Positions 1-43,942 of a DNA stretch of 43,942 nt are shown piece by piece. The stretch is taken from assembly GCA_012517355.1 (NCBI GenBank), contig JAAYVD010000065.1, forward strand, positions 1-43,942, given 5' to 3'. The stretch is from Candidatus Rifleibacteriota bacterium. Lineage in GTDB: Bacteria; Muiribacteriota; Ozemobacteria; Ozemobacterales; Ozemobacteraceae. The notes beneath the pieces are model-generated. The model was given only the letters and a program-made list of their open reading frames with translations. It searched no databases and was not told the DNA's origin. How positions within the stretch are numbered: the first letter of the stretch is position 1; each line of letters begins with the position of its first letter. Both the position numbers and the translations under genes were made by a program.

Positions 1-1729
1 CGGGGGCGACAAGCGGGACAAGGGTGGGAGCGGGGGTGGCAAGGGCGACGGGGTTCCGGGCCAAGCCCGGCGGGGCGGCCCGGAAGAAGGTCGCGAACGT
101 GGTCAGGAAGTCGGCTCCGATGCCGAGGCGGCTGATCCGCGACTCCCCCAGGACGAGGTGCAAGGCAGCGAACCGCCGCTGGCCGGGCAGGTCGAGGGTG
201 GCGGGGGGGAGATTGCCGTGGACCTCCTGCTGCCGCCATTCCCAGGCGGTCAGGCAGTCCCGCCCGAGCAGCCGGAAGAAATCCACCGACAGGGCCCGGC
301 CGTTGCCGGTCCAGCGGCGGAAGACATCGTCGGGCTGGCGGGCGATGGGCTCTCCATCTGCGTCGAGCACCACCGCATGGATCGCCCCCCGCCAGGCCGG
401 ACGTATCCGCGACAAGGCGCGGCGGGTGGCGGCCGGACTGTCGGCCGCGGCGAGAGGGGGCACCAGCCCCTGCAACCGCCGCGACAGGCGGTCGAGGAAC
501 CTCGGGTACTGCAGATCGGCCTGGCGCAGGATGGCGAGCGCCTGCTCCTGCATCTCCCGGATCAAGCCTTCCTCCCGCAGATACAGATACTCCCGGGCGA
601 AGCCCAGCAGGCAGGTGACCCCGCCCACGGCGGCGATGGTGAACAGGGCCCGGATCTGCCAGCGCACCGGAAGGGGACGACGGCGCAAAAGCGCCCCGAG
701 CAGGAGAAGGCCGGCCATTCCGAAAACGGCCTCGAGGGCGAGTCCGGGAGCGGCATTCCGAAGATAGGAACGCGGGGGCGGCAGGGAATGGCCGAGGGTC
801 AGCAGGTGGCGGCGTTCCAGCTCAGCCCCCCGCCAGGCCCCATCGGCGGTTTCCCACCGTGACCGGTCTTCCAGGAAGGCGTGCCCATCCGCAAGGCGGG
901 AGTCCGCCCTGTTGTCGGACCGGGCCGCCCTGCCCGCCTCGGTCCATTCGGCCGGCTGCGATCCGACCAGATCGACGAGGCCGAACGTGAACCCTGGCCC
1001 CGCCAGTCGCGACAGGCGCCGGATGGCGCGGCGGGCCAGGCGGCGGGGGTCGAGGCGGTCCCGGTCGATGAGAACGAACAGGAACCCTTCGCCCCCTCCC
1101 CGGCCCACCCGGCACGGGAACCAGCCTCCGAAGCGGGGCTCCCCCCAGGCGCCGAGATCCAGGATGCGGCCAGGCTGACGGGCCATGGCTTCGATCACGT
1201 CGAGCGACCCCAGAAAACCGAGGGCCAGCCTGCGACTGCTGGGGGACAGGTGGTCAAACCCCTCTTGCGGCTGACGGAGCAGGCGCAGGCAGAGTTCCGA
1301 CACCAGCCGCAGATCGGAGCGCACCCCGGGGAGGGGGAGCCGGCGGCCGTCGGACCCGAGCAGGAAGACGTGCCCGAACCGGCCCAGTTCACGGGCCAGG
1401 CGGGCGGTCTCCGTCCGGCTCCAGACGAGGGCGCGACCGAGCCGGTCGACCCGGTCCTGCAGAAAGGAGGCCGGCCCGGCCAGCCGCAGCGTGTGGCTCA
1501 GGATGCCGTCCAGGTCCTGGCGGATCCGATCGCGTTCCCGTTCGATGGCCAGGGAATCGTGTTGGGCCCGCAACCAGGCGCTGATTCCCCACGGGATGGC
1601 CGCCACCAGGAAGATGATCAGCCAGGCCATCCATGGATGGCCGTCCGCTCCAGGCCGGGTGGAAGGAAGCGCTCCCCCGCCACTGGATGGCGCCATTCCA
1701 TGGGCGGGCCCGCACGAACCGGGCGTCAT
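1..1729 (-). CDS. Membrane sensor protein, N-terminal part (partial, runs off left edge)
   Basis: The frame opens at an ATG preceded by GGGGAGGACGGGGGA and stays open for about 576 codons to the left edge, so the C-terminus is missing. One membrane segment (residues about 34-54, with MAWLIIFLVAA) leads into an approximately 240-residue region, then two more hydrophobic segments (LEAVFGMAGLLLLGALL and ALFTIAAVGGVTCLLGF), then a second soluble region. Both soluble regions begin with a similar charged helix ending in a pattern like PxxFLDRLxRRL or PxxFLQDRVDRL, which suggests an internal sensor duplication. The same helix (EPRRFVQDRFTRV) and a GGGFLFxV motif occur in the broken SpoIIE-type gene at 34773-36299. 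I therefore infer a receptor that may end in a PP2C/SpoIIE or other output domain beyond the window. The output domain is not visible. Confidence 0.72.
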   Translation of the reverse strand, partial: MTPGSCGPAHGMAPSSGGGALPSTRPGADGHPWMAWLIIFLVAAIPWGISAWLRAQHDSLAIERERDRIRQDLDGILSHTLRLAGPASFLQDRVDRLGRALVWSRTETARLARELGRFGHVFLLGSDGRRLPLPGVRSDLRLVSELCLRLLRQPQEGFDHLSPSSRRLALGFLGSLDVIEAMARQPGRILDLGAWGEPRFGGWFPCRVGRGGGEGFLFVLIDRDRLDPRRLARRAIRRLSRLAGPGFTFGLVDLVGSQPAEWTEAGRAARSDNRADSRLADGHAFLEDRSRWETADGAWRGAELERRHLLTLGHSLPPPRSYLRNAAPGLALEAVFGMAGLLLLGALLRRRPLPVRWQIRALFTIAAVGGVTCLLGFAREYLYLREEGLIREMQEQALAILRQADLQYPRFLDRLSRRLQGLVPPLAAADSPAATRRALSRIRPAWRGAIHAVVLDADGEPIARQPDDVFRRWTGNGRALSVDFFRLLGRDCLTAWEWRQQEVHGNLPPATLDLPGQRRFAALHLVLGESRISRLGIGADFLTTFATFFRAAPPGLARNPVALATPAPTLVPLVAP

Positions 1730-1759
1730 TCCCCCGTCCTCCCCTCATCCATCCTGATG

Positions 1760-1768
1760 AGTGTATCA
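1760..1768 (-). promoter_or_regulatory. Extended -10 promoter element for the membrane sensor gene
   Basis: Minus strand reads TG-A-TACACT, ending 31 nt before the ATG at 1729. It matches the TGnTAnnnT pattern seen before several other genes here. No -35 is evident. Confidence 0.4.
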
Positions 1769-1918
1769 GTCCCGGCCGGGTTTGTCCTTGCGGGAGTTTC
1801 CGCCTTCCGCTCCACCGGGGCGGCCCCTCCAGGAACCAGGCCCCCGGCCGGCGAGACCCCAGCCAGTCAGGCCCAGGATTCTCCCGACGGGCTGATAAAT
1901 CATCGGGTTTGACGTAAC

Positions 1919-3499
1919 ATGGTCTGGATGAAAAGCGAACGCCCAGGCCTGCCCGATTCGGATGCGCACGTCCAAGAACCACTGCTCGGGGATGCCCTTC
2001 CCGCCTTGAGAGGAGCGGTATCCCGACCGGGACCCGACCGGCGCGGGGTCGGGAGTGCCCCTTCGCCGCTGCGGAGGGTGGCGCGACCCATTCGTGCCGC
2101 GCCGTGTTCGTGGGCCTTCCTGCTGCTGTTCGGCCTCCTGCTGTCCTGCGCCGGGGCTGCCCGGGCCCTTCCCGGCCACGGCGACGAGGCCGCCGTCGGT
2201 CCCACCGTCCGGCTCCTGGCGCAGTATCTGGCCATCGACACCACCAACCCGCCGGGGAACGAAATGACCACCGCCCGCTTCCTGCAGGGCATCATCGCCT
2301 CGGCCGGACTCGAGACCCGCCTGTTCGACCTGGGGAACGGCCGCGCCAACCTGTATGCCCGGCTGCCGGGCGACGGTTCCCGCCGCCCGGTCGTGCTGCT
2401 GCACCACATGGACGTCGTGCCGGCCGACACCCGCTTCTGGACCGTGCCGCCGTTTTCCGGCCGGCTCGCCGGGGGCCGCCTCTACGGCCGCGGCGCGATC
2501 GACATGAAGACCATGGGCATCGTCGAGTTGCAGGCCATGCTCGAACTGGCCCGGAGCGGGAAGCGGCTGCCCCGCGACCTCATCTACCTCGCCGTGGCCG
2601 ACGAGGAGGAGGGGTCGCTGGGGGCGAAGGCCTTCCTGCGCGACCACGCCGACCTGGTCCGCGACGCCGAGTTCCTCATCAACGAGGGACAGACCATCCT
2701 GGCCGACGGGCAGGGACGCGTCAAACGCTACCTGGTGGCGGTCGGGGAAAAGACGAACCTGTGGCTGGACCTGGTCTTCCGCGGGCCGACCGGCCACGGG
2801 TCGCTCCCGCTGGCCGGTTCGGCCATCGAGCGGCTGGGGCAGGCCGCCGAGCGCCTCCGGGCCAGGCCGCCGGGCTTCCGGGTCTCCCCCGCCATCCGCG
2901 ACTACCTCGACCTGCTGCTCGCCGACGTCGATGTCACGCGGCTTCCCGGGCATCAGGCCGACCTCGGGAGTTCCCTGGCCAATCCCCTCTTCCTGCGGGC
3001 CATCGCCGCCAATCCCCGCATCCGGGCCTCGCTGCAGGACACCATCAGCCTGACCCGGCTGCGCGCCGGCGACAAGATCAACACCATCCCCAACGAGGCG
3101 GTCCTCGGTCTCGACTGCCGCCTGCTGCCCGGCACCGACCCCGGGCGGTTCCTGGCCGACCTGCGCCGGCTGCTGCGCGATCTCGACGTCGAGATCCGCG
3201 TCGTGGACACCCCCGCGGTCGCCACCACCTCGTTCTCGCCGGCCGATTCCGCCTTCATGAACGCCCTGCGCGAGACCGCCGCCCGCTTCGACCCCGGCGT
3301 GCCGGTCACCCCGGTCCTGCTGCTCAGCACCACCGACAGCGTCTTCTTCCGCGCGCAGGGCATCCACTGCTACGGGTTCGAGCCCTACGCGCTGACCGAG
3401 GCGGAATACGACCTGGCCCACGGCAACGACGAATCGTTCCCCGTCGCCCAGCTCGACCGGGCCGTCGCCCGTCTCGTCGACCTGCTGTCACGGTTGTAA
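1919..3499 (+). CDS. Secreted M20 family metallopeptidase
   Basis: Probable exported zinc aminopeptidase or carboxypeptidase of the M20 family, which hydrolyses terminal amide bonds with a two-metal centre. Visible landmarks, counting from the ATG at 1919: a hydrophobic signal segment (about residues 64-83, ending CAGAARA); the metal-ligand motif HHMDVVP (163-165); the bridging Asp in AIDMK (195); the catalytic and ligand glutamates in DEEEG (229-230); NEG (256); and a late His in LAHGNDE (501). The lid/dimerisation domain follows residue 260. The start is uncertain. The ATG at 1919 has no clear ribosome site. The GTG at 2078 would give a compact signal peptide, but its GGAG is too close. A decayed copy of the 85-bp dispersed repeat lies across 2033-2105 between the two candidates. 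Family assignment is firm; substrate is unknown. Confidence 0.88.
   Translation: MVWMKSERPGLPDSDAHVQEPLLGDALPALRGAVSRPGPDRRGVGSAPSPLRRVARPIRAAPCSWAFLLLFGLLLSCAGAARALPGHGDEAAVGPTVRLLAQYLAIDTTNPPGNEMTTARFLQGIIASAGLETRLFDLGNGRANLYARLPGDGSRRPVVLLHHMDVVPADTRFWTVPPFSGRLAGGRLYGRGAIDMKTMGIVELQAMLELARSGKRLPRDLIYLAVADEEEGSLGAKAFLRDHADLVRDAEFLINEGQTILADGQGRVKRYLVAVGEKTNLWLDLVFRGPTGHGSLPLAGSAIERLGQAAERLRARPPGFRVSPAIRDYLDLLLADVDVTRLPGHQADLGSSLANPLFLRAIAANPRIRASLQDTISLTRLRAGDKINTIPNEAVLGLDCRLLPGTDPGRFLADLRRLLRDLDVEIRVVDTPAVATTSFSPADSAFMNALRETAARFDPGVPVTPVLLLSTTDSVFFRAQGIHCYGFEPYALTEAEYDLAHGNDESFPVAQLDRAVARLVDLLSRL
2033..2105 (+). repeat. 85-bp dispersed repeat, degenerate copy (R1-a)
   Basis: Contains the CCGACCGG...GTCGG left hairpin and the GTGCCCCTT-GCCGC core. 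The right half is decayed (GCGACCCATTCGTG instead of GCGCGAAAC...GTTTCGC). It lies inside the 5' end of the peptidase frame. Confidence 0.55.
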
Positions 3500-3545
3500 A
3501 AAAGACCGCCAGCCTCCCGCCAGGCCCATCCGCCCGGGCGGCTCC

Positions 3546-3628
3546 CGTCCCACACGACGCCGGAAGGGCCCCCTGCCGCCGCAGAAAAAAGCGCGAAACG
3601 CCCGTTTCGCGGCCTGCAAAGGGGCCGA
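3546..3628 (+). repeat. 85-bp dispersed repeat (R1-b)
   Basis: Lies between the convergent peptidase and PilZ genes. It contains an 8-bp perfect stem, CGCGAAAC/GTTTCGCG, with a 4-nt loop, inside an outer stem GGCCCCCTGC/GCAAAGGGGCC. By position it could act as a bidirectional transcription barrier. Confidence 0.75.
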
Positions 3629-3653
3629 TCGCCCCGAGGGGGGAAGGCCCCCC

Positions 3654-5132
3654 TCAGGTGACCTGCGGCTGGCCGGCCGGTGGGCCGGCGGGCGGCAGGA
3701 CGGCAGTCCAGGCGGAGCGCACCTCTTCGGGAAGGCGGGCCTGTTCGAGAATCTGGTGGCAGATGCCGATCGCCGGGTCGTCGGCGGGCGGGACGGCGTC
3801 GAGGATGCCGAGCGGCAGCTCCCAATCGGATGGGAAGACGATCCCGCGGGGACAAGCGTAGCCCGTCAGGGTGTTCCGGTCGTAGACCAGAACCCGGTCC
3901 ATGAAGCAGAGGCGGCCGTAGACCAGCCGCTGGCCGGGAGCCACCAGCGCCAGCAGATGGGTGTTGTGGACGCCGACGAACAGCCAGGCGCGGCTGCCCG
4001 GCGGGGAGAACGGCCGGATCTCGGTCGGGGGCGGCACTTCGTCGAGGGACCGGCCGAGAATGCGGGGGGCCAGGAACGCCGCAAGGGTTTCCCGGTCCTG
4101 GGGGCTTCCGAGCTGGAGCCCGCCGCCCACCACCTGGTCGTCGGCATGGACGACCTTGCAGGCGGCCGGGATCCCGCCGCCCGCCCAGACCAGCCGCCCG
4201 GACAGGAGCCGGCCCTCGGGAAAGGCCGTCGCGGCGGGCAGTCCCGTGCGCAGCAGGGAGATGCCCAGCACGCACAGGGTGACCACCGGCAGGGCGGGGG
4301 TTCCGGGTTCCCCCTCCCACACGAAGGTGACCGGAGAATCCTTCCCACCCAGGACCACGCGCCGGAACAGGCAATGCATCTCGCGGCTGATGGCGTCTCC
4401 CAGCGGGTCTCCCGCTTCGGGGGGCAGGGTGGACGACTCGAGGATGCTCCCCCCGAGCCGCAAAGCCCGATACGACGGGGTCGCGAAAAAGGCGACCGCG
4501 CTCTGGTCGCTGCGGCCGAATCCCGCCTTCCCCGGACTGGTGTCGCGCTGGGCGCCGGTCTGCAGGACCCCCTTCACCAGGTCGAGGAGGATGGTGTATC
4601 CCAAAAAGGCGAACTCTTCCTTGCGCGGCGCCCCGGTGGGTTCCTGCCAGAGGAAGAGCTGTGTCTCCTCATCCCCCTGGAACCAGCGCATCCGCATCGC
4701 GGGATCCGGGTTCTTCAGGAGGGAGGCATCGATCTCCTGGAGCGACCGCCCGAGGAGGCGGGGTTTGAGAAAGTCCCCGAGGATCCTGGCGCACCCGGGC
4801 TGCAGGTCGGCGAACGCGCAGCCCACGTCGCCCGCCGCCCGATGACTGACCCGCAGGCCGGCCTCCAGATGGATGGCCCCGAGCAGGAGGCGGGCGCGGA
4901 ATGGCCGGTCGGAGGCGGGGACGTCCCCGTCCGCCCCGTCATCCGCGCGCAGCCGCACTCCGCCGCTGCCGAGGTCGACCAGGCGGAAGGTCTTCCCCGT
5001 CCCTTCCACCTGGACCGACCCCTCCGGGCAACCGAGCCGGGGAAACCGGCGACGGTTGGCAGGTGGAGGCCCGGCAGGTGTTTCGGCGACGGCGGCCTTG
5101 CCCGTCATCCAGCGGATCAGTTCGGAAAACAT
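3654..5132 (-). CDS. PilZ domain-containing protein with duplicated module
   Basis: PilZ domains bind cyclic di-GMP. Residues about 25-105 show the two signature elements: an Arg-rich RRRFPRL block and, about 25 residues later, DLGSGG, matching (D/N)xSxxG. A second, degenerate module lies in the C-terminal half. The segment FLKPRLLGRSLQEI after the first module recurs as FLAPRILGRSLDEV after the second (LQLGSPQDRETLAA), but the second lacks the Arg block and so probably does not bind nucleotide. The start is the ATG at 5132, preceded by GGAAGAGACG, giving 492 residues. The frame continues open upstream through a repeat region, and I reject that extension. No signal peptide, so cytoplasmic. 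The role (motility, secretion or another output) cannot be told. Confidence 0.8.
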   Translation of the reverse strand: MFSELIRWMTGKAAVAETPAGPPPANRRRFPRLGCPEGSVQVEGTGKTFRLVDLGSGGVRLRADDGADGDVPASDRPFRARLLLGAIHLEAGLRVSHRAAGDVGCAFADLQPGCARILGDFLKPRLLGRSLQEIDASLLKNPDPAMRMRWFQGDEETQLFLWQEPTGAPRKEEFAFLGYTILLDLVKGVLQTGAQRDTSPGKAGFGRSDQSAVAFFATPSYRALRLGGSILESSTLPPEAGDPLGDAISREMHCLFRRVVLGGKDSPVTFVWEGEPGTPALPVVTLCVLGISLLRTGLPAATAFPEGRLLSGRLVWAGGGIPAACKVVHADDQVVGGGLQLGSPQDRETLAAFLAPRILGRSLDEVPPPTEIRPFSPPGSRAWLFVGVHNTHLLALVAPGQRLVYGRLCFMDRVLVYDRNTLTGYACPRGIVFPSDWELPLGILDAVPPADDPAIGICHQILEQARLPEEVRSAWTAVLPPAGPPAGQPQVT

Positions 5133-5232
5133 CGTCTCTTCCGGATGGTAGTCCCCGGGGCCGGAAAAATCCATCCGCCGTTTCGGAAAGACCGGAAATC
5201 TCCACGCTACGGGGGATTTGTCGTAGAATGGA

Positions 5233-5320
5233 GCCGACCGGCATGAGGTCGGAAGGGCCTCCCTGGCCGCCACGGATGGCCGCGCGATGCGTCCGTTTCG
5301 CGCAACGTCAGGGGGCCGAC
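5233..5320 (+). repeat. 85-bp dispersed repeat, first of a tandem pair (R1-c)
   Basis: Starts CCGACCGGCATGAGGTCGG and retains CCGTTTCGCGC and the terminal GGGGGCC. The first hairpin is intact; the middle stem is partly decayed. Confidence 0.7.
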
Positions 5321-5400
5321 CGGGCCGAGGCCGGCCACATACCCCCTGGCCGCCGGTGATGGCGGCGCGGAACCGCCGTTTCAGGCACTGCACGGGGGTC
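5316..5400 (+). repeat. 85-bp dispersed repeat, second of a tandem pair (R1-d)
   Basis: Starts within the end of R1-c (GACCGGGCCGAGG) and keeps CCCCCTGGCCGCC, GGCGGCGCGGAAC and CCGTTTC. More diverged than R1-c. Confidence 0.55.
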
Positions 5401-5467
5401 GTCCGGCGGGGCGACGGGCGCCGCCGGCGGAGATCCTGCCGGCACCCGCCGGCGACGGGAGGATGGC

Positions 5468-5935
5468 ATGAAGAGACTGTGTGAGGCCTATGTGAAGCAC
5501 ATCCGGATCTTTGGCGCCCTGATGTGCATCATTCCCTTCTCGATCGTCAGCGTCTTTCTGATGACGCAGACCCCGTTCCGGGAGGTCTACCTGCTGCGGC
5601 TGGCCCTGGGCATCGTTTTCGGGGGCATGGCCGGAGCTCTGGGCAACGAGTATATGGTGCAGAACTTCTTCTTCCGCGTGACCAGGAAGGACTACGCCCT
5701 GGGCATCACCCACGGCTGCGTCGGGGGCTTCCTGGCCGGCACCATGACCGCCTGGTTCCCGCCGCTGACGCTGTTCATCTCCTCGACCGACATCGAGCAG
5801 GCCAAGACGATCCTGATCCTGAGCTGGCTGGGCGCGGGCCTGACCGGCGTCGCGGTGGGGGGGGTGTTCGGCTGGTTCGGCGTCCGCTACCTCGTCGGGG
5901 AACCGCCCGCCACCCCCGCCACGAACGCGGTCTGA
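5468..5935 (+). CDS. Small polytopic membrane protein
   Basis: Not a family I recognise. The 155 residues contain four hydrophobic segments: about 13-33 (IFGALMCIIPFSIVSVFL), 43-60 (RLALGIVFGGMAGALG), 77-100 (GITHGCVGGFLAGTMTAWF) and 117-142 (ILILSWLGAGLTGVAVGGVF). Glycine-rich helix packing motifs are frequent. The start ATG follows GGGAGGATGGC. The stop codon overlaps the beginning of an 11-bp tandem repeat. Confidence 0.75.
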   Translation: MKRLCEAYVKHIRIFGALMCIIPFSIVSVFLMTQTPFREVYLLRLALGIVFGGMAGALGNEYMVQNFFFRVTRKDYALGITHGCVGGFLAGTMTAWFPPLTLFISSTDIEQAKTILILSWLGAGLTGVAVGGVFGWFGVRYLVGEPPATPATNAV

Positions 5936-5988
5936 ACCCGGGAAGAACCCGGGCGGAACCCGGCCTGAACCCGGCCTGAACCCGGCCG
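5934..5988. repeat. Five tandem 11-bp units
   Basis: Five units of GAACCCGGnnn in succession: GAACCCGGGAA, GAACCCGGGCG, GAACCCGGCCT twice, then GAACCCGGCCG. They begin at the stop codon of the preceding gene. The rest of the gap to 6230 shows nothing else clear. Confidence 0.8.
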
Positions 5989-6230
5989 CCCGCCGTCGTC
6001 GTAACCCGCCACTCCGCTCCCGGGCTTCCCGCCGCCGTTGTCGCCGTCATTGTCGGGATCCGCGAAATCCGCGGGAACGAGTTTCGGTTTCGTCGGCGTC
6101 CGGTTCGTCGGGAAGATCGCCCACCTCCCCCCCGGCCGGATATGTCTGGTCTCCTCCCGCCCACTTTCCCTGTAACATTCATCACCGGCGGGGAAAGCTA
6201 TTCGAAAAACCCGATGAACGAGGTGAAGGC

Positions 6231-7367
6231 ATGCGGAAGCGGTTTCGCTGCTCCCTGGTCTTTTTCCTGCTTGGGGTCGCCCTGGTCGCCGCAGGCTCGA
6301 CGCCTGCCGAGAGCCCGTTCGACACCCTTCGCGATCACCAAGCGTCAGACCCAGATGGCGAACCGGTCGCGCTGTCATTCCAATCCGTGCCGGAACATGC
6401 CACGAGGAAGGGCGCGGACCAACCCACACCCGCCAGAATCGTGGTGACCAACGCCCGCTCAGGCGGCAACCGGGACCGGGACGGGTATGGCAATTGGTTG
6501 GCCAGACAGAAACCCGATCTCTCGATCGTCAGCGAAGCCTCCAGGATGGCCCCTCACCTCCGCCCCGCAGGGCGGACGTTCAATGCCGGTGACGCATCCC
6601 TCGGTCGCAGGGAAGTGGCGATCGTGGTCCGGGACGGCCTGCGGGTGCTGGGGCATGACTGCGGGGCGGTTTCCCCCGATCTCCATACCGGCATCGCCCC
6701 CGACCGTTGGTGGACGAGGGTTGAAACCCATGTTGCGGGCGTGAAAAGCCGCGTCTATTCGTTGCACCTCAATGCCGTGATCCAGCAACCGGATGGCCAC
6801 CCACGGAACACGAATCGCTGGACCGTCACCAGGAAAGGCCTCGCGAGGCTCGAGCATCAGTGGCAGGAAGACATCGACGACGGGTGGGCCGTGATCGTCG
6901 GGGGTGATTTCAACTGGAACCATGCCCGCGAGCACGCCCGTTCGCATGACCAATCCCCCGGGCGCATTTTCCAGCGGCTCAAGATGTCTTTCGTCAATGT
7001 CGAACTGCTGTGGCTTGCCTGGACTCCGCAAACCCACTCTCTCGCAGGTCGCCGTGTCATCCCGGTGTTGAGCATTCCCGGTCTCTTTGCTGGAGAACAC
7101 CCGGCCCTGGTCATCGACCTGGGCGCGCGACGGCACGCGGGCCCCATCGATCCTGGAAAGGACGGCGATGATGGCCACCGGGCCAAGGAGGGGAACGAGG
7201 AGAGAGGCGACACCGAGGGGAAGGAGGCCGACGGCGCCAAGAAGAACGGGATTCGTGAAGATCAGCCCAGGCAGAGTGAATCCAGAACCGCCGGCGAGCT
7301 TTTCCAGATCCTCCTCAAACGCCTTCAACAGGTGATCAGGCTGCTCACCCGCCTTGTGCTGGCATGA
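6231..7367 (+). CDS. Secreted endonuclease/exonuclease/phosphatase-fold protein
   Basis: Begins with a typical signal peptide (RKRFRCS then VFFLLGVALVAAG). The following domain shows EEP-superfamily landmarks in order: the metal-binding Glu in SIVSEAS (near residue 103), a HLNA strand (about 184), GGDFNWN (about 225-231, catalytic Asp and Asn), and GEHPALVIDL near residue 290, where the family has SDHxP with the catalytic His. Such enzymes cleave phosphodiesters in nucleic acids or lipid headgroups. The EEP domain ends near 7125. The last 80 residues are a highly charged tail ending in an amphipathic LLKRLQQVIRLLTRLVL helix, unusual for the family. The ATG follows GAGGTGAAGGC. Confidence 0.72.
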   Translation: MRKRFRCSLVFFLLGVALVAAGSTPAESPFDTLRDHQASDPDGEPVALSFQSVPEHATRKGADQPTPARIVVTNARSGGNRDRDGYGNWLARQKPDLSIVSEASRMAPHLRPAGRTFNAGDASLGRREVAIVVRDGLRVLGHDCGAVSPDLHTGIAPDRWWTRVETHVAGVKSRVYSLHLNAVIQQPDGHPRNTNRWTVTRKGLARLEHQWQEDIDDGWAVIVGGDFNWNHAREHARSHDQSPGRIFQRLKMSFVNVELLWLAWTPQTHSLAGRRVIPVLSIPGLFAGEHPALVIDLGARRHAGPIDPGKDGDDGHRAKEGNEERGDTEGKEADGAKKNGIREDQPRQSESRTAGELFQILLKRLQQVIRLLTRLVLA

Positions 7368-7407
7368 TCAACGGTCGCGCAGGCCACCGCCCGGGCCCGC
7401 CCGGGAA

Positions 7408-7821
7408 TCAGCCCTTGTAGCCGGTGAAGAAGGTGCCGACGATCCGCCGTTTCTCCTCGGAGTAGATCAGCTCGAACCCGCCGTCCATCACGCCGGGCTC
7501 GTGGACCCAGAGAAGGAGATGGTCCCCGATCCGGTGCGCGGCCGTGACGTTGCCGGCCGAATGGAAGATTTCCTGCCGGCGCGTCTTCACATACTCGTCG
7601 ATGGCGCCGAACACCTCGGCCGGCAGGGAGGCCGCGAGGGCCTCGTCCTCGGGCGTCGGCCGGATCACCTGGTCCATGGGAACGGGCTCAGCCAGGGGAA
7701 GCCCCAGGCGGACCCGCTCCTCCCGCGGCAACCCGTCGTCACCGCCCTGGGCCCAACCGGCCGGCAGGATCCCCAGCCAGCACACCAGCAAGAGCAGGAA
7801 GGTCATGGTTTTTGCATCCAT
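7408..7821 (-). CDS. Small secreted protein of unknown function
   Basis: 137 residues from the ATG at 7821, or 132 from the ATG at 7806. A signal peptide (TFLLLLVCWLGILPAGWAQ) leads to a soluble domain with the motif RRQEIFHSAGNVTAAHR and a strand-rich end (GGFELIYSEEKRRIVGTFF). No family recognised. A plausible promoter (TTGACT at 7851-7856, 17-bp spacer, TATCCC at 7828-7833) would start transcription at or next to the ATG at 7821. In that case the GGAG at 7824-7827 would not be in the message and either a leaderless start or the internal ATG would be used. Confidence 0.7.
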   Translation of the reverse strand: MDAKTMTFLLLLVCWLGILPAGWAQGGDDGLPREERVRLGLPLAEPVPMDQVIRPTPEDEALAASLPAEVFGAIDEYVKTRRQEIFHSAGNVTAAHRIGDHLLLWVHEPGVMDGGFELIYSEEKRRIVGTFFTGYKG

Positions 7822-8223
7822 ATCTCCGGGATACTTCAGGGGCCCGGAAGAGTCAACCCGGAGGCCCGCCCCCCGGGAATTCCCACTCATCCTTCCGAAG
7901 CTTTTCTGATGAACAGGGATTTCCGCAGGCCTCGGCCTCATCGACAAGTCAGACCGAAGTTGCCCGGAAAGCCGCTCCAGAGCCCATAGAGAGAATTGCT
8001 GCCCGCCCCCAGGGATTTCTCACCGAGCGTTCCCAAGCTTTCCTGATGACCCGGGAGCCACCACCGCAACTCCCTTTTCCCTTCGTGTCCGGTCAAGGTA
8101 CAATGGGGGCGCCCGGGTTCGGTCCGACGTGCCCCGGCCGCCCTGGAGATCGGCACGCCACGCTGGTTTCCCACAGGCCGGGGAGGGCTGACCGTTGGAA
8201 GAATGGATGGGAGGAACAGGAAC
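7822..8223. other. Intergenic region holding repeat R2 copy 1
   Basis: Contains the divergent promoters of the small secreted protein (minus) and the TerB/TPR gene (a weak TACAAT at 8099-8104), and the approximately 94-bp repeat at 7893-7986. No gene supported. Confidence 0.5.
7893..7986 (+). repeat. 94-bp dispersed repeat R2, copy 1
   Basis: About 80% matched by eye to the reverse complement of 28747-28840. Shared blocks include GATGAACA-GGATTTCCGCAGG, ACAAGTCAG-CCGAAGTTGCCC and GCTCCAGAGCCCAT. The reading frame is open through both copies, and the encoded peptides share SDEQGFPQASA and APEPI, but there is no start codon or ribosome site to call a gene. Confidence 0.75.
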
Positions 8224-10593
8224 ATGAGCGACGAACGGCCGCCCGTAGCCCCGTTGACGCGGGAAGGGCTCTTCCGGTTGATCGCCGACGAAGTCTGTCG
8301 GGACGGGATTCTCGAGCCCTTCGAGAAGGACATCCTCGAGGTCATGGCCCCCTTCCTGCGACTGGAACGGGAGGAGGCGCGGAACATCGTCCTCGCCGCC
8401 CGCGACCGGTTCCAGGCCGGCGTCCTCGGCACACCCCGGCCGCTCGACCCCCGCGCGCTCTACGCCAAGGCCCTCGAATTCGCCCGCGCCGACGGCCGCA
8501 TCGACCGCCTCGAGGACCAGATGCTGACCGGCCTGCGCAAGCTGTTCCAGTTGTCCGACGAAGACCACGCCGCCATCCAGAAGTCCCTGCCGCCCCCGCC
8601 GGTGGCCGAAGCCCCGCCGCCGGTCACGCCAACCATCGCGGCCCCGGGCGTGCCGGAAGCACCGCCGGCAGCGGAGACCCCCCCCCCGCGGCCACCCGCC
8701 ACCCCGCCGGCACCCGACCGACCCGCCACGCCAGGGACGGGCGCCTCCTCCCCGCCCGCTCCTCCCCCCCACCGGCCCGGAGTCGGCACTGCCCACCTCG
8801 CCGCCCGCCTGGAGACCGATCCCCAGAACGCCTGGTTCCGCGAGCACTGCTTCTGGTTCAACGCCCTGCGGCAGGCCTCGCCCCCGGCCCGCGCCGCCTG
8901 GGACGATTTCCTCGGGGGCCTGGAAACCCTGGACGAGGCCACCATGTACCGCGGCCTCGACGCCCTGGACGACATCCTCAACTCCCTGGAAGGGGTGTCC
9001 CTGGCCGACGTGCTCCTCGCGCTGGGCGCCCTGCGCTGGGCGCGGGTCCTGCTGAAGACCACGTATGCCCCCGACGGCGGCGCCGAGGCGCGGGACTGGC
9101 CCGGCCAGCCGCTCTACCAGAGGCTCGCCGTGAAGATGGGGCCGATTTTGATCACGATCGACCACCTGCGCGTGCCGCAGAAGATCGAGGAAGGGCTGGC
9201 CCTGGCCTTCGCCGGCCTCATGGAGGACCTGTGCCTGGTCATCGAGCGTCGGCAGGCCGAGCCCATCCGCCTGCTCGGGGTGACGATCGCCCAGCTCGTG
9301 CGGGTCTTCCCCAAGTCGAAGATCACCTTCCGCGGCGCCGACCTGCTGCCGCCCCTGGCCGACCGGGTGGCCCGCCAGGGCGGGGCGGTGCGCGACGGGT
9401 TCGTCGGGCTCTGCCGCGAATTCTGCGGCATCCAGCCGCAGAACCACCCCCTGGCCGCGGCGGCGCACCGGGCCCTGCTCGACCTCGCGCCCGACCAGCT
9501 CGTGTTCCCTCCCGACTTCCGCCCCCGCGGCACCAACGCCCCGAATCCCACCCATGAACCGGCCCTGCAGCGCCTGGACCGGCTCATCAAGGATGCCTGC
9601 CAGCGCGAGGAGTCGGAACGGCTGCTCGCCGAGGCGCTGGGAACCGCCGACCTGTCCGCGGTCGTGGCGGTGCGGGAAGCCGCCATCCAGGCCAGTCATG
9701 GATCCGGTCTGCCCCCCGATGTGGCCCTGGCCCGGCAGCTCGTGGCCTTGCTCCTGCCCGAACCGGCCGGCTATCCCCGGCCGGTGGTGGCCTTCTTTGC
9801 GCTCGGCGGGGCGGGCGGCCACCACGAGGAGCTGAAGGGAGGCTGGATCCAGGTCCTGCTGAAGCCACTCGACGATGGCCGCCTGCAGGTCGTGCCGGAT
9901 TTCCCCTTCCATCCGTCCACGTCGGTGCTGAGCATCCCCCTCGACCAGGCCGGGTCGGCCGCCCTGGAAGCCGCGCTGCACCGATCGGGCGGGGCCTACG
10001 ACGTGGCGCTCGTCGATCCGGGCCATACCGGCTCCCGCATCTGGCACCAGGTCGGCGACCTCGACCCCAGCGGCAGGCTCTTCCGCGTCGAGGAGGCACT
10101 GCTCCGCGCCGACCGGCCGGACGAGGCCGACCGCGCTCTCGACGAAGCGCTGGCGCGGTTTCCGTGGCTGTCGCGGGCCTGGGTCCACAAGGGGCTCATC
10201 GCCAAGCGGGCCGGCCGCCTGGCGGAAGCGCGCCAGGCCTTCACCCGGGCCCTCGAGGTCCAGCCCCATGATCCCAGCGCCCTGACACGGCTCGGGGTCC
10301 TCGACAAGAACGAGAACGCCATTCCCAAGGCCGAGGAGGTCCTGCGCCGGTCTTTGAAGATCCTGCCGACCGATCCGTCGGCCATCGTGACCGTGACTTC
10401 CCTCGCCCTCGGCCGCCTGGCGGGCGGCGAGTCGGGCGCCCTGCCGCTGTGGGACTACTACGTCGCCGGCCTGCACGCCGTCCGGGGCGACGGCCGCGAT
10501 TTCCAGGAGATCGCCGGGGTCGGTGACAACCTCGACCGCGGCCTGGCCCGCAAGGCCCGCACCATCCCGGTGGACTGGGGGTTCTACCTGTAG
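8224..10593 (+). CDS. TerB-like / TPR multidomain protein
   Basis: 789 residues from the ATG at 8224 (GGGAGGAACAGGAAC precedes it; an in-frame ATG at 8203 lacks a site). The N-terminal 120 residues contain two alpha-helical modules with TerB-like spacing: DEVCRDGILEPFEKDIL and ARADGRIDRLEDQML, each with an acidic turn after a DG. A proline-rich linker of about 70 residues follows, then a helical central region (about 200-430) and a mixed domain (about 500-610). The last 150 residues contain at least two tetratricopeptide repeats (AWVHKGLIAKRAGRLAEARQ and ALTRLGVLDKNENAIPKAEE), so protein-protein contacts are likely. No catalytic motif seen; cytoplasmic. Confidence 0.75.
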   Translation: MSDERPPVAPLTREGLFRLIADEVCRDGILEPFEKDILEVMAPFLRLEREEARNIVLAARDRFQAGVLGTPRPLDPRALYAKALEFARADGRIDRLEDQMLTGLRKLFQLSDEDHAAIQKSLPPPPVAEAPPPVTPTIAAPGVPEAPPAAETPPPRPPATPPAPDRPATPGTGASSPPAPPPHRPGVGTAHLAARLETDPQNAWFREHCFWFNALRQASPPARAAWDDFLGGLETLDEATMYRGLDALDDILNSLEGVSLADVLLALGALRWARVLLKTTYAPDGGAEARDWPGQPLYQRLAVKMGPILITIDHLRVPQKIEEGLALAFAGLMEDLCLVIERRQAEPIRLLGVTIAQLVRVFPKSKITFRGADLLPPLADRVARQGGAVRDGFVGLCREFCGIQPQNHPLAAAAHRALLDLAPDQLVFPPDFRPRGTNAPNPTHEPALQRLDRLIKDACQREESERLLAEALGTADLSAVVAVREAAIQASHGSGLPPDVALARQLVALLLPEPAGYPRPVVAFFALGGAGGHHEELKGGWIQVLLKPLDDGRLQVVPDFPFHPSTSVLSIPLDQAGSAALEAALHRSGGAYDVALVDPGHTGSRIWHQVGDLDPSGRLFRVEEALLRADRPDEADRALDEALARFPWLSRAWVHKGLIAKRAGRLAEARQAFTRALEVQPHDPSALTRLGVLDKNENAIPKAEEVLRRSLKILPTDPSAIVTVTSLALGRLAGGESGALPLWDYYVAGLHAVRGDGRDFQEIAGVGDNLDRGLARKARTIPVDWGFYL

Positions 10594-10694
10594 GACCGGA
10601 CCCACCGGGCGAGGAGAGGGCATGTCCGAAGGGGCCGATCACGAAGGGGCGCGGCGATGGCGGTGGCTTCCCCAAGAGGATGCAAGGAGGACCG

Positions 10695-11462
10695 ATGATT
10701 CCCTGGGAATGTCTCGACCGGGTGGACATGCCCGGCAACACCGAGGATCTCGTGCTCTGCCGACGCGGCGAGGAGTATTCGATCCGGATCGGGACGGCGG
10801 AGCTGATGAACAGCCGTTCGTCCGGCTCCGAGCAGGCGCTGGCCGACGTGGTCGGCGACCGCCTGGGGGACTGCCGGACCGCCAGCTTCCTCATCGGGGG
10901 CCTGGGGATGGGCTTCACCCTGGCGGCCACCCTGCGGCGCATGGGCCCGGACACCGGCGGCGGGCCTTCCCCCGCCACCGGAACCGTGGTCGTGGCCGAG
11001 CTGGTGCCGGCGGTCCTGGCCTGGAACCAGGGACCACTGGGGCACCTGGCGGGGCACCCGCTGCGGGACAGCCGCGTCCAGGTCGTGGTCGAGGACGTGG
11101 GGTCCGTGCTGCGCCGGGAGCGGGCCCGGTTCGATGCCGTCCTCCTCGACGTCGACAACGGGCCGGGGGCCCTGACCTCCGCCAGCAATGCCTGGCTGTA
11201 TGAACCGGCAGGGATGGCAGCCATCTTCCAGGCCCTGCGACCCACCGGGATCCTGGCCATCTGGTCGGTCCAATCCGATCCCGCGTTCGTGGAGCGGCTC
11301 CGCCGGGCCGGTTACTTCGCCGAAGAACTGGCCGTCCGGGGCCGCGGACGCCGCGGTGGCCACCACACCATCTTCCTGATCAGCCGCCGGCACCCGCCCG
11401 GCCAGGGGCGGGCCCCCGCGCCCCGCACCGGATCGGGCACCCCTTCCCGACGGCGGCCCTGA
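10695..11462 (+). CDS. Spermidine synthase-like methyltransferase-fold protein
   Basis: 255 residues with a class I Rossmann fold. The motif I loop is SFLIGGLGMGFTLAATLRR (about residues 63-81), VVVAELVPAVLAWN is strand 2 with its acidic residue, and FDAVLLDVDNGPGALT is the motif IV region with the Asp typical of spermidine-synthase-like proteins. Such orphan paralogues are common and do not always bind polyamines. The start ATG follows AAGGAGGACCG exactly. The C-terminus is a disordered Arg/Pro tail. Its stop overlaps the region where the truncated NDH-2-like relic begins, so the two are probably co-transcribed. Enzymatic activity is uncertain. Confidence 0.75.
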   Translation: MIPWECLDRVDMPGNTEDLVLCRRGEEYSIRIGTAELMNSRSSGSEQALADVVGDRLGDCRTASFLIGGLGMGFTLAATLRRMGPDTGGGPSPATGTVVVAELVPAVLAWNQGPLGHLAGHPLRDSRVQVVVEDVGSVLRRERARFDAVLLDVDNGPGALTSASNAWLYEPAGMAAIFQALRPTGILAIWSVQSDPAFVERLRRAGYFAEELAVRGRGRRGGHHTIFLISRRHPPGQGRAPAPRTGSGTPSRRRP

Positions 11463-11504
11463 TGGCCGGGAAGACATCGTCATCTTTTTCAGCCACCGGG
11501 GGGG

Positions 11505-11957
11505 ATGTCGGCCGAGCGCCGATTCTTCCCGGTGGGCGGGCAGGACGGGCCGGGGCCCTTCCTCGGGGAGAGCGGCCTGCCGCTGACCCCGGCCGGGCGG
11601 GTCCGGGTCGCGGCCACCCTCGAGGCGGCGCCGGGGGTGTTCGTGGCGGGCGATGCCGCCGGGGTGGCCCTGCCCGGCGGGTTCGTCCGCATGGGGGTGC
11701 AGGCCGCCCTGACCCAGGGGTGGCACGCCGCCGGCAACCTGCTGCGCGGGCTGCGGGGGGAGCCGCTCCAGCCCTACCGGTGGCTCGACCCCGGCTGGGT
11801 GGTTCCCCTGGCCAACCGGCGCGGAGCCGGGTTCATCCTGGGCCTGCCGCTTTTCGGGCGGCTGCCCGCCTTCCTGCACTACGCCATGTCCGTCTTCCGC
11901 AGCGTCGGCCTGGACACCCGCCGCCACCTCTTCCGCCATCTCCTGGGCGGCAGGTGA
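11505..11957 (+). pseudogene. Truncated NADH dehydrogenase (NDH-2)-like flavoprotein, C-terminal relic
   Basis: Only the C-terminal third of an FAD-dependent pyridine nucleotide oxidoreductase is present. GRVRVAATLEAAPGVFVAGDAAG is the conserved FAD-binding region (V-F-V-A-G-D-A-A), followed by the Gln-rich helix VQAALTQGWHAAGNLLRGLRG and the membrane-association tail typical of NDH-2 proteins. Both N-terminal nucleotide-binding GxGxxG motifs are absent, and an in-frame stop at 11460-11462 bars upstream extension. An ATG at 11505 exists, but a functional enzyme is impossible at this length. It probably marks an old deletion joining it to the spermidine-synthase-like gene. Confidence 0.65.
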
Positions 11958-12072
11958 TTCCCTGGAGGTCACGGCCAACCCGACGAACGGAGGCCGGCAG
12001 ATGACGGAAGCCGGGAAGCGGGATCTCCATGGCGGGAGACCGTCGCCGGGATGCCTCCCGACTCCCTTCGCC

Positions 12073-12543
12073 TCAGCCGGCCGATGGGGGCGGGCGGTTC
12101 AGGAGATCGAGCGTCCGGGGGTCGGGGCCGGAGGGGAAGAAGCGGTCGAGGACCCGGTGGAACACGGAGTCCGGGCCGGCCGCGGCCGCGAACAGGGTCA
12201 TGGACGAGCGCAGCTTCACGTCGTCGGGATAGCCGAAGATGTCGCTGGCATCGCGGCCGGTGACGGTCAGCAGGGCCTCGGCGCACTCCCGCAGGCGGGC
12301 GCCGAGCACGGGATGGACGAGGAAGGCCCGTGCCTCGGCCAGGTCGCGGATGCCGTAGAACCGGGCCGTGGCGCTGTGGCCCAGGCCGACCAACTGGGGG
12401 AAGATGAACCACATCCAGTGGGACCGTTTCTCCCCGGCCCGGATCTCGGCCAGGGCGCGGGGGTAGACCCCTTCCTGCCCGTCGAGGAACCGGTCAAGGC
12501 CGTTATCCGGCACGGCTCCACCACTTCCGCCGATGGCTCCCAT
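12073..12543 (-). CDS. DUF1810 family protein
   Basis: 156 residues with the hallmark blocks of DUF1810: a Leu/Phe-rich opening (LDRFLDGQEGVYPRALAEI), GEKRSHWMWFIFPQLVGLG, the Ala/Pro block AFLVHPVLGARLREC, IFGYPDDVKLRSSMTLF, and FFPSGPDPRTLDLL. Function is not established for the family, which is widespread and usually monocistronic. The ATG at 12543 is preceded by AAAGGGAGGGGAACGACG. No signal peptide. Confidence 0.9.
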   Translation of the reverse strand: MGAIGGSGGAVPDNGLDRFLDGQEGVYPRALAEIRAGEKRSHWMWFIFPQLVGLGHSATARFYGIRDLAEARAFLVHPVLGARLRECAEALLTVTGRDASDIFGYPDDVKLRSSMTLFAAAAGPDSVFHRVLDRFFPSGPDPRTLDLLNRPPPSAG

Positions 12544-12669
12544 CGTCGTTCCCCTCCCTTTCGCAGCGAGTTCCCGTCAGCCCAGGCCGGCCCGGGGGCG
12601 CGAGCGGCGGGCTGAAACCGATGGACTTCCTGGCCTGGACGGTGATCGCGGCCAGACGAGAACCATTCC

Positions 12670-13113
12670 TCATGGCACCAGTTCGAGCACTTCCTGGAAC
12701 CGCCTGACCAGGAAATAGCGATCCACCTTGATCTTGACGAGGGCACAATCCACAGATCCGACAAACTCGCGCAGGTGGGGATGCCGCCGTTGAAAATGGT
12801 CCCGGAGTTTCTCTTCTTCGGGGCTTTCCATGGGGCAGAGGGTCCCTTGAACCGTCACCGCGGCCGCCCGCTGGAAATCGGCCACCGAGTGGGAGCGGTT
12901 GTCGATCAACAGGGAAACGCGTGGATTGCCCCGGAGATTGCGATACTTGCGGGTTTCCCGGGATGTCGCGAAGAGGATGCCCCGGAGATCCTCCGTCGTG
13001 TCGAAGGCCACCAGGCTCGTGTAGGGATGACCATCGCCATCCGTGCCTAGGACCGCCAGATCCTGGGTGCGGACCAGTTCCCGCAGGGTGGCCCAGGCGT
13101 CTTCATTCGGCAT
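12670..13113 (-). CDS. Pyridoxamine 5'-phosphate oxidase-like FMN-binding protein
   Basis: 147 residues forming the split-barrel flavin fold. It begins LRELVRTQDLAVLGTDGDGH with the strand pair LAVLGT and PYTSLVAF, followed by GILFATSRETRKYRNLRGNP, the conserved K-x-x-N-L-x-x-N-P flavin phosphate-binding motif, and RVSLLIDN. Proteins of this group bind FMN or F420, and many act as reductases of unknown substrate. The start is the ATG at 13113 (GAAGAGG upstream). An open frame continues well upstream but is not supported. The promoter at 13142-13170 fits this start. Confidence 0.85.
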   Translation of the reverse strand: MPNEDAWATLRELVRTQDLAVLGTDGDGHPYTSLVAFDTTEDLRGILFATSRETRKYRNLRGNPRVSLLIDNRSHSVADFQRAAAVTVQGTLCPMESPEEEKLRDHFQRRHPHLREFVGSVDCALVKIKVDRYFLVRRFQEVLELVP

Positions 13114-13502
13114 GAGGCTGACCTCTTCTCGGCATGCTTCGAGGGTATGCGAGCGGGGGTTCGACGTCAATGACCGGAAAAGGCGGGACTTCCGCCTGTC
13201 GACGGAAACATGGAAGACGACAGGGGGAACAGAGAGAGGGGGAAGTGGCAAAGGGAGTCGCCAAACCGATCGGCGAGGGCGGAATCGATGGGTGGATGGA
13301 GGAAAGGAATGGGATGCGTCAGTCGAAATGCCGGTGTGCCGCAAGAATCTGGTTTGGGAAACCCCGGGTTCTGCTGGTTGGCAGAAGGGGAACGGGGAAG
13401 ACGGCTCCAGCCGCCCGGGAACAGGCATGGCCACAAGCGCCGTTCCGGAGGACCGGCGGCAGGGGACCGTCCACCCAACCGCCGGCACGGTGACCGGAAC
13501 GC
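13114..13502. other. Intergenic region without a supported gene
   Basis: 389 bp, lower in GC than its surroundings. Short open frames on both strands lack ribosome sites and recognisable domains. It contains the promoter for the PNPOx-like gene at its left edge; nothing else is supported. Confidence 0.5.
13142..13170 (-). promoter_or_regulatory. Housekeeping-type promoter for the PNPOx-like gene
   Basis: Minus strand TTGACG (13165-13170), 17-bp spacer, TACCCT (13142-13147). Predicted transcription start near 13135, about 22 nt before the ATG at 13113. Confidence 0.6.
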
Positions 13503-13991
13503 TCAGGAGCCCTGGTCAGGCTGGCGGGTCCGGCCGCTTCGGACCGGCTTTCCAGTGGCGACGGACCGGCCCTTGGAGGGGCGGACCGGGGCTTTCGGTT
13601 GGACCACTTCGACGAGGCTCTCCAGCATGCGGCGGCGGCCCGCGGGGGCGATGTCGGACCAGTCGAGGTCGAACATGGCCCCGGGCGGGAACAGCCAGGC
13701 CGGGGCGCTGGAGGGGGCGAAGGAGCGGCCGCCGTGGCAGCAGCAGCACCCACCCTGCTCGACGCGGTGGTTGACCGACTCGATGGTGCCGTCGGGGAGG
13801 CAGATCAGGTACAGCTCGTAGGCGACGGCGGAGGCCCGCTGGAAGGCCTCGCCTTCGTCATCGTCGTCGGGCTCGACCCGGAACCCGTAGACGATCTTTT
13901 CGCGCGTGTCCTGGTTCAGGATCCTCCAGCCGTGGGCCGGTGCGTCGGGCCGGACCTTCCGGCCGAGGAAGGATTCTGGGGAGCGTGCCAT
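13503..13991 (-). CDS. Unrecognised protein, short paralogue of the next gene
   Basis: 162 residues; start ATG at 13991 after AAAGGAGTCCACG. It shares layout with the first 140 residues of the neighbouring 616-residue protein: a Phe-Leu-Gly opening (SFLGRKVRPD versus EFLGPRVGPD), a GW block, an Ala-Tyr helix ending in a CLPDGTIESV or CRPDRTIASL strand, and a closing DIAPAGRRRMLESL or DIPEPAQRRLLQAL helix. A CCCCHGG cluster in the middle is peculiar to this copy. No known family recognised; probably a lineage-specific domain. Confidence 0.7.
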   Translation of the reverse strand: MARSPESFLGRKVRPDAPAHGWRILNQDTREKIVYGFRVEPDDDDEGEAFQRASAVAYELYLICLPDGTIESVNHRVEQGGCCCCHGGRSFAPSSAPAWLFPPGAMFDLDWSDIAPAGRRRMLESLVEVVQPKAPVRPSKGRSVATGKPVRSGRTRQPDQGS

Positions 13992-14153
13992 CGTGGACTC
14001 CTTTCAGGCGATCGTTCATGCCGGCGGGAATCGCCGGCGGGGACGGGGCTCATAAAAGATCTTCTGGTGCCCACACATTCTTTTCCTACCATCCGTTCCC
14101 GGGCGAAGGCCCGGCCAAGCTGAGCTTCCGCGTGGAGAAAGGGTCGCCGCTCC

Positions 14154-14235
14154 CGACCGACACGACGTCAGAAGTGCCCTGTTGCCGCCACGGATGGCGG
14201 CGCGAAACGCCCGTTTCGCACATCGCCAAGGGGCC
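14154..14235 (+). repeat. 85-bp dispersed repeat (R1-e)
   Basis: Well preserved: CCGACCGACACGACGTC, CGCCACGGATGGCGG, then GCGAAAC-GCCC-GTTTCGC. It lies between the two paralogous genes transcribed leftward. Confidence 0.75.
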
Positions 14236-14334
14236 TTCGCCAGCAGAGAGGGTCCAGGGCCTTCGGCCCGGGTGGGGTGAAGGGCACTGGCCCTTCGGCC
14301 AGCCTTTCTGGGGGTCATCGTTCTGGTCCGCCAT

Positions 14335-16185
14335 TCAGCCGACCAGTTCGCCGCCGCAGGAACAGAGCTGGTTGCCGTCAGGGTGGAGGCCGAACAGCCG
14401 GTAGCACATGTAACAGGTGAGGCGGGTGCAGGCGGTGCAGAAGCTGAGGTTCTCGACGGCGAACCGCTCGCCGCAGTGGCTGCAGTGGGACCGACCCAGG
14501 AACTGGTCGTCCCACCACCGCTCGCCGAGGGCGGCGTGGCTCGACTCGATGAACTCGTGGAGCACGGGGGACAGCGGCCGGGCCTTGCCGCCGGTCGACC
14601 AGGACCACAGGCGGGCCCGCACCAGATCGTGATCCCGCAGCAGGAAGGCGGCGGGCCGCCCCGCGCGCCCCCAGGACTTCGCGGTCTGTTCGAGCGATTC
14701 CCGGAAATCGACCGGCGTGCTCCGCAGCACCTTGGCGATGGAGACCGCCTCCGCCCGCCGCCCGGCTGCGGGATCGCCGGGCGTCGCCGGCAGGGACAAC
14801 CCCGCCCGGGCCAGAACGTCAGCCAGGGCGGCCCCGGCCAACGCCGGAGAGGTCTTGGCCGCCGGCGCGGCCGGTTGGCCCTGGCCGGCCCCGGGAGCGG
14901 CCGGGCGGCCGGATGGGACCGCGGCGGGCTGGGGGGCTGCGGCGGGTTGGGGGGCTGCGGGGGGCTGTGGGGCTTCGGAGGACTGCGGGGGTGCGGACGG
15001 CGGTGGGGCTGCGGGAGGCCGTGGGGCCACCAGGTGGGAAGGACCAGGCACAGCGGGGCCGGACGTCGACCATCCGAGGGGTTTCGGGCCCGCGGCCGGC
15101 AAGGGCCCCAGGTGCCCTGCCACATCGGTCGGGCCGGAGGCCAGGGGCGTATCAGGCATGGCCATCGCGGCCTCCCGGGGCGCGGCCGGGTTCGAAGGCG
15201 CGGCGGGGCTGGCCTTCGCGGGGGCCTCAAGGCCAGGGTCGTGCACGGCATTGGTGAGAGCCGCCGCGAGGCGTGGGGCGGGTCTCGTCGAGGTCGAGGC
15301 GACCGGATGAACGGGACCGCCCGCGAGAGAAGCGGGCGCGGCCACCGTCACCACCGGCACGCCGTAGAAGCCTGGCCCGGGCGTGTCACGCGGGGGAGGC
15401 CCTTCCTGGATGAGAACCGACTGGCCCGACACGGGAATGCCCTCCCACGGCAGGATCTCGATGCGGGTGCGCGGGGCGTCCGGGGGGAAACTGCCGGCCT
15501 GGGCGGAAGCGGACCCGGCCGGGACCGGAAGGTTGGCGCCCGGCGGGTCATCGTCAGGGACCACCGGATCGACCACGACGGGGGCAGGGCGACGGGCCCA
15601 GGCTGCCGGAACGCGGGCCCGGGAGGCGGTCGAGGCAGGCGGGGGGGCCACGGCTGGCCCGGTCGCAGGGGGGATACCCACCCGCCCGCCATCCGGCACG
15701 GAGGAGGGAACGGAAGCGGCCACCGGTCCGGGCCGCCTGACGCTGGGTTCGACGGCGGTCTGCCTGGGCGCTGCGGGAGCCGGGTTCCCCCGGGTGAGCC
15801 GGCGCAGGGCCTGCAGCAACCTCCGCTGGGCGGGCTCCGGGATGTCCTCCCAGGCGACGCCTACCAGGAGCGGGCCGTCCAGGACGGGGCCCGGTTCCCC
15901 GTTCCGGCCGGCCCCGAGAGACGGGGGAAGGAACCCGCACAGGAGGCTGGTCTCCCGCCAGACCGACAGACTGGCGATCGTCCGGTCGGGGCGGCAGACC
16001 AGCTCGATCACGTAGGCGAGAGCCTCCCGCCCGAGAAACACCGCGGCCTCCTCGCTGCTGCGGGCCTCGGCACGCCAGCAGGCCGTCACACGGCCATCCG
16101 CCCCCCGCTGCACCACTTCCCAACCAAGCGCTGCGGGATCGGGACCGACCCGGGGACCGAGGAACTCCTCCAGATTCCTGCGCAT
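14335..16185 (-). CDS. Large protein with paralogous N-domain, Pro/Ala-rich linker and C-terminal Cys cluster
   Basis: 616 residues from the ATG at 16185 (AAGGGAGATGGAAC upstream; a longer frame to 16449 is rejected). Residues 1-140 are the same domain as in the 13503-13991 protein. About 300 residues of Pro/Ala-rich, probably disordered sequence follow. The last 150 residues fold again and end in a zinc-ribbon-like cluster (CSHCGERF, CTACTRLTCYMC, then CSCGG; about eight Cys spaced for two metal sites). It may be an adaptor binding nucleic acid or protein through the Cys domain; no enzyme motif. The composition of the linker is normal for this genome. Confidence 0.7.
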   Translation of the reverse strand: MRRNLEEFLGPRVGPDPAALGWEVVQRGADGRVTACWRAEARSSEEAAVFLGREALAYVIELVCRPDRTIASLSVWRETSLLCGFLPPSLGAGRNGEPGPVLDGPLLVGVAWEDIPEPAQRRLLQALRRLTRGNPAPAAPRQTAVEPSVRRPGPVAASVPSSVPDGGRVGIPPATGPAVAPPPASTASRARVPAAWARRPAPVVVDPVVPDDDPPGANLPVPAGSASAQAGSFPPDAPRTRIEILPWEGIPVSGQSVLIQEGPPPRDTPGPGFYGVPVVTVAAPASLAGGPVHPVASTSTRPAPRLAAALTNAVHDPGLEAPAKASPAAPSNPAAPREAAMAMPDTPLASGPTDVAGHLGPLPAAGPKPLGWSTSGPAVPGPSHLVAPRPPAAPPPSAPPQSSEAPQPPAAPQPAAAPQPAAVPSGRPAAPGAGQGQPAAPAAKTSPALAGAALADVLARAGLSLPATPGDPAAGRRAEAVSIAKVLRSTPVDFRESLEQTAKSWGRAGRPAAFLLRDHDLVRARLWSWSTGGKARPLSPVLHEFIESSHAALGERWWDDQFLGRSHCSHCGERFAVENLSFCTACTRLTCYMCYRLFGLHPDGNQLCSCGGELVG

Positions 16186-16282
16186 GTTCCATCTCCCTTC
16201 CTTGAAGCAACGTGCCCCGGAGGAACCCCGAGAGCGCGAGGGCAACCGCCCCCGGGGTTCCTGGCAACCGGGGGAATGCCCA

Positions 16283-17044
16283 TCAGATGGTGAGCGTGTA
16301 GTTCTCGACCTCCCCCGTGACCCGGACGATCTGGGTGGCCACCTGGTTCGTCCCGTTGAAGGAACAGGTGCCGGATCCCTTCCCGGAGATTCCGATGGTG
16401 AGCGAGCCTCCGGTCGGTACGGCGTTGGCGTCGGTGAAGGTGATGTCATTGGTCGTCAAGGTGAGCACCACAAGGCCGTTGACCTTGGCGGTTCCTGTCT
16501 CGTTGTAGACATACTGCCCCGGCCCGGTCTTGATCACGTGGCCGAACGATTCGCAAGCCACCGCCTGTCCATCCACCAGGAAATACTCGGTGTAGATGAA
16601 TTCGATCTTGGAGGTCTGGTCATCGACGTCCTTCTGGGCGGTTCCTTCCTGCCAGGTCTTGCTCGTGCCGATGTAGGGCCGCGCATACACGGTGACGGCG
16701 TTTCCTGTGGACGGGTTGATGGTCGGGATGGTCCACCAACCGGTCGTGGCATCGAAAATGCCGACCGCCTGCCGGAGGGATCCATCCACCCGGACCGAGG
16801 CAGCGAAGGTCTTGGTCGCGAAGATGTTCTTCACCTGGGAACTGATCCCCAGTGGAGCCTTGAAGGAGTTGTCGAATTCCGTCGTGTTGCCCGTGGTGGT
16901 GGGTGAAGTCGGCGCGACGGCGACGGGAGAGGCCCCACCTCCGTCGTCCCCGCCGCCGCCACCGCCGCCGCAGCCGGTCAGGACGGGCAGCAGGACGACT
17001 GCCAGGGACAGCAACGCGATGGACAGGAACGGGTGACGAGGCAT
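16283..17044 (-). CDS. Lipoprotein of unknown function
   Basis: 253 residues. The N-terminus is a lipoprotein signal (LSLAVVLLPVLTGC) with the lipidation Cys followed by a Gly-rich, Asp-containing tether and a Thr/Ser/Pro-rich linker. The rest is beta-strand-rich (SFGHVIKTGPGQYVYNETG, LTLTTNDITFTD), typical of surface or periplasmic beta-sandwich proteins. Codons here are less GC-extreme than in its neighbours. The ATG is preceded by GGAGGAAATC. No family recognised. Confidence 0.8.
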   Translation of the reverse strand: MPRHPFLSIALLSLAVVLLPVLTGCGGGGGGGDDGGGASPVAVAPTSPTTTGNTTEFDNSFKAPLGISSQVKNIFATKTFAASVRVDGSLRQAVGIFDATTGWWTIPTINPSTGNAVTVYARPYIGTSKTWQEGTAQKDVDDQTSKIEFIYTEYFLVDGQAVACESFGHVIKTGPGQYVYNETGTAKVNGLVVLTLTTNDITFTDANAVPTGGSLTIGISGKGSGTCSFNGTNQVATQIVRVTGEVENYTLTI

Positions 17045-17358
17045 GATTTCCTCCGGAGGGTGTGGATTGCCGTGACCAGGTCACGGGGTTTGACGCAACA
17101 ACTCTTTGGCCTCACCGGGTTCACCATTGATCTTTCGCATCAGGCATGCCAACCAAGGGGGGTCAGCAGCCCGGATGCTCAGGCGCGGGTCCGAGGGTCC
17201 CGGACCGATGCCCGGTGGGGCTGGCTTTGCACAAGTTTCTTTATAGGACAGAAACCGCTTTGTGGTAATCGCCAGACGGCCGGATATTCCAGGGGCAGGC
17301 CTTGCACAAGTTCCTTTGTTGGGCAGAAACCTCTTTGCCGTTACCGCCGGGCGGCCGG
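17045..17358. other. Intergenic region with repeated block
   Basis: Contains the first copy and most of the second copy of a 69-bp direct repeat (17223-17367). No gene supported. Confidence 0.5.
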
Positions 17359-17367
17359 TCATTCCTC
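17223..17367. repeat. 69-bp direct repeat, two copies 76 bp apart
   Basis: Copy 1 (17223-17291) and copy 2 (17299-17367) share TTGCACAAGTT, TTT, GGACAGAAACC or GGGCAGAAACC, CTTTG, and GCCAGACGGCCGG or GCCGGGCGGCCGG. Copy 2 runs over the last codons of the leftward gene ending at 17359. Function unknown; possibly part of its 3' untranslated region. Confidence 0.75.
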
Positions 17368-18057
17368 CGGGTAGGCGGCGAAGCGCTGGAGTTTGCCCAG
17401 CAGGTCGAAGACGCGGCAGCGGCGGGTGAACAAGGCGAACCGGTCGTCCTGGCTGCTGCAGCAGAAGCCGTCGCAGTAGGCGGTGTCCGGAACGGGTGGT
17501 TCGAAGGCATGGGGTGGGACATCCTCTTCGCTCCCGCCCTGCCGGAGCGCCAGGTAGCGCAGGTGGCGGGCGCAGATGCCCAGCGCCAGGAGGCTGGGCG
17601 GGAGCCGGCCGGCCAGCAGCCGGGTGCCCAGGATGGCGGAACCGAAATGGGTCGCACTCATCACCACCCCGATCAGCTGCCGCACCCCGAACCCCTGCAA
17701 CTGCTGCCGCCAGGCGGCCGGGTCGAACGTCGTCGGGCCGAAGCAGGTCTCCGCCTGGGACCGCAGCACCCGCGAGGGGGGCCGGGACAGGAAGGCATCG
17801 GTCTCCAGGCCGACGGCCAGGCCCCGTTCGAGGTCGGTCCGGGGGGTGGGCAGCCCGAAATCGAGGTAGGAGGCCTGCAGACTGAGCATCGAGAGCGTGC
17901 CCACGGGATCGGGGCCGAAGAGGCGGATGTCCCGCACGATCTCCTCGAGCAGGGGCCGGTGGCGGCTGATGATGGGCGTCTCCAGCGGGGTGCGCACCGG
18001 CTCCCCACGCATGAACACCGCCAGGCCACCATCCAGGCGCTTGATCCGGATCGGCAT
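17359..18057 (-). CDS. Predicted target of the CARF-sigma54 regulator; possible divergent ATP12-like protein
   Basis: 232 residues from the ATG at 18057, preceded by GAAAGGAGGGGAGGGG. It is transcribed away from the CARF-sigma54 regulator and carries a -24/-12 promoter 50 nt upstream, so it is very likely the regulator's target. By eye the first 65 residues resemble ATP12-type F1-ATPase assembly chaperones: GLAVFMRGEPVRTP recalls a GFxVxLDGRPVKTP pattern, and later HFGSAILGTRLLAGRL recalls TGSxxLALALxxGRL. The match is weak. The C-terminal 50 residues add CDGFCCSS. No signal peptide or membrane segment. It could instead be an unrelated defence or RNA-stress effector. Confidence 0.7.
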   Translation of the reverse strand: MPIRIKRLDGGLAVFMRGEPVRTPLETPIISRHRPLLEEIVRDIRLFGPDPVGTLSMLSLQASYLDFGLPTPRTDLERGLAVGLETDAFLSRPPSRVLRSQAETCFGPTTFDPAAWRQQLQGFGVRQLIGVVMSATHFGSAILGTRLLAGRLPPSLLALGICARHLRYLALRQGGSEEDVPPHAFEPPVPDTAYCDGFCCSSQDDRFALFTRRCRVFDLLGKLQRFAAYPEE

Positions 18058-18106
18058 CCCCTCCCCTCCTTTCGGCAGCGTCCCGCCCCCGCTGCCATCC
18101 ATCATC

Positions 18107-18122
18107 CGCAACCGACGTGCCA
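18107..18122 (-). promoter_or_regulatory. Sigma54 (-24/-12) promoter
   Basis: Minus strand reads TGGCAC, five bases GTCGG, then TTGC, followed by G. This matches the RpoN consensus TGGCAC-N5-TTGCW except for the last base. The start would fall near 18095, leaving a leader of about 38 nt that contains the strong ribosome site of the ATG at 18057. It faces away from an adjacent gene encoding a sigma54 activator. Confidence 0.8.
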
Positions 18123-18331
18123 TCCGTCGGGGCATCCCCGGTCGCACCAGGGACCGACACGTTCCTCAACCGTCGACCGCCCGGCTGCCCGGTCGCCGGC
18201 CCCACCCCTTGACGCCGGCCTTCCTCAGCGCGGAACGGGCCCATCCCGGCGGCGGGGCAGGCCACTCCTGAGCCCGGGTCCGCGGCCACGGTTGGTCCAA
18301 ACCGGTCCACCATGCCTTCCTTCCGACCAGG

Positions 18332-18359
18332 TGTCCGTAGGACGTTGGTCCCACGGACA
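18332..18359. promoter_or_regulatory. 28-bp dyad, candidate activator binding site
   Basis: Left arm TGTCCGT-a-GGAC and right arm GTCC-c-ACGGACA are perfect inverted matches, with the unpaired position inside each arm symmetric, around a GTTG centre. It lies about 220 bp upstream of the sigma54 promoter, a usual enhancer distance, and 54 bp upstream of the regulator's own start codon. It could serve as both activator site and autoregulatory operator. Confidence 0.6.
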
Positions 18360-18378
18360 AATCCATTCATAAGCTTCT

Positions 18379-18406
18379 TTGCTTTCCGCAAATTTCCTTG
18401 TATCAT
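18379..18406 (+). promoter_or_regulatory. Sigma70-like promoter of the CARF-sigma54 gene
   Basis: TTGCTT (18379-18384), 16-bp spacer, TATCAT (18401-18406). Transcription would begin at about 18413, which is the A of the ATG, and there is no ribosome-binding sequence, suggesting a leaderless message. Confidence 0.45.
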
Positions 18407-18412
18407 GGTCCC

Positions 18413-20290
<1,878 letters not shown>

Positions 20291-20291
20291 T

Positions 20292-20375
20292 CCGACCGAC
20301 ACGATGTCGGTAGGGCTTCCCCCTTGCCGCCAGGGAAGGCGGCGCGAAATCCCCGTTTCGCGCGTCGCAAGGGGG
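20292..20375 (+). repeat. 85-bp dispersed repeat, tandem copy 1 (R1-f)
   Basis: CCGACCGACACGATGTCGG hairpin, CCCCTTGCCGCC, GCGCGAAAT-CCCC-GTTTCGCGC stem and GCAAGGGGGCC terminal arm. Confidence 0.8.
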
Positions 20376-20460
20376 CCGACCGACACGACGTCGGCACGGC
20401 TTCCCCTTGGCCGCCACGGTTGGCCGCGCCCAACCCCCGTTTCGCGCCTCGCAGAAGGGC
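20376..20460 (+). repeat. 85-bp dispersed repeat, tandem copy 2 (R1-g)
   Basis: CGACCGACACGACGTCGG hairpin, TTCCCCTTGGCCGCC, and CCCGTTTCGCGCCTCGCAG. Follows copy 1 directly. Confidence 0.8.
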
Positions 20461-20541
20461 CGACCGACCCGACGTCGGCAGGCTCCATCTGCCCCCACCG
20501 GGAGCAGCGCGATACGGCCGTTTCGCCCCTCGCCAGTGGCC
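20461..20541 (+). repeat. 85-bp dispersed repeat, tandem copy 3 (R1-h)
   Basis: CGACCGACCCGACGTCGG hairpin and GGCCGTTTCGCCCCTCGCC. Middle part diverged. Confidence 0.65.
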
Positions 20542-20895
20542 CCCCCTGCTCTTTTCTTCCCGCCTCCCCTCCCACAAGAGTCCCACGCCGGTCTCTGGAC
20601 CTGGCTCTGAGCCTGGCTCTGCCACCGGCCCGAGACCCTCGCGGCCCTCCCCCAACCGGGTTGCCCCCGACCCTTGCGGCATGCCAACCATCCACCTTCG
20701 CCTTCCCTCCTTGCGGATTCGGGCATCCGAAGATGCACACGCTGAAGGTATCCGGCCCAGGCCCCGAGGGGGGAATTTCCCCTCAATTGCCCGCCCGCCT
20801 GTCGAGGCTCCCCCCTTCCGCCATCCGGAAGCGGCTCCCAACGCCCCTGCCCACAGGCACCGCGGGTCCTTCCTTTCGCCGGCGAGGGCGCCCTG

Positions 20896-20904
20896 TGCTA
20901 CCCT
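20896..20904 (+). promoter_or_regulatory. Extended -10 element
   Basis: TG-C-TACCCT, 32 nt before the ATG at 20937. Same pattern as at 22986, 28472 and 38714. Confidence 0.45.
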
Positions 20905-20936
20905 GGTCCCGACACCGTGGCAGAAGGAGGGGAATC

Positions 20937-21452
20937 ATGAACCGGATCCCGCGAGCGGCCGTGGCCGCCGCCCTGTTGGTGGGCCTGCTGGTTGCCGGGG
21001 TGCCGGCCGCCCGCGCCGGCATCAGCTTCACCGAGCACCTGATGAACCAGGGGAAATACGCCGTCATCGAAAAGACGGCGTATGACGTGATCCTTGTCCT
21101 CATCGACAGGATCAGTCACACCGACGGCACCAACGGCAATCCGCCGGTCGTCGATCTGACCGTCCTCGAATGCCTGCGCGGGAACATCCCCGCCGGCCCC
21201 CTGGCCGCCGTCTGGAGCCCCCCACCGCACGACATCGATTACGGCGACGGCATCCACGAACCCCCGGAACTGGCCGCCTGGCGCGCCCTGCCCCTGCCGG
21301 GGCCCACCCCCGGCGACCGGATGATCCTGGTCCTCGACCCCGGCGAAGGGACGGAGGGGCGCCGCATCAGCCCCGCCGGCCGCTATCCACTGACCGACGA
21401 GACGAAAAGGGAGGTCCTGGAGGCCCTGAAGAAGGCCGGCGCGAAGAACTGA
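20937..21452 (+). CDS. Small secreted protein of unknown function
   Basis: 171 residues with a clear Sec signal (RAAVAAALLVGLLVAGVPAARA, split here between RAAVAAALLV and GLLVAGVPAARA). The mature part has a strand-rich core (YDVILVLIDRI, VVDLTVLECLRG) and a Pro-rich middle with the motif PGPTPGDRMILVLDPGEG. It ends in a Lys-rich helix (EVLEALKKAGAKN). Such layouts occur in small periplasmic barrel or OB-like proteins, but I do not recognise a family. The ATG follows AGAAGGAGGGGAATC. A longer open frame through the repeats upstream is rejected. Confidence 0.75.
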   Translation: MNRIPRAAVAAALLVGLLVAGVPAARAGISFTEHLMNQGKYAVIEKTAYDVILVLIDRISHTDGTNGNPPVVDLTVLECLRGNIPAGPLAAVWSPPPHDIDYGDGIHEPPELAAWRALPLPGPTPGDRMILVLDPGEGTEGRRISPAGRYPLTDETKREVLEALKKAGAKN

Positions 21453-21657
21453 CCGCTCTCTGCCAGGCAGTCGGCCGCAAGGCCCTCGCCCTGGCCGTTC
21501 CTCGGCGGGGCGGGTTCGAACCGCTCTCCCATCGGACGACGTGAAACCGAAGTCAGGCGCCGAGGGAGCCGCTCGGAGCCCGTCCTGAACATCGGCGGGT
21601 TCTCCATCAAAGGAATCCCCGGGTTCCGTATCGCGTCCCCGGAATGTTCCGGAATGC

Positions 21658-22953
21658 CTACTTCGCCCCCTTGCTTTCGAGGAGGGTCGCCACCTCGTCC
21701 TGCCCGAACTGGCGGGCGATGGACAGCGGCGTGTTGCCGGAACGGTCCTGCCGGTTGACGTCGGCGCCGTGGGCGATCAGCACCCCGGCGGCACCGGCCC
21801 GGCCTTCGCGGGCGGCGACGAACAGGGGCGACTGCCCCCCGGGGGAGCAGGCGTCGGGGTTCGCCCCGGCCTTCAGCAACTGCTCCATGACTTCCGTCTC
21901 GTCCATGACCACGGCTCCGTGCAGGGGGGTGGAATCCGGCGCGAACCCGTCGGGCCGCGCCCCCCGGGCGAGCAGCAGCCCGACGATCTCGCCGTGTCCC
22001 AGGAACGCCGCGTCGTAGAGCGGCGTGGCGGCCCCCTTCTTCTTCAGGTCGACGTCCACCCCGCGGTCGAGCAGGAGGGCGACGATCTCCTTCTGGCCAG
22101 ACCAGGCGGCCTTGTGCAGGGGGGTGGTGCCGCCCAGCCGGAAGCGGCCGAGGGCGGGGTCCTTGTCGAGCAGCGCGGCCACGGTCTTTCCGTCGCCCTT
22201 CTCGACGGCCTGGAACAGGGCAGGCACCTCCCGGGGCAGGATGTCGCGCGTTTCCTCCTTCCCCCCGGCCTCGCTCAGGATCACGTAGACCGACCCGAAC
22301 GAGCGCGACAGACCGTTGGCCTTGCGGGCGACCGCCAGCGGCGAGGCGTCCAGGTCGTCGAGGGCGTTCACCGCCGCACCCTTCGCCAGCAGCGCCCGGG
22401 CGCACTTGCCGAACAGCGTGAAATCGATGGAGTAGTTGGAACTCTCCTCCTCGACGTCCTTGCCTTCACGGGCCACCCAGTGCAGTGGGGTCCGCCAGTC
22501 GCGGTCGTGGGCGTCCGGGTCGGCCTTGTGCTCGAGCAGCAGTTCGAGGACGGGCAGCCGGCCCCACTTCGCCGCGAGATGCAGCGGCGTCATCTCCCTG
22601 CCGTCGCGGGCGTCGACCGCCGCGCCGCGCTCGAGCAGCAGGCGCACGACCTCGGCCTCCCCCTTCTCACTCGCGTAATGGAGGGCCGTTTCCCCCGTCG
22701 ACGAGGGCAGGGAAGGGTCGACCTTGGCGTCGAGCAGGATCTCCACGCCTTCCTTCCAGCCGAAGACCGCCGCCCGGTGGAGCGGGGCCAGCCCCGTCGC
22801 GCCGATCTTCCCCGCCAGCGTCGGATCGGCGGCGAGGAGGGCCCGCAACCGCCCGGCATCCCGCTTGAACACCGCGGCATCCGGCTCGTCGGCCGCCCCG
22901 GCCTTCATGCCGAACAGGAAAACCATGACCAGGGCCCCCACGATCGTGCGCAT
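21658..22953 (-). CDS. Secreted ankyrin-repeat protein
   Basis: 431 residues. A signal peptide (RTIVGALVMVFLFGMKAGA) is followed by ankyrin repeats through most of the length. At least eight TPLHxAA-type units are visible, for example APLHRAAVFGWKEGVEILLD, TPLHLAAKWGRLPVLELLLE, TPLHKAAWSGQKEIVALLLD and SPLFVAAREGRAGAAGVLIA. The repeats are interrupted around residues 180-240 by a non-repeat insert (DVEEESSNYSIDFTLF). Ankyrin stacks bind other proteins; the signal peptide places this one in the periplasm or outside the cell. Start ATG at 22953 (GAGGAGAGGAACGAC upstream), with an extended -10 element 33 nt before it. Confidence 0.92.
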   Translation of the reverse strand: MRTIVGALVMVFLFGMKAGAADEPDAAVFKRDAGRLRALLAADPTLAGKIGATGLAPLHRAAVFGWKEGVEILLDAKVDPSLPSSTGETALHYASEKGEAEVVRLLLERGAAVDARDGREMTPLHLAAKWGRLPVLELLLEHKADPDAHDRDWRTPLHWVAREGKDVEEESSNYSIDFTLFGKCARALLAKGAAVNALDDLDASPLAVARKANGLSRSFGSVYVILSEAGGKEETRDILPREVPALFQAVEKGDGKTVAALLDKDPALGRFRLGGTTPLHKAAWSGQKEIVALLLDRGVDVDLKKKGAATPLYDAAFLGHGEIVGLLLARGARPDGFAPDSTPLHGAVVMDETEVMEQLLKAGANPDACSPGGQSPLFVAAREGRAGAAGVLIAHGADVNRQDRSGNTPLSIARQFGQDEVATLLESKGAK

Positions 22954-22985
22954 GTCGTTCCTCTCCTCACGCCGATGATGCCCGC

Positions 22986-22994
22986 ATTCTACCA
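22986..22994 (-). promoter_or_regulatory. Extended -10 element of the ankyrin gene
   Basis: Minus strand TG-G-TAGAAT, identical to the elements before the maltokinase and PIN genes. No clear -35. Confidence 0.55.
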
Positions 22995-23078
22995 CGGCCC
23001 ACGACCCGCGACCCGCGACCCACCATCCGGCCGCTGGTCAACCGACCTGACCGGGGTGCGCCGGGGCGACCCGCGTCG

Positions 23079-23087
23079 TGGTATGCT
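23079..23087 (+). promoter_or_regulatory. Extended -10 element
   Basis: TG-G-TATGCT, about 29 nt before the ATG at 23116, leaving room for its AGGAG ribosome site. Confidence 0.4.
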
Positions 23088-23115
23088 CATGACATCAAGC
23101 CTGCCAGGAGCCACG

Positions 23116-23907
23116 ATGCGCCAGGAATTCCCATTGTTCCGGGGCCTCCGTTTCGAGGAGGTGGCCCTGCCCTCGGGCGCCCGCCACCGGTTGCCCCTGC
23201 GCTACCATGACTGGTCGGCCATGACGGCGACCTTCCCAGCGCCCGCCGCCGCGCTGGCCGGGCTCGTCCGCGACCCGGGCCTGGCGCCGCTGGAGCTGCT
23301 GCCCGGCCGCGGCCTGATCACCTTCGCCGCCATGGACTACCGCGAGATGGATGGACTGCCGCCCTACGCCGAGTTCGCCGTGCTGGTGCCGGTGCGGGAA
23401 CGGGCCGCCGCGCGCGGGTTTTCCCTGCTTCCGAGCCTGTTTCCCGAGATCGGCGTCTGGGTCGACTGGCTGCCGGTGACCACCCCCGCCGCCGAGGAGT
23501 TCGGCCGCGCCGTCTGGGGCTACCCGAAGGAACAGGCGGCCATCACCTTCGAGGACCGCGGCGATTGGCGCGTCTGCCGCGTCGTCCAGGACGGCCGGCT
23601 GGTCGTCGCCCTCCGGGTGCGCCGCCTGCCGCTGGCCCCGCGCGCCCAGGACTACCACACCTACACGCAGCTCGACGGGCGGCGCGTCAAGGCCCTCGTC
23701 CAGACCCGCGGCGACACCGGGGTCTCACGCTTCGCCCGCGACGCCGCCTTCCGGCTGGGGCCCCACCCGCGCGGCCGGGCCCTGGCCGCCCTGCGCATCA
23801 AGCCGGCGCCCGTCGAGAGCGTGTTCGCCCCGCACATCCACAGCCTCCTGTTCCCCGGCAACCGTGAAGCCGCCGGGTTCCGGGGGGGGGAAGGGGCGGG
23901 CGCGTGA
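23116..23907 (+). CDS. Acetoacetate decarboxylase-family protein
   Basis: 263 residues. The fold is recognised from the block VWGYPKEQAAITFEDRG, which aligns with the active-site region of acetoacetate decarboxylase (E-x-x-G-Y-P-K), including the Schiff-base Lys. AEFAVLVPVRERAA and GVWVDWLPVTTPAAEEFGRA are the preceding strands and helix. Classical enzymes convert acetoacetate to acetone, but many family members act on other beta-keto acids or as aldolase-dehydratases. The Glu before the Gly-Tyr-Pro-Lys is replaced by Trp here, so the exact reaction is open. Start ATG at 23116 follows CCAGGAGCCACG. The C-terminus ends in a Gly-rich tail over a C/G run. Confidence 0.82.
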   Translation: MRQEFPLFRGLRFEEVALPSGARHRLPLRYHDWSAMTATFPAPAAALAGLVRDPGLAPLELLPGRGLITFAAMDYREMDGLPPYAEFAVLVPVRERAAARGFSLLPSLFPEIGVWVDWLPVTTPAAEEFGRAVWGYPKEQAAITFEDRGDWRVCRVVQDGRLVVALRVRRLPLAPRAQDYHTYTQLDGRRVKALVQTRGDTGVSRFARDAAFRLGPHPRGRALAALRIKPAPVESVFAPHIHSLLFPGNREAAGFRGGEGAGA

Positions 23908-24070
23908 GCCACGGAAGGAACCCGCCCGCCGCCGGCCACCGGTTCCCATCGCGCCGCCACACGCTCTCGCGCCGACACGCCGCCGCAACACCTCCCGACG
24001 CCGGCCTCCTGGCCTGCCCGTCCGGCGAAGGCCGGGGGCCCGATCCCTGTGCCGCCCCCGGAGGCCGCCC

Positions 24071-24988
24071 GTGAAGGCCCGCTGCATGTCGTGCGGGTTC
24101 GCCTGGGAGGCGACCCGGCTCGACCCCTTCGTCCTGCGCTGCGGGTTCTGCCGCGACCTGACCTGCGAGCGGTGCGGCCGCCACGAGCATGCGACCATCC
24201 ACGTCTGCCCGTCCTGCTTCAAGTGGAAGGGCCACGAACTCGAGGACATCGTGGTCTCCGCCTGCCACAGCTGCCACTGGGTGCGGCCCCTCGGCAAGGT
24301 CGGCACCGTGAGCGGCTGGAGCCACTTCTGCCCTGAGTGCGAACAGGGGAAGCGGCCGGCCGACCTGCCCGAAAACCCGGCCGCCTTCACGCGCGAGCAG
24401 TTCCGGCGCCGGGTGCGGAACTTTTTCGGTCCGCCCCCCGTCGAGCCCGATCCGGGCTCCGACCTGCTGCCCTTCACCGTCGAAAAACACCGGCAGTGGG
24501 AGGCGGCGGCCGCCTTCGGCAACACCGCCCGCGCCATCGCCCAGGCCGCCTTCCACCGCGACGCGGCCAGCGAGCGCGGCCTGATCGACCTGTTCGCCCT
24601 CGACCGCTACCTCCTCAAGGAGATCTGCCTCGCCCTCGGCCGCATCGACCGGCCCGCCGGCCACACCTTCCTGCGGGACCGCGTCGCCGCGCTCGACGCC
24701 GAGCCGTATTTCTGCGGGCTGGCGCTGGCCGGCCTCGCCGAGACCCCTGGCTTGCGGGCCCTCGAGTCCGTCTGCGGGGTCATGGCCCGGAACCACTGTT
24801 CCCAGACCCCGGCCTTCTGCCTCGAACTGCTGCTGAAGATGGAATGGCAGGAGCCCGGCTTCTGGTTCGCCCCCCGGACGGCGGAAAGGCTCCGCGCCGC
24901 CCTCGCCAGCGGCTGCCTCGAGCGACTCCCGCAGCACCTCGTCTACTTCCGCGACGCCATCCAGCCCGCCCCGGGAGCCGCGCCCTGA
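24071..24988 (+). CDS. Zinc-ribbon-rich cytoplasmic protein
   Basis: 305 residues from the GTG at 24071, which has GGAGG six bases upstream; this start puts the Cys array at the N-terminus. Residues 1-100 carry repeated metal-binding pairs: CMSC, CGFC, CERC, CPSC, CHSC and CPEC, plus several His, enough for about three zinc sites. The rest is alpha-helical and may contain a HEAT-like arrangement (LLKEICLALGRIDRPAGH, CGLALAGLAETPGLRALESV). No enzymatic motif. It probably mediates nucleic-acid or protein contacts. No signal peptide. Two REP-like motifs follow the stop codon. Confidence 0.72.
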   Translation: MKARCMSCGFAWEATRLDPFVLRCGFCRDLTCERCGRHEHATIHVCPSCFKWKGHELEDIVVSACHSCHWVRPLGKVGTVSGWSHFCPECEQGKRPADLPENPAAFTREQFRRRVRNFFGPPPVEPDPGSDLLPFTVEKHRQWEAAAAFGNTARAIAQAAFHRDAASERGLIDLFALDRYLLKEICLALGRIDRPAGHTFLRDRVAALDAEPYFCGLALAGLAETPGLRALESVCGVMARNHCSQTPAFCLELLLKMEWQEPGFWFAPRTAERLRAALASGCLERLPQHLVYFRDAIQPAPGAAP

Positions 24989-24995
24989 CCCGCCG

Positions 24996-25025
24996 GGAAT
25001 TTCGGGGACACATGACCAAATCGCC
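24996..25025 (+). repeat. REP-like motif, copy 1
   Basis: GGAATTTCGGGGACACATGA followed by CCAAATCGCC. It resembles the GGAATTCCGGGGACA signature known beside REP-associated transposases. A second copy starts 60 bp on; no transposase is nearby. Confidence 0.5.
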
Positions 25026-25055
25026 CTGACCAGGCCCGTCCCCCCGGCCCCGCAG

Positions 25056-25085
25056 GCGATTTCGGGCACACGTGACCAAATGCCC
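25056..25085 (+). repeat. REP-like motif, copy 2
   Basis: GCGATTTCGGGCACACGTGA then CCAAATGCCC; direct repeat of the motif at 24996-25025. Confidence 0.5.
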
Positions 25086-25144
25086 ACCCTCATCGGCCGA
25101 GCCCGAGGGCCGGAGGGAATCGATCAAGAGCACAGGAGAAGGAC

Positions 25145-25645
25145 ATGGCTCTCAAGTGCCCGACGTGTGGGGCCGAATTTCGTTCCGACCTCGGATTGGA
25201 TGCCCACCTGAAGGTCTGCCGGAAAACCGCGAAGACGTGTCCGGCCTGCGCCCAGGGGTTCCCGGACCAGGCGGCCCTGGACCAGCACTGGCCCGCCTGC
25301 CCGAAACGCGACTGGCAGGAGAAGACCACCGAGGTCGCCCGCCTTCCCACCGACCCGGCCAAGACCCTCGTCCACGTCTTCCGCGGCATCTATTGCGGGA
25401 AGAAGCACTTCCAATACGAGGGGGAAGAGGACTATTACGAGAGCACCAGCGCAGAGTACCGGATCGACGGACACCCCCTCGTGGTGATCAGGCAGGAGCG
25501 CGACCTGGCGGCCGTGAACCACGCCCTCTGGCCGGAAACCGGCAAGGAGCCAAAGGTTCCCGTCGCCACCCGGGCCGAAACCGGTGAGTATGTGTGGTAT
25601 TCAACGTCGTATTACGCCCTCCACATCGGGTCGGTCCTCACCTAA
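25145..25645 (+). CDS. Double zinc-finger protein, apparently cut short by a TAA
   Basis: 166 residues. Two finger-like modules open the protein: CPTCGAEFRSDLGLDAHLKVC and, 8 residues on, CPACAQGFPDQAALDQHWPAC, each a C-x2-C-x12-H-x3-C pattern close to C2HC zinc fingers. The rest is a mixed domain ending YYALHIGSVLT before TAA. In-frame sequence beyond the stop reads TEWRLDLERMQLLIISANS plus IDTDG up to a TGA at 25718-25720, with strong GC at third positions. The TAA could be a CAA-to-TAA nonsense change. ATG follows GCACAGGAGAAGGAC. Family not recognised. Confidence 0.72.
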   Translation: MALKCPTCGAEFRSDLGLDAHLKVCRKTAKTCPACAQGFPDQAALDQHWPACPKRDWQEKTTEVARLPTDPAKTLVHVFRGIYCGKKHFQYEGEEDYYESTSAEYRIDGHPLVVIRQERDLAAVNHALWPETGKEPKVPVATRAETGEYVWYSTSYYALHIGSVLT

Positions 25646-26068
25646 ACGGAATGGCGCCTGGATCTCGAACGGATGCAGCTGCTGATCATCAGCGCCAACA
25701 GTATCGACACCGACGGCTGAGGCTCCCAGGCCGCCATCGCCGGCGGCTGTGATTTCGAGCTCCAAGGGAGCGAACTCGGAGATCTGCTCCTGAACTCCGG
25801 GGATGGGCGGTTGGATTCAGGCTCCACCAACCACCGTCCGAGCCAGAATGAAGTGACTGTGACCTCTTCATTTCCTCCTGCGGCACCATGGTCCGGGGTA
25901 GGTGTCTGCGAGGGGATATCAGGGTCGTAACAGGCATGCGGAAGGGCAGGAGGCACCAGGTCATTCTCCCTGTGCTAGAATGGGGAAAAGGCAAAGGTGG
26001 GTGTTTCCATGGAGGCTTGCAACTCTTCGTGTGGGATGCCGGTGTCCCCTCCCCGATGGGGTTGAACC
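25646..26068. other. Gene-poor stretch with decayed coding remnant
   Basis: The first 75 bp look like the lost C-terminus of the zinc-finger gene. The rest shows no supported gene up to the promoter element at 25973. GC is lower than in the flanks. A short T-arm-like stretch near 25805-25830 is not a tRNA. Confidence 0.5.
25973..25981 (+). promoter_or_regulatory. Extended -10 element of the DUF4258/YgiT operon
   Basis: TG-C-TAGAAT followed by GGGG. It lies 88 nt before the first gene of the toxin-antitoxin pair. Confidence 0.5.
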
Positions 26069-26347
26069 GTGGCCAAACGCACCTTCCGTGTTCATGCCCT
26101 GCAGCGGATGTTCCAACGTCGCATTGCCATGCCCGAGGTGCTGGAGGTCCTGGAAGGCGGGGAAGTCATCGAAGAATATCAGGATGATGAGCCATTTCCC
26201 AGCAACCTGGTCATGGGCTTGGTGAATGGCAGGCCTCTTCATGTCGTGGTGGCCTTCAACCATGCGGAAGAGGAAACCATCATCGTGACGGTGTATGAAC
26301 CCAACCCCAGGGAATGGTCGGGGGACTTCAGGAGGAGAAAACCGTGA
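26069..26347 (+). CDS. DUF4258 domain protein (probable toxin)
   Basis: 92 residues with DUF4258 features: an N-terminal helix with His/Arg (HALQRMFQRRI), EVLEVLEGGEVIEEYQDD, and the strand pair LHVVVAFN and TIIVTVYEPNPREW. The family usually pairs with a small YgiT/MqsA-type zinc-finger protein, as here: the next gene overlaps it by four bases. The family is related in fold to RelE/MqsR-type RNases, so mRNA cleavage is likely but unproven. GTG start at 26069 with a weak GATGGGG upstream. Confidence 0.82.
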   Translation: MAKRTFRVHALQRMFQRRIAMPEVLEVLEGGEVIEEYQDDEPFPSNLVMGLVNGRPLHVVVAFNHAEEETIIVTVYEPNPREWSGDFRRRKP

Positions 26348-26580
26348 AATGCGTGATCTGCAAGATGGGGAAAACCGCTCCTGGCACGACCACGGTCACC
26401 CTGGAACGCGACGGGCTGGTCCTGGTCGTCCAGGAAGTTCCCGCCCAGGTCTGCTCCAATTGCGGGGAAGCCTACGTCGATGAGACGATCGGCAGTCTTC
26501 TCCTGGAAGATGCCGGTCGGATCGCCGCCTCGGGAGCCCAGGTGGATATCCGCCGCTTCAAGGGCGCCAAAGCCGCCTGA
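26344..26580 (+). CDS. YgiT-type zinc finger antitoxin
   Basis: 78 residues; GTG start at 26344 (GGAGGAGAAAACC upstream) overlapping the stop of the preceding toxin gene in GTGA. Two Cys pairs, CVIC near the start and CSNC at about residue 40, form the YgiT/MqsA zinc finger. GEAYVDETIGSLLLEDAGR leads to the C-terminal helix. It lacks the C-terminal HTH of full MqsA, as is usual for short partners of DUF4258 toxins. It probably neutralises the toxin and may repress the operon together with it. Confidence 0.85.
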   Translation: MKCVICKMGKTAPGTTTVTLERDGLVLVVQEVPAQVCSNCGEAYVDETIGSLLLEDAGRIAASGAQVDIRRFKGAKAA

Positions 26581-26659
26581 CCGGGACCCTTGCCGCCGCG
26601 CGAAGACCTGGTCGCCGCGAATTCCGCGTCCGAGGACCTGCCGGTGGTTTCCCGCGCCC

Positions 26660-26688
26660 GGAATTCCGGGGACATGATACCGGATTCG
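26660..26688 (+). repeat. REP-like motif, copy 3
   Basis: GGAATTCCGGGGACATGATA then CCGGATTC, the classical form of the motif found beside REP-associated tyrosine transposases. Isolated here. Confidence 0.55.
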
Positions 26689-26793
26689 GAGACGGAAGGC
26701 CCGCGGCTCTTTCACCTGGCTGCACGGTCATGCTTGTCTGGCTCTTCACGGCAGGGGTGGCCGCCGGACCAGACGCCAGGGCAAGTTGGCCGG

Positions 26794-28432
26794 TCAGGAC
26801 CGGGCTCCTGATCCCTGGCCGGGGTGTCGGGGCGGGGAAATGAGGCCGGCCAGGCCTTGCAGCGGGATGGCCACCCAGGCGGGGCGGTTCTCGAGTTCGT
26901 AGATCAGTTCGTAGCAGGCCTTTTCGACGAGGAAGAAGCGGAACAGGGGATCGGTTGTGAGATCCGGCGCGGTGCCGTGACCGGTGCCGACCGGCACGAC
27001 GTCGGTCACACCCCTTTTCCGCCGCGGATGGCAGCGTGAAACCTCCGTTTCGCCCACCGCAAGGGTGCCGTCCGCGTACCCCCGAAGGAAACCGGCGACG
27101 GCGCGGTCCTGCCAGGCCCGCAGACGCGCCGCCGCGAGCGCCCTGTCCGCGGCCGGGGCTTCCTGGAGAATGGTCGCCACCGCATAATCGAAGGACCGCA
27201 CCATCCCCGCCACGTCGCGCAACGGCGAATGGAGGGCCCGACGCTCCGCGAGGGAACGGCCAGGTTCCCCCTCGAAATCGATGAGAACGGCGTCGTCCCC
27301 GCACACCAGGACCTGCCCGAGATGGAAATCCCCGTGATGGCGCGTTTTCCGTCCGGCACGGGCCAGGCCGGGAAGGGCCCGCGCCTGGGCCATGAGCGTG
27401 GGCGCCGCGGCGAGCACCTGGCGGGCCGCAGCCTTCCCCCCGGCGGGAAGACCGGCGAGCCTCCGCTCCAGGCAGGCCATGGCTTCCCCGATCTGCCGTT
27501 CGCCGGCGCCGGCCCAGGGTCGTGAACCACTCCATCCACCCAGGAGACACCGACTCCTGGCCCGGTCCCGCCACCACCTCGCGCCGCAGGCGGTCGAGGG
27601 TCCAGGTCCAACCGTCCCCGTCGTTGCGGACCAGCCGCTGCAGGATGGCGAGGGTGTCGGCCGCCGCTGCTCCCCGACGCACCTCGACGGCGCCCCCCGT
27701 GGCGACGAGGAAGGGAGGGGCTCCCGCGGCCGTCACCTGCCGGCCGATCTCCCATTCCGGGTTGATGCCGCCGGAATGGCGCCGGAAGACCTTGAGCATC
27801 CACTCCCCATCGACGATGACCGAGGTGTTGGACTGCTCGAGGGCGGGTCGCCGGATGTCGATGTCGCGGACGTCGCCGCGCCCGGGCAACGCCGTCAGGG
27901 CACTGGTGGCGCAACCCTGCCAGATGGCCGGCCCCGACCGGACGGCCGTCTGCCGGACCATCAACGAGACGAGGAAACGCAGGAACGCGTCCGACCCGCA
28001 GGCGTCGGCCAGTATCCAGGGCCCGTCGCGAGTGAGGAGCCGGCACAGCCCGAATCCCGGAAGAACCTCGCCAGGGTCGTGAACGAGCGCGAGAGGAAGG
28101 AAATACCCGTGCGGCCGTTCCCCGCCGGCAATCTCCAAGGAACCGTCAAGGATCGTGGATCCATCGGGCAACCCCACGATGCCGGTCGGCTGGAACCGAT
28201 ACGCGGCCGGGTCCGCCTCCTTGTCGCCGAACCAGCGCCGCCTGGGCAGCACCTGCGTCAGGACGTTCCGGGCCAGGCCGGCGCGCAGAAACCCGCGGAG
28301 GCTCTCCCAGTCGGCATGTTCGGGGGACAGCCGGAGACGGGGCAGGCGGATCTCCGGCAGCGGCGCAGCGGAGGTGACCGGAGAAGCCTGTCCGACCTCG
28401 TCGGGTCCGGCGGCGCGGATGGGCTTGGTCAT
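26794..28432 (-). pseudogene. Maltokinase-like protein gene, frameshifted, with a repeat inserted in frame
   Basis: The two halves lie in different frames that meet near 27510. The N-terminal half (ATG at 28432, GAGGAGAGCGTC upstream) carries the maltokinase/TreS-kinase lid (LPRRRWFGDKEADPAAYRF, VDGEWMLKVFRRHSGGINPE). The C-terminal half carries the kinase core HHGDFHLGQVLV, the DFEGEP metal motif, SPLRDVAGMVRSFDYA, and the closing block FFLVEKACYELIYELENRP. The family phosphorylates maltose to maltose-1-phosphate for GlgE glucan synthesis. A single-base change would restore it, so this may be sequencing error or decay. Between GYADGTLAVG and TDPLFRFFLVEK lies a segment of about 30 residues encoded by R1 repeat 26986-27069, absent from the family pattern. 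A TGGTAGAAT promoter element lies 40 nt upstream. Confidence 0.8.
26986..27069 (+). repeat. 85-bp dispersed repeat inside the kinase gene (R1-i)
   Basis: CCGACCGGCACGACGTCGG hairpin, GCCGCGGATGGC, GTGAAAC-CTCC-GTTTCGC and GCAAGGGTGCC. It lies antisense within the C-terminal kinase region and keeps that reading frame open. Confidence 0.75.
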
Positions 28433-28471
28433 GACGCTCTCCTCGGCTGGTGGCTTGTCGCCTTGCCCATC

Positions 28472-28480
28472 ATTCTACCA
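28472..28480 (-). promoter_or_regulatory. Extended -10 element of the maltokinase-like gene
   Basis: Minus strand TG-G-TAGAAT followed by G, identical to the ankyrin and PIN gene elements. Confidence 0.55.
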
Positions 28481-28746
28481 CCGGGTCGGCCGGCCCGGGA
28501 TGGCGCACTCCTCTCCTGTCGCTCCTCTCTCCGGCGCCCCTCTCGGCGGCCTGAATCGGGCTGCCGCGAAGGACTCCGCCAGAATCCGCAAGCGCCAGTG
28601 CATTTTCCCTATTCCGCACGGAAGCGGTTTCCCGATCCATTCAGGTCTGACTTCCTGAAGGAGGTCAGGTCTGCCGAAAGGCCAACCATCGGGAACGCCG
28701 CGGATGTATGAGGGAGAATGGCTGCCGGCGATTCAGGAACTCCCAC

Positions 28747-28840
28747 GATGGGCTCTGGAGCAGTTTTTCGGGCAACTTCGGCCTGACTTGTTGCTGCGGC
28801 AGATGCCTGCGGAAATCCTTGTTCATCGGAAAAACCTCGG
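28747..28840 (-). repeat. 94-bp dispersed repeat R2, copy 2 (inverted)
   Basis: Reverse complement of 7893-7986 with about 80% identity by eye. The match weakens after the GAGCCCAT block, though a GCGTTCCC...GATG end recurs about 60 bp further in both. Confidence 0.75.
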
Positions 28841-28946
28841 ATCGATGGGCGGGAATTCCAGCCGGCGATCCGCCTGGCTTGCCAGGCGGAAGGGACCGGG
28901 TTACCCTGGATCAGAGGGGCACACCACGCCGAGGAGGGAAAACGCC

Positions 28947-29171
28947 ATGGATGCGGCCGCCTTCGCGCAGGAGTTCCGGCAGTTGATCGAGGCCTACCGC
29001 GAACGGTGCCTGTGGTTCTGCCCCGGCGACTGTTGCCCCACCGACCGGGAGGCCCGCCTCCGGATCCTCGACGCCATCGAACGCTACGGGGACCGGGAAG
29101 CCTTCCGACAAACCAGGAGACTGCGACGATGGCTCTTACAGAATTCCAGCGCACCGTCTGCCGGCTCCTAG
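28947..29171 (+). CDS. Small partner protein of AbiEii-type nucleotidyltransferase (putative antitoxin)
   Basis: 74 residues; ATG at 28947 after GAGGAGGGAAAACGCC. The protein is helical with the pattern YRERCLWFCPGD, then LRILDAIERYGDREAFRQTR and LRRWLLQ. I recall small proteins of this pattern directly upstream of nucleotidyltransferase toxin genes. It overlaps the next gene by 43 bases, implying translational coupling. No HTH is obvious, so neutralisation by binding, or an unrelated accessory role, are both open. Confidence 0.7.
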   Translation: MDAAAFAQEFRQLIEAYRERCLWFCPGDCCPTDREARLRILDAIERYGDREAFRQTRRLRRWLLQNSSAPSAGS

Positions 29172-29941
29172 CCGGGCGGCGGCGGGAGACGGGCGAAAGC
29201 TACGTGGCCGGCGGGGCCGCGCTGAACCTCGTCCTGGGCGCCCCCCGCGTGTCGCGCGACATCGACCTGTTCCACGACACCCTCGCCGCGCTCCGCGCGA
29301 GTTGGCAGGCTGACCGGGAAACCCTCATGGCAGCTGGTTTCCAGGTCGACGTGGTGCGGGACGCCCCCACCTTCGTCGAGGTGGTCGCCCGGCGCGCGAA
29401 CGACCAGGTGTTGATCCAGTGGCTCCGGGAGAGCGCCTTCCGCTTCTTCCCGCTCCTGGCCGACGAGACCCTTGGCCTGGTCCTGCATCCATTCGACCTG
29501 GTGACCAACAAGGTGCTGGCCATGGCCGGCCGCCTGGAACCCCGCGACTGGATCGACCTGATGACCGGGTGCCGCTCCGTCCAGCCCCTGGGCTACCTCG
29601 TCTGGGCGGCCTGCGGCAAGGACCCCGGCTACAATCCGGTGTCCCTGCTGCAGGAGATCAAGCGCTCCTCACGATACAGCCAACCCGAACTGGACACCCT
29701 GGACTTTGCCGGCTCCCGGCCCGACGCGCGCGCGCTGGGAGTGGAATGGCACCGCTGGCTTCACGAAGCCCAGCAGGTCGTGGACCTCCTTCCCGAGGAC
29801 TCCCTGGGAACCGCCGTCTGTCGCGCCGACGGCACTCTCCTCACCGCCCCCCCCACCGATCTCGCGGCCCTCCTGGCCAGTGGCGGGGTGGGCTTCCACC
29901 AGGGTTCGATCCGCGGCGCCTGGCCCACCATCACCGCCTGA
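29129..29941 (+). CDS. AbiEii/AbiGii-type nucleotidyltransferase (putative toxin)
   Basis: 270 residues from ATG 29129 (CCAGGAGACTGCGACG upstream). The pol-beta-like nucleotidyltransferase signature is clear: YVAGGAALNLVLGAPRVSRD, with the Gly-Gly motif, and the metal-binding DID in SRDIDLF. LHPFDLVTNKVLAMAGRLEPRDWIDLM matches the following family block with the conserved Lys and Asp-Trp-x-Asp. Members act as toxins that add nucleotides to tRNA or as abortive-infection factors. Together with the overlapping 74-residue gene it forms a bicistronic module. The C-terminal 80 residues are less conserved. Confidence 0.85.
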   Translation: MALTEFQRTVCRLLAGRRRETGESYVAGGAALNLVLGAPRVSRDIDLFHDTLAALRASWQADRETLMAAGFQVDVVRDAPTFVEVVARRANDQVLIQWLRESAFRFFPLLADETLGLVLHPFDLVTNKVLAMAGRLEPRDWIDLMTGCRSVQPLGYLVWAACGKDPGYNPVSLLQEIKRSSRYSQPELDTLDFAGSRPDARALGVEWHRWLHEAQQVVDLLPEDSLGTAVCRADGTLLTAPPTDLAALLASGGVGFHQGSIRGAWPTITA

Positions 29942-30252
29942 CCCGCCCTTCCCCACCACCGACTTCTCCAGGCGGAACAGGCATGGACAAACCGGGCGGG
30001 CCAGGATATCCTCGATCCGGGAACGGTGGAAGGCGGCGCCTGTCCAGGCCGGCCGGAGGGCGGATGCGGTCCCCGACCCGATACAGGGAGCGGCGCGCCA
30101 CGCGTGGAGGGCCCGGGCCCCGGGGCCGACCGACACGATGTCGGAAGTGCCCCTTTGCCGCCTCGGAGGGTGGCGCGAAACCCCAGTTTCGCGCCTCGCA
30201 AAGGGGCCGTCCAACCGGGGCGGAAGAGTTTCTCAGACCAGGGAGGGAAGGC
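29942..30252. other. Intergenic region with one R1 repeat
   Basis: 311 bp between the nucleotidyltransferase and STAS genes. The repeat at 30126-30209 sits about 45 bp upstream of the STAS start, probably in its leader. No gene seen. Confidence 0.5.
30126..30209 (+). repeat. 85-bp dispersed repeat (R1-j), best preserved copy
   Basis: CCGACCGACACGATGTCGG hairpin; GCCCCTTTGC pairs with GCAAAGGGGC at the end; the inner stem is GCGCGAAAC-CCCA-GTTTCGCGC. Confidence 0.85.
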
Positions 30253-30633
30253 ATGGATTCCTACCAGATCACCAGCCGGATCGTCGACCAGATCGTCGTG
30301 TTCTCGGTCAGAGGCTATTTCTCCTCCGACGCAGGCAACGAGATCTACGACGCGCTCGACGGGTTGCATGCCAAGGGCATCCGCGTCTTCGTCCTCGATT
30401 TCGCCGACTGCCAGATGTTCAACAGCACGGGGGTCGCCGTCCTGCTGGACATCAGCGGCAAGGTCCGCGAAGAGTGGCATGCCGAGCTGTTTTTTGACGG
30501 GCTGAACGAGATCTGCTTCCAGACCCTGCGCATGACGGGCCTGATGACCAACGCCGACCGCACGCTGTTCCGGCAGAAATTCCCGAACCTGGGCAAATCC
30601 GCCCCCCCCAAGCCCTTCAAGCTCCGCCCCTGA
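30253..30633 (+). CDS. STAS domain anti-anti-sigma factor-like protein
   Basis: 126 residues. STAS fold: IVVFSVRGYFSSDAGNEIYD, VFVLDFADCQMFNSTGVAVL with the phosphorylatable Ser in the NSTG loop (about residue 58, one position before Thr-Gly), then ISGKVREEW and FDGLNEICFQTLRMTGL. Such proteins are phosphorylated by HATPase_c kinases and dephosphorylated by SpoIIE/PP2C phosphatases in partner-switching systems. The SpoIIE-related genes elsewhere in the window make that plausible, but no partner is adjacent. ATG after GGGAGGGAAGGC. The C-terminus is a Lys/Pro-rich tail. Confidence 0.88.
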   Translation: MDSYQITSRIVDQIVVFSVRGYFSSDAGNEIYDALDGLHAKGIRVFVLDFADCQMFNSTGVAVLLDISGKVREEWHAELFFDGLNEICFQTLRMTGLMTNADRTLFRQKFPNLGKSAPPKPFKLRP

Positions 30634-30644
30634 AAGGCAAGTCA

Positions 30645-30653
30645 TGCTATCAT
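30645..30653 (+). promoter_or_regulatory. Extended -10 element
   Basis: TG-C-TATCAT; transcription would start near 30660, four bases before the ATG at 30664, with no ribosome site in between. Confidence 0.45.
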
Positions 30654-30663
30654 GGCCCCCGTC

Positions 30664-31191
30664 ATGATGAACATTCTCCCCCAACCGCTGCCGAATGCCC
30701 TGTTCCCGCCGCGGGCCTGGCTCGCTGCGGTGCTGGCCGGCCTGGCCATGATCCTAGGCCCGTCGCTGGAACCCGGCCTGCTGGCCCAAGACCTCACGAG
30801 GCCCGGCGCCCCGAGGATGACCGAGGGAGCCAGACCGCAGAGCCCCACCCCGGCCCGGCCGCCGGCCGCCAGACCGGAACGCTCCCTGGTCGCAGGGACC
30901 ATCTCCGAGGTCCTGTTGTCCGGGCCGGAGGCCGAGCCCGACGTCGTCGGCGTGATCGGCATCACCACCACCGACGGTGAGTCGTTCTCCTTCCAGGTGC
31001 ACCCGTACACGCTCATCCTGGTGCGTACGCCCGAAAGCCTGATCTATGTGGCGCGCCTCGACCAGCTCAAACCGGGCTGGCCGTGCCAGGTCGCCTGGGA
31101 TCTGCCCCCCGACGACGACCCGCCCCCCGACAAGCCGGGAACCGCCTTCCCGGTGGCCGACCATCTCCTGGTCGACGTCCCCCGCCCCTGA
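30664..31191 (+). CDS. Secreted or membrane-anchored protein of unknown function
   Basis: 175 residues from the ATG at 30664; an upstream in-frame ATG at 30652 overlaps the promoter element and is rejected. A hydrophobic segment (WLAAVLAGLAMILGPSLE) is probably a signal peptide or anchor. A Pro/Arg-rich linker follows, then a small beta-rich domain (VVGVIGITTTDGESFSFQVH, YTLILVRTPESLIYVARLDQ) reminiscent of an OB or Sm-like barrel. An acidic Pro loop (PPDDDPPPDKPG) precedes the end. No family recognised. The next gene begins about 50 bp further and is probably co-transcribed. Confidence 0.7.
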   Translation: MMNILPQPLPNALFPPRAWLAAVLAGLAMILGPSLEPGLLAQDLTRPGAPRMTEGARPQSPTPARPPAARPERSLVAGTISEVLLSGPEAEPDVVGVIGITTTDGESFSFQVHPYTLILVRTPESLIYVARLDQLKPGWPCQVAWDLPPDDDPPPDKPGTAFPVADHLLVDVPRP

Positions 31192-31242
31192 ACCGTGGCC
31201 GGCGACTTGGCCCCGGGATCGCCCCACCCCAGGAGGACCGCC

Positions 31243-31593
31243 GTGGGAACCCTGCTCGCCACCTGCGCTGCCAACATCGTCGTCGTCTACCTCGCCGCTT
31301 TCTTCGCCTCCTCCGGGGAGGCGGGGCGGAACCCCCAGAAGGCCATCGTCATCGGCCTGGTCGGCGGCCTGCTCTACGCCCTGCCGGTGCTGCTGACCAC
31401 GGCGCCCCGCGGCCCGCAAGGCGCCCCCACCTCCGCCGATTGGGCGGCCTGGACGGGAATGGGACTGAGCTTCGTCTGGTACATAGCAACTTTTTTACGT
31501 TTGTACCAGTTTACTTCCTGGCAGGTGGTCGCCGCCCTCGTCGGCATGCGCATCGCCAGCCGGGTCGTGGCCGGCCTGGTCAAGGGCCCCTGA
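31243..31593 (+). CDS. Small membrane protein
   Basis: 116 residues from the GTG at 31243, chosen because CAGGAGGACCGCC precedes it; an upstream GTG at 31195 has no site. Hydrophobic segments: TLLATCAANIVVVYLAAFFA, IVIGLVGGLLYALPVLL, WTGMGLSFVWYIATFLRLY, and a weaker one near the end (VAALVGMRIASRVVAGL). No family recognised. Follows the secreted-protein gene in the same direction. Confidence 0.7.
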   Translation: MGTLLATCAANIVVVYLAAFFASSGEAGRNPQKAIVIGLVGGLLYALPVLLTTAPRGPQGAPTSADWAAWTGMGLSFVWYIATFLRLYQFTSWQVVAALVGMRIASRVVAGLVKGP

Positions 31594-31633
31594 CCCCTCC
31601 CCTCCGGGAGCCCGGGGCGAGTGTTTCGGGAAT

Positions 31634-31715
31634 CCGACCGACAGGATGCCGGAAGAGCTTCCCCCTTGGCCGTCACAGATGGCGGCGCGAGACGGGCGTG
31701 GCACACCACACGCCG
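31634..31715 (+). repeat. 85-bp dispersed repeat (R1-k)
   Basis: CCGACCGACAGGATGCCGG, CCCCTTGGCCGTCA, GGCGGCGCGAGACGGGCGTG; the right arm is decayed. Lies between the membrane protein gene and the mod operon. Confidence 0.65.
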
Positions 31716-31792
31716 TGGCCGGCAAAGAACTTTGCCGATCTCCGTCGGCCGGCGGCGGTTGCCGCCTGGCACGGCCTTCCCGGGAAAATCAG

Positions 31793-31822
31793 ATGACAAA
31801 ATGGGGGAAAGTAGTCTAGAAT
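31793..31822 (+). promoter_or_regulatory. Promoter of the molybdate/tungstate operon
   Basis: ATGACA (31793-31798; five of six to TTGACA), 18-bp spacer, TAGAAT (31817-31822). No ModE-type operator palindrome was recognised. Confidence 0.5.
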
Positions 31823-31875
31823 TGTCCTGAGGGTTCGGCAGAATCCGTCCGTAAGATCCCTCACAGGAGAATCCC

Positions 31876-32766
31876 ATGATCACGAGCACGGTGTCCCGCC
31901 CCCCCCGGCCCTTCTTCCTTCTGCTGGCCCTGGTCCTGGCGACCTCCCTCGGGCCGTCCGCCTGCGCCGGGGAACGCCTCCTGTTCATGTGCGGCGCCGC
32001 CGCCGCCCCGGTGGCCGATCTTCTGGCCCAGGGGTTCGAGGCCAAGACCGGGGTCAAGGTCGATGTCAACACCGGCGGCTCGGGCATGCTGTTGTCCCAG
32101 ATCAAGCTGGCCAAACAGGGGGACGTGTATTTCCCAGGCTCCATCGACTTCATCGAACAGGCGAAGAAGGAAGGGGTCATCGATCCCACCACCATCACCC
32201 CCATCGTCTACCTCGTGCCGGCCATCAACGTGCAGCGGGGCAACCCGCACGGCATCCGATCACTGAAGGACCTGTGCCGTCCGGGCCTGAAGGTCGCCAT
32301 CGCCAACCCCGAAACCGTCTGCCTGGGCGTCTTCGCCACCGAGCTGATCGACAAACTGTTCACCCCGGACGAGAAACGGGCCTTCCGCGCCAACCTGGTC
32401 ACCTACACGGAAAGTTGCGAAAAGACGGCCAACGTGATCAGTCTGAAGGCGGCCGACGCCGTCCTGGGCTGGAGCGTCTTCGAACACTGGAACCCCGCCC
32501 TCATCGAGACGGTGAAACTCCCTCCGGCCGAAGTGATCCGCCTCAGCTACCTGGCGGTGGCCGTGACCCGGTATGCGACGAACCCCGATCTGGCACGCCG
32601 GTTCATCGAGTACATGCACTCGGAAGAAGGGCTGGCCCACTTCAGGAAATTCCAGTATTTCACCACGCCCGCCCAGGCCCTGGAGTTCCTCGGCGCCGAC
32701 CGGCCGGTGGGCGGCGAGCCCTACCAGGTTCCCGCCGACTGGTTGAACCCCACGGCCCAACCATGA
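31876..32766 (+). CDS. modA: Molybdate/tungstate ABC transporter substrate-binding protein
   Basis: 296 residues. Signal sequence (LLLALVLATSLGPSACA) followed by the periplasmic oxyanion-binding fold: RLLFMCGAAAAPVADLLAQG, then VNTGGSGMLLSQIKLAKQGD (the anion-contacting Ser and Gly of ModA/WtpA proteins), GDVYFPGSIDFIEQAKKEG and KVAIANPETVCLGVFATELI. It delivers molybdate or tungstate to the ModBC channel. RBS AGGAG before ATG 31876. Its stop overlaps the ATG of the permease gene in ATGA. Residues do not let me choose between Mo and W. Confidence 0.88.
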   Translation: MITSTVSRPPRPFFLLLALVLATSLGPSACAGERLLFMCGAAAAPVADLLAQGFEAKTGVKVDVNTGGSGMLLSQIKLAKQGDVYFPGSIDFIEQAKKEGVIDPTTITPIVYLVPAINVQRGNPHGIRSLKDLCRPGLKVAIANPETVCLGVFATELIDKLFTPDEKRAFRANLVTYTESCEKTANVISLKAADAVLGWSVFEHWNPALIETVKLPPAEVIRLSYLAVAVTRYATNPDLARRFIEYMHSEEGLAHFRKFQYFTTPAQALEFLGADRPVGGEPYQVPADWLNPTAQP

Positions 32767-33542
32767 ACAACGGCTTCCGGCGGCTGACGATCCTGGCCGC
32801 CTGGTCGATCTTTTTGGTGTTCGGCCTGCTCGTGGCGAGCCTGGCCGGGTTCACCACCCTGCCCCGGGTCCTGGCCATCGCCCTGTCCCCGCGGGTCCTG
32901 TACTCGGTCAAATTGAGCGTGGGGGCGGCCTGCCTGGCGACCCTGCTGTCCCTCGCCTTCGCCGTCCCCGCCGGCTATGCCCTGTCCCGGTTCGAATTCG
33001 CCGGCAAGAAGGCCGTCGACCTCATCCTGGAACTGCCGATGGTGGTCACCCCGGTGGCCCTGGGCGCCCTGTTGCTCGTCTTCTTCAACACCCGGATCGG
33101 CGCCTTCATCCAGCAGGACCGCCTCGCCTTCGTCTTCGCCTTTCCCGGCATCGTCCTCGCCCAGTTCGTCACGACCGTCGGCATCGCCACCCGCATGGTG
33201 AAGACCACCTTCGACGAGATCCCCTCCCGCTTCGAAGGGGTGGCCTGCACCCTCGGCGCCACCCCCGCCCAGGCCTTCCGGACCGTCGCCCTGCCCATGG
33301 CGAAGCCGGGAATCCTGGCCGCCGCCGTCCTCACCTTCGCCAAGTGCATCGGCGAATTCGGGGCAACCATCATGGTCGCCGGCTCCATGCCGATGAAGAC
33401 CGAAACCCTGCCGATCTCGATCTTCATGCGCCTGTCAGGGGCCGACATCGAGGGAATGGTCGTCCTCATCCTGATCCTGCTCACCGTCGGGATGTCATCC
33501 CTGCTGGTCGTGAAGACGCTCGGACGCTCCACCCATGATTGA
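32763..33542 (+). CDS. modB: Molybdate/tungstate ABC transporter permease
   Basis: 259 residues with six predicted membrane segments. The cytoplasmic EAA loop that docks the ATPase is present as GVACTLGATPAQAFRTVALP, followed by the typical KPGILAAAVLTFAKCIGEFG, where the E-F-G ending is characteristic of ModB-type permeases. The start overlaps the end of modA by four bases, and its end overlaps the ATPase gene by eight. Inner membrane. Confidence 0.9.
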   Translation: MNNGFRRLTILAAWSIFLVFGLLVASLAGFTTLPRVLAIALSPRVLYSVKLSVGAACLATLLSLAFAVPAGYALSRFEFAGKKAVDLILELPMVVTPVALGALLLVFFNTRIGAFIQQDRLAFVFAFPGIVLAQFVTTVGIATRMVKTTFDEIPSRFEGVACTLGATPAQAFRTVALPMAKPGILAAAVLTFAKCIGEFGATIMVAGSMPMKTETLPISIFMRLSGADIEGMVVLILILLTVGMSSLLVVKTLGRSTHD

Positions 33543-34635
33543 ACTCCGCTCGCTGGGCGCCACGGCGGGCCGGTTCCGCCTGGACGGGGTCAGCTTCACC
33601 ATCGGGGCCGGCGACTGCCACGTCATCGTGGGGCCCACCGGGGCCGGCAAGACCTTCCTGCTCGAAACCATCGTCGGCCTGCGCCAACCCGACACCGGCA
33701 CCATCCTGATCGACGGCGCCGACGTCGCCGGGGTCCCCCCGAACGGGCGGGGCGTCTCCTACGTGCCCCAGGACACCTGCCTGTTCCCCACCCTGACCGT
33801 CCGCCAGAACATCCGCTACGGCATCGACATCCGGGGAACCGGCGGGCCCGATGCCGAGAAGCTGATCGGTCACCTGGTCGAATTCCTCCGCATCGGCGAC
33901 CTTCTCGACCGGTATCCCCGACACCTGAGCGGCGGCGAGCGCCAGCGGGTGGCGCTGGCCCGCGCCCTCGCCCCGCGACCCGCTCTCCTCGCGCTCGACG
34001 AGCCCTTCTCGGCGATCGACCACTCCCTCCGGGAGGAGATCCGCCGGATGATCAAAAGCCTCCTGGAGGAGTTCCGCACCACCACCCTGATCGTGACGCA
34101 CGACCTCGACGAGGCCTTCTTCCTCGGCAGCACCGTCTCCCTCCTCATGGACGGCCGGATCATCCAGTCCGGCCCGCGCGAGGAGATGTACTACCATCCC
34201 AAGACCCTTCCAGCGGCCACCTTCCTGGGAATCAAGAACCTGTTCCCCGGCCGGGTGGAAGCCCTCGGGCAGGAAGAGATCACCGTCACCAGCGCTGAAC
34301 TGGGCCTGACGATCACCGTCCCCTGCCGGTGCGCCCGCAAACGGTTCGCCCCGCAGCAACCGGTCCGCTTCGGCATCCGCTCGGAGGCCGTCTACGTCCT
34401 CCGGCACCACGTGAACCCCGACGAGAAACACTGCGTCATCCAGACCGTGGTCCGGAAGATGTACCTCCGGGGAAGATTCCACACGATCCTGGTCGAGACC
34501 GACACCCCGACCCGGCTGGAGGTCGAGATCGACATCCACGACACCGCCGCCAGGAAGATCGGCATCACCGAGGGGGCCAGGCTGCCCATCAACCTGAACC
34601 CGAAGCACATCTTCCTGCTCGCCGAGGCATCGTAG
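33535..34635 (+). CDS. modC: Molybdate/tungstate ABC transporter ATPase
   Basis: 366 residues. Walker A GPTGAGKT (about 34-41), Q-loop YVPQDTCLFP, ABC signature LSGGERQRVALARALA, Walker B LLALDEPFSAID and the switch His in VTHDLDEA. The C-terminal 130 residues, after FLGIKNLFPGR, form a regulatory barrel (TOBE/MOP-like: TLPAATFLG, then VVRKMYLRGRFHTILVET) that may bind oxyanion for feedback. Last gene of the mod operon; start overlaps modB by eight bases. Confidence 0.9.
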   Translation: MIELRSLGATAGRFRLDGVSFTIGAGDCHVIVGPTGAGKTFLLETIVGLRQPDTGTILIDGADVAGVPPNGRGVSYVPQDTCLFPTLTVRQNIRYGIDIRGTGGPDAEKLIGHLVEFLRIGDLLDRYPRHLSGGERQRVALARALAPRPALLALDEPFSAIDHSLREEIRRMIKSLLEEFRTTTLIVTHDLDEAFFLGSTVSLLMDGRIIQSGPREEMYYHPKTLPAATFLGIKNLFPGRVEALGQEEITVTSAELGLTITVPCRCARKRFAPQQPVRFGIRSEAVYVLRHHVNPDEKHCVIQTVVRKMYLRGRFHTILVETDTPTRLEVEIDIHDTAARKIGITEGARLPINLNPKHIFLLAEAS

Positions 34636-34772
34636 GTCTTTGGCACAGAGGCGTTTCCTGCCTGGCCGATGGGATGGGCGCCCCACACCGGAAGCCGGAG
34701 CGGATGTTTCGGCCGCTGATGCAGGCGGATCCCCGCTGATACCCACCCGCCCTCATCCGCCTCCAAAAGCGT

Positions 34773-36299
34773 TCACCCGTGGTTGCCCTCTTCCCGCCCG
34801 GCCCCTCCGCGGTCATGGCCGACAACGGCCCCCCCCTCCGCCGGACCAGCCCGGCCACCCCGGCCCGGGCCGACCAGCACGAAGAAGTGGTCGGAACCGC
34901 TGAGCCCGTAGTCGAAATAGTCCCCGCCCAGGTTGGTCGCCGGCCGCGACACCCCGAACACCCCGACCACCGCCGCCTGCCGCACCGTGGGCAGGATCTG
35001 CTCCATGATGCGGTCCTCGGGGTAGAGTGCGAACAGCAGGTAGTCGGGCAGCAGCCGCCCCGGGAAGCCGACCAGGATCCACGACCGGCCCCGCCAGCGC
35101 ACCCGCTCCACCCGCCGCTCCTGGACGCGGCCGAGGTGGCGGGCCAACCGCCGGAACCCCGCCACCCGCGCCAAGGTCGCCGGGAACCCCTCCTCCCCGG
35201 GGTTCTGCACACCGAACAGCCGGAACCCTTCCGCCCCCCGCGTCTTCCGCTCCTGCAGCACCCGACGCAGATACCGCTCCCGCACCCGCGGGACCCGGGC
35301 CATCACCTCGACCAGGACGGCCGGATGCCGCGGGTCCGCGAAGAAGTCCCAGAACAGCAGCAGGTCGCTCCGCGGCAGGGCGAGCCGGGTCACGCTCCGG
35401 GGGAAGTTCAGCACGAGGTCCAGCCCGAGGTCCGCCGATTCGAGCAGGCCCTCCAGCGCCAGGTCACCGGCGCCCGGCATCCTTTCCACGAACTCGGTTG
35501 CCAGCCCCTCGGGAACGTATTTCCGGAGCAGGTTGCCGTTCAGCGAGTCCATCTGGCAGGTCACCCCCGAACCAGCGCGCCAGGTCGGCCGGCGGCAGCG
35601 GCACGGGGCTCAGGTCGGTCAGCGGGCCGCCCCCCGTCCGCACCAGCACCGCGTAGGGGAACCGGTCCCCCGCCGCCCGGATGCGCCGCCCGAGCGTCCC
35701 GAGCAGCGTGGGTTGCCGCCAGACCAGGAACAGGAAGCCACCGCCATCGGTGCAGGGATCGATGTCCCAGAACAGGAAGCCGGGATCCCCGGTCCCCCGG
35801 AACTCCATCGCGGTACCGCGGGCGGCAGGGGCTTCCTCCCATTTCGGTCCGAACAGCTTCGTCACGGCGGGCAACACCGCCTCGACCTGCCGCTTTTCAT
35901 ACGACCGCAGGATCCGCCAATACTTCGTCAGGACCCCCTGCCCCTTGAGCGGTCGGGCCCCCGGCTCGGGCACCAGTTCCCCCCGGTGGTCGAAGAAGGC
36001 CGCCTCGAACGACACCCCCCAGGCCTTCTCCCAGGCCGCCCGGCGGCGCCGGAACCCCGCCCGGTCGAGCCTCCCGACACCAGTCACCGCTTCACCCGGG
36101 TGAACCGGTCCTGGACGAAGCGCCGCGGCTCGGCCTCGTCGATCAGCCGGATGAGATCGCGACGGATCGTGGCCAGCTGCTGCCGCCCCCGTTCCTCCTG
36201 CCGCTGGGCCGCGTACGACGTCACGAACCGCTGCAGGACGGCCGCCGGGAACACCACGAACACCAGGCTGACGATCAGGAACCGAGTCAGGCGGCTCAT
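34773..36299 (-). pseudogene. Receptor-type SpoIIE phosphatase gene, broken by frameshifts and truncation
   Basis: Reading leftward from the ATG at 36299 (overlapping the upstream stop in ATGA), three frames carry one protein. Piece a has a membrane anchor (RFLIVSLVFVVFPAAVL) and the EPRRFVQDRFTRV helix and ends near 36084. Piece b (to about 35560) has the sensor region (AAWEKAWGVSFEAAFFDHRG, GGGFLFLVWRQPTLL). Piece c (35564 leftward) ends with the start of a PP2C/SpoIIE domain, NLGGDYFDYG then FFVLV. There the catalytic domain is lost: the GDVxGHG block that should follow is absent. One junction is at a TTCGGGGGTG G-run. It is paralogous to the partial gene at 1-1729. Mutational decay, or assembly errors for the frameshifts, are possible; the missing catalytic end is harder to blame on errors. 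Confidence 0.65.
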
Positions 36300-37275
36300 G
36301 GCGGGGCTTCTCCCTCGCCCGCCGCCTCGATCCGTTCGAAGAGGGGCCGGAGATGCCGATCCGCCAGGCGCGGCACCAGGTGGTCGAGACACCGGTAGGG
36401 CACCCCCCGGAACAGGCGCCGCAGCTCATCGGCGGGGCAGGGGGTCCCCACCAGGTGCCGGAAGGCGCGCCGGACCCCCTCGAAGGCCGCGCCGGTGCCC
36501 AGGCCAAGGCCGGCCACCACCCGCCCCACCACGGAATCGCGGGAATAGTCGGCGGTGCGGAAGATCCGGCTGTCCGGGTCGTCCACACCCGCGTCCGACC
36601 CTTCCCCGCTCCCTCCTGCGCTCCCGTCGCTGCTTCCTTCCTTCCTCGCTCCCGCGCCCCCTCCCCCGCTCCCGTCGCCACGTCCTTCCTTGCTCGCTCC
36701 CGCGCTCCCGTAGCCGCGTCCTTCCTTGCTCGCTTTCACGCTCTCTTCCCAGCGCCCGTCACCGATCCCTTCCCCGCGCTCCCCCGCGCTCCCTTCCCCT
36801 CCTCCGGATTCCCGGCCCCCCCGGTTGGCGGTGGGCTTGCCACCGGGGACGGCGCGGACGGCGACCCGGATGGGCCTGGCATCGTGGCCGGAATCTGATC
36901 CGCCGGCAGGAGGAGGTATTCCACCTCGAGACGGGCGTCGGCCGGCCGGCCGGCCCACGTGCGGTCGTCGAGGTCGAAGAACCAGTCGGTGCCAGGTCCG
37001 CCGTCGGCGTCGCGCACCTGCCACAGGTCACCCCACGGCGAGGAGGCGGTGACCAGCGTCTGCCCCGGCGACAGCATCGGCTGCAGGAGGCCGCCCGCCC
37101 TGCCATGGCGGTACTCGAACCGCAGGGGGCCGCTGGCCAGGCCCGGCCGGCCCTCGAACCGCAGGGCGGGGCTGGCCACGGGCTCCGCCCGGGCGGGGAC
37201 GAGGAACCTGCAGAGCAGCACCAGAACGGCTCCCAGGAGCCGGGCCGGGGGCCGCCGCAGGCGCCGGGCGGCCAC
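36296..37275 (-). pseudogene. Secreted protein gene with low-complexity middle, frameshifted
   Basis: The first part, from about GTG 37275, has a signal-like segment (RLLGAVLVLLCRFLVPARA) and a strand-rich domain (LRFEYRHGRAGGLLQPML, LVTASSPWGDLWQVRDADGG). It passes a Pro/Ser linker and stops in its frame at 36736. The second part, in another frame, continues through a Gly/Ser/Arg low-complexity stretch into an ordered helical end (DSRIFRTADYSRDSVVGRVV, VPYRCLDHLVPRLADRHLRP) that ends overlapping the start of the phosphatase gene. The switch falls near a run of seven C at 36816-36822. No family recognised. It probably formed an operon with the downstream phosphatase. Confidence 0.5.
36590..36800. 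repeat. Low-complexity imperfect tandem repeat
   Basis: Multiple degenerate units of CGCTCCC or CTTCCTTGCTCGCTCC type encoding Gly/Ser/Ala/Lys/Glu blocks such as ASKEGRGYGSAG and ASKEGRGDGSGG on the minus strand. Confidence 0.65.
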
Positions 37276-37359
37276 GCCCGCAGGCCCGGCGCAGGCCCGG
37301 AACCTGAGCGTCGGCGGGGGATCCGGGCGCTGACCTGGAAGTGGGGAGACAGCGCCGGG

Positions 37360-38018
37360 ATGGGGCATTGGCCAGGGGTGGCCGACAGCTTCGGCAACTA
37401 CGCCGTGGCCCAGCTGAAGCGCATCAAGACCCATCGGCGCTGGCTCCTGGAGCCGCCCCAGACCGAACCGATCCGGTCCGCCTTCGGGCTGCCCGAGCGG
37501 TCGCTCATCTCGAACGATCAGCTGGGGGCCGCGGAAGTCCTGGTGCAGCGCGGCGACCTCGAACCGGCCAGCCTGCCTCCGACGAACTGGACGAGCTGCG
37601 CCGGCTGGCCCCCGCCTACCTGTCGCGCAAGGCCCTCGCCCACTACCGCGGGTTCTTCACCCAGGTCTGCCGCCAGCACGAGAAGGATGCGGTCGGCGGG
37701 CTCAAGACCATGCTCTATTCCTACCGGGTCGCCCTGACCGGCATCCACCTGCTGCGGACCGGCGAGGTCGTCGGCGACCTGAACCGGCTCGCCCCCCAGT
37801 ACGGCTTCGCGGAAGCCCTCGACCTGGTCGCCCGCTACCGCGCCAGCTCAGAAAAGGCCTGCCTGCCCCCCGCCGAGGATGCCCGCCACCGCGAATGCTG
37901 GCCCGCCCTGCTGGCCCAGCTCGAAGCCGCGGAAGCCGCCAGCCCGCTGCCCCCCGAGCCCCCCGCCCCCCAGGCCTGCTCCGACTGGCTCACCGCCCAC
38001 CGCCGCCGCGACCTGTAG
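37360..38018 (+). pseudogene. RlaP/YcgL-like nucleotidyltransferase remnant
   Basis: Two frames joined near 37570 together give the C-terminal two thirds of a PF10127-type protein. Frame one: SFGNYAVAQLKRIKTHRRWL and EPIRSAFGLPERSLIS. Frame two: ELRRLAPAYLSRKALAHYRG and GLKTMLYSYRVALTGIHLLR. In the family the catalytic nucleotidyltransferase domain with its GSxxxG and DxD motifs precedes this region; it is missing, cut off where the divergent low-complexity gene begins. RlaP proteins are found beside RNA ligases. Clearly non-functional as written. Confidence 0.6.
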
Positions 38019-38058
38019 CGCCGGGTGGCCTCTCCCGAAAACCACACGACCCAGCCCT

Positions 38059-38226
38059 TCAGGCCGCTTTTCGCCTCCTGGCGGGTCTTGCTTCCTTCCG
38101 CTGGGTATTTCCCGGACGGGAGTAGAAGGCGACCAACTCTTCCTTGGTCATGCCTTTCGTTTCGTGATACAGATCATCACGTATTTTTCGAACCAGATCC
38201 ACGCACTTGATCCTAATCGTTTTCAA
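38059..38226 (-). CDS. Putative antitoxin downstream of the PIN toxin
   Basis: 55 residues, very basic. The likely start is the TTG at 38226, 14 bases inside the end of the PIN gene, preceded by AGAGGTGGCGAGAA. The protein (KTIRIKCVDLVRKIRDDLYH, TKGMTKEELVAFYSRPG) resembles small partners encoded after certain PIN-domain toxins. Low GC compared with its surroundings, like the toxin, so the pair was probably acquired together. An upstream start at GTG (VDLVRK) is possible. Confidence 0.65.
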   Translation of the reverse strand: MKTIRIKCVDLVRKIRDDLYHETKGMTKEELVAFYSRPGNTQRKEARPARRRKAA

Positions 38227-38680
38227 TTCTCGCCACCTCTCTTGGTGAATAGATCTGGATGGACCGATAGCCATTTTCCATGTTCGCCGCATTGTACAGA
38301 AGGATTTTGTCGAAACGAACAATATGCCGGAAATTCCAACTCACCAGGACATCTGCATTGGCATACGTGGCGATGGCTATGTGCAGCAGATCGTTCGCGT
38401 ATCGGGCTTTCAGAATGGCTTTCTTCAAATAGGCGTCGCGGAGTTCGATAACTTCCGCGTTGACCTGGATGATTTCTGGATTGAACCGCAGGAATACCTG
38501 GAACTGCTCCTGGACTTCAAGCGGCGCCCGGGCGATTTCACGCGCCACGACGTCTGAGGTGAGAGGGAACAACTGCCCTTTTTCGAAGTTCTGGAAAAGA
38601 CCATTGGACCAGGTCTCAAACTCAGGATCGAAGCACCCACCAATCACCGAAGTGTCAACGTAAACGCGGAGTTTCTTCAT
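38213..38680 (-). CDS. PIN-domain toxin (VapC-like RNase)
   Basis: 155 residues. PIN fold with the first acidic active residue in VYVDTSVIGG (Asp-9), further acids in VAREIARAP and RYANDLLHIAIA, where the Asp of NDLLH is the usual third carboxylate, and the closing VSWNFRHIVR with the family's Trp-Asn. PIN toxins cleave tRNA or rRNA. Low GC for this window, suggesting transfer. Overlaps the small basic gene downstream. An extended -10 element lies 34 nt upstream. ATG preceded by CCAAGGA. Confidence 0.85.
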   Translation of the reverse strand: MKKLRVYVDTSVIGGCFDPEFETWSNGLFQNFEKGQLFPLTSDVVAREIARAPLEVQEQFQVFLRFNPEIIQVNAEVIELRDAYLKKAILKARYANDLLHIAIATYANADVLVSWNFRHIVRFDKILLYNAANMENGYRSIQIYSPREVARIEND

Positions 38681-38943
38681 TCCTTGGCCCCCAGGGGACT
38701 TATTGCGGCTCTCATTCTACCACAGGGTTTTACCGCCGGTGGCCCCGACGGCCACGGGGGCCTCGATCGGCGGCCAGCTTCTGACCCGCTCCCGATGACA
38801 CCCATCCTCCCAGGTTCCACCGCCTGGGGTGAAGACCCCGGGAATTCCCTTGCACGGCCACCCGCTCCGAAGGCCACAGCCCAGGCCAGGGATACCCCGA
38901 AGCGTCACTCCGGCCAACCGGCGACCAGGACGTCTCCCGGGTT
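38681..38943. other. Gap between jetD and the PIN toxin pair
   Basis: 263 bp. Contains the PIN gene promoter element at its left end. No gene or convincing terminator hairpin seen. Confidence 0.45.
38714..38722 (-). promoter_or_regulatory. Extended -10 element of the PIN toxin-antitoxin pair
   Basis: Minus strand TG-G-TAGAAT followed by G, identical to those at 22986 and 28472. Confidence 0.55.
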
Positions 38944-40281
38944 TCATGCCAGCTTTCCCGATGGACCCGGTCGCCCGTCATCGGGCCAGTTCTCCTGCTC
39001 GATCCAAACCCCGTGGGCCAGGAGGGCGGCCAGGGTATCCCAGGCCAGGCGTGGTTCCCGTTCCAGCAAGGCGGCGATCCTGGTCCGCTCGGGGGCGGGC
39101 AGGGGTTGGCCGAGGTGGGCCAGCCGGGCGACATCGTCGGGGGCCATGCGCCAGGGTTCGAGGGGCAGGCCGGTCCGCCGGGCGAGGCTGTTGAGGATCA
39201 GGATGCCGGACCGGTCGAGATCACCCCAATGCCGGAACCGCCTCCCTTCCCCGGCGAGACCCTTCAGGAACCGGATCAGGCCCCAGCCGGCCTGGCCGGC
39301 ACAGCACACGACCAGCTCGCGGGCCGGGTCGACCGATGGCAGGGAATCGAGAAACGAGGTCTCGTTCTCGATGATGGTCACGAGCGATGGCGCGGCGATC
39401 GCCGCCGCCCCCTTCCACTGCTGCCAGGTCAGGCGGATGGGTTCCCCCAGTCCGGCGTGGTCCGCGATCCAGGTGAAGGTCCTCCCCTGCCGGCGATAGA
39501 CCAGGCTGCCGAACACCAGGAAGTGGTCGCTCGCGCCGTCCCGCAGGAGACGGGTCTGCTCCAGGACGTGGTTCCGGCGGGTTTCCCCACCCTCCGGGCC
39601 CTCCTGGTCGACGGCAACGCGAATGCCGGGGTCGTACCCGTACAGGAGGTCGGCCAGGCGGTTGAGAAGGGAGGTCCCGGCGCGGAAGGCCTTGGTCGAA
39701 CCCGCGACCAGCCGCCCGAGATGGGACAACCGCAACGGTTCCCCCTCCTGGCAGGTCAGGCGGACCGCCGCCAGGACCAGCCCGAAATCACGCCGCACCT
39801 GCGAAAACCGTTCGTCGTCCTCCTCGACGAGCTCGCCGCGCCCGGCCTCGGCCAGGCGCTTCTGTTCTTCCAGGAAGGCCCGGCCGACGGCCGGTTGCTC
39901 GTCCTGGGCCAACCACCCCTCGAGGGTGGCGAGGGCCCGCTCCTGCACGGCCCGGCGCCGCGCCACCCGGTTCAGCGGCCGGCGGTCGAAGGCCTGGTAG
40001 AGAAGATCCTCGAACGGACAGAGACCCTGCGCCGACCGCGCGGCATTCAGTTCCGCGAGCCTGGCCACGATCCTTCCTTCCCCGACGGCGCAATAGGCCG
40101 GGCCCAGGAACTTGACCAGAAGCGCCTGCAGGTCGGTGGAGGGGGCGGGGAAGGTGTATCGCTTCTTCGGCGCCCCCGTTCGGTCGACCGCGTCGAGATA
40201 CCGTTGCATGGCGTCCCGTAGCGCCGGGGCGCGGGCCAGGGCGGCCCGGACGGCGGCCAGATCCTCGCGGGTCGCGCTCAT
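38944..40281 (-). CDS. jetD: Wadjet defence protein JetD (DUF3322/DUF2220, Toprim nuclease)
   Basis: 445 residues from the ATG at 40281, which overlaps the jetC stop in ATGA. The N-terminal half is the DUF3322 arm (RLAELNAARSAQGLCPFED, LATLEGWLAQDEQPAVGRAF). The C-terminal half holds the Toprim domain: the conserved Glu in IIENETSFLDSLP and HWGDLDRSGILILN with the DxD metal pair. In Wadjet systems JetD cleaves plasmid DNA that the JetABC SMC-like motor has bent or looped. The frame extends upstream into jetC but those residues are not JetD. Last gene of the operon in this window. Confidence 0.93.
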   Translation of the reverse strand: MSATREDLAAVRAALARAPALRDAMQRYLDAVDRTGAPKKRYTFPAPSTDLQALLVKFLGPAYCAVGEGRIVARLAELNAARSAQGLCPFEDLLYQAFDRRPLNRVARRRAVQERALATLEGWLAQDEQPAVGRAFLEEQKRLAEAGRGELVEEDDERFSQVRRDFGLVLAAVRLTCQEGEPLRLSHLGRLVAGSTKAFRAGTSLLNRLADLLYGYDPGIRVAVDQEGPEGGETRRNHVLEQTRLLRDGASDHFLVFGSLVYRRQGRTFTWIADHAGLGEPIRLTWQQWKGAAAIAAPSLVTIIENETSFLDSLPSVDPARELVVCCAGQAGWGLIRFLKGLAGEGRRFRHWGDLDRSGILILNSLARRTGLPLEPWRMAPDDVARLAHLGQPLPAPERTRIAALLEREPRLAWDTLAALLAHGVWIEQENWPDDGRPGPSGKLA

Positions 40282-43200
40282 GGCGGATCGCCCGCGGCCG
40301 TGTCGATGGCCGTGGCCGTTTCGACGCCCGCAGCCGTGTCGATGACCGCGGCCGGCCTGGGCGGCCGCTCGACGAAGAGATCCCCCTGGGCTTCGGGCAG
40401 GGCCCAGTGGAAATCCCCGAGGTAGACGTCCCCGTTGGGGGTCTTTTCGATCAGGATGGTCGTCGAACGGCGCATGGCCTCGGTCACCCCGTCCAGATCG
40501 GGATGAGCCACGATCAACTCCAGGCCGAGGCGATCGGAGAACCGCAGCAGTTCGTCGCGCCTTCCGGCGTCGATCCCGAAGAAGGCCTCGTCGATCAACA
40601 GCACCCGCAGGCGGGAATCGGAGTGGTCGAAATGCAGCTTGGCCAGCGACAACAGGATCAGGTAGTTCGGAACCGCCTGTTCCCCGCCCGACCCGACGGA
40701 ACGGGTCTTCCAGTCCAGGGACACCCCTTCCTCCCGCTTCCCGGTTCCCGCCTGCAGCACCACTTCGAACCACTCCCGGTAATCGAGCAGTGGCGGCATG
40801 CCGCCATCGGGGCGGCGCACCTCCTGCAGATGGGCCTGGAAGAAGCCCTGGAGATCCTGCCGGCTCCGGGGGTCGATGTCCGAAACCTTGCGCAGGAGTT
40901 CGACCAGCCGCTGGTAATCCGGGCGGACGGATTCCCGAAACCGGTACCAGGTGCCACCGAAGCTCAGGTCCTTCAGAAGGCCGTTGAGTTCCCGCATGGT
41001 CTCGCGGAACCGCCTCATCTCGTTGTTCAGTTGCTGGACGAGATCGGCGAGGAACAACCGTTCGAGGAGCTTGCGGTTCTTCTCCTCCAGGGCATCCGTC
41101 AGGCTTTTTAGGGAACCCGCCTGCTCGGCCACCAGGTCGCTCAACGGTTCCCCGCGGGGGGAGAGGACCTGGCCCGCCGCCTCATCGAGGGCGAGCGAGT
41201 GCTTCAGCAGCAGGGTGTGACGGACGCCCTCCGATGACCGCAACCGGGTCAGGATCTCGGTTTCCTTCAGTTCCGACAACCGCCGCCGCTCGGCGAGGTT
41301 TTCCGACTTGATCTGCTGACCGGCCCGCACCTTCAGGACGAACCGTTCCACATCCCCGTCCGCCTCCTGGACGGCCGGAAAGCGGAGAAGCGCCTCCCGG
41401 CGGGCCTCGAGGTCCAGCGTCGCCTGGTGCAGCAGCGCCTCGCGCCGGCCGACCTGCCCGATCGCGTTCTGCAGGTTGACCGCCGTCTGGCCGACCTGGC
41501 GGATCTTGGCCTCGAGGTCGCGGGACAGGGCCTGGTGCCTGGCCTGATGGGAAGCCAGTTCCGCCATCAGGGCGGCCGCTTCCGAATTGGCCAGCGAGGA
41601 CTCCAGGGTCGCGCACTCGCGGGCCAGCTGGCTGACGACGGCCTCCTGGGCCTGGGCCTCCTCGGCGCGCTGGGCCGCCTCCTGCGACAGGCGGGCCCGT
41701 TCCTGGTCGAAGTCGGCCAGGCGGGTCCACAGGCTCGCCAGGCGGTCGGGATGAGCCTTCTCCCGGAAGGAGCGCCCGTAGGCCCGAACCGCCTCCAGCC
41801 GTTCCTCCTCCTGTCGCCTGGCATCGCGGCAGGCTTGCGCCAATGTTTCCAGGGCGGCCATCTTCTGCCGGAGGTCGGCCATCTCCTTCGCCAGGGCGGC
41901 CTGTCGGGCGGCGTGGCCGAAGAACCGGGGATCCTCGGCGGCAACCCGGCGCCGCGAGCCGGCGAAGCGCAGGATCCCGTCGGTCGTGGCATAGGCGGCC
42001 GGTTCCTCGGCGGCCGCGGGGACCGAGGACAGGAGCCGGAGGGCGCCCCACCGGCGCCGCAGGTAGGCGGCCACCGCCGGGCCGTCCGGGCCGACCACCC
42101 GCACGGCATCGACCACCGAGGGCGAGCCCGCTTCGCCGGCGGGCGCAGGCCCGGACCCCGCATCGATGACGGGAATCCCCCAGGGCTGGGCCAGAACCCT
42201 GGCCCGCGCCGCCTCCTCCGCCTCGGCACCGACCACCACGCTCGCCAGTTCCGCCGGGCCCAGGATCTGCTCCAGCAGCCCCGCGGCGGCGCCCGCTTCC
42301 CCGGCCGCGGGATCGCAGCATCGATACAGAGGCTGGAAGCGGATCCCCGCCGCTCGAAGGCCCTGGTACAACCGCTCCACTCCTGCCACCGCGGGCAGGA
42401 CTTCCCCGCGGGCCCGCAGGGTTTCCAGGAGGGTCTTCGTCTCGGCCAGCAGCCGCTCGGTCGCCTCGAGTTCGCGGGTCTGCCCGAGGATGAGGCCCCG
42501 GCTCCGGTCGGTGACGGCTTCCAGCGCCTCGGTCAACCGTTCGAACTCCACGCCATAGGCCGGCAGGGTTGCGGGAAGGCCGGTCAGGACCGGGGCGATC
42601 CGTTCCCCGATCGCCTTCCCGTCCTCGTCGGGAAAGCCCCGGAGCAGGTCGGCGACCTCGTCCCGCTGCCGATGACAGGCCGCTTCCTGGGCCTGCCGCC
42701 GCCCTCGTGCCTCCGCCTCCCCCTGGCGGGCCTGCTGCAGGCGGCGCCCCGCGGCCTCCGCCCGGCGGCGCTCCCCGGCGAGGCGGCTGCGCAGTTCTTC
42801 CAGGCGCTGCTGGTCCTGGAACACCTGGGTCGTCCGGATCCGCTCCACCGTGGCGTGGCACTCGGCGAGGGTCCGGCGCAGGGCGGCCTCCTCCTCGGTC
42901 TGCCGGACCTGGTCGGCCTGCCAGGTGGTCAGGTCGCGGCGTTCCCGCTCCAGGGCGGTTGCCTGCCGTTCCCGCTCCAGACGAGCTTCCAGCCAGGCAT
43001 ACCGCGCCTGATCCTCGCGGGCCCGCTCCAGATCATGGAGCAGGCCCAGGACGGCCGTCAGGTGCCTGACCTCCTCCTCGAGATCCTGCCGGTTGGCCTC
43101 GACCCGCTCGATGTCCTCGAGGGACTTGAGGATGTCCTGAAAGACGGTCGCGTCAGGCGGCGGCAGCAACGCCCGGAACAGGTCGGCGGGATCCTGGATG

Positions 43201-43820
43201 CGCGTCACCAGTTCCCGATAGGCCTTTCCGGCCTTGATCAGGCGCATCGATTCGTCGAACGCCGCCCGCGAACCGAACAGGGATTCGCCCACGCGGGACC
43301 GGTATCTCCCCTTGTCCAGAACCTGCAGCGCCGGGTTCGCCGTGCGCAGTTCGCTCTGGTCGAGCACCCTCCTGGCTCCGCCCTCGGCGACCACCAGGGT
43401 CAGGTCGGCCAACGGGCCGGTCTTGATGAAGCCCCAGACATCCACCTGGCTGTCCAGGGAGCGGGCATGGCCGCCGCACCCGATGACCATCGCGGGGGAG
43501 CCGTCGGCCGCCTGCAGTTCCAGCGCCGCATACCCGATGGTGCCCTCCGGATGCCGGACGCCCCTCTCCTGATCGTGCCGCAGCAGCACCCCCTGCAGGG
43601 AGCGGCCGCCCTCCCGACCCCGCGGGGTCAGGCGGGCGGCGGCGTTCCATTCCACGTCGACGCCGGCGGTCAGGGCGAAATGGACGGCGTCGAGGATCGT
43701 CGTCTTCCCCGAGCCGTTCTCTCCGAGCAGGAACAACGACCCTTTGACGGGAATGGTCTCGTCGAGGAAATTGTGGAAGTTGACCAGCCGGATGGCCGAG
43801 ACGTGCAGGTGGCCGTTCAT
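40278..43820 (-). CDS. jetC: Wadjet SMC-like ATPase JetC
   Basis: 1180 residues. Walker A GENGSGKT (33-40) in LFLLGENGSGKTTILDAVHF; long coiled-coil arms (about 240-450 and 640-900) with Glu/Arg/Ala heptads; a hinge-like globular region (about 480-640, with GAEAEEAARARVLAQPWGIP); ABC signature SVGSGGEQAVPNYLIL; Walker B LRVLLIDEAFFGID (about 1070-1080); and a closing RSTTILIEKTPNGDVYL block typical of JetC/MukB-like proteins. It forms the DNA-translocating motor of the antiplasmid complex with JetA and JetB. The C-terminal 30 residues carry a short repeat (IDTAAG twice). Start ATG 43820 overlaps the jetB stop. Confidence 0.94.
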   Translation of the reverse strand: MNGHLHVSAIRLVNFHNFLDETIPVKGSLFLLGENGSGKTTILDAVHFALTAGVDVEWNAAARLTPRGREGGRSLQGVLLRHDQERGVRHPEGTIGYAALELQAADGSPAMVIGCGGHARSLDSQVDVWGFIKTGPLADLTLVVAEGGARRVLDQSELRTANPALQVLDKGRYRSRVGESLFGSRAAFDESMRLIKAGKAYRELVTRIQDPADLFRALLPPPDATVFQDILKSLEDIERVEANRQDLEEEVRHLTAVLGLLHDLERAREDQARYAWLEARLERERQATALERERRDLTTWQADQVRQTEEEAALRRTLAECHATVERIRTTQVFQDQQRLEELRSRLAGERRRAEAAGRRLQQARQGEAEARGRRQAQEAACHRQRDEVADLLRGFPDEDGKAIGERIAPVLTGLPATLPAYGVEFERLTEALEAVTDRSRGLILGQTRELEATERLLAETKTLLETLRARGEVLPAVAGVERLYQGLRAAGIRFQPLYRCCDPAAGEAGAAAGLLEQILGPAELASVVVGAEAEEAARARVLAQPWGIPVIDAGSGPAPAGEAGSPSVVDAVRVVGPDGPAVAAYLRRRWGALRLLSSVPAAAEEPAAYATTDGILRFAGSRRRVAAEDPRFFGHAARQAALAKEMADLRQKMAALETLAQACRDARRQEEERLEAVRAYGRSFREKAHPDRLASLWTRLADFDQERARLSQEAAQRAEEAQAQEAVVSQLARECATLESSLANSEAAALMAELASHQARHQALSRDLEAKIRQVGQTAVNLQNAIGQVGRREALLHQATLDLEARREALLRFPAVQEADGDVERFVLKVRAGQQIKSENLAERRRLSELKETEILTRLRSSEGVRHTLLLKHSLALDEAAGQVLSPRGEPLSDLVAEQAGSLKSLTDALEEKNRKLLERLFLADLVQQLNNEMRRFRETMRELNGLLKDLSFGGTWYRFRESVRPDYQRLVELLRKVSDIDPRSRQDLQGFFQAHLQEVRRPDGGMPPLLDYREWFEVVLQAGTGKREEGVSLDWKTRSVGSGGEQAVPNYLILLSLAKLHFDHSDSRLRVLLIDEAFFGIDAGRRDELLRFSDRLGLELIVAHPDLDGVTEAMRRSTTILIEKTPNGDVYLGDFHWALPEAQGDLFVERPPRPAAVIDTAAGVETATAIDTAAGDPP

Positions 43821-43942
43821 GGCGTCACGTCCTCCCCTTCCCCGGAGCCGGTCCCTCCCGGCGGCGGCCCGTCAGCCGCCTCACGCGCCGGGGTCCCTGC
43901 CCCGTCGATACCCTCGCTTTCCCCTGGTCCCTCGACCTCGCC
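43817..43942 (-). CDS. jetB: C-terminal end of JetB (partial)
   Basis: 42 codons enter from the right edge and stop at 43817-43819 within ATGA, overlapping the jetC start. The visible part (GEVEGPGESEGIDGAG, then ending GEGEDVTP) is Gly/Glu/Pro-rich and disordered, so identity rests on the conserved jetA-B-C-D order. JetB (DUF4194) is the kite-like partner of the motor. Confidence 0.6.
   Translation of the reverse strand, partial: GEVEGPGESEGIDGAGTPAREAADGPPPGGTGSGEGEDVTP

What the first reader, a model, noticed from the sequence alone, without database searches (positions are those of the whole stretch)
18332..18359. 28-bp perfect-arm dyad between the divergent genes
TGTCCGT-n-GGAC / GTCC-n-ACGGACA around GTTG is the longest clean dyad in the intergenic region. 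It sits at enhancer distance from the sigma54 promoter and just upstream of the regulator's own promoter, suggesting dual use as activator site and autoregulatory operator.
Basis: partly seen in the sequence, partly recalled or inferred. Interest (0 to 1): 0.6.

Follow-up and report, generated by a model that had tools for sequence, protein, structure and literature searches.

The report
Likely enhancer site for RtcR-like activator
A 28-base, nearly symmetrical DNA site sits between a gene-switch protein of a known phage-defence-linked family and the gene it probably turns on; it is most likely that protein's docking site, an ordinary kind of element, although nothing yet proves the protein binds it.

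Summary
The dyad is real: TGTCCGTAGGAC-GTTG-GTCCCACGGACA, 18332-18359, with 11 of 12 positions paired, so not "perfect". It is modestly above chance (1.3% of shuffles of the 356-bp intergenic region; 6 such dyads in the 44-kb window). It occurs nowhere else in the 7.1-Mb genome at 3 mismatches or fewer. It lies between a sigma-54 activator of the RtcR_PspF2 family (CARF-AAA-HTH) and a divergent orphan 233-aa gene with a full-consensus -24/-12 promoter, the only one in the window; the genome has rpoN. Best reading: upstream activating site for the regulator, 237 bp from the -12 element, farther than the usual 80-150 bp. Support beyond position is thin: a paralogous regulator in the same genome, also divergent from a sigma-54-type promoter, shares the exact 10-mer GTCCCACGGA (0.5% of shuffles). 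Thirteen distant homologous loci lack the motif, but their sigma-54 promoter lies just downstream of the regulator gene or overlaps its 3' end, so they test the site poorly. Autorepression is disfavoured: the dyad ends about 20 bp upstream of the regulator's -35. Overall an ordinary cis element of a known kind in a moderately interesting, defence-linked setting.

The parts
18332..18359 (.). 28-bp interrupted dyad TGTCCGTAGGAC-GTTG-GTCCCACGGACA (11/12 pairs); proposed upstream activating site
   Evidence: unique in genome
18333..18343 (.). inner palindromic subsite 1, GTCC-GTA-GGAC
   Evidence: direct from sequence; one of only two GTCCnnnGGAC in the window
18348..18358 (.). inner palindromic subsite 2, GTCC-CAC-GGAC; its first 10 bases GTCCCACGGA recur in the paralogue's intergenic region (L002:1188-1197)
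18291..18298 (+). GTTGGTCC, an 8-mer shared with the dyad core, 53 bp (about 5 helical turns) away on the side of the sigma-54 promoter; possible second weak half-site, not significant (21% of shuffles)
18108..18122 (-). sigma-54 -24/-12 promoter TGGCACGTCGGTTGC, full consensus
   Evidence: 16 in genome against 2 for the reversed pattern
17359..18060 (-). divergent 233-aa ORF (ATG after AAAGGAGGGG), the presumed target gene; no recognisable family
18379..18406 (+). predicted sigma-70 promoter of the regulator, TTGCTT-16-TATCAT; the -10 region AAATTTCC(T/G)TGTATCATG is shared with the paralogue locus
   Evidence: sequence
18413..20290 (+). RtcR_PspF2-type regulator: CARF-like N-terminus, sigma-54 AAA+ domain with GAFTGA, Fis-like HTH, basic C-terminal tail

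Best explanation
The dyad is the upstream activating (enhancer) site of the divergently encoded CARF-AAA-HTH activator. On a signal sensed by the CARF domain, probably a nucleic-acid fragment or nucleotide, regulator dimers held at 18332-18359 assemble into a hexamer, loop over about 240 bp, and open sigma-54 polymerase at 18108-18122, switching on the 233-aa orphan gene. Shown: the dyad, the full-consensus sigma-54 promoter, rpoN in the genome, and the regulator's domains and family. Inferred: that this regulator binds this dyad, the looping, the CARF signal, and the function of the target. Autoregulation through the same site is possible but not the preferred part.
For: Dyad above chance and unique in the genome. 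Full-consensus -24/-12 on the - strand, the only one in 44 kb; that pattern is 8-fold enriched over its reversed control genome-wide; rpoN present. The regulator matches PADLOC RtcR_PspF2 CARF_AAA_HTH at E 8.5e-179 and Pfam Sigma54_activat at 2.5e-65. The in-genome paralogue (C52/L002, 43% identical, near-identical recognition helix NYQT(F/L)SNW(M/L)) is also divergent from a sigma-54-type promoter, and its short intergenic region holds the exact 10-mer GTCCCACGGA from the dyad's right arm (107 of 20,000 shuffles). Nearly all closely related family members examined have a sigma-54-type promoter beside the regulator gene. The dyad lies outside both predicted transcripts, so a DNA site is likelier than an RNA hairpin.
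Against: No orthologous intergenic region of the same layout was found; same-genus genomes lack both genes. In 13 distant homologous loci the motif scores no better than shuffles. In the paralogue the shared 10-mer lies only about 20 bp from the -24 element and is not part of an equally good dyad. Distance to the promoter exceeds the usual 80-150 bp (PMC4987338) and no IHF-like site was found at 8 of 9 matches or better. The statistical excess of the dyad is only about 20- to 80-fold over expectation.
Confidence: 0.55

Rival explanations
1. The dyad is the operator of a different DNA-binding protein (a local or global repressor or activator) that controls the regulator gene or the divergent gene.
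For: The site is strong and well placed about 67 bp upstream of the predicted regulator start, a class-I activator distance. Intergenic dyads in related loci can belong to other genes: in L012/L024 TTACTACATAAATGTAGTAA lies by a HicAB-like pair.
Against: No second copy in the genome or in 39 relatives beyond control level, unlike a global regulator. The 10-mer recurs at a paralogous CARF activator's intergenic region.
Confidence: 0.2
2. The dyad is an autoregulatory operator only: the regulator binds it to tune its own sigma-70 promoter, and activation of the sigma-54 promoter uses other sites or none.
For: It is nearer the regulator's predicted promoter (about 20 bp upstream of the -35) than the sigma-54 promoter. 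Distant family members show no comparable dyad upstream of the sigma-54 promoter, so activation without a strong site may be possible.
Against: It does not overlap the -35 or -10, so steric repression is unlikely. The distant loci show no dyad like it upstream of the regulator either.
Confidence: 0.12
3. Chance inverted repeat with no function.
For: About 0.02-0.05 such dyads are expected per intergenic region of this size; no conservation could be shown.
Against: It is the best dyad in the right intergenic region and has four-fold substructure; a 10-mer of it is shared with the paralogue region.
Confidence: 0.13

Closest known systems
RtcR and its upstream activating sequence at rtcBA (E. coli)
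   Same: CARF-AAA+-HTH sigma-54 activator; UAS upstream of a -24/-12 promoter (UAS reported in PMC9650030)
   Different: NCBIfam RtcR score 310 bits against a cut-off of 650, so not RtcR itself; the target is an orphan gene, not rtcBA; no IHF-like site found
RtcR_PspF2 (PADLOC); probably the R-M-linked RtcR-like CARF regulators described in PMC4012209
   Same: Best family match, E 8.5e-179; same domain order; adjacent sigma-54 promoter
   Different: Homologues mostly lie directly upstream of type I R-M or other operons with the promoter at or just after the regulator's 3' end; here the target is divergent and unrecognised
NtrC- or NifA-type enhancers (from general knowledge)
   Same: Interrupted dyad, multiple subsites, upstream of a -24/-12 promoter
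   Different: Different sequence; farther from the promoter than the usual 80-150 bp

Membership tests
RtcR_PspF2 CARF-AAA-HTH regulators | full-length match to the CARF_AAA_HTH profile | tested here: met
   PDLC01995 E 8.5e-179, residues 4-501 on profile 2-478 of 481
RtcR_PspF2 CARF-AAA-HTH regulators | sigma-54 AAA+ domain with Walker A and GAFTGA | tested here: met
   Sigma54_activat 2.5e-65; GESGTGKE and GAFTGA in the alignment
RtcR_PspF2 CARF-AAA-HTH regulators | link to R-M or other defence genes | tested here: inconclusive
   Shown for homologues; the window's own target is an orphan with no family match
RtcR proper (RNA repair regulator) | passes the NCBIfam NF038308 cut-off | tested here: not met
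   310.6 bits against 650
RtcR proper (RNA repair regulator) | adjacent rtcB/rtcA | tested here: not met
   the divergent gene matches no Pfam, NCBIfam or PADLOC family; rtcA/rtcB elsewhere in the genome were not searched for
bacterial enhancer (UAS) of a sigma-54 activator | dyad upstream of a -24/-12 promoter | tested here: met
   dyad 18332-18359; promoter 18108-18122
bacterial enhancer (UAS) of a sigma-54 activator | typical distance of 80-150 bp (usual, not strictly required) | tested here: inconclusive
   237 bp from the dyad centre to the -12 GC, longer than the usual range (PMC4987338); longer distances are known to work (general knowledge)
bacterial enhancer (UAS) of a sigma-54 activator | conserved in orthologous loci | tested here: inconclusive
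   absent in distant loci of other layout; 10-mer shared with one paralogue
bacterial enhancer (UAS) of a sigma-54 activator | bound by the cognate regulator | not testable with these tools
   needs gel shift or footprinting

The most novel reading that the evidence does not exclude
The dyad is the first recognisable binding site of an RtcR_PspF2 CARF activator, and the 233-aa orphan it controls is a new inducible phage-defence or RNA-damage-response effector under sigma-54 control.
Probability: 0.2. Interest if true: 0.5.

Novelty: new member of a known kind. Interest (0 to 1): 0.27.

Why it matters
RtcR-like CARF activators were linked to restriction systems in 2014 (PMC4012209), but I found no described binding site for this branch. 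A defined candidate site, a full-consensus sigma-54 promoter and a single target gene make a compact test case for how CARF signalling switches genes through sigma-54. If the target is an effector, it would extend the set of systems these regulators control.

Tried and rejected
Phylogenetic footprinting in the same genus, family and phylum: both genes are missing from close relatives. Motif scan in 13 distant loci: no better than shuffles. Dispersed repeat: rejected, the dyad is unique in the genome. RNA element: no Rfam match; the 93-nt + strand does fold well (z -4.2), but the dyad lies upstream of the predicted regulator start and has no T-run, so a terminator or leader is unlikely. Structure of the divergent protein: AlphaFold2 pLDDT 38, not used. 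Second GTTGGTCC site: 21% of shuffles, not significant. The G031 hit with 3 mismatches is at the level of the reversed-pattern control.

Full report
Observation. The sequence at 18332-18359 is TGTCCGTAGGAC-GTTG-GTCCCACGGACA. Eleven of twelve arm positions pair, so it is nearly but not exactly perfect. Inside it lie two 11-bp palindromes, GTCC-GTA-GGAC and GTCC-CAC-GGAC, centred 15 bp apart; they are the only two GTCCnnnGGAC in the 44-kb window. A dyad this good appears in 1.3% of shuffles of the 356-bp intergenic region and six times in the window, so the excess over chance is real but modest. The full motif has no other copy in the 7.1-Mb genome at up to 3 mismatches, and the four-fold form is exact only here.

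Setting. To the right, 18413-20290 (+) encodes a protein with a CARF-like N-terminus, a sigma-54 AAA+ domain with GAFTGA, and a Fis-like HTH. Its best family is PADLOC RtcR_PspF2 (E 8.5e-179); it falls far below the cut-off for RtcR proper. To the left, 17359-18060 (-) encodes a 233-aa protein behind a strong ribosome-binding site, with no match in Pfam, NCBIfam, PADLOC, plasmids, viral contigs or 39 relatives. Between them, on the - strand, 18108-18122 reads TGGCACGTCGGTTGC, a full -24/-12 consensus. It is the only one in the window and none appeared in 40 shuffled windows. Genome-wide there are 16 such sites against 2 for the reversed pattern, and the genome encodes sigma-54. The regulator's own promoter is predicted at 18379-18406; its -10 region is nearly identical to that of the paralogue locus.

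Family comparison. Close homologues (about 45-54% identical) occur in Omnitrophota, Acidobacteria, Desulfobacterota and proteobacterial plasmids. Most sit directly upstream of type I restriction-modification genes, and two plasmid copies upstream of a VWA-phosphatase-kinase cluster. A sigma-54-type promoter lies near the end of the regulator gene: within about 25 bp of its stop in most, about 165 bp past it in L035 (a weak match), and overlapping its 3' end in L033. The link of RtcR-like CARF proteins to restriction systems was published in 2014 (PMC4012209) and extended to CoCoNuTs in 2024 (PMC11090510). A second such regulator in the same genome (C52, L002) is divergent from a sigma-54-type promoter (10 of 12 matches) and a DndD/PbeC-like plus DndH/HerA-like operon.

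Footprinting. Same-genus genomes lack both genes. In 13 distant loci the motif scores no better than shuffles; those loci lack the divergent layout, so the test is weak. In the paralogue's intergenic region the exact 10-mer GTCCCACGGA occurs, in 0.5% of shuffles by chance. It lies only about 20 bp from the -24 element there and is not in an equally good dyad. This is suggestive, not decisive.

Mechanism. The best-supported reading is an upstream activating site for the divergently encoded regulator, acting over 237 bp on the sigma-54 promoter of the orphan gene. This is longer than the usual 80-150 bp (PMC4987338), and no IHF-like site was seen. Repression of the regulator's own promoter is disfavoured because the dyad ends about 20 bp upstream of the -35; an effect on that promoter from about -67 remains possible. 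Binding, looping, ligand and target function are all inferred.

Verdict. The element is a new member of a known kind. The wider setting, CARF activators driving defence operons from sigma-54 promoters, is more interesting than the dyad and is largely known at the level of gene neighbourhoods.

Noticed in passing
L023 (G000:C52:11500-24000), regulator at 5727 +: Second RtcR_PspF2 regulator in the same genome, divergent from a sigma-54-type promoter (TGGCATCAGGGTTGCA) and an operon with DndD/PbeC-like and DndH/HerA-like genes; a MazE/MazF-like pair (recognised by eye) lies downstream of the regulator.
   Followed up: partly
L014-L019, L034, L036-L039: A sigma-54-type promoter begins within about 25 bp of the stop codon of the CARF regulator gene and precedes type I R-M genes in nearly all of them, a compact recurring layout across phyla (the L039 downstream genes were not annotated).
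   Followed up: partly
window 17217-17365: Two tandem 74-75-bp copies (80% identical) at and beyond the stop of the divergent gene, found nowhere else in the genome; no Rfam match and no unusual RNA fold.
   Followed up: partly
L035:4930-4965 (Polaromonas plasmid pPNAP01): Perfect 36-bp palindrome TTTACCAAGCATGTAA-CTGG-TTACATGCTTGGTAAA just upstream of the CARF regulator gene; also a 4-nt centre, but unrelated in sequence to the window dyad.
   Followed up: no
window 19950-20290: The window's regulator carries a roughly 110-residue basic, proline-rich C-terminal tail that its homologues lack.
   Followed up: no
L024 (G009:C261), about 2950-3840: A HicA/HicB-like pair (recognised by eye) with palindrome TTACTACATAAATGTAGTAA lies directly upstream of another CARF activator of this family.
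   Followed up: no
window 18379-18393: Small dyad TTTGC-TTTCC-GCAAA overlaps the predicted -35 of the regulator, a better-placed candidate for an autoregulatory operator, but only 5-bp arms.
   Followed up: no

Follow-up and report, generated by a model that had tools for sequence, protein, structure and literature searches.

A putative maltokinase gene of Candidatus Rifleibacteriota (assembly GCA_012517355.1) contains, within its reading frame, a copy of a short dispersed repeat, R1. This raises the question whether the copy is an insertion of a mobile element and, if so, how such an element could enter coding DNA while leaving the reading frame intact. We address it here for the window, i.e. 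the whole analysed stretch of 43,942 nucleotides, and for further sequence of the same genome and its relatives. We consider it probable that R1 is a mobile palindromic repeat of REP/MITE-like type, non-autonomous and restricted to its lineage, and that the kinase copy is a frame-neutral insertion. Hereby, transposition as the process, the flanking motif as target and a neutral effect on the protein are what we infer from the observations below.

The maltokinase gene and its R1 copy

The host gene is found in two pieces on the minus strand. Its C-terminal half (26794-27480), with a 228-aa ORF at 26797-27480, matches the NCBIfam family TIGR02457, 'putative maltokinase' (7.7e-55, best stretch at profile positions 337-480), as well as the PDB entry 4O7O (1.9e-28). 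The N-terminal half of the same maltokinase lies in a different frame at 27515-28432 (TIGR02457 2.7e-34, profile positions 5-262), and both halves are matched by the Mycobacterium maltokinase structures 4O7O and 4U94. These matches bear out the maltokinase-like host named in a preliminary description of the locus; since the gene is split, each of the TIGR02457 pieces stays below the whole-protein cut-off. The frame change is located at about 27515 (27481-27515), upstream of R1, in a GC-rich palindrome (GCCGGCGCCGGC), and we cannot tell apart an assembly error and a real frameshift at this position. On the R1 side, the catalytic motifs HGDFHLGQ and IDFEGEP are intact and the 228-aa ORF is free of stops. 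Elsewhere in the window, predicted coding segments at 34869-37575 switch frame and strand repeatedly around a Ser/Pro-rich tandem repeat (36601-36816), for which indel errors or decayed genes are possible causes; several of the genes at 34.8-37.6 kb look split between frames, as the maltokinase does.

The R1 unit occupies positions 26987-27067 of the plus strand, i.e. 81 nt or 27 codons that lie antisense and in frame in the maltokinase and account for residues 137-164 of the 228-aa ORF. In a search of 2.41 Mb, the family profile recovers it at E = 2.9e-18, as a full unit with both termini in register, and reversed sequence yielded zero matches at E <= 1. The boundaries proposed earlier, 26986-27069, were correct to within two bases, and the insertion then put at about 30 residues holds as an insertion with its size corrected to 27 codons. 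It had also been called exactly a translated R1 copy, which is accurate for family membership and register and too strong for sequence identity, the closest other copies being 79-87% identical by BLAST against the same genome. The flanks of the kinase copy, decoded independently, have the same reading frame on both sides, which confirms the earlier statement that the frame is preserved in antisense.

In the consensus structure of R1, four helices make up a 5' hairpin and, behind it, a three-way junction, with 93.5% of cells paired. In the kinase copy, the 5' hairpin (CCGACCGGCACGACGTCGG) spans 26987-27005 on the plus strand and has a 5-bp stem; this helix is paired in 97.5% of cells across 48 copies. 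Its opening six bases, CCGACC, match the motif CCNNCC. The second domain, the three-way junction (27010-27068, plus strand), is composed of an outer stem and inner hairpins at 27020-27033 and 27034-27055. Helices 2-4 are paired in 89-95% of cells in the same 48 copies, and the outer stem shows T-A to C-G covariation. Taken alone, the kinase copy folds just weakly better than its shuffles (z = -1.78). Directly 3' of the unit, at 27068-27073 (plus strand), the target-like motif CCGTCC is found.

Size and range of the R1 family

The R1 unit (CCGACCGACACGAYGTCGGAAGTGCCCCTTTGCCGCCACGGATGGCGGCGCGAAACGCCCGTTTCGCGCATCGCAAAGGGG) has a length of 81 nt, with a variant of 84 nt, and is normally followed by CCGWCC. 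We counted 371 copies in 283 clusters in 2.41 Mb, which extrapolates to about 1,100 copies; this sample covers about a third of the genome, in stretches partly picked around known copies, and the density is for this reason an estimate. Most copies are intergenic. Among 24 genomes of the family, R1 is present in this genome (G000) and in the congener G002 (8 matches), and the other 22, including the congener G001, gave no match. A search of plasmids and phages for R1 likewise yielded no match, and no Rfam family matches the window.

All nine R1 clusters of the window lie on the plus strand. Between genes we find a copy at 30126-30211, which is among the best preserved in the window, a further copy at 14153-14238, three head-to-tail units at 20292-20539 with a weak fourth match at 20143-20210, a degenerate copy at 3546-3629 and a partial copy at 31634-31707. 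A two-unit array is located at 5234-5403, and another degenerate copy (2034-2115) lies where a predicted coding segment starts. In gaps between co-directional genes of this genome, R1 has the sense orientation in 80 of 122 cases (80 vs 42). We also considered R1 as a 5' leader and rejected this role: the apparent excess at gene starts (67 of 87 one-sided clusters) does not hold once both neighbouring genes are weighed, and only the sense bias is left. Apart from R1, the window holds an inverted repeat pair of 126 nt (7876-8001 and 28734-28859, 83% complementary), apparently another dispersed repeat.

Reading frame and stop content of R1 within genes

To decode the flanks of R1 clusters we used a period-3 Markov coding model trained on this genome, with no information passing through R1 itself; the gene calls stem from this home-made model and some of the 'genes' may be spurious. 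Of the 256 clusters decoded, 136 lack coding sequence on both flanks, 87 adjoin it on one flank only and 33 on both. Of the latter, 28 have the same frame on both flanks, 3 are shifted on the same strand and 2 have flanks on opposite strands. The probability of 28 or more same-frame clusters among 31, at an expectation of 1/3, is 6e-11, and in all of the 28 in-frame clusters the ORF runs through R1 free of stops. A stricter fixed-window test with margins gave 8 same-frame against 3 shifted clusters, the kinase copy not being counted. As 69% of random spans are 'same frame', R1 is strongly depleted from genes.

The unit itself favours an undisturbed frame. Full copies within genes have a length divisible by three without exception (24 of 24), vs 82% of those between genes. 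Of 103 R1 copies, 60% are open in all six frames, vs 12% of non-coding 81-mers. Frame preservation thus follows from the unit's length, divisible by three, and its scarcity of stops, and it does not by itself show selection. Copies in genes use five of the six combinations of frame and orientation (sense 0, 14 copies; sense 1, 8; antisense 1, 10; antisense 0, 2; antisense 2, 2), so that no single conserved frame for an R1-encoded peptide is found. The frame bias is due in part to the codon phase of the flanking motif: many antisense inserts come after an Asp codon, as is expected when GGACGG is read G-GAC-GG.

Empty sites in the kinase and in other genes

Compared with orthologues, the kinase copy looks like, and probably is, an insertion into the loop that joins the two last long helices of the C-lobe. 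In a 38-position segment, 92 of the 94 spanning orthologues, drawn from many phyla, have at most 24 residues (median about 15) and the other two have 30 and 37; hereby the empty site relies on distant orthologues in a loop whose length varies among them. R1-free orthologues carrying the same residues, named in the preliminary description as the case that would speak against an insertion, were looked for and not found among the orthologues listed, none of which has an R1-like peptide. The loop from the GYA motif (residue 406) to the final helix (residue 421) comprises 14 residues in 4O7O vs 44 here, and in the orthologue of G001, from the same genus and without R1, it is 28 residues shorter, as counted by eye. 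In the AlphaFold2 model, the R1 residues have pLDDT values of about 50-58 and lie between two helices (110-141 and 178-198) with blocks mostly above 83.

Two other genes provide empty sites at codon resolution. In a DegT/DnrJ/EryC1 aminotransferase, ArnB-like (L232:4893-6227; Pfam 2.3e-100), R1 corresponds to residues 185-212; several of the family's other genera show a jump in the alignment from residue 186 to 215, a gap of exactly 28 codons that equals the 84-nt variant of R1. In both congeners, G001 and G002 (L331, L332), the same loop holds unrelated low-complexity inserts of other lengths, which indicates that it takes insertions repeatedly. In a YdjC-like protein (L298:18667-19713; Pfam 6.4e-44), R1 encodes the insert PTDTTSEVPLGR, and G001 and G003 are 27 codons shorter at this site. 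A UvrA-related protein of 2100 aa with two UvrA-like halves (L242 11580-17879, minus strand) is longer by 84 residues, among which lies a partial R1. Two R1 copies are also seen near the N-terminus of an HhH-GPD glycosylase ORF (L249 13049-14155, minus strand), where they may lie upstream of the true start.

Ends, flanking motif and arrays

Single R1 copies begin sharply, with CCGACC as their 5' end, in unrelated surrounding sequence. At the 3' flank, positions +1 to +6 of 203 clusters show C (0.80), C (0.86), G (0.58), T (0.47), C (0.83) and C (0.74), so that the middle bases of CCNNCC are conserved much below the level of the element. The motif is loosely kept, with an exact CCNNCC in 99 of the 203 clusters; its commonest form, CCGTCC (23/203), contains CGTC. 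Alternatively, this 3' motif could be no target at all and represent the element's own end in degenerate form. A target-site duplication, which the preliminary description had considered at the boundaries, did not emerge from comparison of the flanks of 100 single copies. Terminal inverted repeats are absent as well, the ends CCGACC and CAAAGGGG not being inverted copies of each other. Insertion into hairpin loops, as judged from flanking inverted repeats, was rejected, one striking case (C98:21906) standing beside no excess over shuffled pairs.

The head-to-tail spacing of R1 is mostly 81 or 84. Neighbouring units of arrays have a median identity of 0.69 vs 0.71 for random pairs, and about 17% of the pairs are unusually alike. 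Since neighbours are as unlike as random members of the family, we infer that most arrays arose by new insertions at the motif of an existing copy and some by local duplication.

Taken together, a sequence of events may be proposed. R1 would insert immediately 5' of a motif of the CCNNCC type and leave no detectable duplication of the target, and its own start, CCGACC, would recreate the motif, so that later insertions beside an old copy would yield head-to-tail arrays. A copy landing in a gene would add 27-28 codons while neither shifting nor ending the frame, because it measures 81 or 84 nt and is usually stop-free in every frame. Purifying selection would then clear most intragenic copies, with survivors in loops and linkers. 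A length divisible by three, open reading in all six frames and a start that restores its own target together offer a testable account of low-cost spread through coding DNA.

Alternative explanations

One objection concerns the state of the host gene. If the maltokinase was already decaying, R1 would lie in a pseudogene and be silent on tolerance in a working protein, and the match of TIGR02457 by two pieces in two frames, divided at about 27515, agrees with such decay. Against it stand the intact motifs and the uninterrupted ORF on the R1 side; moreover, the GC-rich palindrome at the frame change makes an assembly error plausible, and other nearby genes are split as well. We judge prior decay to be unlikely. 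Because the assembled gene carries a frameshift, tolerance in the maltokinase is not proven, and the general claim of tolerance rests on the DegT/ArnB-like and YdjC-like genes. The earlier proposal that R1 is or was mobile and tolerated in coding DNA is thus upheld genome-wide, by the 28 in-frame clusters and the empty sites in these two genes, and is unproven for the kinase itself. Misassembly could also have joined unrelated kinase pieces through the repeat, R1 being a high-copy repeat in a genome of 184 contigs. However, the best other matches are 79-87% identical, so that no exact repeat was available for an assembler to jump, and the kinase runs in order on both sides of R1; this scenario is highly improbable.

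That the 27 residues are an ancestral segment of the kinase, resembling R1 by chance or convergence, might be suggested by the variable loop length of the orthologues. Yet the profile match covers R1 from end to end, both termini being in register, and the residues are missing from 92 of 94 spanning orthologues, none among those listed carrying them; we assign this possibility a practically negligible weight. A different question is whether R1 copies and arrays spread through recombination, gene conversion among repeats or slippage during replication rather than through transposition. The 17% of adjacent units that are unusually similar would fit this, as would the fact that no transposase linked to R1 was found, the sole Y1_Tnp gene lying beside another repeat. 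Dispersed single copies with sharp ends, and exact insertions of 27 or 28 codons relative to empty sites, nevertheless call for an insertion process, and we consider such a spread improbable.

Relation to known repeats

Rickettsia palindromic elements (RPEs; Ogata et al. 2000, cited in PMC10969869) are short palindromic repeats that occur in many copies, in frame in unrelated protein genes, and their host proteins are thought to keep their fold. RPEs are about 150 bp long, each with a conserved encoded peptide (PMC10969869). R1 resembles them as a palindromic repeat that lies in frame in several unrelated protein genes (28 clusters), and it is set apart from RPEs by description, namely by its length of 81/84 nt, its use of several frames and its unrelated lineage. 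REPs are mostly intergenic, dispersed hairpins, a minority of which is intragenic and encodes 20-30 residues; in-frame intragenic copies of GTAG and CGTC REPs are known from several phyla, uvrA genes included, and DNA repair genes are frequent hosts (PMC3733652). CGTC REPs are single hairpins with a stem of 8-9 bp, a loop of 4-5 nt and a CCA tail, occur mostly as head-to-head dimers and have no dedicated transposase (PMC3733652). R1 shares with REPs the dispersed hairpin and the mostly intergenic location with an intragenic minority. The CGTC within its commonest 3' flank, CCGTCC, might correspond to the tetranucleotide tag that REPs of the CGTC or GTAG type have at one end, although the flanking motif is only loosely kept. 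In contrast to CGTC REPs, it measures 81 nt, has four helices and forms head-to-tail arrays, and unlike GTAG REPs it does not flank the RAYT-like gene. Like MITEs, R1 is short, non-coding, present in high copy number and probably moved in trans, but it has neither terminal inverted repeats nor a detected target duplication.

In conclusion, we place R1 as a new family among the in-frame palindromic repeats, a kind already known; it falls outside the structural definition of REPs and lacks the conserved peptide of RPEs. The range of bacteria with in-frame repeat insertion thereby grows by a further lineage, whose family is large and can be counted. Two empty-site comparisons, in the DegT/ArnB-like and YdjC-like genes, reach codon resolution.

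The RAYT-like gene and a second repeat family

The single Y1_Tnp (RAYT-like) gene of the genome (L345 4060-4854, C109) is flanked by GTTCCGGGGACATGATACCG repeats, with the nearest R1 about 6.5 kb off. The gene is present in G000 and G002, both of which have R1, and absent in G001, which does not, a pattern that is suggestive. As its flanks in G000 carry a different repeat, we rejected RAYT as the mover of R1.

A second repeat family begins with the first 24 nt of R1 (CCGACCGACACGAGGTCGGAAGTG), continues with a different second hairpin and has units of 60 nt, a length that is likewise divisible by three. Its loci are L146, L150 and L154 in G002 and C34:46266, C124:116805, C153 and C54 in this genome. 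R1 might be one member of a group of modular, 'frame-neutral' mobile repeats, in which a shared 24-nt head (CCGACCGACACGANGTCGGAAGTG) that recreates the target is joined to varied second hairpins in units of 81, 84 or 60 nt with few or no stops; we put this forward tentatively, as a somewhat doubtful proposal. If it were true, length and stop-free reading would be kept by selection at the level of the element, and such repeats would be a continuing source of protein inserts. The GTTCCGGGGACATGATACCG repeat is also found just past the 3' end of the maltokinase gene, at 26656-26700 of the window.
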